Assembly: GCA_938084135.1 (NCBI GenBank)
Contig: CALKDS010000035.1
Span: 1 to 64,000, forward strand
Direction: 5' to 3'
From: an uncultured Flavobacteriales bacterium
GTDB taxonomy: Bacteria > Bacteroidota > Bacteroidia > Flavobacteriales > Schleiferiaceae
Length of the DNA: 64,000 nucleotides
The notes below the pieces were generated by a model, which saw nothing but the letters and a program-made list of their open reading frames with translations, searched no databases and was not told the origin of the DNA. Numbering within the stretch: the stretch's first letter is position 1; every line of letters starts with the position of its first letter. Below, in pieces: positions 1 to 64,000 of the stretch. Position numbers and translations under genes: made by a program.

Positions 1-1023
1 ATATTAACAATTTGGCCTTTGCAAGGAAAGCCGATATTTGAGAGATTATTTAAGATAAAATCCTCCAATTTTATCTTAAAATTTCTTGACGAGAAAACGA
101 CTCTAACAGAGGATCTATCGATGTTTTCTAAACTACAAATATGGATATTCATTAAGTCAGTGATATTCTGGTCTTACTGGAAATTAAAGAAAATAATAGT
201 TCCAATTTTAATGATAGTTTACTTTCTCATAGACAAAACACCTCCCTCAAGTGAATTACTAAATTTATCCCAAAGTAATCTCATTATTATTTCAATGGGT
301 CTATTAATTGTAGGAATTCCCCATGGTGCCTTGGATCACTTGATCGGAGTATTCCCTGGAGAAAAGAAGATCACATTGAAATTTATTCTCTCTTATTTAT
401 TTTTAATGCTAATAATCTTATTGATTTGGATTTATGCACCTGCCCTCGGTCTATTATTGTTTATACTATACTCCGCATGGCATTTTGGGCAAGCTGAAAC
501 TAAAAATTGGAATATTAATTCTAATTTTATTGCTTCTGCTTGGGGGCTTAGTTTATTCAGCTCTCTATTCTTGATCCATTTTGATGAATTTAAAGAGATT
601 ATATCAATACTTGTGATCAATTTAAATGAGAACTCTTTGATTGACTATCCTCTCATTGGTAATTTACTATTGATCCTCCCTTCAATTTATGCAATATCAA
701 AAAGACATCTAGAATGGTTAATGATTCTACTCTTTCTTTTTTTATCAAATTACGAAAGTCTTCTCTTAACCTTTGGCCTTTATTTTATTTTTCAACATAG
801 TAGAATTGGCTGGACACACCTTAAGTCCAAATTAAAGAATTCGAATTCTGAGATGTTCATAGAGTCACTCCCTTTTAATTTAGGGGCAATTTTTTTGTAT
901 ATAATATCCATTTATGTTTTTAAACTAAATGTTGAAGAATGTTTGGCTTACTTCTTCATTTTCCTATCAGCTATTAGTTTCCCACATGTGTTGTGTATGC
1001 ATGTTTTCTATAAAAAAAACTAA
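1..1023 (+). CDS. blh: Lycopene cyclase (C-terminal part) fused in frame to Brp/Blh-family beta-carotene 15,15'-dioxygenase; 5' truncated by window edge
   Basis: Frame 1 is open from base 1 (ILTIWPLQGKPIFERLFKIKSSNFILKFLDEKTTLTEDLSMFSK...), CrtY C-terminus-like. It is followed by a multi-TM protein with Blh histidine motifs GIPHGALDH, SAWHFGQAE, FQHSRIGW, FPHVLCMH. The TTG at 19 is probably not the true start. Confidence 0.82.
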   Translation: MLTIWPLQGKPIFERLFKIKSSNFILKFLDEKTTLTEDLSMFSKLQIWIFIKSVIFWSYWKLKKIIVPILMIVYFLIDKTPPSSELLNLSQSNLIIISMGLLIVGIPHGALDHLIGVFPGEKKITLKFILSYLFLMLIILLIWIYAPALGLLLFILYSAWHFGQAETKNWNINSNFIASAWGLSLFSSLFLIHFDEFKEIISILVINLNENSLIDYPLIGNLLLILPSIYAISKRHLEWLMILLFLFLSNYESLLLTFGLYFIFQHSRIGWTHLKSKLKNSNSEMFIESLPFNLGAIFLYIISIYVFKLNVEECLAYFFIFLSAISFPHVLCMHVFYKKN

Positions 1024-1985
1024 ACCTCTCTATCGAAAATCCAATTTGCTAAACTCTCTAAATCTTTTGTATCGCAACTGTTCCTTTTTATATTATGTAA
1101 TGATGTAATCGCTGAGTCAAAATGTTTTTTTCTCTGAGCTTCAACATAAGCACGACTTCCAGTGGACTCCATTGCAGAAAGAATCTCCTCAACCTTATTC
1201 TTAGATCCAGAATTAATAATTGATTTTAGTGTATCTGGTTGATGATTTGAAAAATGTATCCAAAGCAGTGTTTTCTTTTGAGAACGAATATCGCCACCAA
1301 TTTGCTTTCCAAAAGTCTCTACTGTTCCAAATGCATCTAACAAGTCATCATGAATTTGAAAGCTAATCCCTAATTCAATTCCAAAGTTGAATAATGATTT
1401 TGAAACTTCTTTTGATGCGCCAGCAATTAATGAGCCCATTTGCAAAGAACAGCCAATTAAAACAGCTGTTTTATTTCTTATCATATTTAAGTACTGGCCT
1501 TCTTCAATTCGGTCAAGAGACTCAAAATCCATATCCATTTGTTGACCCTCACAAACCTCAAGCGCTGTTTGATTAAATGTTTCAAAAAGATCATGAATCA
1601 TACTTTCAGGGGCCTTAAGTAATGACTTATATGCCATTACCATTAATGCATCTCCTGATAGTATCCCTGTATTTAGACCCCAATTTTCATGAACCGTAGA
1701 TTTACCTCTCCGGATAGGTGCTTCATCCATAATGTCATCATGAATAAGCGAGAAGTTATGGAATCTTTCGACTGCATGAGCCACAGGCAAAGCCTCCAGG
1801 GCATTTCTACCCATAGATTCAGCAGCCATTAAAGCTAAAATTGGCCGCAACCGCTTTCCACCTATTCCTAAAATATATCTCTGAGGAGCATAAAGAGAAT
1901 CCGGCTGCCTATTCCATTCTGGCTCGCTAAAGTCAGATTCTAAAGACCTTAAAAATATTTTCCTTAATCGATCTAAAGAATTCAT
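1020..1985 (-). CDS. Polyprenyl (geranylgeranyl/octaprenyl-type) diphosphate synthase
   Basis: FARM/SARM motifs [13 protein letters not shown] and [17 protein letters not shown] motif. Confidence 0.93.
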
Positions 1986-2842
1986 GACAAAATCCCTTCG
2001 AGATATTTACCATAGCCACTTTTCATCAATGGTTTTGATAACTTGGAAAGCTGATAAGCGTCTATGTATCCCATTCGATAGGCGACCTCTTCGATACATG
2101 CAACTTTAATTCCACGACGACTTTCCATGATTTGCACAAATTGCCCAGCTTCCATTAAACTATCAAATGTACCTGTATCAAGCCATGCAGTGCCCCTTTC
2201 TAGAATGCTTACATGCAGATTGCCTTTGCTTAAGTATTCTAAATTTACATCTGTTATCTCGTACTCACCCCTGAGGCTTGGCTTCAGTTTTGCTGCAATA
2301 TCCACAACACTATTATCGTAAAAATATAGACCAGGAACAGCAAAATTACTAGAAGGGTTTTTTGGTTTTTCTTCAAGCGAAATAGCTTTACCATTTTCGT
2401 CAAAATCAACAACCCCATATCTCTCAGGATCACTTACTTGATATGCAAAAATCTTTGCCCCTTTATGATTCTTTGCTGAATTTAAAATTGTCTTGAGTCC
2501 TCCCCCATAAAAAATATTATCGCCTAAAATAAGAGCGACTGAATCATCTCCGATGAATTTTTTTCCAATAACAAAAGCCTGAGCAAGGCCGTTAGGCTTT
2601 TCTTGAACCGCGTAAGAAAAAGAACAACCTAACTGTTCCCCATCGCCAAGAAGTTTTTCAAATAAAGGCAAGTCTTCTGGAGTGCTTATTATAAGTATCT
2701 CCTGAATTCCAGCTTCCATTAAAGTTGCCAAAGGATAATAAATCATTGGCTTATCATAAACAGGCATCAATTGTTTACTGATAACTTTAGTTAACGGGTG
2801 AAGTCTAGTCCCTGAGCCGCCTGCAAGTATTATTCCTTTCAT
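1982..2842 (-). CDS. rfbA: Glucose-1-phosphate thymidylyltransferase
   Basis: [38 protein letters not shown] signature, EEKP motif. Confidence 0.95.
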
Positions 2843-5190
2843 TTATCTTCAGCTAAATCAATTAATATATTCTCCATCTCAGATCCAGTCATTACTTTAT
2901 CAAGTGATATCAAAAGACTAGGCAATAAAATTAGATTCGAAAACATGGCAAAAACCAAGGTAATGGAAACTAGAAGACCGAGAGCTTGAGTACCGCCAAA
3001 ATCAGATGCTAAAAAAATAAAAAATCCGGAAAATAAAACTATACTCGTATAAAACATACTGATTCCCGTCTCTCTGATAGCTGTAATAGCGGCACGAGAT
3101 ATATTATGGCCGTTGCCCACTAGTTCTTGTCTATACCGAGCTAAATAATGCAAAGTGTCATCTATCGAAATACCGAATGAAATTGAAAAAATTAAAACTG
3201 TTGATGGCTTTACAGGAATGCCAAACCAACCCATTAATCCGGCTGTCATTAATAATGGCAAAAGATTTGGGATAATAGCAACAATAACCATTCTCGGAGT
3301 TTTAAATAGAAATGCCATGATTAATGATATCAAGCCAATTGCTAAGAGTAGACTAAGAACCAGATTATTTATTAAAAATTTTGTGCTTCTCAGAAATATT
3401 ATACTGGCCCCAGTATAATTAATGCCATAATCTTCTTTACTAAATATGACATCTGCCAATTTTTGAACCTTCCTTATCAATTCTATCATTTCAGGCCTTG
3501 GTAAATCTTTAGCTTGAACTGAAACCCTCATCTTTCGATTTTTTTTATCAGCGAATCCGTTTGTAAGAAAGTCCAAATTTTTACCATCTAAATTCGGTAA
3601 TGAAGAAGCTATCAATGTCCTCTCTTGGCTGTTTGGCAAAGCATAGAATAGTGGATCGCCCCCATAATATGCTTGACGACCAAATTTCAACATATCCACT
3701 AGTGATAAAGACCTTGAAAGGTTAGGAAAAGTATCAAGTCTAGTTTGGAAAATATCTACTTTTCTTAAAAGTTTTGATTTTTCGATACCATTTTCTGAGC
3801 GCGAATCAATTACAATATCTAGAGGAATAACTCCACCCATCTCCTTCTCAAAAAATCTCATTTGAGTAACCAGCGGATCATTAGGGTTTATATCAGTAGT
3901 AAGGTTTCCTGTGGTCTCCATTAGTGTCATTCCAAAAATCCCAAAAAAGGCAACCAGCAGAGCACCTAAGTATACTTTCTTTCGATGATATTCTGAAATA
4001 CGCACCAACCATTCAATCCATTTCGTAATCCACTTTTGATTCAAATGATTGTAATGCCTTTCCTTCGGCTCAGAAAGCCAACTGTAGAGAACTGGAATTA
4101 TGGTCAACGAAAGAATATAAACCACAAGGATATTTAAAGTTGCGGCCACTCCAAAGTGCACTAAAGCATCACTTGACGTCAGAGCAAAAGTAGCAAAACC
4201 AAGTGCTGTCGTGGTATTTGTCAAAAAAGCTACACCTCCGATTTTTTTAACAGTATGAAGCAATGCAGCTTTTACTTTTTTATCCTTAGCATATTCTTGA
4301 TGATATTTGTTTATAAAAAAAATACAGTTTGGAACAACAATGACAATCAACAATGGAGGTAATAGGGCCGAAAATAATGTGATTTTGAATCCCAGTAAGC
4401 CCATTATTCCAAACGAACCAACAACCCCTACGGCAACCACCACTAAAGCAATAATTGCTGCGCGCATGCTTCTCAAAAGAATAAGCATTATTAACACTGT
4501 TACCAGAGCTGTAAGTATCATAAAAAGATTTATCTCACTTTTTATTGAGCGAGCATTATTTAGCCGCAAATAAGGAAGCCCTGAAACCTCAATTGGAATT
4601 CCTGTTCTTCTCTCAAACCTCTTTGTCTCTATGTGAATTCGATCAAATAGGTCATAAATTATTTCGCTATAATTTGCCTTTTCAGTTATTGAAATTGCCA
4701 TCAAGTGTGTTTCATTATCCCGGCTGCTTAATAGCCCATGATAAATAGGAAGAGCGTCATAATGATCCATTATGCTAAATGCTTTCTGAGGGCTATCAAT
4801 TTCCCCTTGCATAATTGGGAGAGATTCCATTTTTTCTCCTTCCTTATCACCTAAAACAATATCGACTGCATTATGAAGAGAGAATACTCCAGTAACTTCA
4901 TCTTCTTTCTCCAATCTTTCAGCCATATTCTGCCATGCATTTAAAACCGATGGGGTGAAAAAAGCATTGTCTTTAGCTCCTAAAACTATTGAATTACCAG
5001 ATCCAGTAAAATCTTCTTGGAATTTAGTATATGTAGTAAAGACAGAGTCGTCTGAGGGCAACATTTTTGCGAAATGATAGCTGATATCAACATTTCTTCC
5101 TGCAAATCCCATGAATAGAACATAGGCAATCCAAAAGAGTAGAACTCCTTTCCGATTATTTAGTATAAAATGGCCTAAATTCTCCCACAT
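2839..5190 (-). CDS. RND/MMPL family transporter (exporter)
   Basis: 783 aa, two repeated multi-TM halves with large extracytoplasmic loops; [17 protein letters not shown] motif. Confidence 0.88.
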
Positions 5191-5257
5191 AGCCTTACAA
5201 AGGTAAGCTCAGATAAATGGAAAGATTGGAAGATAATAGATTCCATTGAAAATATTT

Positions 5258-5992
5258 TTATCTCATCAAAAGCGGTCGAGAAGGGGCGGCATCATTTGCA
5301 ATTGAGGCAACTTGCATTGCTAAAGACCAATAACCATCTTCTATGCAATCATCAACAAAAATAAGCTCTGATATCGTCGCATTGGAACGAGCTTTGTCAC
5401 TAACTTCTTTTTCGAATGGATCAAGACCCCAAAAACTTCTATGAGCTAGTAGCGCACCACCATCTTCTTCTCTATCAACACTTGGTAGGTCAACAAGCCA
5501 ATGCATAATTCCGTTTTCTCTTAAAAAACCCGCCACTTCTTCAGAAAAAAAAGGCGCATCTTTTGATGAGAAGTTCATGTATTTTTTTTCCTTGGGATTA
5601 GGACATGTTCTCACAACTAGGGCTTTTAAGCTAGCCAATGGTTTCCATTTTTTCCATGCGTTTTTTACCTCATCTAAATTTATGATCTTCCCATCTTTCC
5701 CGAGATCTTCGTAACTAACAGTAATTAAAAGAGCGGACTGAATAAATGGTATTCTAATCTCACTTATTGGGTGCCAGCCTTTACAAACATGCCCGAGGGT
5801 TTCAGTATGACTTCCATGAGCATGCGGATTTATATTTAAATTGAAAAAATTAACATCACCACCTAAATCGACAGACCCAATCCATCCGTCTAATTTAACT
5901 GGGTCTCTTTTCATTCCTGGTATATACCAGGCACGCGAGCGGTCCTCTTCAATCACTGTACTTATATCATATACTAAATCTGGATTCTCCAT
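5258..5992 (-). CDS. Cyclase family protein (kynurenine formamidase-like metal hydrolase)
   Basis: NPHAHGSHTETLGH metal-binding HxGTHxD-like motif and overall length. Confidence 0.8.
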   Translation of the reverse strand: MENPDLVYDISTVIEEDRSRAWYIPGMKRDPVKLDGWIGSVDLGGDVNFFNLNINPHAHGSHTETLGHVCKGWHPISEIRIPFIQSALLITVSYEDLGKDGKIINLDEVKNAWKKWKPLASLKALVVRTCPNPKEKKYMNFSSKDAPFFSEEVAGFLRENGIMHWLVDLPSVDREEDGGALLAHRSFWGLDPFEKEVSDKARSNATISELIFVDDCIEDGYWSLAMQVASIANDAAPSRPLLMR

Positions 5993-6002
5993 CTAAATTA
6001 AA

Positions 6003-7115
6003 TTACGTTATAAACCCATCTGATGCAATACGATCAGCCCAAAAAAGTCCTGAGTCTAATAGTTTCCAGATTCCTAATTCATTTTTTAATATTCTTTTGG
6101 AATTAACATGTGGCTCCCATGATTTCTCAACTCCATTTGCCCATTTACCCAAATCCCTAAAATCTAAACCCTCCTTAGTTCTTAAATTAGTCATAATTTT
6201 TTCATTAATGATATCCTCAGGGCTAAGTAATTCTTCCTCAAACCAGGAATTATCAAGCCCTATTGCTCTCCTATATTTCCCATTATTACTAACATTCCAA
6301 CGCCGAGTCTGGTCTCCATCATATGAATGAGCTCCTGGACCTATACCAAAATAAGGTTCTCCCGACCAATACATGGAATTATGAACTGATCTATGTCCCG
6401 GCACACATGAATTACTTATCTCGTATAGATCCCATCCTAATTCATTTAGTTGATTTCGATACCATCGAAAATCCTCCTCTGCTCTTTCACCTTTTGGTGA
6501 GCGTGATTCCCCCTTCTTTATTTGATAAAAAAGTTTTGTTTTTTCTTCAACGGTCAGAGCATAAGTAGATAAATGAACTACCCCTGTCTCTATTGCAATA
6601 CCAACGTTGTTCTGCCATTCACCAAATGATGAATCTGGAATTCCATAAATTAAATCAACACTTATATTTTCAAATCCCGCGTCTTGAGTACGCTTTATAG
6701 CGGTATGAGCTTGATCAGAATTATGGGTCCGATTCATCCATTGAAGTTTATCATTCATAAAAGATTGAACACCGATACTTAAACGATTAACTCCAATATT
6801 CCTCCAGTATTTCAAAGATTGAGGAGTTACATCATCAGGATTAACCTCAAGGGTGAATTCACCACCCTCTTTTAAAGGGGCATTTTCAAATGCTATTTGG
6901 GCTAATGACGACATTTCCATATTGGGTAATATCGAAGGAGTACCTCCGCCCCAATAATAGGTTTCTTGTTCTAGAGGACCTTCTTTAAATCTAAGTTTCA
7001 ATTCTTTTTTCATTGATGATATCACATCTTTTATTCCCAAAAGCTGGGTTGAAAAATGAAAGTCACAATAATTACATGCTTTGCGACAAAAAGGAATATG
7101 AATATATAATCCCAA
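6003..7115 (-). CDS. hemW: Radical SAM heme chaperone HemW (coproporphyrinogen III oxidase-like)
   Basis: GLYIHIPFCRKACNYCDFHFS radical SAM motif; YWGGGTPS; FGIGPGAHSY. TTG start directly follows the TAA of the upstream kinase gene. Confidence 0.92.
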   Translation of the reverse strand: MGLYIHIPFCRKACNYCDFHFSTQLLGIKDVISSMKKELKLRFKEGPLEQETYYWGGGTPSILPNMEMSSLAQIAFENAPLKEGGEFTLEVNPDDVTPQSLKYWRNIGVNRLSIGVQSFMNDKLQWMNRTHNSDQAHTAIKRTQDAGFENISVDLIYGIPDSSFGEWQNNVGIAIETGVVHLSTYALTVEEKTKLFYQIKKGESRSPKGERAEEDFRWYRNQLNELGWDLYEISNSCVPGHRSVHNSMYWSGEPYFGIGPGAHSYDGDQTRRWNVSNNGKYRRAIGLDNSWFEEELLSPEDIINEKIMTNLRTKEGLDFRDLGKWANGVEKSWEPHVNSKRILKNELGIWKLLDSGLFWADRIASDGFIT

Positions 7116-8270
7116 TTATATCGAGTTTAATTCTATCCTAAAAATGCTTCCTTTATTTAATTGTGAATAGAGTAAATAAAGCTTCCCCTTGTAGCTTGTT
7201 TCAATTATTCTTTTTGCTAAGGATAGCCCTAGTCCCCAACCTCTATTTTTGGTAGTATATCCGGGTTTAAATATAGCTCGACGATCTTTAGAACTGATGC
7301 CTTTTCCTGAATCTGAAATATCAATGTAAACAGAAGATTCTATAACCCCCAAGGAAATACTTACGACACCTTCTCCTTCCATTGCGTCTATTGCATTTCG
7401 AACCAAGTTCTCAATTACCCATCCAATCAAAACTGGTTCGATATTAATTTTAGGCGCTTGATTTGGGGCTTCAATTTTTATTTTCAATGATTTTGGGCTT
7501 CTTCTTTGCAGATATTCTGCCGTCTCATTAAGTAATACTAATATATCAATCGAATTAGGCTCTATTTTTGATCCAATTTTAGAAAATCGAAAAGCTACGG
7601 TCTGAAGTCTCTCCAAATCTTTTTTAATTTCTTGTAATGCTAAAGAATTGACCCCTTCTTCTTCAAGAATCGTTACCCATCCAAATAGAGCAGATAGGGG
7701 AGTTCCAAGTTGATGAGCAGTCTCCTTTGCCATTCCGGTCCAAACTAAATCTTGTTCTGTTTTTCTAGCTCGACTAAAGGCCAAGTAGGCTAAAAAAATA
7801 TAAAGACCAATAATACCTAATAAAAAACGAGGGAAAGATCTAAGTCTTTTTAAGCTAATTGATTCATTTCGATAAATGAATTGACTCACACCAGGGGAAA
7901 GATTAACAACAATTGGCTCAGAATAAGCAATCATCTTTTTTAATTCCCTTTCAATTGAAGAATATGAAGTGTCTTTTACTGAGAGGTTTCGATAAGTTAA
8001 AATTTTATTTTTACTATCAGTCAGAATAAGTGGAATAGTTGTATTCAGTTCTATGATTTTAGTTGCCGTAGTTAAATCTGAAGTTTCATCTGAATTAACA
8101 ATTACAGAAATAGCCTCACCCCATAATTCAATTCTTTTATTCTCTTGTATCCTCAATTGCTTTGTGAACTGCTCAGTGTAAATAAGAGTCAAAATTCCAA
8201 TTCCTACAGCAATTGATAATAACCCACCCTTCCACAACGATTTCCAGAAATATGAATTCCAACTATTCAT
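7116..8270 (-). CDS. Membrane sensor histidine kinase
   Basis: H-box KETAHQLGTPLSALFGW; N-box LVRNAIDAM; G-boxes DSGKGIS and GWGLGLSLAKRI; two N-terminal TM helices. Confidence 0.92.
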   Translation of the reverse strand: MNSWNSYFWKSLWKGGLLSIAVGIGILTLIYTEQFTKQLRIQENKRIELWGEAISVIVNSDETSDLTTATKIIELNTTIPLILTDSKNKILTYRNLSVKDTSYSSIERELKKMIAYSEPIVVNLSPGVSQFIYRNESISLKRLRSFPRFLLGIIGLYIFLAYLAFSRARKTEQDLVWTGMAKETAHQLGTPLSALFGWVTILEEEGVNSLALQEIKKDLERLQTVAFRFSKIGSKIEPNSIDILVLLNETAEYLQRRSPKSLKIKIEAPNQAPKINIEPVLIGWVIENLVRNAIDAMEGEGVVSISLGVIESSVYIDISDSGKGISSKDRRAIFKPGYTTKNRGWGLGLSLAKRIIETSYKGKLYLLYSQLNKGSIFRIELNSI

Positions 8271-8405
8271 ATATGCTAAGTTAGTGGGTCTTTTTTGTCC
8301 AATAATTTTTTCGGAAAAAAAATAAAAATATTATTGATGATAATATGTCCGCATTATCGATAATATGACCATTTTTGCAGATCATTTCAAATATTCAAAA
8401 AAAAG

Positions 8406-9608
8406 ATGAAGTTGATTTTTCTAATTATACTATTAATTTTTTTTGCTTTTGACCTTTATGCCTTTCAGATTTTTAAGGCCCTAAAATTGTCTAAAGTTTT
8501 TGAAAATGGATACTGGACATTTAATATTATCGGATACCTGTTAATAATATACTCAGTTATGATTTATGACCCTCAAGGTCACAATTCTAAAATATTACCT
8601 TTTATCATTGGCTATACCATACTGCTTGGTGTGCCAAAACTTATACCCATTTTCCTGGGAACAGCTGAAGATTTATATAGAATTGGCAATAGGTTTATTT
8701 CTGGAGAATGGCCAAGTAGACGTCGATTTATTGCCTTAATGGGATGGGGGATAGCTGCAGTTCCATTTATTGGAATTCTTCACGGAATATTTCTTGGTAG
8801 GTCCCAATATCGGGTATTAAATAATTCTGCAGTAATTAAAAGTCTTCCAGATGAGTTTAATGGATTTAAAATTCTTCAAATCAGCGATATCCACTCTGGA
8901 AGCTTTGTGGACTTTAAAGAAGTTGAAATTGGGATTAATATGATTTTAAATCAAGATGTCGATGCAATAGTCTTTACAGGAGATCTTGTTAACAATGTTT
9001 ATTCTGAAATGACTCCTTGGGTAGATTTATTTAAAAAAATTAATGCGCCGTTTGGTGTTTTTAGCATTTTGGGGAACCATGATTATGGCGACTATGTCAG
9101 TTGGGATAGTGCAGAGGATAAAAATAAAAACATGGAAAACCTAATAGAGACGCATAAAAAATTGGGGTGGAGACTTTTAAGAAATGAAAATTTCAAAATT
9201 TCAAAAAATGGAAGAAGTATTGATATTGTTGGTGTTGAAAATTGGGGTAACCCGCCTTTCCCTAAATATGGGGACCTAGATATGGCATTAAAAGGTTTAA
9301 ATCCAAAAACACCTAAAATATTGCTGAGCCATGACCCTTCTCATTTCGACGCTGAAGTAATTAATCATGCATCAAATATTCCTTTGACTCTAAGTGGTCA
9401 TACCCATGGGATGCAGTTTGGAATTGAAATCCCCGGATGGATAAAATGGAGTCCAGTTAAATTTAAATATCCAAAATGGGCTGGAAACTATATTGATGAA
9501 AAAACAAAAAAGAGTCTTTATGTGAATAGAGGGTTTGGATATCTAGCATTCCCCGGAAGAGTTGGAATATGGCCAGAAATAACGGTTCACACCTTGATAA
9601 AATCATAA
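8406..9608 (+). CDS. Membrane-anchored metallophosphoesterase (YkuE/YaeI-like)
   Basis: ISDIHSG, FTGDLVNN, LGNHDYGDY, LSGHTHGMQFG motifs; N-terminal TM segments. Confidence 0.92.
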   Translation: MKLIFLIILLIFFAFDLYAFQIFKALKLSKVFENGYWTFNIIGYLLIIYSVMIYDPQGHNSKILPFIIGYTILLGVPKLIPIFLGTAEDLYRIGNRFISGEWPSRRRFIALMGWGIAAVPFIGILHGIFLGRSQYRVLNNSAVIKSLPDEFNGFKILQISDIHSGSFVDFKEVEIGINMILNQDVDAIVFTGDLVNNVYSEMTPWVDLFKKINAPFGVFSILGNHDYGDYVSWDSAEDKNKNMENLIETHKKLGWRLLRNENFKISKNGRSIDIVGVENWGNPPFPKYGDLDMALKGLNPKTPKILLSHDPSHFDAEVINHASNIPLTLSGHTHGMQFGIEIPGWIKWSPVKFKYPKWAGNYIDEKTKKSLYVNRGFGYLAFPGRVGIWPEITVHTLIKS

Positions 9609-9749
9609 TTATTTGGGAATTCTGTAGATATTAATTACCCCGTAGTTTAATAAAGTCTCATCATAATCATCAATGAAAATTCTATCACCATACTTAAGAA
9701 TAATTATTAGTTACTTTTGAATCAACACAATAACCTAAAAAAATTGTTT

Positions 9750-10562
9750 ATGAAAACGAGAGTTCTTATTATTATTTCAATTCTGGTGTTTTCATTTCCT
9801 GCTTTAACATATAAGAATGGTGCTCCTGCTGGAAAAACAGGTTCACCTAAAAGTAATAACAACACTTGCTTTACTTCTTATTGTCATAGCGGCCCTTCAG
9901 CTTCATCAGAAACCATTTCTATAAGCTCAAATGTTCCATCTGACGGATTTGTCGCAAATACTGATTACTCTATTACCGTAACTTCTAAGTCTAATGGATC
10001 AAGCATTCCGATAATGGGTTTTGAATCATCCATTGAAAGCCTTGGGCAACATCAAGGAGTCATCTCAGGGGTTAGCGGAGTGAGTCAAGTTAAATCAACT
10101 AATTTCATAACTCATACAAGCGGAAGTAACTCACCAAGTGCAGGAGAAAAATCTTGGAGTTTCATTTGGAATTCAGGTTCATCTCCAGATAGCGTTATAT
10201 TATATTCTGCCGGAATTTTTGGAAATGGAAATAATGCTCCCAGCGGTGATATTTTACTTCTCAATACTCAAACTTTAAAAAAGAACACTTTAAGTGTTGG
10301 TGAGGAATCAATAAATCCGTTAAATATCTATCCGAATCCAGCTAATAATTACATAAAAATTGTAAATCAAAAGGCAAATCAAAAAGGAACAATCATCCTT
10401 CGAAATCTCTTAGGTCAAAATATTTTAGAATCGGTTTGGAAGCCTATTGACCAAGTTGGTAAATTATTAAACGTATCAGAATTACCCAACGGCTGGTACC
10501 ATCTTCATTTAGTCCTAGAAAACGGACAGAAATTTCAGGAGAGGATCAATATTTCACATTAA
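9750..10562 (+). CDS. Secreted choice-of-anchor V/Reelin-like protein with T9SS type A C-terminal sorting domain
   Basis: Signal peptide; GAPAGKTGSPKSNNNTCFTSYCHSG motif; C-terminal INPLNIYPNPANNYIKI...LPNGWYHLHL sorting signature. ATG at 9750 preferred over TTG at 9717. Confidence 0.83.
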   Translation: MKTRVLIIISILVFSFPALTYKNGAPAGKTGSPKSNNNTCFTSYCHSGPSASSETISISSNVPSDGFVANTDYSITVTSKSNGSSIPIMGFESSIESLGQHQGVISGVSGVSQVKSTNFITHTSGSNSPSAGEKSWSFIWNSGSSPDSVILYSAGIFGNGNNAPSGDILLLNTQTLKKNTLSVGEESINPLNIYPNPANNYIKIVNQKANQKGTIILRNLLGQNILESVWKPIDQVGKLLNVSELPNGWYHLHLVLENGQKFQERINISH

Positions 10563-10621
10563 CGATTGATTTTGGCATGGATTTGGTGTTTTCATCATCA
10601 TTTTAACATTTAAATGCAAGA

Positions 10622-11224
10622 ATGCCCCATTTAATTTGGACCACCTTACTAATGATGCTTGGCACAACATGCAAAGCTCAGTCTGAGGGATTAAAATTTT
10701 ATCTGCAAAGCGGAGTTAATTATAATACCGGAACCATTGGTGTTGACAGCGCCCTATCAACTGCAGGCCAAATAATTGAAGATATAAATTCATTTAATGG
10801 CTGGCATGCAGGCATTACAATTCGCGAATACAGAAACTCAACACAATATTTGTCCTTTGAATCAATTTATGCCTTCAACAAAACTGAATTAATCATTGGG
10901 CCTAGGGATTCATTGAGTCTTCCAACGTATCAGACATTATCTTCTCAAACAATTCAATTAGCTATATCTCCCGGATTTAGAATTTTCAAACTTTTAAGAG
11001 GCCAAGCCGGATTAAATGGTGTATTTCAATTAAATAATACATTTCAAGAAAGCTTCAACAGTTTTAAATTAGGATATCGATTAGGTTTAGGATTAGATAT
11101 ATTCAAGCTAACCGCTGATTTAGCATATAACGCATCATTTAATCCAACTCTTGGAATATTTAATGGCATTCCTTTAAGTAATGCCAATTCTCAATTTTTA
11201 TTGACTCTAGGTTATAAATTTTGA
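10622..11224 (+). CDS. Outer-membrane beta-barrel protein
   Basis: Signal-like N-terminus, alternating beta-strand pattern, terminal FLLTLGYKF. Confidence 0.65.
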   Translation: MPHLIWTTLLMMLGTTCKAQSEGLKFYLQSGVNYNTGTIGVDSALSTAGQIIEDINSFNGWHAGITIREYRNSTQYLSFESIYAFNKTELIIGPRDSLSLPTYQTLSSQTIQLAISPGFRIFKLLRGQAGLNGVFQLNNTFQESFNSFKLGYRLGLGLDIFKLTADLAYNASFNPTLGIFNGIPLSNANSQFLLTLGYKF

Positions 11225-11329
11225 TATTTTATAAACTTTGGCATGCAATTTGAAATGGTATTTAATATGAGAGGTTATGTGTTTAGGTGATTAAGAGTTA
11301 ACAGAATTTTGTTGATGAAATCTCTCTCG

Positions 11330-11357
11330 AAAAACCCCAGTTTGCTGGGGTTTTTTA
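11330..11357. terminator. Bidirectional Rho-independent terminator
   Basis: AAAAACCCCAG-TTTG-CTGGGGTTTTTT hairpin between convergent genes. Confidence 0.88.
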
Positions 11358-12797
11358 TTTTAAATCAATAAATATATTTTTTGGCTCTGTGAAAAATCGC
11401 AAGGATTCAACTCCACCTTCTCGACCAACTCCACTATTTTTTACCCCTCCAAAAGGAGTGCGTAAATCACGAACAAGCCAGCTATTCACCCACACAATTC
11501 CAGTATATATGTTATTTGAAACTCGGTGAGCCTTTTTCAAATCATTGGTCCACACTGTTGATGCCAAACCATATTTAGAATTATTAGCAAGCTCCAAAGC
11601 TTCATTTTCAGAATCAAATGGCATTACGGTAACCACCGGCCCAAAAATCTCTTCCTGGTTAGTCTTACAATTCATATCAAGTCCTGTTATTATAGTTGGA
11701 GATATATAATACCCACCTGAATTCTCACCATCGAGAATAACAGATTCTCCTCCACATTCTATTTTTCCTCCTTCCCTCTTTGCTAATTTGATATACGATA
11801 ATATTTTCTCTTTATGACTAGCAGATACAATTGCTCCAATTTGAGTGCTTGAATCCGATGGGGGACCAATTATTAATTTTTTCGTTTTTTCAACAAAAGA
11901 CATTAAAAAACGATCATAAATTGACCTCTCCACGATAATTCTACTTCCACAGAGACAAATCTGACCTTGATTGGAAAATGAAGATTTAAGAGTAGTTTTT
12001 ATCATTTGCTCAAAATCACAGTCTGAGAAAATAACATTGGGGTTTTTACCTCCCAACTCGAGACTGATCTTTTTGAATGATGAAGCGGCAATTTTATTAA
12101 TTCTCTCGCCTGTTATAGTTCCGCCAGTAAAAGAGATTATGGGAATATCAGGGTGACTAACTAAAGGTTCTCCTACCTCTATCCCTGTACCATGGATGAT
12201 ATTCAATACACCTTTTGGGAAATTGACTTCATCCAGGATTTTACTCAATAGAAAAGCAGTTGCAGGGGTTATTTCTGATGGTTTGGCAACAACAGTATTC
12301 CCAGCTGCTAAAGCCGGAGCTATTTTCCATGTAAATAGGTACAATGGCAGATTCCAGGGTGAAATACAAGCAACTACGCCCAAAGGACGACGAAGTGTAT
12401 AATTAAATCCATTATCTCCTAAGTCATGTATTTCGCTATTCTCATGCAGAATTGCAGAGGCAAAAAAACGAAAATTATCTACTGCTCTGGGAATATCAAC
12501 TGTTCTGGCTACTTTCAATGGTTTGCCATTGTCTTTGGATTCTGCTAAAGCCAATTCCTCTAATCTATGTTCTATTCTGTTAGCAACTCGCATGAGATGA
12601 TTAGATCGATCTGAAGAACTTAATTTAGACCATGCAGGAAAAGCATTTTTTGCTGATCTAATTGCATCATTAACGTCTTTATCATTACTTTTTGGTATTT
12701 GACCATATTTTTTTCCATTGGAAGGATCAATATTATCTAAATATTCACCACTTAAAGGCTTAACGAATATTCCATTAATGAAATTCTCAATTTTCAT
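11355..12797 (-). CDS. Aldehyde dehydrogenase (2-aminomuconic/2-hydroxymuconic semialdehyde dehydrogenase-like)
   Basis: SPWNLPLYLFTWKIAPALAAGNTVVAKPSE; LELGGKNPNVIF; FSNQGQICLCGSR catalytic Cys. Confidence 0.9.
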   Translation of the reverse strand: MKIENFINGIFVKPLSGEYLDNIDPSNGKKYGQIPKSNDKDVNDAIRSAKNAFPAWSKLSSSDRSNHLMRVANRIEHRLEELALAESKDNGKPLKVARTVDIPRAVDNFRFFASAILHENSEIHDLGDNGFNYTLRRPLGVVACISPWNLPLYLFTWKIAPALAAGNTVVAKPSEITPATAFLLSKILDEVNFPKGVLNIIHGTGIEVGEPLVSHPDIPIISFTGGTITGERINKIAASSFKKISLELGGKNPNVIFSDCDFEQMIKTTLKSSFSNQGQICLCGSRIIVERSIYDRFLMSFVEKTKKLIIGPPSDSSTQIGAIVSASHKEKILSYIKLAKREGGKIECGGESVILDGENSGGYYISPTIITGLDMNCKTNQEEIFGPVVTVMPFDSENEALELANNSKYGLASTVWTNDLKKAHRVSNNIYTGIVWVNSWLVRDLRTPFGGVKNSGVGREGGVESLRFFTEPKNIFIDLK

Positions 12798-12800
12798 AGG

Positions 12801-13589
12801 CTATAAATTTGGAGTTCTCCCACCATCTACAGGTAGATTAATTCCGGTAACATAAGCAGCTTCATATGAAGCCAGAAATGCTACAGCTGCTGCTATTTCT
12901 TTTGGTTCCGCAAATCTATTCATCGGAATTTCATCTAACATCTTTTCTTCAATAGTAGATTCATTCAATTTATCTTTTAAAGCTCTATTGGCAATAATAT
13001 TTGTCAACCTTTCTGTCAAAGTCGCTCCAGGAAGGACATTATTTACTGTTATTGCATCTGGTGCTAGTTCATTTGATAGTGTTTTTGACCAATTCGCTAC
13101 TGCAGCGCGAACAGTATTACTCACACCCAAGCCATTTAATGGAGCCTTAACAGACGTGCTAATGATGTTTATTATTCTCCCATAACCTGATTTTTTCATT
13201 CCAGGAATTAACAACTTTGCTAAATTATGATTGTTTATTAGATGATTTGAAAACGCATTATTGAAATTCTCAGAAGAGGAATTTATTAATGACCCAGCTG
13301 GCGGCCCTCCTGTATTATTAATAAGAATATTAATGTCATTTTCTTTTTCGATATATTCTTTGACAACTTGATTGACCTTATCAGGGTCATCAAAATCAGC
13401 AACTAAAAAAGAATGGCTTTGGCCCATTGATGTATTTAATTCAAGTATCGTTTTCTTTAGTTTCCCTATGTTTCTAGATAAAAGAATAATAGAAGCTCCT
13501 TTATCTGCCAGCAATTTCGCAGTTGCTTTACCAATGCCTTGAGTACTTCCTCCAACAAGGGCTGTTTTTCCAATTAGTGTACTTTCCAT
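12801..13589 (-). CDS. SDR family oxidoreductase
   Basis: GGSTQGIGKATA Rossmann motif; INNTGG; C-terminal YVTGINLPVDGG. Confidence 0.9.
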   Translation of the reverse strand: MESTLIGKTALVGGSTQGIGKATAKLLADKGASIILLSRNIGKLKKTILELNTSMGQSHSFLVADFDDPDKVNQVVKEYIEKENDINILINNTGGPPAGSLINSSSENFNNAFSNHLINNHNLAKLLIPGMKKSGYGRIINIISTSVKAPLNGLGVSNTVRAAVANWSKTLSNELAPDAITVNNVLPGATLTERLTNIIANRALKDKLNESTIEEKMLDEIPMNRFAEPKEIAAAVAFLASYEAAYVTGINLPVDGGRTPNL

Positions 13590-13618
13590 TTTGTGAAGGT
13601 AATAAAGGGATTATTTTA

Positions 13619-14458
13619 TTAATGAAATACAATTATATCTTGAAAGTCAGTCGTCTCTCCCAGCCTGCCTGACCATCTGCCAAAATAGACATTAGTATTC
13701 TCCCAACCAGCATCCTTGGCCCAGTTTAGTATTATTTGACTATCAAATGCAACATTAGCGCCTTTTGTATTTTTACTCATATACCAAGTATTATTAATTT
13801 TAAACTTAAATGGGTATTTAGAATTTAATGAACACTTTTTTGATTCTTGATCCATAAGAAAAAAAGTCGCCAAGAACCTTCCCCCAGGGCGAATTACTCT
13901 TCTTGCCTCACTTAAGTAGTTCATTACTCCATCTGGCTCCATATGTGTAAAAACGCTGGTTGCCCAGGCAAAATCAAAAGTATTTTTATCAAATGGGAAA
14001 GCATATCCTTGAGCTGATTTTCCGCTACTTGTGTACAGATCATTTTCTAAAGAAGCGTGATGGAACGAGAAATTGGGAAATTTTGAACTAATTCTGTTTT
14101 GACAATCGATTACAGCAGTTTTAACAACATCAAAACCATCGTATTTATTATTTTCATTTATGAAATCTGTTAATGGAATTGCCATTCTTCCTAGACCTGA
14201 ACCGACATCTAATACATCGTTATTCTTTGCTAACTTTCCTAGCTTAATAAAATATTTTTTGAATATCAGTCCGTTTTTCAAAAAGTCTCCTCCTCCAGTA
14301 AATATTTCGCCGGGTAACGGTAATTCTATTCCATTATAATAATTTTTACCTCTTAATTTGAGATATGTATCAAGGGGGAAATACACAAAACGCCGAAATA
14401 ATCTTCTACCCTGCGGGCTTAAAGCATAAAAAAAAGAACGCAGGTGCTTTTTCATCAA
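13619..14458 (-). CDS. Class I SAM-dependent methyltransferase
   Basis: DVLDVGSGLGRMAIPL motif I; FDFAWATSVFTHM. Confidence 0.87.
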   Translation of the reverse strand: MMKKHLRSFFYALSPQGRRLFRRFVYFPLDTYLKLRGKNYYNGIELPLPGEIFTGGGDFLKNGLIFKKYFIKLGKLAKNNDVLDVGSGLGRMAIPLTDFINENNKYDGFDVVKTAVIDCQNRISSKFPNFSFHHASLENDLYTSSGKSAQGYAFPFDKNTFDFAWATSVFTHMEPDGVMNYLSEARRVIRPGGRFLATFFLMDQESKKCSLNSKYPFKFKINNTWYMSKNTKGANVAFDSQIILNWAKDAGWENTNVYFGRWSGRLGETTDFQDIIVFH

Positions 14459-15750
14459 ATTTTAGCCATGGAAGCCTCAATCTCGAATATTTCTTTTGGG
14501 ATATCTTTTGTGAGGTTAATATGACCTTCAGATGTAATAACTACATCATCTTCAATTCGGATACCAATACCTTCCTCAGGAATATAAATGCCTGGTTCAC
14601 ATGTAAAAACCATTCCTTCCTTTATTGGTGTGCCATCCCATAAACCATAATCATGCACATCTAAACCCAAATAATGTGATGTTCCATGCATAAAGTATTT
14701 CTTGTATGCTGGCCAAAGAGGATCTTGATTTTTTATGTCATTTTTTGAAATTAGACCTAATCTTAAGAGTTCTTTTGTCATCAATTCTCCAACTTGAACA
14801 TGATACTCAGATAAAATAACACCAGGTCTTAGTAGTTCTATTGAAGCTTTTTCTACTCGTAAAACAGCCTCATAAACTTCTTTTTGACGGGCGCTAAATT
14901 TACCACTTACAGGAAAGCAGCGCGTAACATCGCATGCATAATTTGCATACTCCGCACCGACATCAATCAATACTAAATCCCCTTTCTTACACTCCTTATT
15001 GTTCTCTAAATAATGCAAAACACATGCATTTGAACCACTACCGATTATAGGAGAATATGCAAAACCTCTTGAACGACTTTTTACAAATTCATGCAGAAAC
15101 TCGGCTTCTATTTCGTGCTCCCAGCATCCAGGCTTTAAAAAATTCAAGACTCGATTAAATCCAGCGGCAGTTATATTCGCAGCTATTTGCATTACATCAA
15201 TTTCTAAATCACTTTTTACGGCTCTTAAAGAATTTAATAGAGGTGCAGATCTTAAATAGTTGTGAACTGGATAGGAGGATCTAAAGTTCTTATTCATTCT
15301 CATTTCTCGAGTTTCAACAGGGGTACTTCGCCTCAAGTGTTCCTGAGTTAAGAGGTACACGTTTTTGGTCTGACTCATCAATTCTTTGATGACTCGGTCA
15401 AATTCACTCAACCAATAAACTGTTCTGATACCACTGACTTGGTAAGCCTCTTCTTTAGAAAGCTTAGCCCCTTCCCAAATAGCGATAAGATCATTTGTTT
15501 TCGTTAAAAAAAGTATCTCTTTCTGTTCTTTTCTTTTTGCGTCTGGAAAAACAATTAAAACAGATTCTTCTTGATCAATTCCTGAAAGCCATAAAATATC
15601 TGTGGCTTGTTTGAACGGCATTGTCCCATCAGCACTTGTAGGATAAATATCATTCGAATGAAAAACAGCCAATGAATCAGACTCCATCAAGTTTGAAAAA
15701 CGTTGCCGATTTTTATTAAAAATCTCAGTATTTAAGGGGTGATATTTCAT
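14455..15750 (-). CDS. pepP: Xaa-Pro aminopeptidase (aminopeptidase P, M24B)
   Basis: VLIDVGAEYANYACDVTRCFPVSGKF; HGTSHYLGLDVHD; EPGIYIPEEGIGIRIEDD; ATG at 15750 preferred. Confidence 0.92.
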   Translation of the reverse strand: MKYHPLNTEIFNKNRQRFSNLMESDSLAVFHSNDIYPTSADGTMPFKQATDILWLSGIDQEESVLIVFPDAKRKEQKEILFLTKTNDLIAIWEGAKLSKEEAYQVSGIRTVYWLSEFDRVIKELMSQTKNVYLLTQEHLRRSTPVETREMRMNKNFRSSYPVHNYLRSAPLLNSLRAVKSDLEIDVMQIAANITAAGFNRVLNFLKPGCWEHEIEAEFLHEFVKSRSRGFAYSPIIGSGSNACVLHYLENNKECKKGDLVLIDVGAEYANYACDVTRCFPVSGKFSARQKEVYEAVLRVEKASIELLRPGVILSEYHVQVGELMTKELLRLGLISKNDIKNQDPLWPAYKKYFMHGTSHYLGLDVHDYGLWDGTPIKEGMVFTCEPGIYIPEEGIGIRIEDDVVITSEGHINLTKDIPKEIFEIEASMAKI

Positions 15751-15827
15751 AGTTAACGAAGATAACACCTTTTAGTGTCTTCCTTTAAAAAGGTATATGC
15801 ATTGAACTTTCTTTTGCCTTTTGGGCT

Positions 15828-15835
15828 TACTTTTG
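15828..15835 (+). promoter_or_regulatory. Bacteroidota -7 element TACTTTTG (TAnnTTTG) upstream of sdhC
   Basis: Exact TAnnTTTG match 28 bp before the ATG. Confidence 0.55.
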
Positions 15836-15863
15836 TATAAAATACTTCTATCTCAAATTTACT

Positions 15864-16541
15864 ATGAATTTATCCGGAGGACTCATCAGATCATCATTGG
15901 CTCGAAAATATTGGATGGCCCTAACTGGTCTTTTTTTGTGCTCGTTTTTAGTGGTGCATTTAATTGGAAACCTTCCATTGTTGACTGGTAACAAAGAAAT
16001 GTTTAATAGCTATGCTCATTTTATGACCACCTTTCCATTAATCAAGATCGTCAGTTACTTGCTCTACATAAGTATACTTCTGCATTCCGTTGATGGGTTA
16101 CTATTAGCACGCAGTAATAAAGCTGCTAGGGAAACGAGATATGTGAAATATAACGGAAAGGCAAATGCGTCATGGTCATCAAGAAATATGGCTATTTTAG
16201 GTACTTTAACACTCGTATTTCTAATTATTCACATGAAAAGTTTTTGGTATGAAATGCATTTCGGCAATATCCCTACTTACATGAGTGGCGATGGCGATGA
16301 ATTAAAAGATTTATATTCGATTACTGTTGCAGCTTTCCAACAACCCTGGTATGCTGTTTTTTATGTTATTTCAATGATGGGGCTTGGTTTTCACCTTTGG
16401 CATGGTGTCTCTAGCTCATTTCAAACTTTAGGTATCAATCATGCGAAATACACACCGATAATTGAAATGCTTGGTAAGGCATTTTCGGTGATCATTTCTA
16501 TAGCTTTTGCAAGTATCCCCGTTTATCTTTTATTGTCCTGA
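15864..16541 (+). CDS. sdhC: Succinate dehydrogenase cytochrome b subunit
   Basis: SSLARKYWMALTGLFLCSFLVVHLIGNL; LWHGVSSSFQTLG; precedes sdhA/sdhB. Confidence 0.94.
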   Translation: MNLSGGLIRSSLARKYWMALTGLFLCSFLVVHLIGNLPLLTGNKEMFNSYAHFMTTFPLIKIVSYLLYISILLHSVDGLLLARSNKAARETRYVKYNGKANASWSSRNMAILGTLTLVFLIIHMKSFWYEMHFGNIPTYMSGDGDELKDLYSITVAAFQQPWYAVFYVISMMGLGFHLWHGVSSSFQTLGINHAKYTPIIEMLGKAFSVIISIAFASIPVYLLLS

Positions 16542-16559
16542 ATTAACCCTATTAAATAG

Positions 16560-18566
16560 ATGTCAAAATTAAACGCCAATATACCAGAGGGTTCCTTAGC
16601 TGAAAAATGGACCAAGCACAAATCAAAGATCCCATTAGTAAGTCCAGCAAATAAAAGACAAATTGATATTATTGTCGTTGGCACGGGATTAGCGGGTAGT
16701 TCGGCCGCAGCATCACTCGCGGAGCTCGGTTACAATGTTAAAGCTTTTTGTTTTCAAGACTCTCCAAGAAGAGCTCACTCCATCGCTGCGCAAGGAGGAA
16801 TAAATGCAGCAAAAAACTATCAAAATGATGGCGACTCGACCTTTCGTCTTTTCTACGATACAATTAAAGGTGGGGACTACAGAAGTAGGGAGGCTAATGT
16901 TCACCGTTTAGCAGAAGTAAGTGCTAGCATTATCGATCAATGCGTTGCGCAAGGCGTACCCTTTGCCCGTGAGTATGGAGGGCTTCTGGATAACCGCTCT
17001 TTTGGGGGAGTGCAAGTGAGTAGAACCTTTTATGCCAAAGGTCAAACAGGACAACAACTTTTATTGGGTGCCTATTCTGCGCTCTCGAGACAAGTGGCAA
17101 AGGGGAGAGTAGAATTACTTTCTCGTCATGAGATGGTTGAGCTCGTTGTTGTTAATGGAAAAGCTCGAGGGATTATTGCTAGAAATTTAGTAACTGGTGA
17201 GCTAGAGAGGCATTCCGCTCACGCCGTGCTCTTGTGCACCGGAGGTTATGGTAATGTATTTTATTTAAGCACCAATGCCATGGGATCAAATGTAACTGCG
17301 GCATGGAAAGCGCACAGGAAAGGTGCGTATATGGCCAATCCATGTTTCACTCAAATTCATCCGACCTGTATCCCCGTTAGTGGAGACTCGCAGTCTAAAC
17401 TAACCTTAATGTCTGAATCTCTGCGAAATGATGGCCGTATATGGGTTCCCAAAAAAGCAGAAGACGCTTTGGCGATACGAGAAGGAAGGCTAAAGCCAAC
17501 AGACCTTTCTGAAGAAAATAGAGATTACTATCTAGAAAGACGATATCCTGCTTTTGGAAATCTTGTTCCGAGAGATGTAGCGTCGCGTGCGGCAAAAGAG
17601 CGCTGTGATGCTGGTTATGGCATTAACAAAACAGGTGAAGCCGTTTATTTGGATTTCTCATCTGCAATAGAAAGATTTGGTAGTGAGGCAGCTCACGTTA
17701 AAGGAATTAAAAATCCTAATGAAAATCAAATCAAAAAACTAGGTGAAAGAATAGTCGAATCAAAATATGGTAACCTTTTTCAGATGTATGAAAAAATTAC
17801 CGCTCAAAATCCTTACAAGATGCCAATGATGATTTATCCGGCTGTTCATTATACAATGGGAGGAATCTGGGTCGATTATAATCTTATGACAACAGTTCCT
17901 GGTCTTTTTGCTCTTGGGGAAGCTAATTTTTCTGATCACGGAGCGAACCGATTAGGTGCCTCTGCCCTGATGCAAGGTTTAGCTGATGGTTATTTTGTTG
18001 CACCTTATACCGTAGGTACATATCTTTCCCAGGATATCACAACAGGGAAAATACCCACTGACTCTGCTGAATTTGATGAAGCTGAAGCAACTGCCAGAAA
18101 TAGAATGAATGGATTTTTAAATAGTAAAGGAAATACTCCTGTCGAAATATTTCACCGAGATCTGGGAAAAATCATGTGGTCACAATGCGGAATGGCAAGA
18201 AATGAAGAAGGTCTAAAAAAGGCAATTGCCGATATACGAATACTTCGAGATAAGTTCTACTCAGATGTTAAAGTTCTTGGGAAAATTGGAGAAATGAACC
18301 CAGAGCTTGATAAAGCAGGTCGGGTTGCAGATTTCCTTGAACTTGGAGAGTTAATGTGTATGGATGCATTAGCCCGAGAAGAATCTTGTGGCGGTCATTT
18401 TCGTGAAGAATTTCAATCTAAAGAAGGAGAAGCTGTCAGAAAAGATGATGAATTCGCTTTCGTTGCGGCTTGGGAGTTTGCAGAAAGTGATCCTGGAAAA
18501 TCTAAGCTTCATAAAGAAGAGCTCTCTTTTGAAAATGTCGAACTAAATACACGTTCTTACAAATGA
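16560..18566 (+). CDS. sdhA: Succinate dehydrogenase/fumarate reductase flavoprotein subunit
   Basis: [66 protein letters not shown]. Confidence 0.97.
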
Positions 18567-19312
18567 ATTTTACAATAAATGTTTGGCGTCAAAATGGGCC
18601 AAAAGAAAAAGGCGGAATTGCAACTTACAAAGTGAGTAATATTTCCGATGATATGTCTTTTTTAGAAATGATTGATGTGTTGAACGAACAATTGATCATA
18701 CAAGATATAGATCCAGTAGTTTTTGATCATGACTGTAGAGAGGGAATTTGCGGTATGTGTTCTATGTTTATCAATGGAGAAGCTCACGGCCCTGGACGAG
18801 GAGTTACAACATGTCAACTTCATATGAGAGAATTCAAAGATGGAGATACCATAACTATTGAACCATTTAGAGCCAAAGCTTTTCCTGTTATTAAAGATTT
18901 AATGGTCGATCGCGGGTCATTTGACAGAATCATTCAAGCCGGAGGCTATGTGTCCGTAAATACCTCTGGAAACCTTCCAGATGCCAATGCTACACCAATT
19001 GAAAAACAAGATGCTGATGCTGCTTTTGATTCAGCAACTTGCATTGGCTGCGGAGCGTGCGTAGCTACATGTAAAAATGCCTCTGCAATGTTATTCACTT
19101 CAGCAAAAGTTAGTCAATTGTCTCTTCTTCCCCAGGGTAAAATTGAAGCCAGTGAGCGGGTGATGAATATGGTGAAACAAATGGACCTTGAAGGTTTCGG
19201 AAATTGTACTAATACTGGCGCATGTGAGGTAGAGTGTCCGAAAGGGATTAGTATTGAAAATATAGCTAGAATGAATAGAGAATATTTGAGCGCATCCATT
19301 ACCTCGAAATAA
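18563..19312 (+). CDS. sdhB: Succinate dehydrogenase/fumarate reductase iron-sulfur subunit
   Basis: [37 protein letters not shown] cysteine clusters. Confidence 0.97.
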
Positions 19313-19348
19313 TCAGTACCTTTTAAATCTCTAAAGAAAAACCACATC

Positions 19349-19840
19349 ATGAAAAAAATATCTATAATTTCTTTAACCCTATTGATTTTAGCTTCCTGTG
19401 CTAAAGAACCCACTCTTGGTGACAAATTAGAAGGGGTTTGGCTAGTTAATAAAGTAACTGCAACTGGAACCGTCGATATTCTTGGCTCAACTGTTCCAGT
19501 TGTTGCAGAAGACTCATACATTAATCCTGACAGTTCACAATTTTCACTAACACAAGACCCTAATTCTGTGACCTATTCAGTAGATGCGGTTATAAGTGCT
19601 AATTTAGGCACGACAATAGATCTTCCATTCAAAGAGTCTGGCTCAGGGACATGGACGACAAAACCGGGTAATGGAACAGCTCCAGATTCTGTATTCTTAA
19701 ACAATACTGATGGAACGACCGTTAAATACGAAGTTTTAGGTCTTCTTGAGACATCTGTAACGCTTCGAACGAATTTATCAGTTGAGTTTATGGGGTCTAA
19801 CGTTAATATGTTGACCGAATTTGGTTTTGCAAAAATCTAA
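19349..19840 (+). CDS. Lipocalin-like lipoprotein
   Basis: Lipobox ILASCAKE, GVWLVNKV start typical of short lipocalin-like proteins. Confidence 0.55.
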   Translation: MKKISIISLTLLILASCAKEPTLGDKLEGVWLVNKVTATGTVDILGSTVPVVAEDSYINPDSSQFSLTQDPNSVTYSVDAVISANLGTTIDLPFKESGSGTWTTKPGNGTAPDSVFLNNTDGTTVKYEVLGLLETSVTLRTNLSVEFMGSNVNMLTEFGFAKI

Positions 19841-19859
19841 TTTAATCCAGATTGGATTT

Positions 19860-20900
19860 TTATTTAAACGAAATCCATCCTTGGGCTTCTAACTCAACTG
19901 ATTGTCCTCCATTCGTCATGAGCTGAATTTCTCTGCTCTGAGTGACATGCCCTATCGTGGTTAGACTTGGATTGTGTTTGATCCTATCATAATCATCGAT
20001 TGAAACAGTAAAAAGTAATTCATAGTCCTCCCCTCCATTAAGAACTGCAGTGATAGGGTTTATTCCAAACTCTTCGGCCAAGCGGATCATTTGTGGGTCC
20101 ATAGGGATTTTATCCTCATAGATAGTACATCCCAATTTGGATGATTTACAAATATGCATTATTTCAGAACTCAATCCATCTGATATATCTATCATACTAG
20201 ATGGAGTAACTTTTAGTTCTTTCAATAAATCTGCAACATCTTTTCTTGCCTCCGGTTTTAATTGCCGCTCTAAAACATATTCATGCCCCTGCAGTTCCGG
20301 TTGGAGATTTGGATTAGATTTAAATGCTGCTTTTTCACGCTCAAGAACTTGAAGCCCCATGTAAGCTGATCCCAAGTCACCTGAGACTACCAGTAAGTCT
20401 GTAGGTCTTGCTCCCGATCTTTTTACTGCTTCGCCTTTTTTGACATGACCAATAGCCGTAATACTCAATATTAAACCTGATTTACTCGAGGTTGTGTCTC
20501 CTCCAATCAAGTCGATACCATATCTTTTACAAGCTAAAAGCATTCCTTCATAAATCTCATCCAAAGCTTCAACAGGAAATCGGCTTGAAACAGCTAATCC
20601 CACTAAAATCTGTCTGGGAATACCATTCATCGCATAAATATCAGATATATTGACTACCACTGACTTATAGCCTAAATGCTTAAGGGGAACATAAGCCAAA
20701 TCGAAATGAACTCCTTCAACAAGTAAATCCTTGGAAATTAGTGTTTCATGATCACCGTGATCAATTATAGCGGCATCATCTCCTACCCCTATTAAAGTAG
20801 ATTTATTGGTTAATTTGATTGAAGATGTTAGGCGATCTATTAAAGCAAACTCGCCCAATTCTGACAATTGTGTTTTTTGTTGGTTCGGTGTATCAAGCAT
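19860..20900 (-). CDS. thiL: Thiamine-monophosphate kinase
   Basis: GVGDDAAII; GDTTSS; VSGDLGSAYMG; MIDISDGLSSE; GGEDYELLF motifs. Confidence 0.95.
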   Translation of the reverse strand: MLDTPNQQKTQLSELGEFALIDRLTSSIKLTNKSTLIGVGDDAAIIDHGDHETLISKDLLVEGVHFDLAYVPLKHLGYKSVVVNISDIYAMNGIPRQILVGLAVSSRFPVEALDEIYEGMLLACKRYGIDLIGGDTTSSKSGLILSITAIGHVKKGEAVKRSGARPTDLLVVSGDLGSAYMGLQVLEREKAAFKSNPNLQPELQGHEYVLERQLKPEARKDVADLLKELKVTPSSMIDISDGLSSEIMHICKSSKLGCTIYEDKIPMDPQMIRLAEEFGINPITAVLNGGEDYELLFTVSIDDYDRIKHNPSLTTIGHVTQSREIQLMTNGGQSVELEAQGWISFK

Positions 20901-20914
20901 GACGCAAATTTCGG

Positions 20915-20942
20915 TATACCTTTGTTAATATACCTTTGTTAA
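20915..20942 (+). repeat. Perfect 2x14-bp tandem repeat, each unit with a TAnnTTTG -7 promoter element
   Basis: TATACCTTTGTTAA|TATACCTTTGTTAA directly upstream of the gdhA ATG (20955). Confidence 0.9.
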
Positions 20943-20954
20943 AATTACATTCCT

Positions 20955-22310
20955 ATGACCAAGAATTTCAATACGCAAATCGATGCGTTTATGGTTGGCA
21001 TTCAATCGCGAAATCCTAATGAACCTGAATTCATACAAGCTGTTCAGGAAGTCGCAGAATCTGTTATCCCATTTATTGAGGAAAATCCTAAGTATAAAGC
21101 TGCGAAGATACTAGAACGAATCGCTGAAGCCGAACGTACCATAATGTTTCGTGTTTCATGGACAAAAGATGATGGAAGTGTTGAATTAAATAGGGGCTAT
21201 CGTGTCGAATTCAATAGTGCTCTAGGACCATATAAAGGCGGATTAAGATTTCATCGATCCGTAAACCTTAGTGTTCTTAAATTTCTAGGATTTGAACAGA
21301 TATTTAAAAACAGCTTGACTACTCTGCCTCTCGGAGGAGGTAAAGGTGGGTCAGACTTTGATCCTAAAGGAAAATCAGATGCTGAAGTCATGAGATTTTG
21401 TCAAGCATTTATGACAGAACTTGCTCGACATATAGGTCCTAATACGGATGTTCCTGCTGGCGATATAGGAGTCGGAGGTAGAGAAATCGGATACATGTTT
21501 GGGCAATATAAACGTATTCGAAATGAATTTACAGGTGTATTAACTGGTAAAGGCAAAAATTGGGGCGGTTCCCTTGTTCGTCCTGAAGCTACTGGCTACG
21601 GTACCGTCTATTTCGCTGAAGAAATGCTGAAAACAAAAAAAGAAACCTTTAAAGGCAAAAAGGTAGTTATTTCAGGATCAGGAAATGTTGCTCAGTTTGC
21701 TGCGCAAAAAGCAATTAATTTAGGAGCCAAAGTCCTTACTATGTCTGATTCCTCAGGATATATTCTTGATGATGAAGGCATTGATTCTGAAAAACTTAAA
21801 TTCATTATGAATTTAAAAAATGTAAAGCGTGGTCGCATATCCGATTATTTGGAAGAGTATTCAAAAGCAAAATTTTTTGCTAGTAAGACCCCTTGGGATG
21901 TTCCTTGTCATGTAGCGCTCCCTTGCGCTACTCAAAATGAACTTGACAAAAATGATGCGTTAACCTTGATAAAAAATGGGGTAATATGTATAGCTGAGGG
22001 AGCAAATATGCCCTCTACCCCTGAAGCTATTGAAGCTTTTCACTCAGCTCAACTATTATTTAGCCCGGGAAAAGCAGCTAATGCAGGTGGAGTAGCCACA
22101 TCTGGATTAGAAATGTCACAGAACAGCTTAAGAATGAGTTGGAGCAGCAAAGAAGTTGACGAAAGGCTTCATAATATTATGATTAACATTCATGCCTCTT
22201 GCGTAGAATATGGAACACAAGAAAATGGTTTTGTGGATTACGTCAAGGGAGCTAACCTCGCTGGTTTTGTAAAAGTTGCAGATGCCATGTTAGATCAGGG
22301 AATAATGTAA
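20955..22310 (+). CDS. gdhA: NADP-specific glutamate dehydrogenase
   Basis: GPYKGGLRFHRSVNLSVLKFLGFEQIFKNSLTTLPLGGGKGGSDFDPKGKSD; DVPAGDIGVGGREIGYMFG. Confidence 0.97.
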   Translation: MTKNFNTQIDAFMVGIQSRNPNEPEFIQAVQEVAESVIPFIEENPKYKAAKILERIAEAERTIMFRVSWTKDDGSVELNRGYRVEFNSALGPYKGGLRFHRSVNLSVLKFLGFEQIFKNSLTTLPLGGGKGGSDFDPKGKSDAEVMRFCQAFMTELARHIGPNTDVPAGDIGVGGREIGYMFGQYKRIRNEFTGVLTGKGKNWGGSLVRPEATGYGTVYFAEEMLKTKKETFKGKKVVISGSGNVAQFAAQKAINLGAKVLTMSDSSGYILDDEGIDSEKLKFIMNLKNVKRGRISDYLEEYSKAKFFASKTPWDVPCHVALPCATQNELDKNDALTLIKNGVICIAEGANMPSTPEAIEAFHSAQLLFSPGKAANAGGVATSGLEMSQNSLRMSWSSKEVDERLHNIMINIHASCVEYGTQENGFVDYVKGANLAGFVKVADAMLDQGIM

Positions 22311-22370
22311 CCAAAATGATTCATTGAGACTCCATGTTTTGATTTAATCAGAATATAGTAACACAAAAAA

Positions 22371-23327
22371 TTATAATAAATCTATGCCCAACGTTAATCT
22401 CGCTAGCTGATAATTAGGCGATTGAATATCTTCTGCTTGTTGAAAGTAATTAGACAATGCAAAACTCCCTTTCACATATATTCGGCTATAACCCAATCGA
22501 GCGTATAATCCATAGGACCAAGGATTATTATAAAATCTATTAATTCTTCTGTCCTGAATCGGGCCTGACATGTCATCATAATTCATTTTTCTTGTTGTCT
22601 GAAGTCTGCGCCCTAAGTATCCACCAATTCCAATAGTCAAACCTTTATTGCCATCATTACTACTATTAAATACCAATTCTAATGGGATTTCAATGTAAGA
22701 AGTTGTTAAACTAGATTTAGATCTATCAATAGACGTATCCGTGATAATAGACACGCCCTTTTCCGGGCCCGGAGGGAAATCTGTAGAGATGTAATTATTC
22801 TTTCCAAAATCTAATACACTCCAAGACATAGAAGCTCCTGTTCTTAACCAAAAAGGCGAATTCACCAACCTGTATTGATTATAAAATATATCCCAAGTCT
22901 GGGTTGATGAGGCAAAAAATGTTCCTTGCCGATTTTGTGTCCAACCCTCTGCAGATAATTCAATATCTCCTGAAGAAATATCTAATAGGCTAATCAAGCC
23001 ATAAGAAAAAGACATTCCTTTTTGAATTTTAACTTTTCCAACATTATTTTCAAGAGATGCATTACCTAAATTGACATCAATTTTTATGGAATTAGTCTGG
23101 TTCTCTTGGTCTTCGGGAGGGAGCTCACCGATTTTAATGGCTTTATTCTTTTTACTCTTTTTTTGTTCTTTTTTTAACTCTTTTTCTTTCTTCTTAGTTT
23201 CTTTCTTTAATTCTCTTTTTTCTTTTTTTGTCAATTCCACTGGATTTGGATCACCTGAAGCATCTTGCCCTTTCAAATTAAGGGTTAAAAGAAAAATAAT
23301 TGACAGCGTGTAAGCTAAATATTTCAT
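22371..23327 (-). CDS. Outer-membrane beta-barrel protein with Lys/Glu-rich N-terminal linker
   Basis: Signal peptide MKYLAYTLSIIFLLTLNLKGQ, charged KKEKRELKKETKKKEK tract, beta-barrel C-terminus; ATG at 23327 preferred. Confidence 0.6.
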   Translation of the reverse strand: MKYLAYTLSIIFLLTLNLKGQDASGDPNPVELTKKEKRELKKETKKKEKELKKEQKKSKKNKAIKIGELPPEDQENQTNSIKIDVNLGNASLENNVGKVKIQKGMSFSYGLISLLDISSGDIELSAEGWTQNRQGTFFASSTQTWDIFYNQYRLVNSPFWLRTGASMSWSVLDFGKNNYISTDFPPGPEKGVSIITDTSIDRSKSSLTTSYIEIPLELVFNSSNDGNKGLTIGIGGYLGRRLQTTRKMNYDDMSGPIQDRRINRFYNNPWSYGLYARLGYSRIYVKGSFALSNYFQQAEDIQSPNYQLARLTLGIDLL

Positions 23328-23466
23328 AAGTGTTAAATAGAATGATAGACAGCAAAAATAACAACATTTATGCCATATCGACAATTTAAAGAGATATGAA
23401 TTCCAGGATATCTGATCACAAAAGATTAGATGAGTTTTTTCAGAAAAATTTACCCCACCTTTGCAT

Positions 23467-25815
23467 ATGCCAAAAAAAGGCCCAAAAAAGAATAAAGCAC
23501 ACCGTTCGATGGATGCTGCTTCATTAGCCTCCAGAATCCTTCGACTTCTTCAAAAAAAACCATTCATCACTTTCCCTCTTGAGGATATAGCCTTAGAAAT
23601 GAATATGTTTGAACGCTCCGGAAAAATATTAACTAAAGCTGCAATAGATATTTTAAAGGGAGCAGATCAAATCCGAGAGATAAGTCCAGAAAAGTATCAA
23701 TATAAAATAGATGAAGCTCATGTGCAAGGTGTTTTACAACTGACGTCTTCAGGCACTGGCTATGTAATACCGGGGGGAGAAGAAGATGATATTTTTATCC
23801 GAGAAAATAATTTAGGTCTTGCTTTTGGAGGCGATGAGGTGAAAGTTTTACTTTCTCCTCAAAAAGGCAGGAGAAAAAAAGAGGGCCAAATAACAGAGGT
23901 GATAAAAAGAGCACGAAATAGATTTGTTGGTGAGTTACAAGTTTCCGAAAATCATGCTTTTTTAGTCACGGATAAACGAAAAATAGGCCGAGACTTCTAT
24001 ATCCCGCAGAATAAATTAAATGGTGGAAAAGATGGGCAAATTGTTGTTGCCTCTCTAATTTCCTGGAATAATCCAGAACAAAACCCACAGGGAAAAATTG
24101 AAGAAGTACTTGGTGACCGCGGTGATCATGATACTGAAATACATGCGATACTAAATGAATATGCACTACCCTATTCATTTCCTGAAGAAGTAGAAGCGGA
24201 AGCGAATAACATCCCATTAAAGATTGATGCAAAAGAAATATTGATTAGGAAAGACATGCGCAGTGTCAAAACATTCACTATCGATCCCTATGATGCAAAA
24301 GATTTTGATGATGCCTTAAGTATTGAGAAAATTGATGATCAATACTGGGAAATTGGAATTCATATTGCGGATGTCACCCATTATGTAACCCCTGGAAGCA
24401 AACTTGAAGAGGAAGCTCAAAAAAGAGCAACATCAGTCTATTTAGTGGATAGGGTTGTTCCTATGCTGCCAGAAGTTTTATCAAATAAGGTGTGCTCATT
24501 GCGTCCCAATGAAGATAAGTTTACATTTTCCGCAGTATTTGAAATCAACTCAAATGGTGATATCCGTAACCGCTGGTTTGGCAGAACTGTTATTCACTCG
24601 GACAAGAGGCTCACTTATGAAGAAGCTGAATTAATTATTCAAGGCGAAGCCGATGATCTCCTTGGAAAGGAAATTCGAATCATGAATTCGATAGCTCAAG
24701 ATCTTCGAAAAAAAAGAATGACTGATGGAGCAATTGCTTTTGATCGCGCAGAAGTGAAGTTTAAATTAGATTCTAAGAATGAGCCCATTGGGGCTTCTTT
24801 GAAAGTTGCTCAAGATTCAAATAAACTTATAGAAGAGTTTATGCTTCTAGCTAACAAACATGTTGCTAATATTATCGGTCGCCAAGCCGATGGAAAACGT
24901 AATACCAAAACAATGGTGTATCGAATACATGATCATCCAGACCCGGCGAAGCTTGAAACCCTTTCCCAATTCGTTAGACCATTGGGCTATAATTTGGCAA
25001 CTCAAGGATCACAAGCGGTACGTAAATCGATAAATACTCTTCTCTCCACTGTAAAAGGAACCCCAGAGGCTAATATGCTTGAAACCTTAACGGTAAGAAC
25101 TATGGCTAAGGCCATTTATTCAACTCAAAATATAGGTCATTATGGTCTAGCCTTTGATGATTATACCCACTTTACATCGCCTATTAGAAGGTACCCAGAC
25201 ATGATGGTTCATCGCCTCCTTCAGGATTTTCTAGACGGAAAACATACCCACAACATTGAAGAGTATAATGACATGTGTGACTATTGTTCAAATCGCGAAC
25301 AAAATGCAAGCGATGCAGAGCGAACTTCAATAAAATACATGCAGGCGAAATACATGGATAAATACCTAGGAGAAGAATTTGATGGTATTATATCTGGAGT
25401 AACTGATTGGGGAGTCTTTGTGGAAATACAAAAAATGGGATGCGAGGGTCTTGTTCGTTTAAGTGAATTCAATGATGACTATTATATAATCGATAAAAAC
25501 AATTATAGAATAGTTGGAGAAAGAAATGGGAATAGCTTCAATCTTGGAGATCCCTTACGAATTGTTGTCAAAGACGTAGACTTAGTAAAAAAGACAATTG
25601 ATTTTGGAATACCCCGAAAAAGAGCAACTAATGACAACCAATATCCCAGCAAATTTAGAGGCCGGTTCCACGAGTCTAAACCACAAGAATTAAGGGCAAA
25701 AAAAAACTATTCGATTGATAAAGATTCCGATTTAAGAAAATCTTCAAATCGAGGTAATTCAACATTTAAAGCAAAAGGACCGAAGACAACCAAGGCTAAA
25801 AAGAAACGTCGTTAA
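23467..25815 (+). CDS. rnr: Ribonuclease R
   Basis: RNB motifs FTIDPYDAKDFDDALS, HIADVTHYV, FTSPIRRYPDMMVHRLL; C-terminal S1 domain and basic tail; ATG at 23467 preferred. Confidence 0.95.
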   Translation: MPKKGPKKNKAHRSMDAASLASRILRLLQKKPFITFPLEDIALEMNMFERSGKILTKAAIDILKGADQIREISPEKYQYKIDEAHVQGVLQLTSSGTGYVIPGGEEDDIFIRENNLGLAFGGDEVKVLLSPQKGRRKKEGQITEVIKRARNRFVGELQVSENHAFLVTDKRKIGRDFYIPQNKLNGGKDGQIVVASLISWNNPEQNPQGKIEEVLGDRGDHDTEIHAILNEYALPYSFPEEVEAEANNIPLKIDAKEILIRKDMRSVKTFTIDPYDAKDFDDALSIEKIDDQYWEIGIHIADVTHYVTPGSKLEEEAQKRATSVYLVDRVVPMLPEVLSNKVCSLRPNEDKFTFSAVFEINSNGDIRNRWFGRTVIHSDKRLTYEEAELIIQGEADDLLGKEIRIMNSIAQDLRKKRMTDGAIAFDRAEVKFKLDSKNEPIGASLKVAQDSNKLIEEFMLLANKHVANIIGRQADGKRNTKTMVYRIHDHPDPAKLETLSQFVRPLGYNLATQGSQAVRKSINTLLSTVKGTPEANMLETLTVRTMAKAIYSTQNIGHYGLAFDDYTHFTSPIRRYPDMMVHRLLQDFLDGKHTHNIEEYNDMCDYCSNREQNASDAERTSIKYMQAKYMDKYLGEEFDGIISGVTDWGVFVEIQKMGCEGLVRLSEFNDDYYIIDKNNYRIVGERNGNSFNLGDPLRIVVKDVDLVKKTIDFGIPRKRATNDNQYPSKFRGRFHESKPQELRAKKNYSIDKDSDLRKSSNRGNSTFKAKGPKTTKAKKKRR

Positions 25816-27638
25816 TCTTTAGGCTCCCAAATATTATCATTTCTATTGATATCTGCAGTCCAATTTTCTGGGTCAATAATTATCCTTTCAATATTCTCTA
25901 TGGGTAGATCTAATGTGAATATTCGGTCAAGCTGTGTGTAATTCCAGGGGGGCAAAACACTAAACCCTTTTTTATGACCAAACATTGAGCTAAGCGGTAT
26001 TGTATAATCTAAAGCAGATCCTGATTTTAAAATAATTCTCATATCGACTGGGATAGCCATTGATCCTATTCTCTTCAAGGATATTTGAGTCGTTTTGTTA
26101 TCAATACCATAAGCAGATTCAATGGCAATATCTGGGTATTTATTGGTTGAAATCCAGAGGTTTAAATACCAATCGAGAATCATGCCGGACTCTTTTTCAG
26201 CAATCCTTAAAAAATCTTTTGGGGTTGGGTGCTTAAATGACCATTCATTTTTATATCGAGTCATAGTAGACCAAAATGGACCTTCGCCAATAATTCCACG
26301 AAGTTGAACTAAAAACAAAGAACCCTTCATATACGCTGCCAATTGATAAGGGAATTTCCCATCAAAATAATTTGCAAGTGTTCCTGTAGGTTCAATCCAT
26401 GACTCCCTGGCTAATTTTGAGAATCTTGACAAGTACGAATTATGCGGATTTAAAACATTTTTATGGAGTAAAACATTCATTGCTTCATCCTCAGCAAAAC
26501 TGGTAAATCCTTCATCCATCCATGAGTATTGCTGCTCATCAGTTCCGAGCATTCCATAAAACCACATGTGAGAAGCTTCATGAATTGTAGTAGATAAAAG
26601 ATCATCATATGAGTCTCCTTGTACTTGCATTACAGTTGCCATTGGATACTCCATTGCCCCTTCACCCCCTTGAATTATGGTGAATTGTGGCCATTCATAA
26701 CTCCCAAATTTTTGTTCCATGAATTGGAAATAACTCTTTATATCTTCCTTAAATTTCTCCTTGCTAAGGTGCTTTGATGATTTTTTGTCTTTTTTATAGA
26801 TAAAATGTAAGTCAGCTCCAGATAAAGATTTTCTCTTTTCATGAATAAAATTTTTATCTGCTACCCACGCAAAATCGTGAACTTTTTTTGCTTGGAAATT
26901 CCATGTCAATCGTGTCCCTTTTTTATGATTTATCTCCTGAGAAGAATACCCATGACCAATATTATTGGGATTCATTAGCATCCCCGTTCCCCCTAATAAG
27001 TAATCTGAATCAGCTGTAATATTGACATTAAATGTACCATAGTCCCCGTAGAATTCTCGAGCAACATATATATCTGGATGCCAACCATCTTGATCAAAAA
27101 CGCAAATTTTTGGATACCACTGGGTAAAAGTGTAAGCAACACCTTCTGGACCTTCTCTTCCTGCCCTCTCCACTAACTTTGGAATATGAGTAATATACTT
27201 TAATCTAAAAACAACAGTCTCTCCAGGCTTTATTTCTTGGGGCAATACGCCATGTAAAATAGTTTGATCAATATAAAAAGAGACGAGTTCATCATTCATC
27301 GTCATCTCCGATATAATCTGAGATCCCCATTCCTCATTCTTATATTTCTCAATATTATTACCAATTGCATTGTCCTTAAATCTAGATGGTATATTGGCCA
27401 TGTTTGAGAGCATACTTCCTGGCTGAAATGCATTCCAATATAAATTAAAAAACACATCAGATAAAGATTCAGAGCTATTGTTCGTGTAACTAAGTTTTAA
27501 ATCACCATTTAACAAATTCTTCTTGTCGTCTAGATCAACATTTATATTGTATTCAACTTCTTGTTGCCAATATACCTGGCCTTGCAGAATTGATGCATTC
27601 CAAAAGAGAATAACTATGGATAAAATTATTTTTTTCAT
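25812..27638 (-). CDS. M1 family metallopeptidase
   Basis: TTIHEASHMWFYGMLGTDEQQYSWMDEGFTSFAE (HExxH-like HEASH zinc site plus downstream Glu). Confidence 0.9.
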   Translation of the reverse strand: MKKIILSIVILFWNASILQGQVYWQQEVEYNINVDLDDKKNLLNGDLKLSYTNNSSESLSDVFFNLYWNAFQPGSMLSNMANIPSRFKDNAIGNNIEKYKNEEWGSQIISEMTMNDELVSFYIDQTILHGVLPQEIKPGETVVFRLKYITHIPKLVERAGREGPEGVAYTFTQWYPKICVFDQDGWHPDIYVAREFYGDYGTFNVNITADSDYLLGGTGMLMNPNNIGHGYSSQEINHKKGTRLTWNFQAKKVHDFAWVADKNFIHEKRKSLSGADLHFIYKKDKKSSKHLSKEKFKEDIKSYFQFMEQKFGSYEWPQFTIIQGGEGAMEYPMATVMQVQGDSYDDLLSTTIHEASHMWFYGMLGTDEQQYSWMDEGFTSFAEDEAMNVLLHKNVLNPHNSYLSRFSKLARESWIEPTGTLANYFDGKFPYQLAAYMKGSLFLVQLRGIIGEGPFWSTMTRYKNEWSFKHPTPKDFLRIAEKESGMILDWYLNLWISTNKYPDIAIESAYGIDNKTTQISLKRIGSMAIPVDMRIILKSGSALDYTIPLSSMFGHKKGFSVLPPWNYTQLDRIFTLDLPIENIERIIIDPENWTADINRNDNIWEPKD

Positions 27639-27642
27639 TTAT

Positions 27643-28488
27643 CTAATCATTTAAAATTCTAGTATGAGCTAATCGAGGACCACGATCTGTTTTTTCAAGA
27701 GTACAAGTTTCATTTTGTGGATCATGTTCTAAAAATAAACGATAGCCATTTATAGCAACCTCATTTAGAATCAAGCTCTTTTCTTCTAAAGTAATTAAAG
27801 GACGAGTATCATAGCCCATTACGTATGGCAAGGGGATGTGCCCCACTGATGGGAGTAAATCCGCCATGAATACTATTGTCTCTTCCCTGTATGAGATTAT
27901 TGGACACATTTGAGCATCAGTGTGGCCATTGACAATAAAAGCATCAAAACCCAATTCCGTTGATATTCGACTCTCTCCTGCTGGAGCATCAATAAAATTG
28001 AGTTGTCCACTTTCCTCTAGTGGTCTTATATTTTCTTCAAGAAAAGAGGCTCTCTCCCTCTTGTTAGGAGATTTTGCCCAAGATAAATGACGCCTATTTG
28101 TCCAATAATTTGCGTTTTCAAAAGTTGGTTTGAGGATTCCACCACTTCTTTCCACAGCTCCACCCACATGATCGAAATGCAGATGCGTCAAAAAAACATC
28201 AGTAATATCTTTAGGTTGAAGTCCAATTTTTTTAAGATTGCCTTTTAGGCTTTCATTCCCATGAAGGTGGTAATGACTAAAAAACTTTTCGTCTTGCTTT
28301 GACCCTATTCCAGTATCAATTAGAATCAATCGATCATTATCTTCAATGAGCATAGACCGCATTGCCCATGTGCACAAATTATTCTGATCAGCTGGATTTG
28401 TTCTTTGCCAAAGAGACTTTGGGACTACTCCAAACATTGCTCCCCCATCTAATTTGAAAAACCCGGTATTTATAGCATGTAGCTTCAT
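27643..28488 (-). CDS. MBL-fold metallo-hydrolase
   Basis: LTHLHFDHVGG; LIDTGIGSKQ; FIVNGHTDAQM. Confidence 0.9.
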   Translation of the reverse strand: MKLHAINTGFFKLDGGAMFGVVPKSLWQRTNPADQNNLCTWAMRSMLIEDNDRLILIDTGIGSKQDEKFFSHYHLHGNESLKGNLKKIGLQPKDITDVFLTHLHFDHVGGAVERSGGILKPTFENANYWTNRRHLSWAKSPNKRERASFLEENIRPLEESGQLNFIDAPAGESRISTELGFDAFIVNGHTDAQMCPIISYREETIVFMADLLPSVGHIPLPYVMGYDTRPLITLEEKSLILNEVAINGYRLFLEHDPQNETCTLEKTDRGPRLAHTRILND

Positions 28489-28639
28489 GGTGTAAATTTA
28501 GTAGGGATAAATCCCACTACATAATTTCTATTGCTTTAATTAAATTTAAAAAAAAGAAATAAAGTCTCCCGACTACCCACACAACCTAAACACTTATGTG
28601 CGACTAAGGCGCATCTAGATTTTACGAGGATTCCAAAAT

Positions 28640-29086
28640 TTATAACTTCTTATTTCGTTTTGATTGAAAAAAATCTTTTAATAAATCAGCACAAACCTCT
28701 TCTTCAATACCTCCGGTAACAACTGTTTTGGAATGAACTTGGATTCCAAGGGCATTGAACCCTCTCTTTTCATCTTTTGCACCAAAAACTACACGGTCAA
28801 TTTGAGACCAAAAAAGAGCCCCAGCGCACATAGTACAGGGTTCTAATGTTATATATATAGTGCAATCTTTTAGGTATTTAACCCCAAGATAATTTGCAGC
28901 TGAGGTTATAGCTTGCATTTCAGCATGTGCAGTCACGTCTGTCAATCTTTCAGTTAAATTATAACCTCTTGCTATTATTTTATTATTAGCCACAACAACA
29001 GCACCCACGGGGACCTCGTCCTCTTCAAAAGCCTTAACTGCTTCTCTTATTGCTTCGCGCATAAAATACACATCATCAAATTCCAT
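28640..29086 (-). CDS. tadA: tRNA-specific adenosine deaminase
   Basis: TAHAEMQAI and EPCTMCAGAL zinc/catalytic motifs; 148 aa. Confidence 0.93.
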   Translation of the reverse strand: MEFDDVYFMREAIREAVKAFEEDEVPVGAVVVANNKIIARGYNLTERLTDVTAHAEMQAITSAANYLGVKYLKDCTIYITLEPCTMCAGALFWSQIDRVVFGAKDEKRGFNALGIQVHSKTVVTGGIEEEVCADLLKDFFQSKRNKKL

Positions 29087-29119
29087 AAGGATAAAGCTAC
29101 GCAGCCCCTCTTGCTTTTC

Positions 29120-29127
29120 TACCTTTG
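29120..29127 (+). promoter_or_regulatory. Bacteroidota -7 element TACCTTTG upstream of aspS
   Basis: Exact TAnnTTTG match 17 nt before the ATG. Confidence 0.55.
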
Positions 29128-29144
29128 TATTCTAAACTATTATC

Positions 29145-30896
29145 ATGTATCGTACTCATACCTGTGGAGAATTAGGACTTTCGGAAGTTGGTCAAACTAT
29201 AATGTTAAGCGGCTGGATCCAAAGGCGCAGAGACTTTGGTAGTCTTTCATTTATTGATCTAAGGGATCGATATGGTATAACTCAACTAGCTTTCAATGAG
29301 GGATTAGATGCCCAAGTAATGAAAGAAGCACGGCTCATAAATAGAGAATCTGTAATTCAAGTAGAAGGGGTCGTTGTACAAAGAGAGAAGAAAAATAAAG
29401 GCTTAGAAACAGGAGAGATAGAAATCAGAGTAACTTCAATTAAAACTCTTAGCTCAGCAAAAACTCCTCCATTTACTATAGAAGAAAAAACTGATGGAGG
29501 AGATGATTTAAGAATGAAATATCGTTATCTCGATTTAAGACGAAAATCTGTTCGAGAAAAATTATTACTTAGAGATAAAATCAGTATGTCAGTAAGGACT
29601 TATCTGAATTCAAACGGGTTTGCTGATATTGAGACACCTTATCTGATCAAATCAACACCCGAAGGAGCCAGAGATTTTGTTGTTCCGTCAAGAGTGAATC
29701 ATGGTCAATTTTATGCTCTTCCGCAATCTCCACAAACATTTAAGCAGCTATTAATGATTGGTGGCTTAGATAAATATTATCAAATTGTTAGATGCTTTAG
29801 GGATGAAGACTTAAGGGCAGATCGACAGCCAGAATTCACTCAAATTGATTGTGAAATGTCATTCATAGAGCAAGAGGATATTTTAAATGTATTTGAAGGA
29901 CTGTTGAAACATGTAATAAAAGAAGTGCACTCCAAAGAGATTGAATCAATCCCCAGGATAACCTATGAAACAGCAATGAAAAAATATGGGAATGACAAAC
30001 CCGATATTCGTTTTAATATGACCTTTGTAGAGCTTAATGAGTTAGTAAAAGATTCTAATTTTTCCGTCTTCAACAATGCTCAATTAGTTGTTGGAATAAA
30101 TGTAAAAGGATGCTCTAATTATTCTCGTAAAGAGCTCGATATATTAACAAGTTTTGTAAAACAACCGCAGCTTGGAATGTCAGGCCTTATTTGGATGAAG
30201 GTGGATGAAACCGGGACGCCAAGCTCAAGTGTAAATAAGTTTTTCAATGAAGAAGAACTCAAAAAATGGATAACAACGTTCAATGCAGAAAAAGGAGACT
30301 TAGTTCTGGTTTTAGCAGGAGAAAAAGCGAAGACTCGAAAGGCGTTAAGCGAGTTAAGAATGTACTTAGCGGAAAGTTTAGGATTAAGAAACCCTATGGA
30401 ATTTGCTCCATTATGGGTTACTGATTTCCCACTTTTAGAAAGAGATGAGGATAACAATCGATGGGTGGCAATGCATCATCCATTTACTAGTCCCAAGATA
30501 GAAGATATAAAAAAAATCGATTCTGACCCAGGAGCGGTGCGGGCAAATGCTTATGACTTAGTTTTAAACGGCAATGAGATTGGAGGAGGCTCTATCCGTA
30601 TTCACGAAAAGAAGATTCAATCAAAAATGTTTGATCTTTTAGGATTTACAGAAAGCGAGGCAAATGAGCAATTTGGATTTTTAATGAATGCTTTTGAATA
30701 TGGTGCGCCTCCGCATGGCGGAATTGCATTTGGTTTCGATCGCTTGGTCGCATTAATGGGTGGAGATGAAGTCATCCGAGATTACATTGCTTTTCCAAAA
30801 AATAATTCAGCAAGAGATGTTATGATTGAAGCTCCTTCAGAAATCTCTAATGAACAGTTAGAAAACCTATCCATTAACGTAATACCTAAGGATTAA
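29145..30896 (+). CDS. aspS: Aspartate--tRNA ligase
   Basis: [10 protein letters not shown]...[54 protein letters not shown]. Confidence 0.97.
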
Positions 30897-30997
30897 TTAA
30901 TATGTTCCTAAACATTAAGTATAGATAACCTTTTGCAAAGCTAGAACAAAATGCTAACTATCTCTGTTCTAAAAGAATACTCCAATAAATATTTACC

Positions 30998-33900
30998 ATG
31001 AAAAAATCCTTCATTTTGATGTTTTTCGTCTTTGCCTTTTCAGCAAAAGGACAGATTTCGAAAGAAAACAACTGGTTGGACCTAATGAATGACCCTGAGG
31101 TTAATTTTTATGATGTAGTGGATGCTTTTGAAACTGAATGGGATGGTAAAACTATTCAAAAAGGCCGAGGGTGGAAACAGTTCAAAAGATGGGAGGCATT
31201 TATGGAACCCCGAGTATTTCCATCTGGTATCCGCAATAAATCAAATTTTTTATTCAATTCCTACAACGGTTCTGAAACAACCTCATCACTCTCTATCTCT
31301 TCTGGATTGGGAAATTGGACTCTGGTAGGGCCGACCAATGGAAACTCTTTAAATGGAATAGGAAGAATTAATGTAATCGCTCTACATCCATCACAAGTCA
31401 ACACACTTTTTGCAGGATCTCCTGCGGGCGGATTGTGGAAATCCACTGATGATGGTCTTAGTTGGTCTACGAATACAGATTTATTGCCAAATCTTGGAGT
31501 GAGTGCTATTTTAATTGACCCTACAAATACAAATATCATGTTTATCGGAACTGGAGATAGGGATGGTGGAGATACCTATTCCATAGGAGTTTTGAAATCT
31601 ATTGATGGAGGTCAAACATGGAACCCAACTGGTTTAAGTTTTAATGTCACGCAATCTTACAGAATTACCGGCCTAGTCATGCATCATGATAGCACAAACC
31701 ATATTGTAGCAGCCTCAAGAACAGGAATTTACAAGAGTTTAGATGGAGGAGTAAGTTGGTCCATAAAGCAAGGGGGGTCGTTTCAATGCATTGTGAAATT
31801 GCCTGGATCGGATAAGCTATTTGCCGGAACATCATCAAATGGTCAAATCTGGACATCCTCTGATTTTGGTGCAACTTGGACAAAAATAACCAATGGCCTT
31901 CCTACTGCTGGAAGAAGAGTTGAGCTAGCAGTAACAGCAAATGATACTAACTATGTATATGCTATATATGGAGCTGCCAATAATGGACTATACGGTGTTT
32001 ACAGAAGTATTGACGGTGGATTAAGCTGGTCCCAAAGACATGGATCAACTCCAAACTTACTAGACTGGAGTACAAATGGAAGTGGCTCAGGTGGTCAAGC
32101 TTGGTACGATCTTTCTATCGCAGTTTCTCCATTAAATAAAAATGTAGTCTTAATTGGTGGTGTAAACGTATGGCGATCTAACAACGGTGGATCTAGTTTT
32201 TCTTTGAGTGGTCATTGGTACGGTGGTGGTGGTGTTTCGTTCGTTCATGCTGATCATCATTGGATGATGTTTAGACCGGGAAGTAACGAACTTTATGCAG
32301 GTTGCGATGGGGGCGTTTACAAATCAAATAATGGAGGAATTAATAATAGTTGGGTCAGCAGAAATGAAGGCTTAGCCATAACACAATATTATAAAATTGG
32401 TACGTCACAAGCTGATCCATCATTAACTATTGCAGGAGCTCAAGATAATGGAACTCATCTTAATGATGACGGTTGGGATCGCGTTGGCGGAGGAGATGGG
32501 ATGGATTGTTCTATTTCCATTGGAAACCCAAATGTTATGTACAGATCAATCTATTATGGAGATTTTGACAAATCAACAAATGGGGGCAATAATTTTAATG
32601 CCGCATTCAATTTACCGCCTGCGGGCTCCGGTAACTGGGTTACTCCTTTCATTTCTAGTCGCATTTCTACTAACACTCTTTACGCAGGGTTTGATCGCCT
32701 TTGGAAAAGCACGAATGGGGGTGCTAGTTTTAATGCAACAACATCCAATGGGGTTTTTGGTTCCAATAATATTGATGTTTTAGCTGAAGCCCCTGGAGAC
32801 CCCAACACTATTTATGCAGGTATAAATAACAGATTATATCACTCTTCAAATGGAGGAACCACATGGACATGGATTTCAAGTAATATTGGCAGTGGTAACG
32901 TAATTACTGGAATTGCTGTGGACCCTTTAAACTCAAGTCACGTATATATATCAAAATCAAGTTATATATCTAACGCTAAAGTTTACGAATCATTTAATTC
33001 AGGGGCATCATGGTATAATCGTAGCGGTTCGCTTCCAAACATCCCTGCAAACTGCATAGCTTATCAAAATAATAGCAATGGGATTATTTATGTAGGAACG
33101 GACCTTGGAATATATTTTCGTGATGCAAGCATGTCTGATTGGTTGCCATTCAATAATGGAATTCCCAACACCATCGTAAATGATATTGAGATACTTGATA
33201 ATGAAGGAATTATTAGAGTTGGAACATATGGAAGAGGAGTATGGGAGAGTCCTTTAGCTAACGTTTTCTTAGTTAAGCCAGAAGCTAATTTTATTGCATT
33301 CCCTGAAAACGTTTGCTCTACTGCTGATACCATTAAAATCATAGACCATTCTACAAATTTACCTTCTTTTAGAAATTGGAATATCTCTCCTTCTACATTT
33401 CAATATTTAAATGGGACAGGGCCGAATTCATCAGAGATTGATATCACATTGCAGCAAAAAGGCGAGTATTCTATTCAACTCATTTCTGGAAATTCATACG
33501 GAAGTGATACGACTGTAAAAATTAATGTCATTTCTGCTGGAGGAATAGAGACCCCGGCAACTGAAGAATTTTTTCAGGCGATTCCTAATCGATGGACAAT
33601 TTCCAATCCAGACTTTGATAAAAGCTGGGCCATCGCGCCCATTGGAAGTACCACTGATAGCACATGCGCGATATTTCGTGGCTATAACTACTCCAATAGC
33701 GGAGAGAGAGATGATTTAATTTCCCCGAATTATTCTCTTGATAGCAATAGTCTCCTGGTTTATGATATCTCGTATCGTCAAAAAACGGGTTCAAATTCTG
33801 ATACATTGAATGTTTTTATTAGCAATAACTGCGGTATATCGTGGAATCTTCTCCAAAAATTTTATAATGATGCAAGTGGATCTTTTGCAACAGGCCCGAA

Positions 33901-35518
33901 TCAAGCTGGTGCTTTTACTCCATCAACCCAGTCTGATTGGAGAAGTGATACTATTCCTCTGACAACATACAGTGGGGATTTAAAGTTCAAGTTTGAAGTG
34001 ATAAACTCAAATGGTAATAACTTATTTTTAGATCGAATAAGATTTATTCCTAGCTCAGGATCAATTCCTACTGCGGAAGTATTTAGTGATACTATAGCTT
34101 GCATTAATAAGCCGATCAGATTCTATTCTTCAGGAAAAGCAAAAAATGTGACTTATCTCTGGAATTTCCCCGGAGGTATCCCTGCCATTAGTTCGCTCAA
34201 GAATCCCATAGTAACATATTCAAGCCCAGGAAGTAAATCGATCCATTTGTCTGTCACAAATACCCAGGGAAGTGATACTATTTCTTTATACAATTATGTT
34301 GATGTTCTAAATGTATCACAACCATCTGTAACCATTAGTTCCAATTTGAATGCGATTTGCATAGGAGATACAGTTTTATTTAATGCCACCGGAGTAAATA
34401 TTGGTAGTGCGGCAAAATACCTTTGGACAATAAATAGTCAATCATTTGGAGGAAATAATTCTAGTATTTCTCTATTTAATTTAAATAATGGGGACACTGT
34501 ACGCTGTGAAGTTCAATCCTCAGAAGTTTGCGCTTCACCGTCTAAAGCAATTTCAAATCCAATCATAGTTACGGTACTTCCGTTGCCATCTGTCCAAGCA
34601 GGATCATACTCCACTGTTTGTGTTGGCGGTAATGCTGTAAGCCTCCAAGGAACACCTGCCGGAGGTGTGTTTTCAGGCACAGGAGTTGTAAATGGGACCT
34701 TTCTTCCAACAACAGTTGGGCAAGGACAGTATACTATCACCTACACCTACGCTAACAATAACGGCTGTGTTAATTCAGCAGAGTCTATTATTACAGTCTT
34801 GGGCTCACCAAATGTTTTCTTAACCTTACCAGCAAATGTGCTTTGTGCAAATGATCCACCATTAAACATCACAGGTGGATACCCAGCAGGAGGAGTTTAT
34901 TATGTGAATGGTATTTTATCGACTCAAATAAATGCTAACAACCTTGGCACGGGTTTGCATGAGTTAAAATATACCTATTCAAATTTTAATGGATGTACAG
35001 CATCACGATCTGATTCCTTTGAAATAAGAACCGCACCCCCAATTCCAACTGTTCAAGTTTTTGATGGTGATTCTCTTTTCTGTCCAGAAGCTATTTTAGG
35101 ATGGGAGATACAGTGGCTTGATGCAAATAAAAATGCAATTCTAGGAGAGACAAATGCATGGTTCATAGCTCCAACAACAGGGATTTATTTTGCACGACTG
35201 AAATTAGGAACCTCTTGTTTTCCGACTTCTTCAGGAACGAATGTCGTTTCTACTGAGGAGTATAATCTCTCTAAAATAAAGGTCACTCCAAATCCTACTT
35301 CTAGTATTATCCAAATATTCTCTTCAGGAGGTATTTATACTTCGTATCGCTTAAGATTAACCAATCTATCTGGTCAGATTTTTTACGAGGAGATTAAAAA
35401 AGCAAGCGGAAATTTGGATATCGAAAAAATAAACATGACACCATTTCCACCAGGAGTATATATAATTGAAAGAATCGATTCTAAGAAAATAGAAAGTGAG
35501 CGTGTGGTAAAATTTTAA
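30998..35518 (+). CDS. Large secreted VPS10/sortilin-like Asp-box (BNR) beta-propeller protein with PKD-like domains and T9SS C-terminal sorting domain
   Basis: Signal peptide; about 11 Asp-box-like units (STDDGLSWS, SIDGGQTWN, SLDGGVSWS, SSDFGATWT, SIDGGLSWS, SSNGGTTW...); PKD-like region; C-terminal KVTPNPTSSIIQIF...FPPGVYIIE. Confidence 0.88.
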   Translation: MKKSFILMFFVFAFSAKGQISKENNWLDLMNDPEVNFYDVVDAFETEWDGKTIQKGRGWKQFKRWEAFMEPRVFPSGIRNKSNFLFNSYNGSETTSSLSISSGLGNWTLVGPTNGNSLNGIGRINVIALHPSQVNTLFAGSPAGGLWKSTDDGLSWSTNTDLLPNLGVSAILIDPTNTNIMFIGTGDRDGGDTYSIGVLKSIDGGQTWNPTGLSFNVTQSYRITGLVMHHDSTNHIVAASRTGIYKSLDGGVSWSIKQGGSFQCIVKLPGSDKLFAGTSSNGQIWTSSDFGATWTKITNGLPTAGRRVELAVTANDTNYVYAIYGAANNGLYGVYRSIDGGLSWSQRHGSTPNLLDWSTNGSGSGGQAWYDLSIAVSPLNKNVVLIGGVNVWRSNNGGSSFSLSGHWYGGGGVSFVHADHHWMMFRPGSNELYAGCDGGVYKSNNGGINNSWVSRNEGLAITQYYKIGTSQADPSLTIAGAQDNGTHLNDDGWDRVGGGDGMDCSISIGNPNVMYRSIYYGDFDKSTNGGNNFNAAFNLPPAGSGNWVTPFISSRISTNTLYAGFDRLWKSTNGGASFNATTSNGVFGSNNIDVLAEAPGDPNTIYAGINNRLYHSSNGGTTWTWISSNIGSGNVITGIAVDPLNSSHVYISKSSYISNAKVYESFNSGASWYNRSGSLPNIPANCIAYQNNSNGIIYVGTDLGIYFRDASMSDWLPFNNGIPNTIVNDIEILDNEGIIRVGTYGRGVWESPLANVFLVKPEANFIAFPENVCSTADTIKIIDHSTNLPSFRNWNISPSTFQYLNGTGPNSSEIDITLQQKGEYSIQLISGNSYGSDTTVKINVISAGGIETPATEEFFQAIPNRWTISNPDFDKSWAIAPIGSTTDSTCAIFRGYNYSNSGERDDLISPNYSLDSNSLLVYDISYRQKTGSNSDTLNVFISNNCGISWNLLQKFYNDASGSFATGPNQAGAFTPSTQSDWRSDTIPLTTYSGDLKFKFEVINSNGNNLFLDRIRFIPSSGSIPTAEVFSDTIACINKPIRFYSSGKAKNVTYLWNFPGGIPAISSLKNPIVTYSSPGSKSIHLSVTNTQGSDTISLYNYVDVLNVSQPSVTISSNLNAICIGDTVLFNATGVNIGSAAKYLWTINSQSFGGNNSSISLFNLNNGDTVRCEVQSSEVCASPSKAISNPIIVTVLPLPSVQAGSYSTVCVGGNAVSLQGTPAGGVFSGTGVVNGTFLPTTVGQGQYTITYTYANNNGCVNSAESIITVLGSPNVFLTLPANVLCANDPPLNITGGYPAGGVYYVNGILSTQINANNLGTGLHELKYTYSNFNGCTASRSDSFEIRTAPPIPTVQVFDGDSLFCPEAILGWEIQWLDANKNAILGETNAWFIAPTTGIYFARLKLGTSCFPTSSGTNVVSTEEYNLSKIKVTPNPTSSIIQIFSSGGIYTSYRLRLTNLSGQIFYEEIKKASGNLDIEKINMTPFPPGVYIIERIDSKKIESERVVKF

Positions 35519-35519
35519 C

Positions 35520-36215
35520 CTAGATTCTGATAGCAGAATTTAACATACTATTGAATAACGCCAGACCATCAGTATTTAATAAATTTTCATCTGCTGCTCT
35601 TTCTGGATGTGGCATCATACCCATAACATTTCCATTTTTATTAGATATGCCGGCGATGTTTTCTGTGGAACCATTTGGATTTGAGTCTTTTGTAGGATTG
35701 CCCAAATAATCTACATACCGAAACATTATTTGGCTATTGTCATTCAAAGACCTGACTGTTTCCTTATCGGCATAGAATCTTCCCTCACCATGAGCAATTG
35801 GGATTTTATATGTTTTTTCTTTATCAAGTTCAGCCGTAATAGGTGTTGAAACACTTGATGGCGAAAGAAGTACATTTTTGCATATAAACTTGTGCGATAT
35901 ATTATGCAGAAGGCTACCATTAAGTAGCTGAATCTCAGTAAGGATCTGAAAGCCATTACATATCCCTAAAACATACCCACCCCTTGCTGCATGATTTTTT
36001 ACCTCCTCCATAATTGGAGAGAAACTGGCAATTGCTCCAGATCTAAGATAATCTCCAAAAGAAAATCCTCCTGGCAATACAACCATATCAACTCCTTTTA
36101 AATCATGATCTTTATGCCATAATGGTATTGTTTCACAACCTAAACCATCGCGCAAGGTATCAATCATGTCTTGGTCACAATTAGACCCGGGGAAAGTGAC
36201 TACTCCAAACTTCAT
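35520..36215 (-). CDS. purQ: Phosphoribosylformylglycinamidine synthase subunit PurQ
   Basis: MKFGVVTFPGSNCDQD; LGICNGFQIL; MMPHPERA. Confidence 0.96.
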   Translation of the reverse strand: MKFGVVTFPGSNCDQDMIDTLRDGLGCETIPLWHKDHDLKGVDMVVLPGGFSFGDYLRSGAIASFSPIMEEVKNHAARGGYVLGICNGFQILTEIQLLNGSLLHNISHKFICKNVLLSPSSVSTPITAELDKEKTYKIPIAHGEGRFYADKETVRSLNDNSQIMFRYVDYLGNPTKDSNPNGSTENIAGISNKNGNVMGMMPHPERAADENLLNTDGLALFNSMLNSAIRI

Positions 36216-36219
36216 TTGT

Positions 36220-36227
36220 CAAAGGTA
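36220..36227 (-). promoter_or_regulatory. -7 element TACCTTTG four bases upstream of the purQ ATG
   Basis: CAAAGGTA on + strand; exact TAnnTTTG on minus, only 4 nt before the start codon. Confidence 0.5.
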
Positions 36228-36337
36228 AGTATGGGAATTGTTATTACTCACAGATATATTTGGCATGAAATATGTTTAGATAGAGACATAATTTTTTTAG
36301 GTATCTCTGTAGGTACTTTTACAAAAAATAGTAGTTT

Positions 36338-37351
36338 ATGCGTTTAGCACTTATTGGAGCTACTGGAATGGTAGGTGAAGTAATAAGAGAAATATTGTTA
36401 GAACGTCAGTTCCCAGTATCTGAGCTTATTCTCAGTGCTTCATCAAAATCTGAAGGACAAAAAATTCAATGGAATGGTATTCAATATGAACTCCTTTCTC
36501 CAGCAGAGGCATTGTCTAGGAAGCCTGATTTAGCAATCTTTTCTGCAGGGAGTGAAATCTCAAAAACATACGCTCCTAAATTTGCTGAACAAGGTTGCAT
36601 TGTAATTGATAATTCCTCTTTCTGGCGAATGGGTAAAGATATTCCCCTAATCGTTCCAGAGATAAACTCCGATGTTTTAAATAAGAGCAATCTTATTATT
36701 TCAAATCCAAATTGTTCAACAATTCAATTAGTAATGGCTTTAAAGCCTTTAAACAATATCCATCCTATCCGAAGAGTCGTTGTCAGTACATATCAGAGTG
36801 TCACTGGTTCGGGGAAAAGTGGTCAGAAGCAGCTAAATAGAGAAAGAGCTGGCGTATTTGAGGGAGAGACTGCTTACCCATATCAAATTGACATGAATTG
36901 TATTCCTCATTGTGATGTCTTTTTAGATAATGATTATACCAAAGAAGAAATAAAGCTCACCAATGAAACAAAAAAAATAATGGGTGATCCTAATATTCTA
37001 ATTACTGCAACAGCTGTTAGAGTTCCGGTTGAAGGAGGTCATTCAGAAAGCGTCAATGTTGAATTTCAAAATAATCGGCCTTCAATTGAAAATATTAAGA
37101 GGGCATTAGATGCTTTCCAAGGTGTAAAAGTTCAGGACTTTATTGAGGGGAACACTTATCCCATGCCTATTTATGCACGCGGTAAAAATGATGTTTTCAT
37201 TGGCCGAATAAGAAATGATTACTCTCATCCCAAAGCCATTAATTTATGGATTGTGACTGATAATCTAAGAAAAGGAGCTGCTCTAAACGCAATACAAATA
37301 GCTGAAAAGCTTATTGAAAAAAAATTACTCTTTAAGAAAGTAGAAAATTGA
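36338..37351 (+). CDS. asd: Aspartate-semialdehyde dehydrogenase
   Basis: MRLALIGATGMVGEVI; SNPNCSTIQLVMALKPL (catalytic Cys); VSTYQSVTGSGKSG. Confidence 0.96.
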   Translation: MRLALIGATGMVGEVIREILLERQFPVSELILSASSKSEGQKIQWNGIQYELLSPAEALSRKPDLAIFSAGSEISKTYAPKFAEQGCIVIDNSSFWRMGKDIPLIVPEINSDVLNKSNLIISNPNCSTIQLVMALKPLNNIHPIRRVVVSTYQSVTGSGKSGQKQLNRERAGVFEGETAYPYQIDMNCIPHCDVFLDNDYTKEEIKLTNETKKIMGDPNILITATAVRVPVEGGHSESVNVEFQNNRPSIENIKRALDAFQGVKVQDFIEGNTYPMPIYARGKNDVFIGRIRNDYSHPKAINLWIVTDNLRKGAALNAIQIAEKLIEKKLLFKKVEN

Positions 37352-37362
37352 ATTCAGGATTT

Positions 37363-39834
37363 ATGAAAAGTATTAAGTTTTATCTCTGCCTTTTGGCTTT
37401 TGTTTCAACCTTAAATGCCTACTCTCAAATATCTTTCAAAGGTTTGGTAGTAGAGAATTCAAGTGAAAAACCTGTAAGAGAAGCAGGAATTTTATTGATG
37501 CCTGTTGATGATAGCAGAAGAGGCAATTCTCTTTTGAAAGCGGTAACTTCTGACAAAGGAATATTTGATATTTCTTTACCATATCCCGGCAAGTATCGTA
37601 TAAAAATTAGTGCCTTTGGATTTTCTCCATTCACAGAAATTATTGAAACCAAGGAAAAGTTAGCCGATAATTTAACAGAAGAAAAACCAGCGGTTTACAG
37701 AATCTCTAGAGGTGATATTGAACTCGAAGAAGCTCAAGTAATCTCAAGAGGGGCGATGCTAAATGGCCTTGACCGTAAAGTGTATAATGTCGCTGATGAT
37801 TTGCAGGTTTCCAGTGGGACTGGTACAGATATTTTAAGGCAAGTTCCCAATGTGTCATTAGATATTGATGGAAATGTAGCTCTAAGAGGAGATGAAAATG
37901 TGACTATTTTAATTGACGGAAGGCCAGCAGCCATGATGGGGTATCGAGGACAAAACGCATTTGACCGACTGCCATCAGGAACTGTCCAGAGAGTAGAAGT
38001 AATTGTGAATCCCGGTGCTAAATTTGATGCACAAGGAACTGGAGGCATAATAAATCTTGTGACAAAAAAAGGACGTGACTTGCCTTTTAATGGATCCTTG
38101 CAAGCTGGTGTTGGTACAAGAAACAAATATGATTTAGGAGGAAATATTTCCATCCCCATTGGACAGGTTAGAATAAATACAAATATTGGAGCTAACTATC
38201 GAAATATGCTAGGTGGTGGATCTACAGATCGAATATATCGACTCCCAGATACCAACTATACAACTAAAGAGAGAAGTAATTCAAATAGAGAAGATCTGAG
38301 CTATAATGCACAGTTTGGACTGGACTGGGAACTTAAAAAAAAATATATTTTTGGCTTTTCGTTTGGAACAAGCCAACGTTCTCGAGAGTCATGGGACTCT
38401 ACCGTATTTCAAAATACATCAGCAGATCTTTCCGATGCCTCTTCAGCGTTGCAGGTCACTAACAATGAATCTTACGATAATGATAAAAATGTTTCTTTTC
38501 GCTTTGAACAAAAATTCAAAGAAGAAACCAAAAAATGGACTGCTGATTTTAGACTTTCAACCAGCAGTGACGATAACTTAGACGAGTCCGTATTTGACCT
38601 AAGTCCCAATTACCCCATCGCATTTACTTATGATGGAGTATATCAAGAAAATTTCCTTATTGATGGAGAAGGGCTCCGAGCAAATTTTCAAACAGATATT
38701 GAATGGCCCATAAGCGATAAGACAAAATTAGATTTTGGATTAAGAAGTAATTGGAGAAATACGTTTGAGAATCAAGAAGCTGAGCAATTTCAGACAATTT
38801 CAAGTAATTCTAAATATGATTCACTTAGAAGTTTCATAACTGATATGGAAAATCAGGTTCACGCTGGATACATAACATTGGGTCATGCATTTTCCAAAAA
38901 ATGGAAAGGACAATTAGGATTAAGATATGAGCATGCGATAATTTCCATAAAGACAAGTGACACATCCAGTATTAATAGAGTGATTCCTGGATTATTCCCA
39001 AGTGCTTATTTAACTTACAGTCCTAAAAAAGGGATCGACTTTCAATTCAGCTATTCTTTAAGAGTCAATAGACCCGACGGACGTTGGGGCGGTAACCTAA
39101 ATCCTAATATTGATTACTCAAACCCTTCAAGTCTTAGAAAAGGGAATCCAGAATTGGATCCTGAATTCACTCACTCTATTGATCTAAGTGCAGTTCAATA
39201 TGGACGTTGGGGTTCAATCTCGGGATCGTTCTACAGTAAGCACACGGTAAATATGATGTCTCGCTTCATTGAAACACTTCCTGATGGGGTAGTAATGATG
39301 TCATGGGAAAATTTTAATTCACGAGACAACTTTGGGTTAAGTACCAACGCGAATATTAAACTCAATAAAAATATTAGAATGCAAATTTCTGGAGATGCGT
39401 TCTATTCTCAAATCAATGGTCGAAATGTGTTATCCAATTTGACTACAAGTGGATTTGGATGGCAAGGAAGAAGCAATCTGATGATTCAAACATCAAAAAA
39501 TCAGCAATTACAAGTCAGTTACTCCCAATGGGGAGCGGGGCCAACAGGCCAAGGTCTGCGCAAAGGGATTCATTTCTTCAATGCTGCGTATAAAGTAAAT
39601 CTTCTAAATAAAAAATTCTCACTATCGGCAAGAATATCGGATATTTTCAACACAAGAAAATTCAGATACCTTCAGTACACTGACCGTTTAGACATTGATT
39701 TTATGAGATACCGAGAGAGCCGAATTGCTTGGCTGACCCTGCAGTACAATTTTGGCAAAATGGATCCACGAAGTAGAGGTAGCTATCGTACTGGGGGACC
39801 AGGAGGATCAGGAAATAGTATGATAGGTATGTAA
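37363..39834 (+). CDS. TonB-dependent receptor / outer membrane beta-barrel family protein with carboxypeptidase-regulatory-like N-terminus
   Basis: Plug region DILRQVPNVSLDIDGNVALRGDENVTILIDGRPAAMMG; VEVIVNPGAKFDAQGTGGIINLVTKK; ATG at 37363 preferred. Confidence 0.9.
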   Translation: MKSIKFYLCLLAFVSTLNAYSQISFKGLVVENSSEKPVREAGILLMPVDDSRRGNSLLKAVTSDKGIFDISLPYPGKYRIKISAFGFSPFTEIIETKEKLADNLTEEKPAVYRISRGDIELEEAQVISRGAMLNGLDRKVYNVADDLQVSSGTGTDILRQVPNVSLDIDGNVALRGDENVTILIDGRPAAMMGYRGQNAFDRLPSGTVQRVEVIVNPGAKFDAQGTGGIINLVTKKGRDLPFNGSLQAGVGTRNKYDLGGNISIPIGQVRINTNIGANYRNMLGGGSTDRIYRLPDTNYTTKERSNSNREDLSYNAQFGLDWELKKKYIFGFSFGTSQRSRESWDSTVFQNTSADLSDASSALQVTNNESYDNDKNVSFRFEQKFKEETKKWTADFRLSTSSDDNLDESVFDLSPNYPIAFTYDGVYQENFLIDGEGLRANFQTDIEWPISDKTKLDFGLRSNWRNTFENQEAEQFQTISSNSKYDSLRSFITDMENQVHAGYITLGHAFSKKWKGQLGLRYEHAIISIKTSDTSSINRVIPGLFPSAYLTYSPKKGIDFQFSYSLRVNRPDGRWGGNLNPNIDYSNPSSLRKGNPELDPEFTHSIDLSAVQYGRWGSISGSFYSKHTVNMMSRFIETLPDGVVMMSWENFNSRDNFGLSTNANIKLNKNIRMQISGDAFYSQINGRNVLSNLTTSGFGWQGRSNLMIQTSKNQQLQVSYSQWGAGPTGQGLRKGIHFFNAAYKVNLLNKKFSLSARISDIFNTRKFRYLQYTDRLDIDFMRYRESRIAWLTLQYNFGKMDPRSRGSYRTGGPGGSGNSMIGM

Positions 39835-40415
39835 TGATGAAAAAACTCTTTCAATTTTTAATAATTATTTTACTTTCTACTTCCTGCTCTGCTCAGGAAA
39901 GTAAATCTAATAACAATATAAAATCTAAAACACATATGGAAACAGCGGTATTAGCTAGTGGTTGCTTTTGGGGAACAGAATATTTCTTAAAGCGTATTGA
40001 TGGTGTCATCGCAACTACTGTTGGTTACACAGGAGGATTTATAGACAATCCAACATATGAACAGGTTTGTTCAAAGCGCACTGGGCATTATGAGGCAACC
40101 GAAGTAGTTTTTGATCCTCAAAAGACAAGCTATGAGGAAATTGTTAGAGTATTCTTCGAAACGCATGATCCAACTCAAGTAAATGGGCAGGGGCCAGATA
40201 TAGGGCCTCAGTATAAAAGTGCAATATTTTATACTAATGAATCTCAAAAGATTATCGCACAAAAGCTCATCAATATTCTCTCTGCTAAAGGATTAAGTAT
40301 CGCTACTGAATTAAAAGCACTAGATGCATTCTACGCAGCGGAATCCTATCATCAGGATTATTATGATAATAAAGGAGGATCTCCATACTGTCATGGATAT
40401 CGTGCCTTATTTTAA
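39834..40415 (+). CDS. msrA: Peptide-methionine (S)-S-oxide reductase with lipoprotein signal
   Basis: ASGCFWGTEYFLKRIDGV; THDPTQVNGQGPDIGPQYKSAIFYTNE; lipobox LLSTSCSAQ. Confidence 0.95.
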   Translation: MMKKLFQFLIIILLSTSCSAQESKSNNNIKSKTHMETAVLASGCFWGTEYFLKRIDGVIATTVGYTGGFIDNPTYEQVCSKRTGHYEATEVVFDPQKTSYEEIVRVFFETHDPTQVNGQGPDIGPQYKSAIFYTNESQKIIAQKLINILSAKGLSIATELKALDAFYAAESYHQDYYDNKGGSPYCHGYRALF

Positions 40416-40510
40416 AGTTTAATTTATATAAATTGGGAACATTCATGTGTTGAAAACTCTTTCACACATTCATATGTAAATATTGTTTGAATATGTATTT
40501 TGGTGACTAA

Positions 40511-41515
40511 ATGTCAAAGTTAAATTATAGCCTCGAACGCCATCTTTTCCACCTTCTTTTTCAGGAGGATATATTGGATATCCCGGGGTTTGGAAGAATT
40601 GAAGTTCAAAAGTTTGATGCGGAAATTCAAGAACAATCTGGTCTTTGTTTGCCCGCAGCAAGAAGGATTAGCTTCTCACCAATTGCTAGAAAAAGTGAAG
40701 TTTTAATAAATCACCTAGCCCGTTATGAGGGGCTTTCATTTGATTCTGCCAAAGATACCATAGAATCAATAACTAGAAATTGGGGACAAGAATTAAACCA
40801 AGGCAAACGACTTAGGCTTGAAGGAATTGGTTCATTCTCTAAAACAGGCCTTCAGTGGGTTTTTCAGGCTTCAGTCGAGGCTAATTTTTTGCCTGAAGCA
40901 TTTGGTTTGCCAATATTCCGAATTACTCCTTTGAGTCAAAAAGAGTCCGTACCAAAAGAATTTAACTCTGTTGCTACCCTAAAAAATTTAGAAAACAAAA
41001 AAAGAACACAAAAATGGAGATCACCAGTGCGCACCGCAGCGGTAATTTTTGGTGTTGTGAGTCTGCTAGCATTAGGAACGACAAAAGATGACTACCGAGA
41101 AATGATTCAAAATGCGTCCCTAAAACCCAATTGGAAATTATTAGAGGATAAATTAAAAGCGTGGAGTAATTCTGAAAAAATAGATATCGTTAAAGAAATT
41201 ATTATTAATCAACCCGAAGAGATAACTCGGAAAAAATATGTTGTTAAGGCCCCTGAAGAAGGTATCAAAACAAATTCTAAGGAAATAAAATCCAATGGGG
41301 ATTTCTCACTGATTGTTGGTGCATTTGCAGAAATAAATAATGCCGAAAGACTTGTTAGAAATTTGCAATCTAATGGACATCCTGCAGCATTAATAAAACG
41401 AAAAGGAGAATTAACAAAAGTTGCTATTGAGAGCTTTAATAACAGAGAATCGGCTCAATTAGAAAAAGAAAATATTCGTCTTCAATTTCCTGGTGTTTGG
41501 ATTTATAGCCCATGA
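40511..41515 (+). CDS. HU-CCDC81 domain and SPOR domain-containing protein
   Basis: CCDC81/HU-like N-terminal half, central TM, C-terminal SPOR-like FSLIVGAFAEINNAERLVRNLQSNG. Confidence 0.8.
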   Translation: MSKLNYSLERHLFHLLFQEDILDIPGFGRIEVQKFDAEIQEQSGLCLPAARRISFSPIARKSEVLINHLARYEGLSFDSAKDTIESITRNWGQELNQGKRLRLEGIGSFSKTGLQWVFQASVEANFLPEAFGLPIFRITPLSQKESVPKEFNSVATLKNLENKKRTQKWRSPVRTAAVIFGVVSLLALGTTKDDYREMIQNASLKPNWKLLEDKLKAWSNSEKIDIVKEIIINQPEEITRKKYVVKAPEEGIKTNSKEIKSNGDFSLIVGAFAEINNAERLVRNLQSNGHPAALIKRKGELTKVAIESFNNRESAQLEKENIRLQFPGVWIYSP

Positions 41516-42033
41516 ATAAAAAGCCAGCATCAGTATCGCTTTCTGTAATGACAGAAATTGTTTTACCTAATGATACAAATAATCTTAACAACCTTTTCGG
41601 TGGTCAATTGCTTAGTTGGATGGATCGTTGCGCAGCGATATCAGCTCATCGACACTGCAGACAAACTGTCGTAACTGCCACAGTCAACCATGTCTCATTT
41701 AAAGAAGCAATCCCTCAAGGCTCAATAGTAACTCTTGAGGCTAAAGTTTCAAGAGCATTTAAAACCTCAATGGAGATTTTTATTGATGTATTCACAGAAG
41801 ATCAAAGGGGGAATGGAGAAAAAACAAAATGTAATGAAGCCATCTACACATTTGTAGCAGTAGATAATAATGGCAATCCAATTGAGGTTCCAGGACTTAT
41901 CGCCGAAAATGAAATAGAAAAACAACGTTTTGATGGAGCTCTAAGACGCAGACAGCTTGCTTTAATTCTTTCAGGGAAAATGAAACCTGACAAAGCATCA
42001 GAGCTTAAAGCTCTATTCTTTGGCGCTAAATAA
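41512..42033 (+). CDS. Acyl-CoA thioesterase (hotdog fold)
   Basis: VLPNDTNNLNNLFGGQLLSWMDRCAAISAHRH; ATVNHVSFKEAIPQGSIV. Confidence 0.92.
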   Translation: MNKKPASVSLSVMTEIVLPNDTNNLNNLFGGQLLSWMDRCAAISAHRHCRQTVVTATVNHVSFKEAIPQGSIVTLEAKVSRAFKTSMEIFIDVFTEDQRGNGEKTKCNEAIYTFVAVDNNGNPIEVPGLIAENEIEKQRFDGALRRRQLALILSGKMKPDKASELKALFFGAK

Positions 42034-42041
42034 TATTTAGT

Positions 42042-42950
42042 CTAAACCATTATTTGAACGATTGCAGCAAATATTAGGCTTGGAGTAAGCCAATATCGGA
42101 GTTTTTTGGGATGAATATAATCTTTCAAATTGACAAGATGTGGGCCAAAAAATACAGCCAACAATGCCACATGTTCATCTCCTCCAGGTAATAAAAATGC
42201 TAATACAATTGCATATACTATTCCCAACCAACTCAGCAGCAATCCACGTCTTTTTGGCTTTTTTGCATTTACTAAAGCCTTTAATGTTTCCCCAATAGCA
42301 AAGACCCCCCAAATAAGAATAATATATTCACCAATCAAAGGCATTCTAAACGAAATATCGATATTAAAATTATTATTCAACATTGTTAGTTGCTCAGATG
42401 AGAATATTAGAAAAAACACATAAAGGACTATTGGCAAAAGCCAAGCGAGAGAAACTTGCAATACAGATTTGATTTCGGTTTTCAAACCTATTGAAAGAGA
42501 AAGAACTGACGGAGCCCAAAGTGAAAGCAATGATGGGTGAATAAGCCCCAGTAACGCTGCGACAAAACCTAAATTACTTCTTGTTCTCAGAGATGTTTTT
42601 CTTTCATCTCCAAGTTCATAGGTAATGGCTAACCAAATAGCTACTCCAATACTTAGAAGTGACTGTTTCCATGTTAAAGGTTCGTTTGTAAGAGCTATGA
42701 GTAAACACCACCAAGACCAGCCTAAAAGATAATTAGACAAGAGATATCTACTCCTATAGACTAAAATCACATTTATTAACCAAGACGCTAAACCTATGCA
42801 TATTGGTCCTAGCCAAAAATCAAAATTGAATTCAGGAATCATTGAACTTCTAAAAAAATTTAGAATCCCAGTCCCAATAAAAGTTATAAAAACTAATAAT
42901 ACGGCAATACCAGGATGGGGGTTTCTAAAAATATGAGACTTAGATAGCAC
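42042..42950 (-). CDS. DUF6427-like multi-TM membrane protein
   Basis: Multi-TM topology; divergent to a small DUF6341-like ORF near purD as in flavobacterial synteny. Confidence 0.6.
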   Translation of the reverse strand: MLSKSHIFRNPHPGIAVLLVFITFIGTGILNFFRSSMIPEFNFDFWLGPICIGLASWLINVILVYRSRYLLSNYLLGWSWWCLLIALTNEPLTWKQSLLSIGVAIWLAITYELGDERKTSLRTRSNLGFVAALLGLIHPSLLSLWAPSVLSLSIGLKTEIKSVLQVSLAWLLPIVLYVFFLIFSSEQLTMLNNNFNIDISFRMPLIGEYIILIWGVFAIGETLKALVNAKKPKRRGLLLSWLGIVYAIVLAFLLPGGDEHVALLAVFFGPHLVNLKDYIHPKKLRYWLTPSLIFAAIVQIMV

Positions 42951-42988
42951 GATTTTCAGTAAATTTGTTCAAAATTAATAGTACAATC

Positions 42989-43159
42989 ATGCCATTTCGT
43001 TTCTTTTTTGAAAGTTTAGGTAAAATTTTCGAATTTACTTTTCAAATTTTACCAATTTTAGGAAATAATTTAAATTATCTATTCATGGCGATAATAGCTG
43101 GACTGGGAATTTATTGGCTTCGCGAGATGCTTAAGCATCAAAAAGCTCGAGAAAAATAG
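42989..43159 (+). CDS. DUF6341-like small membrane protein
   Basis: MPFRFFFESLGKIFEFTFQILPILGNNLNYLFMAIIAGLGIYWLREM; single TM, syntenic position. Confidence 0.6.
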   Translation: MPFRFFFESLGKIFEFTFQILPILGNNLNYLFMAIIAGLGIYWLREMLKHQKAREK

Positions 43160-43255
43160 ATTACTTTTTTTCTTATTAAACCTCATAGCAATTTTCTGCA
43201 GGGATTTAAATATATTTATATTCATTCTAAATTATTAAAAACCTAAACTAAAGAA

Positions 43256-44404
43256 ATGAAGACGACACCCATAATTATACTAGCTATCTCTGTTTTTGCA
43301 TTTTCAGCATGTAACCAAACTGGCGGCGGCAAATTGTCTGAAGAAGATGTGCGAGATTTTGCAATTACACATATTGAAAGCCAAGTTGGTTACGAAGATG
43401 CAATTGATGGTTTTTTAAATGGACTTTCAGATGAACTAATAGCCTGGACAAATCCCGTTTGGAGAAGCACTCCGAATAAATATAACTCTGAGGGAACAGA
43501 TGGAAGTGCATTTTATGAGGACTCCATTAAAGTATCTGTGCATGATATATATATGATGGGAAGTCATGCTAATGTCTTTGGTACCGTTCGATTTTATATC
43601 GATGGTGTTACTACTACTTATCGAAATTTTTCAGGTATAATCGGGAAAGAAAATGGTAAATTAAAATGGCAACGATGGATGGGAGTTGATAACCAGAATT
43701 TAGCCCAAGGCTTTCTTTGGCCCTCCACTGAACTTGAAGGAGGCTTGTCTGCATATAATGATATGCGCAATGCGATGATGAATCTAGAATTTGAGTTGGC
43801 AAAAACAATTTCTGATACCCTAGTTGAAAAAGACCCGAATTGGGCAACTGCACATTTAGGCCAAATGCAATATTATTGGGCGAAAAAAGATGATTCAAAA
43901 CTTCAAGAGGTTATGGAATTAGCATTGTCAAAATGTGAAAATGCAAGCCGGGCGGAAAAACACTTCATTCAGTCCTACACTCAAGATAGAAAAACTGGTC
44001 AGAGAGAACTTGAGTTAGCAATGATGCATGCCCCTGATGACCCAATGATTAGAGTATGGTATGCTTGGAATTTAGAGGACAATAAACTCGCAATCGACAT
44101 ATTAAAACGTGCATGGTGGAGATTACCTGAGCACGGTGGAGTAAACAATATGCTTGGATATAAATACATGGCCGATGGGAATATGGAAAAAGCTAAAAAA
44201 CATTTTGAAATTTTTGCAAGAGCGAATGCAGAAGTTCCAAACGCATATGATTCCTATGGTGATTATTACATTCAATCAGGAGATTATGAAAAAGCAAAAG
44301 AAATGTTCCTTAAAGCTTATGATACAGACAACTCTTGGACTGCGTCAAAAGAAAAAGCAGAGAGAATAGAAGAAAGAATGACTAGAAAGAGCTCAGAAGA
44401 ATAA
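43256..44404 (+). CDS. TPR-containing lipoprotein with NTF2-like N-terminal region
   Basis: Lipobox FAFSACNQT; C-terminal TPR-like repeats (NAYDSYGDYYIQSGDYEKAKEMFLKAY). Confidence 0.55.
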   Translation: MKTTPIIILAISVFAFSACNQTGGGKLSEEDVRDFAITHIESQVGYEDAIDGFLNGLSDELIAWTNPVWRSTPNKYNSEGTDGSAFYEDSIKVSVHDIYMMGSHANVFGTVRFYIDGVTTTYRNFSGIIGKENGKLKWQRWMGVDNQNLAQGFLWPSTELEGGLSAYNDMRNAMMNLEFELAKTISDTLVEKDPNWATAHLGQMQYYWAKKDDSKLQEVMELALSKCENASRAEKHFIQSYTQDRKTGQRELELAMMHAPDDPMIRVWYAWNLEDNKLAIDILKRAWWRLPEHGGVNNMLGYKYMADGNMEKAKKHFEIFARANAEVPNAYDSYGDYYIQSGDYEKAKEMFLKAYDTDNSWTASKEKAERIEERMTRKSSEE

Positions 44405-44427
44405 GTTCTTCATTCTATGAATTAAAT

Positions 44428-44460
44428 AAAAGCCTTGTTCAATTTGAACAAGGCTTTTTT
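44428..44460. terminator. Bidirectional Rho-independent terminator
   Basis: AAAAGCCTTGTTCAA-T-TTGAACAAGGCTTTTTT, 12-bp perfect stem between convergent genes. Confidence 0.92.
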
Positions 44461-45745
44461 AATTAATCCCTAAATCATTACCAATATCGTGGCGATAATA
44501 TTCTCCCTCAAATTTTATTGTTCGTAGCAAATCATACGCCTTTTTGCGAGCGTTTGACGGATTTATATCAAGCCCCGTAACGCAAAGTACTCTTCCCCCA
44601 TTGGTGATTAATTTATTGCCTTCCATCTTTGTTCCGGCCTGGAACAAAATGCAGTCATTATTTTTATTTTCTTCAATACCATTAATAATTAATCCTTTTG
44701 GATATTTCTCCGGATAACCACCACTGACTTTCATTACCGTCAGAGCAGTTTGTTTTTTAACTTTTAAAGTCCTTGAGATTATTTTTTTTGTTGCCGATTC
44801 TTTCAGAACTAAAAGAATATCTTCCTCAATACGGGGGAATACTGCTTCCGTTTCAGGGTCCCCCATTCTACAATTGTATTCTATTACTTGAACGCCTTTT
44901 TTAGTTAAAATAAGTCCAAAGAAAATAAAGCCAACATACTCAATTTTATCTTCAGATAATCCTTTGATAGTCGACTCAATTATATTTTGTTTTACATCCT
45001 CAAAAATTGATTTTGTCATAAATGGAACGGGAGATACAGCACCCATACCTCCTGTATTGAGGCCTTTATCTCCCTCATTTATTCGCTTGTAATCTTTTGC
45101 CTCGGGAAGAAGCAGATAACCATTTCCATCGGTCAAAACGAATATGGAAAACTCTATTCCCTCTAGAAACTCTTCAATAACAACCTGAGAAGATGCCTCT
45201 CCAAACTTTTCATCACCAAGCATTTCTTTTATTTCAACAATTGCATCGTTCAGATCTTCATGAATTACAACACCTTTCCCTCCGGCTAAACCGTCAGCTT
45301 TTAAAACATACGGTGCATCAACTGTTTTTAAATAATCAACCGCCTCCTGCACTTGATCTTTTCGGAAAGTTTTATATGATGCCGTTGGAATTTTATGCCG
45401 AGACATAAATCTCTTAGAAAAATCTTTACTCCCCTCTAATTGAGCCCCAACTTTTTTAGGTCCAATAAAAAAAATATGAGAGAGAACCTGAGTATTTGAG
45501 AAATAATCTGCTAGACCAAGAACCAAAGGGTCTTCTGGACCAACAATTACCATATCAATATATTTATTTATGCAGAAATCTTTGACCTGACTAAAATTGT
45601 TCCACTTTAAATCAACAGATTTTCCATACTGCAATACTCCAGGGTTTCCCGGAGCTATATATAACTCATCTAGTAATTGACTCTGTGCGATTTTCCATGC
45701 AAATGCGGTTTCGCGCCCACCGGAACCAAATAATAGTACATTCAT
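44459..45745 (-). CDS. purD: Phosphoribosylamine--glycine ligase
   Basis: MNVLLFGSGGRETAFAWKI; VLKADGLAGGKGVVI; EYNCRMGDPETEAVFPR. Confidence 0.97.
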   Translation of the reverse strand: MNVLLFGSGGRETAFAWKIAQSQLLDELYIAPGNPGVLQYGKSVDLKWNNFSQVKDFCINKYIDMVIVGPEDPLVLGLADYFSNTQVLSHIFFIGPKKVGAQLEGSKDFSKRFMSRHKIPTASYKTFRKDQVQEAVDYLKTVDAPYVLKADGLAGGKGVVIHEDLNDAIVEIKEMLGDEKFGEASSQVVIEEFLEGIEFSIFVLTDGNGYLLLPEAKDYKRINEGDKGLNTGGMGAVSPVPFMTKSIFEDVKQNIIESTIKGLSEDKIEYVGFIFFGLILTKKGVQVIEYNCRMGDPETEAVFPRIEEDILLVLKESATKKIISRTLKVKKQTALTVMKVSGGYPEKYPKGLIINGIEENKNNDCILFQAGTKMEGNKLITNGGRVLCVTGLDINPSNARKKAYDLLRTIKFEGEYYRHDIGNDLGIN

Positions 45746-45867
45746 CTCTTCATAGAAATTTATTCAAAAATACAACGGCAAAACCCTTATTCCAGAATTT
45801 AACAAGAGTATCCATATAGTTTAAATCAGGTTAATCATAGAAGCTTTATGCTACGTATCTTCTAGCC

Positions 45868-47754
45868 GTGAATTCCATCCATTTAGAAAGTATAGATTTA
45901 ATAATAATTTCTGCAATATTAATTATAATTATTGGTGTTGGGATTTGGGTAGGTCAGTCCTCTAAACGCTCATTAGAGGGTTTTTTTTTAGGAGGCAGAA
46001 ATATCCCCTGGGCACTCGCTGGACTATCAATGGTAGCAACAACTTTTGCTGCTGATACTCCTCTTGCTGTTACAGAAATAATTGGAATGGATGGAGTTTC
46101 AGGAAACTGGATTTGGTGGAATTTACTAGCAGGAGGAATGTTGACCTCGATTGTTTTCGCTCCGCTATGGCGAAGAGCTCGTGTTGTTACTGAAGCTGAA
46201 TTAATAGAGCTCCGGTACCACGGAAAACCAGCATTTATACTGCGGGTGTTTAGAGCAATTTATCTAGGGTTTTTTATAAATCTCCTCATTCTAGGGTGGG
46301 TCCATGTTGCCATGATCTCTGTTCTAGAAGGGTTGTTTGGGATTCCTTATGATCACGCTTTTGGACTTACTGCTATAATAACTTTACTTGTCGCAGTTTA
46401 TGCAGCTCTCTCCGGTCTTCTTGGTGTTGTAGTAACGGATGCCATGCAATTTATAATAGCAATGACTGGAAGTATAGCTCTCGCTGTATTCGTTATTCAT
46501 TCAGAAGAAGTTGGAGGGCTTTCTGGACTCAAATCTTCACTCTCTTCCGAGCAGTTAAATTTCTTTCCGGATTTTTCAAAAGATAATACAGATGGCTTTG
46601 CTATTGGTATAGGTGCCTTTTTTGCTTACTTTGGAATGATGTGGTGGAGCACTTGGTATCCCGGAGCAGAGCCAGGAGGAGGAGGTTATATAGCCCAACG
46701 AATAATGAGCTCAAAAAATGAATCTCATGCCATCGGGGCTACCTTATTTTTCAATTTTGCACACTATGCGTTAAGGCCTTGGCCTTGGATATTGGTTGGT
46801 CTAGCATCTTTAACACTATTTAATGTTGAAAATCACACTCCAGATAACCTAAAAAAAGAATTAACCGAGGTTAAAGCGATGCAAGGTTATTCTCCTGATT
46901 GGCTTTCCGGGGAAAACAGCCCGAATAATGTTTCAGACGCAACCAAAGTTTTAATAGTTCGAGAGGGTCTTAGGCAAGCGGCTTACAAAAATCCAAAACT
47001 TGCCGAAGCAATAAATTATGAGATTCACCCAAGATTTGGATACATATATGCCATGAAACATTACTTGCCAAAAGGGTGGATGGGATTAATGCTGGTGGCA
47101 TTTCTTAGTGCATACATGAGTACAATCTCAACACAACTTAATTGGGGAGCATCATACTTGATTAATGATGTCTGGCTTAGAGTAAAAAGTGAATCTCCCC
47201 AAGATAAAATAGTTGTCCAAAATAGTAGGTGGCTTATTGGAATTTTAGCAAGTATAAGTCTTCTAGTTTCTACTCAAATTCATAGTATTTCAGGAGTTTG
47301 GAAATTCATAATGGAGTGTGGGGCCGGACTTGGGCTTGTACTAATCTTAAGATGGTTTTGGGGGAGAATAAATGCTTGGGTAGAAATAACTGCTACAATA
47401 ACCCCATTTATAGGATATTCCATTGCTCGCTACTTTTTCCATCTCAAATTTCCGAATTCTTTCTTTTTTACCGTTGGTTTAACTACGGCAGCATGGCTCA
47501 TAGTTTTATTTTATACCAAAGAATCCAAACAATGGATATATTTTAAATCTCGTGTCTTTGATAAAGGCATGACATCAATAGGTGTTCTTTTCTTAAGATG
47601 GATTCTTGCGGTTGTATCTGCTTACTCATTACTATTTGGAATTGGAGGATTATTATTACATAGTATCGAGGAAGGCCTAATTTACCTTTTCTCATTTGGA
47701 ATAAGTGGTATTTTATTAATTCTAAGCTATCGAAATCAACCTATCAAAAATTAA
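45868..47754 (+). CDS. Na+:solute symporter family protein
   Basis: GVGIWVGQSSKRSLEGFFLGGRNIPWALAGLSMVATTFAADTPL SSS-family signature; GTG start. Confidence 0.92.
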   Translation: MNSIHLESIDLIIISAILIIIIGVGIWVGQSSKRSLEGFFLGGRNIPWALAGLSMVATTFAADTPLAVTEIIGMDGVSGNWIWWNLLAGGMLTSIVFAPLWRRARVVTEAELIELRYHGKPAFILRVFRAIYLGFFINLLILGWVHVAMISVLEGLFGIPYDHAFGLTAIITLLVAVYAALSGLLGVVVTDAMQFIIAMTGSIALAVFVIHSEEVGGLSGLKSSLSSEQLNFFPDFSKDNTDGFAIGIGAFFAYFGMMWWSTWYPGAEPGGGGYIAQRIMSSKNESHAIGATLFFNFAHYALRPWPWILVGLASLTLFNVENHTPDNLKKELTEVKAMQGYSPDWLSGENSPNNVSDATKVLIVREGLRQAAYKNPKLAEAINYEIHPRFGYIYAMKHYLPKGWMGLMLVAFLSAYMSTISTQLNWGASYLINDVWLRVKSESPQDKIVVQNSRWLIGILASISLLVSTQIHSISGVWKFIMECGAGLGLVLILRWFWGRINAWVEITATITPFIGYSIARYFFHLKFPNSFFFTVGLTTAAWLIVLFYTKESKQWIYFKSRVFDKGMTSIGVLFLRWILAVVSAYSLLFGIGGLLLHSIEEGLIYLFSFGISGILLILSYRNQPIKN

Positions 47755-49236
47755 ATGAAACCCGCAAATATTATTTTCCCTCACCAGCTGTTTAAAGAAA
47801 GTCCATTATTAAGAGAAAAAGGTGACTTTTATTTAATTGAAGAGCCCCTTTATTTTAATTACTTCAAATTTCATGTTCAGAAGCTAGTACTTCATAGGTC
47901 ATCGATGAAATATTATTTTGACTTTCTTTTAAAAAAGAATAAAGTTGCTAAATATTTAAATTTCGGTGACAGCATTGCAGATGTTAGGGAATTGATCCCT
48001 CATTTAAAAAAGAATCAGTATTCACACATAAATTACATCGATACCAATGACAACTATATAGAAAGACGCCTTTTGAAGACAGCAAATATTTCGCAAATAA
48101 AGCTAAATAGAATAGAGAGTCCAATGTTTCTGAATTCATCTGATGACCTTGAGGGGTTTTTCGATTCTAAAAAGAAAAAATTTTTTCAAACATCATTTTA
48201 TATACAGCAAAGAAAAAAATTAGGGATTTTATTGGACTCTTCAGACGGACCAATCGGCGGGAAATGGAGCTTCGATACCGAGAATAGAAAAAAGTATCCA
48301 AAAGATAAAACCCCTCCAAAAGTTGGTAGTTTAATATTAGATAAATTTTTTCAAGAAGCGTCAAACTATGTCCAAGAACATTTTAAATCAAATCCAGGTG
48401 TTTTTACTGACCAACCCATTTACCCTCATAATCATAAATTAGCAGATGAATGGTTGGAGCTTTTTGTTTTGGATCGATTGAATGATTTTGGGAATTATGA
48501 AGACGCAATGGTGCAGAGTGAATCTTTTTTAAATCATAGTGTGCTATCTCCAATGCTAAATTGTGGATTAATTACACCTAAACAAGTCGTAAATAAAATT
48601 TTACTTTTTCAAGATAAATATTCTTTAAACTCGATAGAAGGATTCATAAGGCAAATTATTGGTTGGAGAGAGTTCATAAGAGGGATTTACATAGTTAAAG
48701 GGAGTGAGGAGAGAACCACTAATTTTTTCAAATTCAATAGAAAAATTCCACCATCTTTTTATGATGCAACCACTGGAATTTTACCCGTCGACATTACAAT
48801 AAAAAAACTTCAAAAAACAGCATATAATCATCATATTGAGAGGCTAATGGTATTAGGTAACTTTATGATGCTATGCGAATTTGACCCAGATGAAGTTTAT
48901 AAATGGTTCATGGAGCATTACATCGATGCATATGATTGGGTTATGGTTCCCAATATTTATGGGATGAGTCAATTCGCTGACGGAGGACTAATGTCTTCAA
49001 AGCCATATATATCAAGTAGTAACTATCTCAAAAAAATGAGTGATTTCCCTGATGGCGATTGGAGAAAAATTTGGGACGGATTATATTGGAGGTTTATAGA
49101 TCTAAATAGAGATCTATTTAATAAAAATGTCCGAATGAAATTTATGGTTAATATGTTGGATAAAATGAACCCTGAGAAAAAACAAAACCATTTTAATGCT
49201 GCCAATTTATATTTGGCAGCATTAGATAAGACTTAA
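47755..49236 (+). CDS. Cryptochrome/photolyase family protein (FeS-BCP/(6-4) photolyase-related, apparently lacking Fe-S ligands)
   Basis: PANIIFPHQLFKESPLL N-terminus; RQIIGWREFIRGIY; MSQFADGGLMSSKPYISSSNYLKKMSDF...LYWRFI. Confidence 0.9.
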   Translation: MKPANIIFPHQLFKESPLLREKGDFYLIEEPLYFNYFKFHVQKLVLHRSSMKYYFDFLLKKNKVAKYLNFGDSIADVRELIPHLKKNQYSHINYIDTNDNYIERRLLKTANISQIKLNRIESPMFLNSSDDLEGFFDSKKKKFFQTSFYIQQRKKLGILLDSSDGPIGGKWSFDTENRKKYPKDKTPPKVGSLILDKFFQEASNYVQEHFKSNPGVFTDQPIYPHNHKLADEWLELFVLDRLNDFGNYEDAMVQSESFLNHSVLSPMLNCGLITPKQVVNKILLFQDKYSLNSIEGFIRQIIGWREFIRGIYIVKGSEERTTNFFKFNRKIPPSFYDATTGILPVDITIKKLQKTAYNHHIERLMVLGNFMMLCEFDPDEVYKWFMEHYIDAYDWVMVPNIYGMSQFADGGLMSSKPYISSSNYLKKMSDFPDGDWRKIWDGLYWRFIDLNRDLFNKNVRMKFMVNMLDKMNPEKKQNHFNAANLYLAALDKT

Positions 49237-49300
49237 CTTAAGCTTAAAGTCAAGCATAAAGAGAACGGAAAAATCATTAATATGAACTATTCCGCTATTG

Positions 49301-49374
<74 letters not shown>

Positions 49375-49399
49375 AAATGCGGCAAATATAAGTGCAATT

Positions 49400-51460
49400 T
49401 TAATTTAGCTCGTAACTTATTTGAATCATAAAACTTCTGGACTTAGATAGAAGTGCTGGGCGAGGGCTAGATAATTGATTAAAAACATTTAAGACTCCCA
49501 CTTGAGCCTTCCAATTTTCATTAAAACGATACTGAGATCTTAAATCAACAAACATATCTCCATCAGTCATAGCCATATCACGTCGAGAATCTTGAACACC
49601 AGGAACGAAAATTGATATCAGTGGATCCGTGAATACTGCATCGATATTCTCCATAAAAGAATTGTATCGTATGCTGACACCAATTGATAACGTTTTCCAA
49701 ATTGCCTCGATATCTCCTTTTACTGTATTTCTATATCTGTATTTCAACATTCTGCCACTTGGGTCATCTGATGTTGAATTAAACGACATCGACTCCCCAT
49801 CAGAATCATATTCATAAACGTATTCTGGGTCTAGCGAGATCGGATTTGAATATGTATGACTCAACATACTTTGGATATTAATTCTCCCTATGTTAACCTC
49901 ACTAGCTAATATGGTTTCAATACCTGAAATTCTTGTGGGGCCAACATTCAATGATGTGAATCCAAAATTTGATAATGTTTCTCCAGGGACAGAATCCCAC
50001 TTACCAAAAGTGAATTCCATCATATTATTGAACCTAGTCTGAAAAATTGCTACATCAAAATATCCTCTAATTTTGGAATTGAAGTTAAATAATTGTTTAT
50101 AACCTATTTCGCTCGTCCAACCACTCTCTGGTCTTACGTTGTGATTTGGAAACACCTTCAATGCCCCTGCTGCTGAAGAAGAATACATCTCTGCAACTGT
50201 TGGGAATCGGTATCCTTGAGCAAAGGAACTTCTTAGATGAGCGCCCTCAGAAATTTTATAATGAGCCCCTAATCTTAAAACAGGTTTACTTGATTTTATA
50301 TCATCAATCCGGTACCTTTCCCATCTTGAACCTAATGTAAAATCTAACTTATCAAAGTGACCATTTATCTGGACAAATAATGCTTGATTATTAGATGAAT
50401 GATCGCCAGAAAACAAAGGGCTTTGCATTGAGCTTAATGATAACAAAGCTCCAGCCGTATAAGTCCAGTTCTCGTTTAAAAAAAATTGATTCAAATATTC
50501 TAAATGACCAGCATTTGAAGAATTATCATAATTATTAGTATCTAATCCAGAAATGTTTTGATACCCTAGCCATCGAGCCCTAACTGTCTGTAATAAGCGA
50601 CCATTCCTAATTTTTAAATAACCATTAATCGAACCTAAGTTGCTTTGGGTAATTGTTGCTGAAGAATCTAAGGGAATATAACCATCTCGATAATCCTCCC
50701 AAATCAATGATGAACTTCTATCCGAAGACCAGACATTAGCGTTTAGACCCACCTCTAAATTATTAGAAGGCTTGTATCTATATTTCCCATGGACTCTGAC
50801 GGACTTATCTCCAACTAGATATTGAAATCCTTGATCATTAAATGCTTGACCATGAAAGACCCATCCGTGTTCATTATTCTTCCCTTTACTATCTGAATAG
50901 GCAAATCGAATGGCACCTTGAGCTCTTCTTTGATCTGTCCAATTCAAACTTTTTATTTTTGCTCGGTCATATATTTCGGTCATCGTACTGATACGAAGTC
51001 TCATTTTTTCTGTTGGTTCCCATGTTCTCAGGTGAATAACTCCATTTAGAGCAGAGCTTCCATAGAGAGAAGACGCGGCTCCTTTGACAATTTCAATTTG
51101 ATCAATAGCCTCCATTGGCATAGCATTCCAAATAGCTCCTCCAGCATCAGGACTTAGCAAGGGTAAGTCATCTATTAGAACTAAAACTCTAGACCCAGCT
51201 CCCAAGCTCCATCCACTTCCCGATCGAATATTAGCTTGGCCATCTTGAATGGTCACTCCGGGTGACATTTGAATCACTTGCTCAATTTTAGAATTAGTTT
51301 TTGATGTCAGTAATCTTTGTGGCAATACATCAACTGATACCGTTGTATTTTCGATACGTTGTTCTGTCCTATTTGCCGAGACTACTAATGTCTCTAGATT
51401 AATTGTTGAGTCAGGTTGGCCTAAGATGGTGACTAATGAAAAAAGCATACTGGTTAGCAT
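49400..51460 (-). CDS. TonB-dependent receptor (BtuB/CirA-like)
   Basis: Plug domain VLIDDLPLLSPDAGGAIWNAMPMEAIDQIEIVKGAASSLYGSSALNGVIHLRT; terminal beta-signal SFMIQISYELN. Confidence 0.92.
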   Translation of the reverse strand: MLTSMLFSLVTILGQPDSTINLETLVVSANRTEQRIENTTVSVDVLPQRLLTSKTNSKIEQVIQMSPGVTIQDGQANIRSGSGWSLGAGSRVLVLIDDLPLLSPDAGGAIWNAMPMEAIDQIEIVKGAASSLYGSSALNGVIHLRTWEPTEKMRLRISTMTEIYDRAKIKSLNWTDQRRAQGAIRFAYSDSKGKNNEHGWVFHGQAFNDQGFQYLVGDKSVRVHGKYRYKPSNNLEVGLNANVWSSDRSSSLIWEDYRDGYIPLDSSATITQSNLGSINGYLKIRNGRLLQTVRARWLGYQNISGLDTNNYDNSSNAGHLEYLNQFFLNENWTYTAGALLSLSSMQSPLFSGDHSSNNQALFVQINGHFDKLDFTLGSRWERYRIDDIKSSKPVLRLGAHYKISEGAHLRSSFAQGYRFPTVAEMYSSSAAGALKVFPNHNVRPESGWTSEIGYKQLFNFNSKIRGYFDVAIFQTRFNNMMEFTFGKWDSVPGETLSNFGFTSLNVGPTRISGIETILASEVNIGRINIQSMLSHTYSNPISLDPEYVYEYDSDGESMSFNSTSDDPSGRMLKYRYRNTVKGDIEAIWKTLSIGVSIRYNSFMENIDAVFTDPLISIFVPGVQDSRRDMAMTDGDMFVDLRSQYRFNENWKAQVGVLNVFNQLSSPRPALLSKSRSFMIQISYELN

Positions 51461-51489
51461 AGCAACAGAAATTTAATTTATGGTAAATT

Positions 51490-52254
51490 ATGAAAACGAT
51501 TTTAGTTACAGGCTCAAGTTCAGGAATAGGAAAGTCAACTGCAATAAAATTTGTTAAGGCTGGATGGAATGTTATCTCCTGGAGCCGTAGATTTAAAAAA
51601 ATGGAGGCCTGGAAAAATAATCTCCCCTTAACTCACCAAAAAAGGATTTTTCTTCAATGTGTGGACGTAATGTCAGCTAATCAAGTTACAAAGGCAATTC
51701 AACTGATACCGGAAAACTTTAAAGTGATCGATTTACTAGTTAATAATGCAGGCCTAGCTCTTGGTAAGAGTCCTATTCATGAAGGTTTAATAAAAGATTG
51801 GGAGCAAATGATAGATACAAATTTAAAAGGCCTTCTTTATGTAACAAAAGTGATAAGTCATGAAATGGTCAATAGAAAAAGCGGACAAATTATAAATATT
51901 GGCAGTATTGCAGGGAAAGAAACATATCCCGATGGTAATGTTTACAATGCAACAAAATTTGCAGTTGATGCTCTTACTCGTGCCATGCGACAAGATTTAT
52001 CACAGCACCAAATCAGGGTGTCACAGATAAGTCCTGGAATGGTAGAAACTGAATTCTCTGAAGTTCGATTTCACGGAAATAAAAAGAAAGCGCAACAAGT
52101 ATATAAAGATATGAGTCCCCTAAAGGCAAATGACATAGCTGATTTAATATATTATATATCGAACACTCCTTTGCACGTAAACGTTGCCGATGTGTTAATA
52201 CTTCCTACCCAACAAGCTTCTGCAATGATAGTTGCTAGAAATTCAAATAACTAG
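51490..52254 (+). CDS. SDR family NAD(P)-dependent oxidoreductase (YdfG-like)
   Basis: VTGSSSGIGKSTAIKF; VNNAGLALG; YNATKFAVDALTRAMRQDL. Confidence 0.92.
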   Translation: MKTILVTGSSSGIGKSTAIKFVKAGWNVISWSRRFKKMEAWKNNLPLTHQKRIFLQCVDVMSANQVTKAIQLIPENFKVIDLLVNNAGLALGKSPIHEGLIKDWEQMIDTNLKGLLYVTKVISHEMVNRKSGQIINIGSIAGKETYPDGNVYNATKFAVDALTRAMRQDLSQHQIRVSQISPGMVETEFSEVRFHGNKKKAQQVYKDMSPLKANDIADLIYYISNTPLHVNVADVLILPTQQASAMIVARNSNN

Positions 52255-52297
52255 ACGAATAAATTAAAGTTCACTTGAAAAATCAACTTATCTAGAC

Positions 52298-54115
52298 TCA
52301 TTTTCTTTTTTCGGTAATAGTTTTCTTTCGAGCGGCTTGATATGTGATGGCTGAGTCCAAATCATTAAAAATTAAATGCTCGGGAACTGCGTCTGGAACT
52401 ATCCTCAAATCTCTAAATCTATTTTCCGGTTGCAAGTTGAGCCCTATTAAGCGCACCTCTATGGAAGATTCACTTAGACTAAGAAAAATGTCTTCCATAG
52501 CAAATAGTCCTGATTGATCGATATATGGCACCCGCGTTAAATCAATACATAAAGTTTTTGCGGAATTAGGAAGTTTTCTTGAAAGCGCAGTAAGTTCATT
52601 TGTTGCACCAAAAAAGATAGGCCCATCTATAGTTTTAATAAATAAATGATCATTTTCATTTGACGGATCTTCATAGCCTTTAACATTAGCGTTATCCAAA
52701 ACCGTATCCACCATTTTTGCCATAAAAAAAAGCGATGATAAAACCAGCCCTATTCCAACTGCAAAAATTAAATCCCAAAATACAGTTAGTAAAAAAACTA
52801 TGATCATTACAACTGCATCTGTTCTTGGTATAAACCTTAACGAACGCAACCCCTTAAGGTCCATGACACTTAACCCTACCGTAAATAAAATGCCAGCAAG
52901 AACAGCCATCGGAATCTGCTCCGCAAAAGGGCCGATTAAAAGAATAACTAAGAGTAAAAAAATTGAAGCAATTGCACCTGATATTTTTGTTTTGCCACCG
53001 GATTTAATATTGACTACGGTACGAATAGTAGCTCCTGCTCCAGGAATACCTCCAAAAATTGCAGCAATGCTATTTCCTATACCTTGACCAATTAATTCTT
53101 TGTTGGGTTTGTGACGAGTTTTTGTCATATTATCAGCGACTACTGAGGTTAAAAGAGAATCAATTGCTCCCAAAATTGCAAGCATAAATGCTGAACCGAT
53201 AAAAGGTAAAATAAGAAATACATTTAAATCAGTAAATATTGTCCATTGCGGGACCGGGAACCCCCTTGGAATATCACCTATTGATTGATATTCAAGGCCT
53301 GAAAAATATGCCAAACTCGTGATTAATATGAGTGCTACTAGGGTGCTTGGAATTTTTTTTGTTACTCTTTTAAAAAAGTAAATAACGAAAATAGTAAGAA
53401 TTGCCAAGATTAAATTAAATATATCGATGTTAGAAAACGCGCGCGGCATATACTTTAAACTTCCGATAACCCCAGATGAGTCACTCTTCATTAAAGCATG
53501 TGCCTCCATATAAATTTCATCCGGACCAATTTTTTTTGCCACTAAAGAAGTTTGTTCAAGATCTTTTAATACCTGCAGTCCCTCACCTATTTCTTCTGCC
53601 AATATATTTTCAAGAATCACCTCTTTAGCCTGAGGTATAAATGAATCTATTAATGACTTATCGTTTATCGGCGCATATCCAACTATTGAGAATATTTGTG
53701 TGATTAATATTATTACACCAATCCCTGTCATAAATCCAGAAACAACAGGATATGGAATATATTTTACATAAATACCTAATTTAAAAACTCCCATTAAAAC
53801 TTGGATAATTCCAGCTAAAAGAAAAACTGATAAAATTATTGGCAATGCCTTATCCAGCTGACCATCCAACATAGCTATAATTCCGGCTATAACCCCCATG
53901 CTAACAGCAGTCATTGGAGCCGTCGGCCCACTTATCTGGGTTGGAGTGCCTCCGAACCAAGCTCCAAAGAAACCAATAAATAGAGCGCCGTAGAGCCCTG
54001 CTATAGCCCCCAATCCGGATTGCACGCCAAAGGCTAGAGCCAGGGGAAGAGCAACAATCCCTGCAGTAACCCCTCCAAATAGGTCTCCACGAAAATTTGA
54101 GAATGAATTTTTCAT
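52298..54115 (-). CDS. SulP family inorganic anion transporter with C-terminal STAS domain
   Basis: GVTAGIVALPLALAFGVQSGLGAIAGLYGALFIGFFGAWFGGTPTQISGPTAPMT; STAS-like TLCIDLTRVPYIDQSGLFAMEDI; ATG at 54115 preferred. Confidence 0.93.
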   Translation of the reverse strand: MKNSFSNFRGDLFGGVTAGIVALPLALAFGVQSGLGAIAGLYGALFIGFFGAWFGGTPTQISGPTAPMTAVSMGVIAGIIAMLDGQLDKALPIILSVFLLAGIIQVLMGVFKLGIYVKYIPYPVVSGFMTGIGVIILITQIFSIVGYAPINDKSLIDSFIPQAKEVILENILAEEIGEGLQVLKDLEQTSLVAKKIGPDEIYMEAHALMKSDSSGVIGSLKYMPRAFSNIDIFNLILAILTIFVIYFFKRVTKKIPSTLVALILITSLAYFSGLEYQSIGDIPRGFPVPQWTIFTDLNVFLILPFIGSAFMLAILGAIDSLLTSVVADNMTKTRHKPNKELIGQGIGNSIAAIFGGIPGAGATIRTVVNIKSGGKTKISGAIASIFLLLVILLIGPFAEQIPMAVLAGILFTVGLSVMDLKGLRSLRFIPRTDAVVMIIVFLLTVFWDLIFAVGIGLVLSSLFFMAKMVDTVLDNANVKGYEDPSNENDHLFIKTIDGPIFFGATNELTALSRKLPNSAKTLCIDLTRVPYIDQSGLFAMEDIFLSLSESSIEVRLIGLNLQPENRFRDLRIVPDAVPEHLIFNDLDSAITYQAARKKTITEKRK

Positions 54116-54295
54116 AGTAGGGGTCAAGGTAATAAAAGTCAATTCATCATCATGAAATTCAAGCCATTTGCTTCAGTTTGGAGTGTTAGTTGTAAAATAC
54201 CAGGTTATTTTAAACAAAAGAGCCGCAAATTAGCTTACTTATATAACCTCAACTTAATACTAAGAATGCAAAAAGAAATAGCTTTACGTTATTTA

Positions 54296-54314
54296 ATAAT
54301 AGTAATACTATTAT
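54296..54314. promoter_or_regulatory. 19-bp inverted repeat, candidate TetR operator
   Basis: ATAATAGT-AAT-ACTATTAT, perfect 8-bp arms, between divergent sulP and tetR genes, 16 nt before the tetR ATG. Confidence 0.55.
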
Positions 54315-54330
54315 ATGTTCGTCTCCTCCA

Positions 54331-55002
54331 ATGAAAGACCTATCTGTTAATATTGTCATAAATCCTGGTTTATATTCTAAAAACCCTGAATCTTCAGATT
54401 TAGGCAAAAAAATAGTTTGTAGGAGCATAGAAATGATAAATGAGCTAGGTTTTGAAACGTTCACCTTTAAAAAATTAGGCAGATCCCTCGGTTCAAATGA
54501 AAGTTCTATTTACAGGTATTTCGAAAGTAAACATGCCCTATTAGTTTATCTAATAAATTGGTATTGGAGTTGGATAGAGTATAGATTAGTTTTTCTAAAT
54601 AACAACGTAATATCGCCCCATGACAGGCTCAATAATGCCATTCAACTTTTTACCGAACCAGTTGAAAAAGACGATGATTATTTATTTATAAATGAATTCT
54701 TATTGAATAAAATTATAATCTCTGAGTCTGTAAAAGCCTATTATACCAAGGATGTAGATACTGAAAATGAAAAGGGATTCTACAAAACATACAAACGAAT
54801 TGTTGAACGTGTAAGCGATACTATTCTAGAAATCAATCCAATGTTTAAATTCCCACACATGCTAATCTCCACAGTCATAGAAGGAGCTCATCATCAAAAA
54901 TATTTCTCAAAGCATATTCCAGATTTAACGGATGTTGAGGAAGGAGAGAATAGTATAGTTCAATTTTATACCGATTTGGTTCGCAAATCTATTACAAAAT
55001 AG
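54331..55002 (+). CDS. TetR/AcrR family transcriptional regulator
   Basis: N-terminal HTH FETFTFKKLGRSLGSNESSIYRYFESKHALLVYL. Confidence 0.88.
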   Translation: MKDLSVNIVINPGLYSKNPESSDLGKKIVCRSIEMINELGFETFTFKKLGRSLGSNESSIYRYFESKHALLVYLINWYWSWIEYRLVFLNNNVISPHDRLNNAIQLFTEPVEKDDDYLFINEFLLNKIIISESVKAYYTKDVDTENEKGFYKTYKRIVERVSDTILEINPMFKFPHMLISTVIEGAHHQKYFSKHIPDLTDVEEGENSIVQFYTDLVRKSITK

Positions 55003-55046
55003 TCTTTTTAATTCAATTGATTTAACCGATACATTTAAAAAAAATC

Positions 55047-56630
55047 ATGAGTAATGTAAATCCTTTCAAAAATCTTAAAGCCGATATCCCATCAAGTATT
55101 GTCGTCTTTTTCGTAGCACTCCCTTTATGTTTAGGAATCGCACTAGCTAGTGGAGCTCCATTATTTTCAGGATTAATAGCGGGAATAGTAGGAGGCATTA
55201 TAGTAGGAGCCTTAAGTGGATCTTCACTAGGAGTTAGCGGGCCAGCTGCAGGCCTTGCTGCCATTGTACTTGTAGCCATAGGCGATCTGGGATTTGAGAG
55301 CTTCTTATTGGCTGTTGTTTTAGGCGGTGCAATACAAATTCTTTTTGGAATACTTCAAATGGGTCTTATAGGATACTACTTCCCTTCCTCCGTCATAAAA
55401 GGCATGTTAACTGGTATTGGAATTATTATTATTCTAAAGCAAATCCCTCACTTTTTTGGCTATGACACTGATCCAGGAGGAGACTTTGCGTTTTTTCAAG
55501 AAAATGGAGAAAATACGTTCTCAGAAATCACCAATGCCTTTAGTTTTATTAACCCTGGCGCAGCAGTCATTGGTATGATTAGCTTATTTATTTTGATAAT
55601 CTGGGGAAATGTACTTTCAAAAAAAGGTAAAATATTCCAAATTATTCAAGGTCCTTTAGTTGCTGTAGTGGTTGGGATTATCTATTTCTTAATAACATCT
55701 GGAAACGATTTTTGGAGTATTTCTTCTAACCATTTAGTCAGTGTTCCCGTACCCGAAGATGCGAGTTCGTTTTTTTCCCAGTTTAGTTTTCCCAATTTCA
55801 AAGCTATTACAAACCCTCAAGTCTGGATTACTGCTTTCACGATAGCTTTAGTAGCAAGCCTTGAAACTTTGTTATGCGTTGAGGCTACAGATAAATTAGA
55901 TCCGACAAAACGTGTTACTCCAACAAATAGAGAATTACTAGCTCAGGGGTCAGGAAATATAATTTCCGGTCTAATTGGTGGATTACCTATTACTCAGGTA
56001 ATTGTGCGGAGCTCCGCTAATATTCAGTCTGGAGGAAAAACAAAAATGGCTAGCATACTTCACGGATTCTTACTATTAATTTCTGTTGTTTTAATCCCGA
56101 CTTTTTTAAATAAGATACCATTATCTGTTTTAGCGGCGATATTATTCATTGTGGGTTATAAGCTTGCAAAACCTGCGTTATTTAAAGTTATGTTTGAAAA
56201 AGGGTGGAAACAATTTGCACCTTTTATTGTAACAATTCTTGGTATTGTATTTACGAATTTACTGTTAGGGATAATGTTTGGTCTTGCAGTAAGTGCTCTA
56301 ATCGTAATAGTTAAAAGTTTTCAAAACTCCCATTTTTTACATTTAGAAGATAAAAGTAATGGGACAAGTAGAATAAAAATGACTCTTGCTGAAGAAGTGA
56401 CATTTTTTAATAAAGGTGCAATTCTTAAAGAGTTAGACAATCTTCCAAATAATACTTTTTTAGAATTAGACGTTAGAAATACCATTTATATTGATGATGA
56501 TATTGTAGAAATATTAGAAGACTTTTTAGATAAATCTAAAGATAGAAAAATCAACATTCAAGTGAACTGGTCAAAAGGAATCATGGATAATCCCGAAAGC
56601 TTTTATCAATTTTTTGAAACAATTAAATAG
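55047..56630 (+). CDS. SulP family inorganic anion transporter (second paralog)
   Basis: DIPSSIVVFFVALPLCLGIALASGAPLFSGLIAGIVGGIIVGALSGSSLGVSGPAAGL; STAS-like C-terminus. Confidence 0.93.
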   Translation: MSNVNPFKNLKADIPSSIVVFFVALPLCLGIALASGAPLFSGLIAGIVGGIIVGALSGSSLGVSGPAAGLAAIVLVAIGDLGFESFLLAVVLGGAIQILFGILQMGLIGYYFPSSVIKGMLTGIGIIIILKQIPHFFGYDTDPGGDFAFFQENGENTFSEITNAFSFINPGAAVIGMISLFILIIWGNVLSKKGKIFQIIQGPLVAVVVGIIYFLITSGNDFWSISSNHLVSVPVPEDASSFFSQFSFPNFKAITNPQVWITAFTIALVASLETLLCVEATDKLDPTKRVTPTNRELLAQGSGNIISGLIGGLPITQVIVRSSANIQSGGKTKMASILHGFLLLISVVLIPTFLNKIPLSVLAAILFIVGYKLAKPALFKVMFEKGWKQFAPFIVTILGIVFTNLLLGIMFGLAVSALIVIVKSFQNSHFLHLEDKSNGTSRIKMTLAEEVTFFNKGAILKELDNLPNNTFLELDVRNTIYIDDDIVEILEDFLDKSKDRKINIQVNWSKGIMDNPESFYQFFETIK

Positions 56631-56780
56631 GGGGTTTACTATAAATCATCATTAAATCTCCAAATAAACTATTAGCTTGTTGATCTGAAATTGTAGGATA
56701 AGAAATGTTCTTCTTGAACAAGATTTATTACTCTTATCTCTATCATTTTTTTATTAAGAGTTAATAGTTCAATAAAAGAG

Positions 56781-56788
56781 TACTTTTG
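56781..56788 (+). promoter_or_regulatory. -7 element TACTTTTG upstream of typA
   Basis: Exact TAnnTTTG match 31 nt before the ATG. Confidence 0.55.
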
Positions 56789-56819
56789 CGCGGCCAAATA
56801 ACATTTGAGGCCACTGATT

Positions 56820-58595
56820 ATGACTGAAATAAAAAATATTGCAATTATTGCTCACGTCGACCATGGAAAAACTACTCTGGTTGATAAGATTCTTCATTAT
56901 TGTCAGCTATTTCGATCTAACCAAGAAACGGGTGAGTTAATTCTTGATAGTAATGATTTGGAAAGGGAACGAGGAATAACTATCCTTTCCAAGAATGTCA
57001 GCGTCACTTATAAAGATGTTAAAATCAATATTATTGATACCCCTGGACACGCAGATTTCGGGGGGGAAGTTGAAAGAGTTTTAAATATGGCAGATGGTGT
57101 TTTATTGCTTGTAGATGCTTTTGAAGGCCCGATGCCTCAAACACGTTTTGTGCTGCAAAAAGCTCTTCAATTAGGATTAAAGCCAATTGTAGTCGTAAAC
57201 AAAGTTGACAAACTAAATTGTGATCCTGAATCTGCGCATGAGGCTGTTTTTGATTTAATGTTTTCTCTAGATGCTTCAGAAGAACAACTTGATTTTCCAT
57301 GTGTTTATGGTTCAGCAAAACAAAATTGGATGAGTAATGACTGGAACGAGAGAACGGATACAATTGAACCACTGCTTGATATGGTTTTAAAGCATGTTCC
57401 CACAGCTCAAGTAAATCCTGGGACTCCCCAAATGCTGATAACTTCATTAGATTTCTCTACATATACAGGGAGAATGGCAATTGGACGAGTTCATAGAGGA
57501 GAATTATCTGAAAACATGCCTGTTTGTCTTGTTAAACGTGATGGCAAAAAAATTAAAACAAAAATTAAAGAACTATTCATATTTGAAGGGCTAGGTAAAG
57601 TCCGAACAGAGAAAGTTGGTGTAGGAGAAATATGTGCGTTCAATGGAATCGAGGGGTTTGAAATTGGCGATACCATTGCTGACTGGGAAACACCTGAAGG
57701 TCTACCTCCAATATCTATTGATGAACCTACCATGAGCATGATATTTACAATCAATGACTCTCCATTTTTTGGAAAGGAAGGAAAGTATGTGACCTCCAGG
57801 CATTTACGAGACCGACTTGAAAAAGAATTAGAAAAAAATTTAGCCTTAAAAATGGAATTAACAGATTCCGCTGATACTTTTAGAATCTTTGGTAGAGGAG
57901 TGCTTCATTTGTCGGTTCTGATTGAAACTATGAGAAGAGAAGGCTACGAACTTCAAATTGGGAATCCTGAAGTAATTATAAAAGAAATAGATGGTGTTAA
58001 ATGTGAGCCTGTTGAAGAATTAGTCATCGACTTACCCGAAACCATGAGCGGAACAGCAGTAGAAATGGCAACACTAAGAAAAGGCGAGTTACTAAATATG
58101 GTGCCTAAAGGTGACCGCATGATTTTAACATTTCAAATTCCATCTCGAGGATTGATTGGATTACGAAACTCACTTTTGACTTCTACTTCTGGTGAAGCAA
58201 TCATGAATCATCGTTTTATTGAATTCCAACCATTAAAACCAAATCTTCCAAGAAGGACTAATGGCTCACTAGTTTCTATGGAGCAAGGAATGTCAATAGC
58301 TTACTCAATCGACCGTCTTCAAGATAGGGGTCGATTTTTCATTGAGCCTGGAGAAGATATTTATGCAGGACAAATTTGCGGTGAGCACACTCGGGGGAGT
58401 GATTTAGATGTCAACCTAACCAAAGCCAAAAAACAAACAAATGTCAGAGCTTCTGGAACAGATGACAAGGTTCGAATAGCTCCAGCAATAAAGCTGAGTT
58501 TAGAAGAAGCTCTGGAATACATTCAATCAGATGAGTTAGTTGAAATAACTCCAAAAAGTTTACGCTTAAGAAAGCGTAGAAAAAATAAAAATTGA
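56820..58595 (+). CDS. typA: Translational GTPase TypA/BipA
   Basis: [61 protein letters not shown]. Confidence 0.97.
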
Positions 58596-58687
58596 GAATT
58601 AAGATTTAATAGAATTTAAAAAATTACATTCATCACCATTTAATGGCATGAATATTAGTTTGTACATTCATATTAAATAACAAAATA

Positions 58688-59965
58688 TTGAGCAATTTAA
58701 TTAACACTCCATCTGTTCTTATCGCTCTAGCAGGAATTGTTATAGTGTCTTACCTCTTTAATCTGCTCGCAAAGAGGACAAAAGTTCCAAGTGTTTTGAT
58801 GCTTCTTGGAATGGGTATGATACTAAGTACTGTTGGGAACTACTTTTCTGTTCCTCAACCTAACGTTCAACCTTCGCTGGAGATCCTGGGCAGTATAGGT
58901 CTAATAATGATAGTCCTCGAAGCTGCATTAGATCTTGAATTTAGCAGAGACAGAAGAAGTCTAGTAGGCAGGAGCCTAATGCTAACACTATTTGAGATGG
59001 GATTCACCGTTTTATTTCTTGCGGGACTATTTCATGTAGGCATGGATGCCACTTGGGAAAGTGCTCTACTGTATGCGGTTCCTTTAAGTATTTTAAGTTC
59101 TGCAATAGTTATTCCTAGCATTGAATATTTTAAAAAAGACCTGAAAGAGTTCATGATATATCAATCAACTTTCAGCGATATAGTTGGAATTATGCTATTT
59201 TATTTCCTTGTCGAAGGATTTGAAAACCCAAGCGGTAGCGTCATTGAATGGTTGCTGCAGTTTGGCTGGTCTTTTGGGATTAGTGTTATCGTCTCTGCTG
59301 TTTTTTCTTACTTGCTCGTTCTTCTCCTTCAAAACATAAAAACACAACTTAAGTTGTTTCTTTTAATTTCTGTTTTAATACTTCTTTATGCAGTTGGAAA
59401 ATTACTCCATTTAAGCTCCTTGTTAGTAATTCTTATTTTCGGAATGATTCTCAATAATCCAAAGCTCTTCTTCCCGGGAAGACTTCAACGATTACTTAAG
59501 GCTGATATAGTTAATTCGCTTCTCAAAGATTTTAAGTTAATCACAAGGGAAACTGCGTTTATCGTAAGAACATTTTTTTTCGTTGTTTTTGGTTATAGTA
59601 TTGATCTAACTTCTTTAGGGAATCCGCTTGTTATTTTCTTTGCGGCTCTTTCATTAGTTGGGATTTATCAAATTCGTAAAATGGCAATATCATGGACTGT
59701 TTCGAAGCCTACCCTGCTGTTAAACTATTTGGCTCCTAGAGGTTTAATTACAATTTTATTGTTTTATGCAATCCCTGAAAACATGATCATAACTCAATTT
59801 GATAATGGGATTTTACTCTATATAATACTTGCAAGCAGTAGCATAATGGCCTGGGGAATGGTTCGTCACCAAGAAAAAGATGATCATCGAACCCTTGGAG
59901 AAGTTATTAGAGAAACTGGTAGCATCGACCCAGAGGGACTAGAAGGAGAATCTAGAATCAAATAA
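58688..59965 (+). CDS. Cation:proton antiporter (CPA1/CPA2-like)
   Basis: About 12 TM; VLMLLGMGMILSTVGNYF, IMIVLEAALDLEFSRDRRSLVGRS; TTG start. Confidence 0.83.
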   Translation: MSNLINTPSVLIALAGIVIVSYLFNLLAKRTKVPSVLMLLGMGMILSTVGNYFSVPQPNVQPSLEILGSIGLIMIVLEAALDLEFSRDRRSLVGRSLMLTLFEMGFTVLFLAGLFHVGMDATWESALLYAVPLSILSSAIVIPSIEYFKKDLKEFMIYQSTFSDIVGIMLFYFLVEGFENPSGSVIEWLLQFGWSFGISVIVSAVFSYLLVLLLQNIKTQLKLFLLISVLILLYAVGKLLHLSSLLVILIFGMILNNPKLFFPGRLQRLLKADIVNSLLKDFKLITRETAFIVRTFFFVVFGYSIDLTSLGNPLVIFFAALSLVGIYQIRKMAISWTVSKPTLLLNYLAPRGLITILLFYAIPENMIITQFDNGILLYIILASSSIMAWGMVRHQEKDDHRTLGEVIRETGSIDPEGLEGESRIK

Positions 59966-59987
59966 TTAGTATTTTATTACTTTTAAT

Positions 59988-62813
59988 TTAGTGAGCGTCT
60001 AACCAATTGTTCCCAACTCCCGTATCAACAACAAGTGGAACATTCAGTTTAAAAGCGTTTTCCATTTCTTGAGTCACTAACAACCTTAACTCATCAAGTT
60101 CACTTTTTATAGCATCAAAGACTAATTCATCATGAACTTGAATGATCATCTTTGAAAGGAATCCCTCTTTTTTCATTCTATTATCAACGCCAATCATAGC
60201 CAATTTCATAATGTCAGCTGCGGTTCCTTGAATAGGAGCATTCACGGCATTGCGCTCTGCGTGTCCTCTCATAACCCTATTGGGTGAATTTATTTCGGTT
60301 AAATATCGACGACGGCCAATTAACGTTTCTACAAAGCCTTTTTCACGCGCAAAAATTATCTGCTCTTCAATATACTTTTTTATTCCGGGATAAGATGAAA
60401 AATAACTTTCAATCACCTCTTTTGCCTCGGTTCGAGAAAGATTAGACTGTTGGCTAAGTCCAAATGCGGAAACTCCATAAATTATTCCAAAATTAATAGT
60501 TTTTGCATTTCCTCTTTGCTCTCTTGAAACTTTATTTAAAGGGACATTGAAGACTTTAGATGCCGTTTTAGCATGAATATCTTCACCACTTAAGAATGCT
60601 TCCTGCATCGCTTTGTCTTGACTCATCGAGGCAATAACTCTTAATTCAATTTGAGAATAATCCGCACTCAATAAAACATGATTTAAATCTTTGGCAACAA
60701 ATAATTCTCTCACCCGTCTCCCTCTTGGTGTCCTAATTGGGATGTTTTGCAGATTAGGGTTAGCGCTAGATAATCTTCCTGTTGAAGCTATAGCTTGATT
60801 AAATGTAGTATGAATTCTTCCCGTATCGGGATTAACCAGCTGCGGTAATGCATCTACATATGTGCTTTTTAGTTTCCCTAATTGTCTCCACTCTAAAAGT
60901 TTTTTCACAATTACATGCTCTTCAGATAATTTCTCAATCACTTCTTCCCCAGTAGCATACTGACCTGTTTTTGTTTTTTTGATTTTACCTTTTCCGATTT
61001 TAAGCTCATCAAAAAGAATTTCACCAAGTTGTTTTGGAGAGGCTAAATTGAATTCACGCCCTGCAATTTTATGAACCTCTAACTCAAGGTTTGTCATTTC
61101 TATCCCTAATTCTTGAGAATAAGTATTCAGACCTTGTTCGTCAACACTTACCCCACATGACTCCATATCTGAAAGAACAGGAATCAAAAAGGATTCCACA
61201 TCAGAATAAAGTTTATCTAATTCCAACTCTTGGAGTTTAATTTGTAAAATATTTGATAACTGGCAAACTAGATCGACCTCTTCACACTTTAACTGACTTA
61301 AATCCTTTATTGAAAAGTTTGAAAAATTCACGGTTTTTTTATCCGTTTTATGAAACGAGTATAAATAGTTTGATTCAGCGGGGTGAGACAAATAATTCAC
61401 AAATAATTTCTCTTTTGTATGCCTTTGATCTGGCTCTATCAAGTAATGCATTATCATGGTGTCTAAAAAAGTTCCACGAAGCATAATGCCATACTTCAAG
61501 AGGCATTTTGACTTGTCTTTTATGTCATGTGCGACTTTTCTAATGGTCTCATCTTCAAAAATATTCTTAAATATTTCTAAATATTTAGAGGTACCATCTT
61601 TATAATCAGATAATGGGACATAATAAGCTCGTTTTGAAGAATAACTAAAAGCTAATCCAACTATTGTATTCTCCTTAGTTGGTGTCGATTCTATCTGAAA
61701 GCTGAAGCAAAAAGAGTTTTGATCTAGAAGCTTTCGATTCAATAACCCTGCAGCAGGAATAGAGTCTATTAAAACATAATCATTATCATGTGAATTATTA
61801 TTCGAGCTAGATGAAATATTTTCAATTTCAGCATCAATAGAAGAGCTGAACAAATCCATCTGGCCGTCTTTTTTCAATTTGACCTTAGGGGTTTGCTCTT
61901 TTGCAACACTAATATTTTTCGTTGGGTATGAGTCTTTAGTTTTATTTATTAATCTTCTTGATAAACTCCTGAATTCCAATTCATCTAGCAAGTCTCCTAA
62001 TGCAGTCTCATTGGCGTCTTTACGAATCAAATCTTCTTCATTAAGATCAATGGGAACATCTGTGATTATTCTAGCTAGTATTTTTGACATTCTTCCTTGA
62101 TCAGCAAATTCGCGAACTTTTTCACCAAGCTTACCTTTTATCTTATCAGCATTATTAAGAATTCCCTCCATCGAATCATACTCAGCTAATAATTTTGCTG
62201 CTGTTTTTTCACCTACACTTGGGATCCCCGGAATATTATCTGCAGAATCTCCCATTAAACCTAAAACATCTATCACTTGTTCTACCCTTGAGATATCCCA
62301 CTTTTCACAAATCTCTTTTGGGCCTAAAACTGTTGCCGGATCGCCTCCTCTTCCAGGACGAAGCATCTTTATATTATCTGTTACGAGTTGTCCAAAGTCT
62401 TTATCCGGAGTCATCATAAACACATTATATCCAGATTTTTCTGCTTTTTTAGCCAAAGTCCCAATTACATCATCTGCCTCAAATCCCTTTACCCCAAGTG
62501 CAGAGATCTTCATAGCTTCTAAAATTTTATATATATATGGAACTGCTACCTTTATCCCTTCAGGTGTTTCATCACGATTTCCCTTATAGTCGGAAAATAG
62601 CTCTTCACGCGCAACACTTCCCCCGATATCAAATACCACAGCTATATGACTCGGATTGTGCTTTTCTAAAACATCCAATAGAGCCAATAAAAAGCCATAG
62701 ATAGCCGATGTTTCCATCCCCTTACTAGTAACCCTAGGGTTTTTAGCGAATGCAAAATATGCTCTAAAAATGAGAGCGTAAGCATCAAGCAAATAAAGTC
62801 GAGGTTGAGTCAT
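59988..62813 (-). CDS. polA: DNA polymerase I
   Basis: 5' nuclease MGDSADNIPGIPSVGEKTAAKLL; polymerase motifs LLSADYSQIELRVIASMSQD, RGNAKTINFGIIYG, IIQVHDELVFD. Confidence 0.96.
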   Translation of the reverse strand: MTQPRLYLLDAYALIFRAYFAFAKNPRVTSKGMETSAIYGFLLALLDVLEKHNPSHIAVVFDIGGSVAREELFSDYKGNRDETPEGIKVAVPYIYKILEAMKISALGVKGFEADDVIGTLAKKAEKSGYNVFMMTPDKDFGQLVTDNIKMLRPGRGGDPATVLGPKEICEKWDISRVEQVIDVLGLMGDSADNIPGIPSVGEKTAAKLLAEYDSMEGILNNADKIKGKLGEKVREFADQGRMSKILARIITDVPIDLNEEDLIRKDANETALGDLLDELEFRSLSRRLINKTKDSYPTKNISVAKEQTPKVKLKKDGQMDLFSSSIDAEIENISSSSNNNSHDNDYVLIDSIPAAGLLNRKLLDQNSFCFSFQIESTPTKENTIVGLAFSYSSKRAYYVPLSDYKDGTSKYLEIFKNIFEDETIRKVAHDIKDKSKCLLKYGIMLRGTFLDTMIMHYLIEPDQRHTKEKLFVNYLSHPAESNYLYSFHKTDKKTVNFSNFSIKDLSQLKCEEVDLVCQLSNILQIKLQELELDKLYSDVESFLIPVLSDMESCGVSVDEQGLNTYSQELGIEMTNLELEVHKIAGREFNLASPKQLGEILFDELKIGKGKIKKTKTGQYATGEEVIEKLSEEHVIVKKLLEWRQLGKLKSTYVDALPQLVNPDTGRIHTTFNQAIASTGRLSSANPNLQNIPIRTPRGRRVRELFVAKDLNHVLLSADYSQIELRVIASMSQDKAMQEAFLSGEDIHAKTASKVFNVPLNKVSREQRGNAKTINFGIIYGVSAFGLSQQSNLSRTEAKEVIESYFSSYPGIKKYIEEQIIFAREKGFVETLIGRRRYLTEINSPNRVMRGHAERNAVNAPIQGTAADIMKLAMIGVDNRMKKEGFLSKMIIQVHDELVFDAIKSELDELRLLVTQEMENAFKLNVPLVVDTGVGNNWLDAH

Positions 62814-62854
62814 ACTAATTATCAGATTTCTTCAAAAATACGGCCCTAAACCGC

Positions 62855-62862
62855 TACTTTTG
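62855..62862 (+). promoter_or_regulatory. -7 element TACTTTTG upstream of the polyprenol-P-mannose synthase gene
   Basis: Exact TAnnTTTG 10 nt before the ATG. Confidence 0.5.
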
Positions 62863-62872
62863 ATGTTACGGT

Positions 62873-63598
62873 ATGATTAACAAAAGTCTCATCATTATTC
62901 CCACATTTAACGAGCGCGACAATATTGACGCTATAATTGAGGCTGTCCTTAATTTAAATGACGATTTTCACCTATTAATTGTTGATGATAATTCACCTGA
63001 CGGGACAGCAGACATTGTTCGTGGTCTTCAAAACCGACATTCGGGGAAGTTACACTTACAGTCAAGAAAAGGTAAGTTAGGCTTGGGGACTGCATATATC
63101 TATGGTTTCAAATGGGCTCTTAAAAAAGACTATGATTTCATATTTGAAATGGATGCTGATTTCTCTCATGATCCAAATGACTTATCTAAATTACTACAAG
63201 CATGCCTCACTGGTAAGGCGGACTTGGCAATTGGGTCAAGATATTCAAGTGGTGTAAATGTTGTTAATTGGCCAATGTCTAGAGTATTACTTAGCTACTG
63301 TGCATCAAAGTATGTTCGGTTCATAACAGGAATTCCAATTCACGATACAACAGCAGGCTTTAAATGTTATAAAAGGTCTGTTTTAGAGTCAATTGATTTC
63401 GAAAAAATAAGATTTACAGGATATGCATTCCAAATCGAAATGAAATTTCGTGCATGGAAAAAGGGGTTCAATCTCACTGAAGTTCCAGTTATTTTCACAG
63501 ACAGAAAATTAGGCCAAAGTAAAATGTCAAACGGAATTATTCGAGAAGCGATTTTTGGCGTTATTCTATTAAAAATTATGAGTTTATTTCGGAAATGA
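62873..63598 (+). CDS. Polyprenol monophosphomannose synthase (GT2 family)
   Basis: IIPTFNERDNIDAII; LIVDDNSPDGTADIV; EMDADFSHDPNDL; SRYSSG. Confidence 0.94.
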   Translation: MINKSLIIIPTFNERDNIDAIIEAVLNLNDDFHLLIVDDNSPDGTADIVRGLQNRHSGKLHLQSRKGKLGLGTAYIYGFKWALKKDYDFIFEMDADFSHDPNDLSKLLQACLTGKADLAIGSRYSSGVNVVNWPMSRVLLSYCASKYVRFITGIPIHDTTAGFKCYKRSVLESIDFEKIRFTGYAFQIEMKFRAWKKGFNLTEVPVIFTDRKLGQSKMSNGIIREAIFGVILLKIMSLFRK

Positions 63599-64000
63599 AT
63601 AAATCATCAGATTATTTAATAAAAAATGCCTCATTAGTTAATGATGGTGAGATTAAAGAATGTGACTTACTAATTAAAAATGGTCATATTGAAAGAATTG
63701 ATAGCTCTATTAATCAAGATCAAAGACACACAAATATCATTGAGGCAAAAGGCTCTTATGTATTGCCTGGAGTAATTGATAGCCAAGTGCATTTTCGAGA
63801 ACCTGGTTTAATTCATAAAGGAGAGATAAAAACAGAATCCATGGCGGCTATCGCAGGAGGAGTGACAAGTTATATCGAGCAACCTAATACGATTCCTTCC
63901 GCAATAACGATCCTTGAACTAGAAAAAAAATACTCACGTGCTTCTGAAGTTTCTTGGGCAAATTATAGTTTTAACTTAGGTGCTACAAATGATAATATAG
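63595..64000 (+). CDS. pyrC: Dihydroorotase (N-terminal part, truncated by window end)
   Basis: Frame from ATGA overlap: MNKSSDYLIKNASLVNDGEIKECDLLIKNGHIERI...GSYVLPGVIDSQVHFREPG metal-binding HxH-type motif. Confidence 0.88.
   Translation, partial: MNKSSDYLIKNASLVNDGEIKECDLLIKNGHIERIDSSINQDQRHTNIIEAKGSYVLPGVIDSQVHFREPGLIHKGEIKTESMAAIAGGVTSYIEQPNTIPSAITILELEKKYSRASEVSWANYSFNLGATNDNI

Follow-up and report, generated by a model that had tools for sequence, protein, structure and literature searches.

The open reading frame that follows the sodium:solute symporter gene in the window (the whole stretch of 64,000 nucleotides analysed here, from an uncultured marine Flavobacteriales bacterium) is very probably the gene for a functional prokaryotic (6-4) photolyase of the previously described type that carries no [4Fe-4S] cluster. 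This reading draws on sequence comparison and a structural model. Cluster-free (6-4) photolyases are already known, and the window protein adds a member to a group that is common in Bacteroidia. The features discussed below are collected in Table 1.

Table 1. Features of the photolyase gene and its surroundings (window coordinates)
Feature	Position	Strand	Basis
Sodium:solute symporter gene, directly upstream with zero spacing; left border of variable site	45868..47754	+	
Cluster-free prokaryotic (6-4) photolyase gene, 493 aa	47755..49236	+	ORF call, Pfam, PDB matches, Foldseek
N-terminal DPRP (antenna) domain, residues 6–218	47770..48408	+	Pfam, alignment
Asp174 (PhrB D179), Mg2+ site, invariant	48274..48276	+	34 + 22 sequence comparison
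Asp250 (PhrB D254), Mg2+ site, invariant	48502..48504	+	34 + 22 sequence comparison
Cys270, other of two Cys	48562..48564		
Tyr336 (PhrB Trp342, outer photoreduction Trp)	48760..48762	+	Tyr in 33/34 cluster-free
Pro344 replacing Fe–S ligand Cys350	48784..48786	+	Pro in 34/34 cluster-free, Cys in 22/22 Fe–S
His359–His360 (PhrB H365/H366), catalytic pair	48829..48834	+	Alignment
Cys374, one of two Cys	48874..48876	+	Cys in 29/34 cluster-free, 0/22 Fe–S
DPDEVYKWF (residues 377–385): Trp384 (PhrB W390) kept, Phe385 (PhrB Y391); not a canonical Fe–S ligand site	48883..48909	+	Alignment
Met397 (PhrB E403 position), beside FAD N5	48943..48945	+	Met in 34/34 cluster-free; significance from PMC9178010
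YISSSNYLKKMSDFPDGDWRKIWDGLYWRFI (residues 418–448): lesion-side Tyr418 and Tyr424 (PhrB Y424, Y430) kept	49006..49098	+	ORF translation, alignment
Phe431/Pro432 junction; ten Fe–S-loop residues including C438 and C441 absent	49045..49050	+	PhrB alignment
WRKIW: Trp436, Lys438 (for ligand Cys454), Trp440	49060..49074	+	Trp436 in 34/34 cluster-free, never in Fe–S; Trp440 in 28/34
tRNA-Ala(ggc), right border; in G009 and G012 present without photolyase gene	49300..49374	-	

Family assignment and fold

The protein matches the Pfam DPRP family (PF04244, E=4.4e-48) and, weakly, the photolyase FAD domain (PF03441, 3.3e-5, slightly under the curated cut-off), the domain combination of prokaryotic (6-4) photolyases. 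Among solved structures it is closest to A. fabrum PhrB, the C. crescentus enzyme (CcPL) and R. sphaeroides CryB, with E-values of 1e-67 to 1e-71, and the closest named genomes are those of uncultured marine Cryomorphaceae and Owenweeksia sp. TMED14. An AlphaFold2 model built from 35 sequences (window and locus) has a mean pLDDT of 91.5, with values of 92–95 at residues 421–450 and a poorly modelled segment at residues 401–420. Foldseek comparison of this model with PhrB (4DJA) gives TM-scores of 0.93/0.90, as expected for a PhrB-like fold; prokaryotic (6-4) photolyases account for all of the top 11 matches, and the family that follows reaches a TM-score of only ~0.6. The domain and PDB matches, alignment and model thus bear out the first-pass annotation of this DNA, which had proposed a (6-4)-type photolyase with fold and FAD region intact, and the two peptides that it quoted, DPDEVYKWF and the segment beginning at Tyr418, are both present in the translation.

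Absence of the four cluster ligands

The four cysteines that bind the [4Fe-4S] cluster in PhrB, and that define the FeS-BCP subtype, are all missing from the window protein. In the alignment to A. fabrum PhrB, the C350 column is occupied by Pro344 and the C454 column by Lys438, and C438 and C441 fall in a gap created by the 10-residue deletion. This agrees with the earlier claim that the ligand cysteines are absent and the loop shortened. The same annotation had placed the fourth ligand at ‘DPDEVC’, which was an error: PhrB has His388 in that column and the Bacteroidota Fe–S forms have Asp. The actual fourth ligand, PhrB C350, lies about 38 residues further upstream. Alignment with PhrB, the check that the annotation had proposed, also revealed no compensating cysteines anywhere in the 493-residue protein, which contains only C270 and C374. 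Some cluster-free relatives (L011, L037) have the same architecture and a single cysteine in the whole protein. With two cysteines here and one in these relatives, a cysteine-ligated 4Fe-4S site cannot have been rebuilt elsewhere in the protein.

Pro344 was found in all 31 cluster-free representatives compared initially and in all 34 of the later set, and the shortened loop is present in every one of them, varying in length by one residue only. Such recurrence is not explained by chance or sequencing error.

Residues surrounding the former cluster site

Four positions that surround the former ligand loop are fixed or mostly fixed in the cluster-free forms. Pro344 and Trp436 are the invariant pair; Trp440 is replaced by Phe in 21 of the 22 Fe–S sequences, and Asp441, present in 33 of 34 cluster-free sequences, is replaced by Asn in the Fe–S forms. 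Cysteine mutants of PhrB are insoluble (PMC4619345), and a cluster-free enzyme therefore needs some substitute for the cluster. The alignment and model suggest that Pro344, Trp436 and, in most members, Trp440 form a packed aromatic core in its place. In our proposed mechanism, the short loop and these residues would pack the C-terminal core such that the cluster is not needed for folding. The cluster's role in (6-4) photolyases is unsettled in the field, and the clade-fixed residues provide a short list that could be grafted into PhrB.

Catalytic and photoreduction residues

We compared functional residues across 34 cluster-free and 22 Fe–S sequences. His360, Tyr418, Tyr424, Asp174, Asp250 and Trp384 are invariant in both sets, and His359 is conserved in 31 of the 34 cluster-free sequences. 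The window protein has the full complement of PhrB residues H365/H366, Y424, Y430, D179 and D254. PhrB depends on H366 and Y424 for repair at all and on Y430 for efficient repair (PMC4619345). The gene is also under constraint, as indicated by dN/dS values of 0.09–0.19 relative to four congeneric species. The intact lesion-binding, catalytic and Mg2+-binding residues, together with purifying selection, make it likely that the window protein is an active enzyme.

The residues associated with photoreduction have changed. PhrB W342 and W390 carry electrons during photoreduction (PMC4619345), and only the second is retained here, as Trp384. Tyr336, Phe385 and Met397 give the window protein the attributes described for ‘subgroup M’, which commonly has Met near FAD N5 and has no intact electron chain. 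Phe and Met at PhrB positions 391 and 403 also occur in some Fe–S forms (Nostoc, Streptomyces), so these substitutions are no consequence of the absence of the cluster. By analogy with PhrB, reduced FAD would be excited by blue or UVA light and would donate an electron to the (6-4) lesion, His360 serving as the proton donor; photoreduction would proceed by a changed route, given the Trp342 to Tyr change and the replacement of the N5-facing Glu by Met.

Three divergent cluster-free relatives (L143 from G291, L144 from G241, and L155) have Phe or Ile in place of Trp390, and L143 also has Gln in place of Pro344. It is possible that these proteins have lost repair activity or have a cryptochrome-like role.

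Antenna pocket

Most of the DMRL pocket of PhrB is altered in the window protein. PhrB L8/G9/D10, E37, H43, I51 and R108 correspond to F/P/H, Y, F, H and Y, respectively, and E33, K47 and M55 are kept. L8-G9-D10 is F-P-H in most of the cluster-free forms; aromatics take the place of the E37–R108 salt bridge, with Phe for H43 and His for I51. The alterations to the pocket make a DMRL antenna unlikely on sequence grounds, and the protein may lack an antenna. Lumazine synthase is encoded in the window's genome. FO synthase (8-HDF synthase) was not found in the window's own genome, a fragmentary assembly that is about 80% complete, nor above the family cut-off in any of 148 Bacteroidia.

Relationship to known (6-4) photolyases

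Homologs without the cysteines have been reported several times: as 7% of 464 sequences in 2015 (PMC4619345); in 2022 as ‘subgroup M’, defined by cysteine absence and comprising 20 of 110 sequences from multiple lineages (PMC9178010); and again in 2025 for several orthologs (PMC12082625). The window protein, itself lacking the cysteines, fits this published group to judge from its sequence. As described in PMC9178010, ‘subgroup M’ includes Prochlorococcus marinus PromaPL (Ma et al. 2019 FEBS J, cited therein) and shares with the window protein the missing Fe–S cysteines, Met near FAD N5, the lack of an intact PhrB-type electron chain and a (6-4) photolyase core. The window protein differs in its lineage, marine Flavobacteriales, the comparison with PromaPL being one of description only.

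The FeS-BCPs PhrB (4DJA), CryB (3ZXS) and those from C. crescentus (9HNK) and V. cholerae (7YKN/8A1H) have the same fold (TM 0.90–0.93) and have the catalytic, lesion-binding and Mg2+ residues in common with the window protein. Relative to them, the window protein has none of the four ligands, a loop shorter by 10 residues, Tyr for Trp342, Met for Glu403 and an altered antenna pocket. Synechococcus elongatus SePhrB (8IJY) resembles the window protein in that a Met lies close to N5 and the electron chain is interrupted (PMC9178010), but carries both an Fe–S cluster and an 8-HDF antenna. The frequency of the cluster-free form in Bacteroidia, its strict either-or relationship with the Fe–S form and the fixed Pro/Trp set appear to be new, none of them having been found in the main texts of the papers cited here.

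Distribution in Bacteroidia

Profile scores for a sample of 396 Bacteroidia genomes fall into two groups, one of at least 450 bits and the other of about 400 bits or less. Every typed member of the upper group is cluster-free, and an Fe–S form heads the lower group. By this division, 69 genomes have the cluster-free form and 91 the Fe–S form, such that cluster-free enzymes constitute 69 of the 160 prokaryotic (6-4) photolyases in the sample. The first-pass annotation had implied that such proteins are rare; this frequency, and the fact that publications have described the group since 2015 or earlier (PMC4619345; PMC9178010), argue otherwise.

None of the 396 genomes has both forms, where about 16 would be expected if they were independent (a count that ignores shared ancestry). 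In a reciprocal search, an Fe–S query against 73 cluster-free genomes matched only the cluster-free gene. An apparent second copy in one genome (G418) is another fragment of its cluster-free gene (L142), and a second photolyase match in the window's genome (G000 C25:653-1258, L002) is a 360-residue short photolyase-like protein; neither is an Fe–S form. The latter has no N-terminal domain and resembles the published SPL class, proposed to be family ancestors.

In other genomes, class I/DASH or short photolyase genes lie next to both forms, as do a flavin-reductase-like and an SDR gene. The either-or distribution and these common light-repair neighbours fit one interchangeable role for the two forms. 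The occurrence of both enzymes within one genus, and elsewhere in one light-repair neighbourhood, provides a matched pair with which to ask whether the cluster is only structural. We also note that this neighbourhood (L087–L094, L037, L039, L048, L011 and L012) includes DUF2805 and sometimes GTP cyclohydrolase I; in three Flavobacteriaceae, GTP cyclohydrolase I is encoded close to the (6-4) photolyase.

A phage-borne origin was also considered. The window photolyase has no match in 50,697 phage records, and two cluster-free matches in viral contigs look cellular. One of these (L151:546-2183, labelled viral in IMG/VR) adjoins an msrA-like gene and is likely a cellular fragment.

Alternative interpretations

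A cryptochrome-like sensor or degenerate photolyase, with the fold kept and DNA repair gone, could account for the changes at Trp342 and Glu403 and would have precedent in the two divergent relatives, L143 and L144, from which Trp390 has disappeared. We consider this improbable, because His359/His360, Tyr418, Tyr424, Asp174, Asp250 and Trp384 are all kept, purifying selection on the window gene is strong and the cluster-free form never accompanies an Fe–S (6-4) photolyase in one genome; SePhrB, moreover, repairs DNA although its chain is broken in a similar way and a Met lies close to N5 (PMC9178010). An Fe–S or other metal centre bound through other ligands (C374, C270, His or Asp) would make sense of a cysteine at position 374 that is frequent in cluster-free forms and never seen in Fe–S forms, but is very improbable given the deleted ligand loop, the total of two cysteines and the one-cysteine relatives of the same architecture. 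The assembly is metagenome-derived, and an assembly or sequencing error could in principle have removed the loop; this idea is refuted because four congeneric genomes, and many from isolates (Dyadobacter, Winogradskyella, Paucihalobacter), have the identical deletion, and we give it essentially no weight. A working cluster-free photolyase is the interpretation that we favor.

A different question, compatible with that interpretation, concerns history only: is the cluster-free state the older one, with the Fe–S cluster gained by the other branch? In a tree of 67 sequences, a single branch with 100/100 support splits the Fe–S from the cluster-free forms, with the Bacteroidota and Alphaproteobacteria cluster-free sequences together on one side. 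The branch is old, and the change in cluster state, in whichever direction, did not happen in the window's lineage. Whether short photolyase-like or class I/DASH proteins serve as the outgroup, the best tree is rooted among the cluster-free sequences and the Fe–S forms constitute one clade (99–100%), as a gain would predict. The outgroup branches are saturated (length 5), however, and trees in which the cluster-free forms are held together are not rejected (AU p 0.54 with the short photolyase-like and 0.18 with the class I/DASH outgroup). The same values mean that outgroup rooting cannot separate gain from the loss that the first-pass annotation had called probable. A comparable four-Cys cluster region in primases (PMC3204975) and the published view that the cluster is an early trait which other photolyases have lost (PMC4619345) also weigh against gain, which we regard as a tentative possibility. 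The combined proposal, that a plug of Pro344, Trp436 and Trp440 functionally replaces the [4Fe-4S] cluster and that the cluster-free state is ancestral, is more doubtful still. If true, (6-4) photolyases would have acquired their cluster later, as a structural element, and it would not be a relic.

The photolyase locus within the genus

Among 22 genomes of the window's genus, 5 have the cluster-free gene, 13 the Fe–S form and 4 neither. All five cluster-free genes are at one site, between the sodium:solute symporter gene and tRNA-Ala/TonB receptor, and the Fe–S gene, where present, is at another location. In the sister species G009 and G012, the symporter, tRNA-Ala and TonB receptor neighbours are present with nothing between them. 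The empty site implies that gain or loss affected the gene as a whole, and in our model it would have entered or left the genus in this way; cysteine-by-cysteine decay was not seen in the genus. Within one bacterial family (f1; L013–L016 compared with L010 and the window), three photolyase versions are found, an LGD-type cluster-free, an FPHQ-type cluster-free and an Fe–S form, which suggests frequent transfer. The window's genome also has a microbial rhodopsin gene (G000 C6:53556-54227), as do 18 of the 22 genomes in the genus, which fits life in the sunlit ocean.
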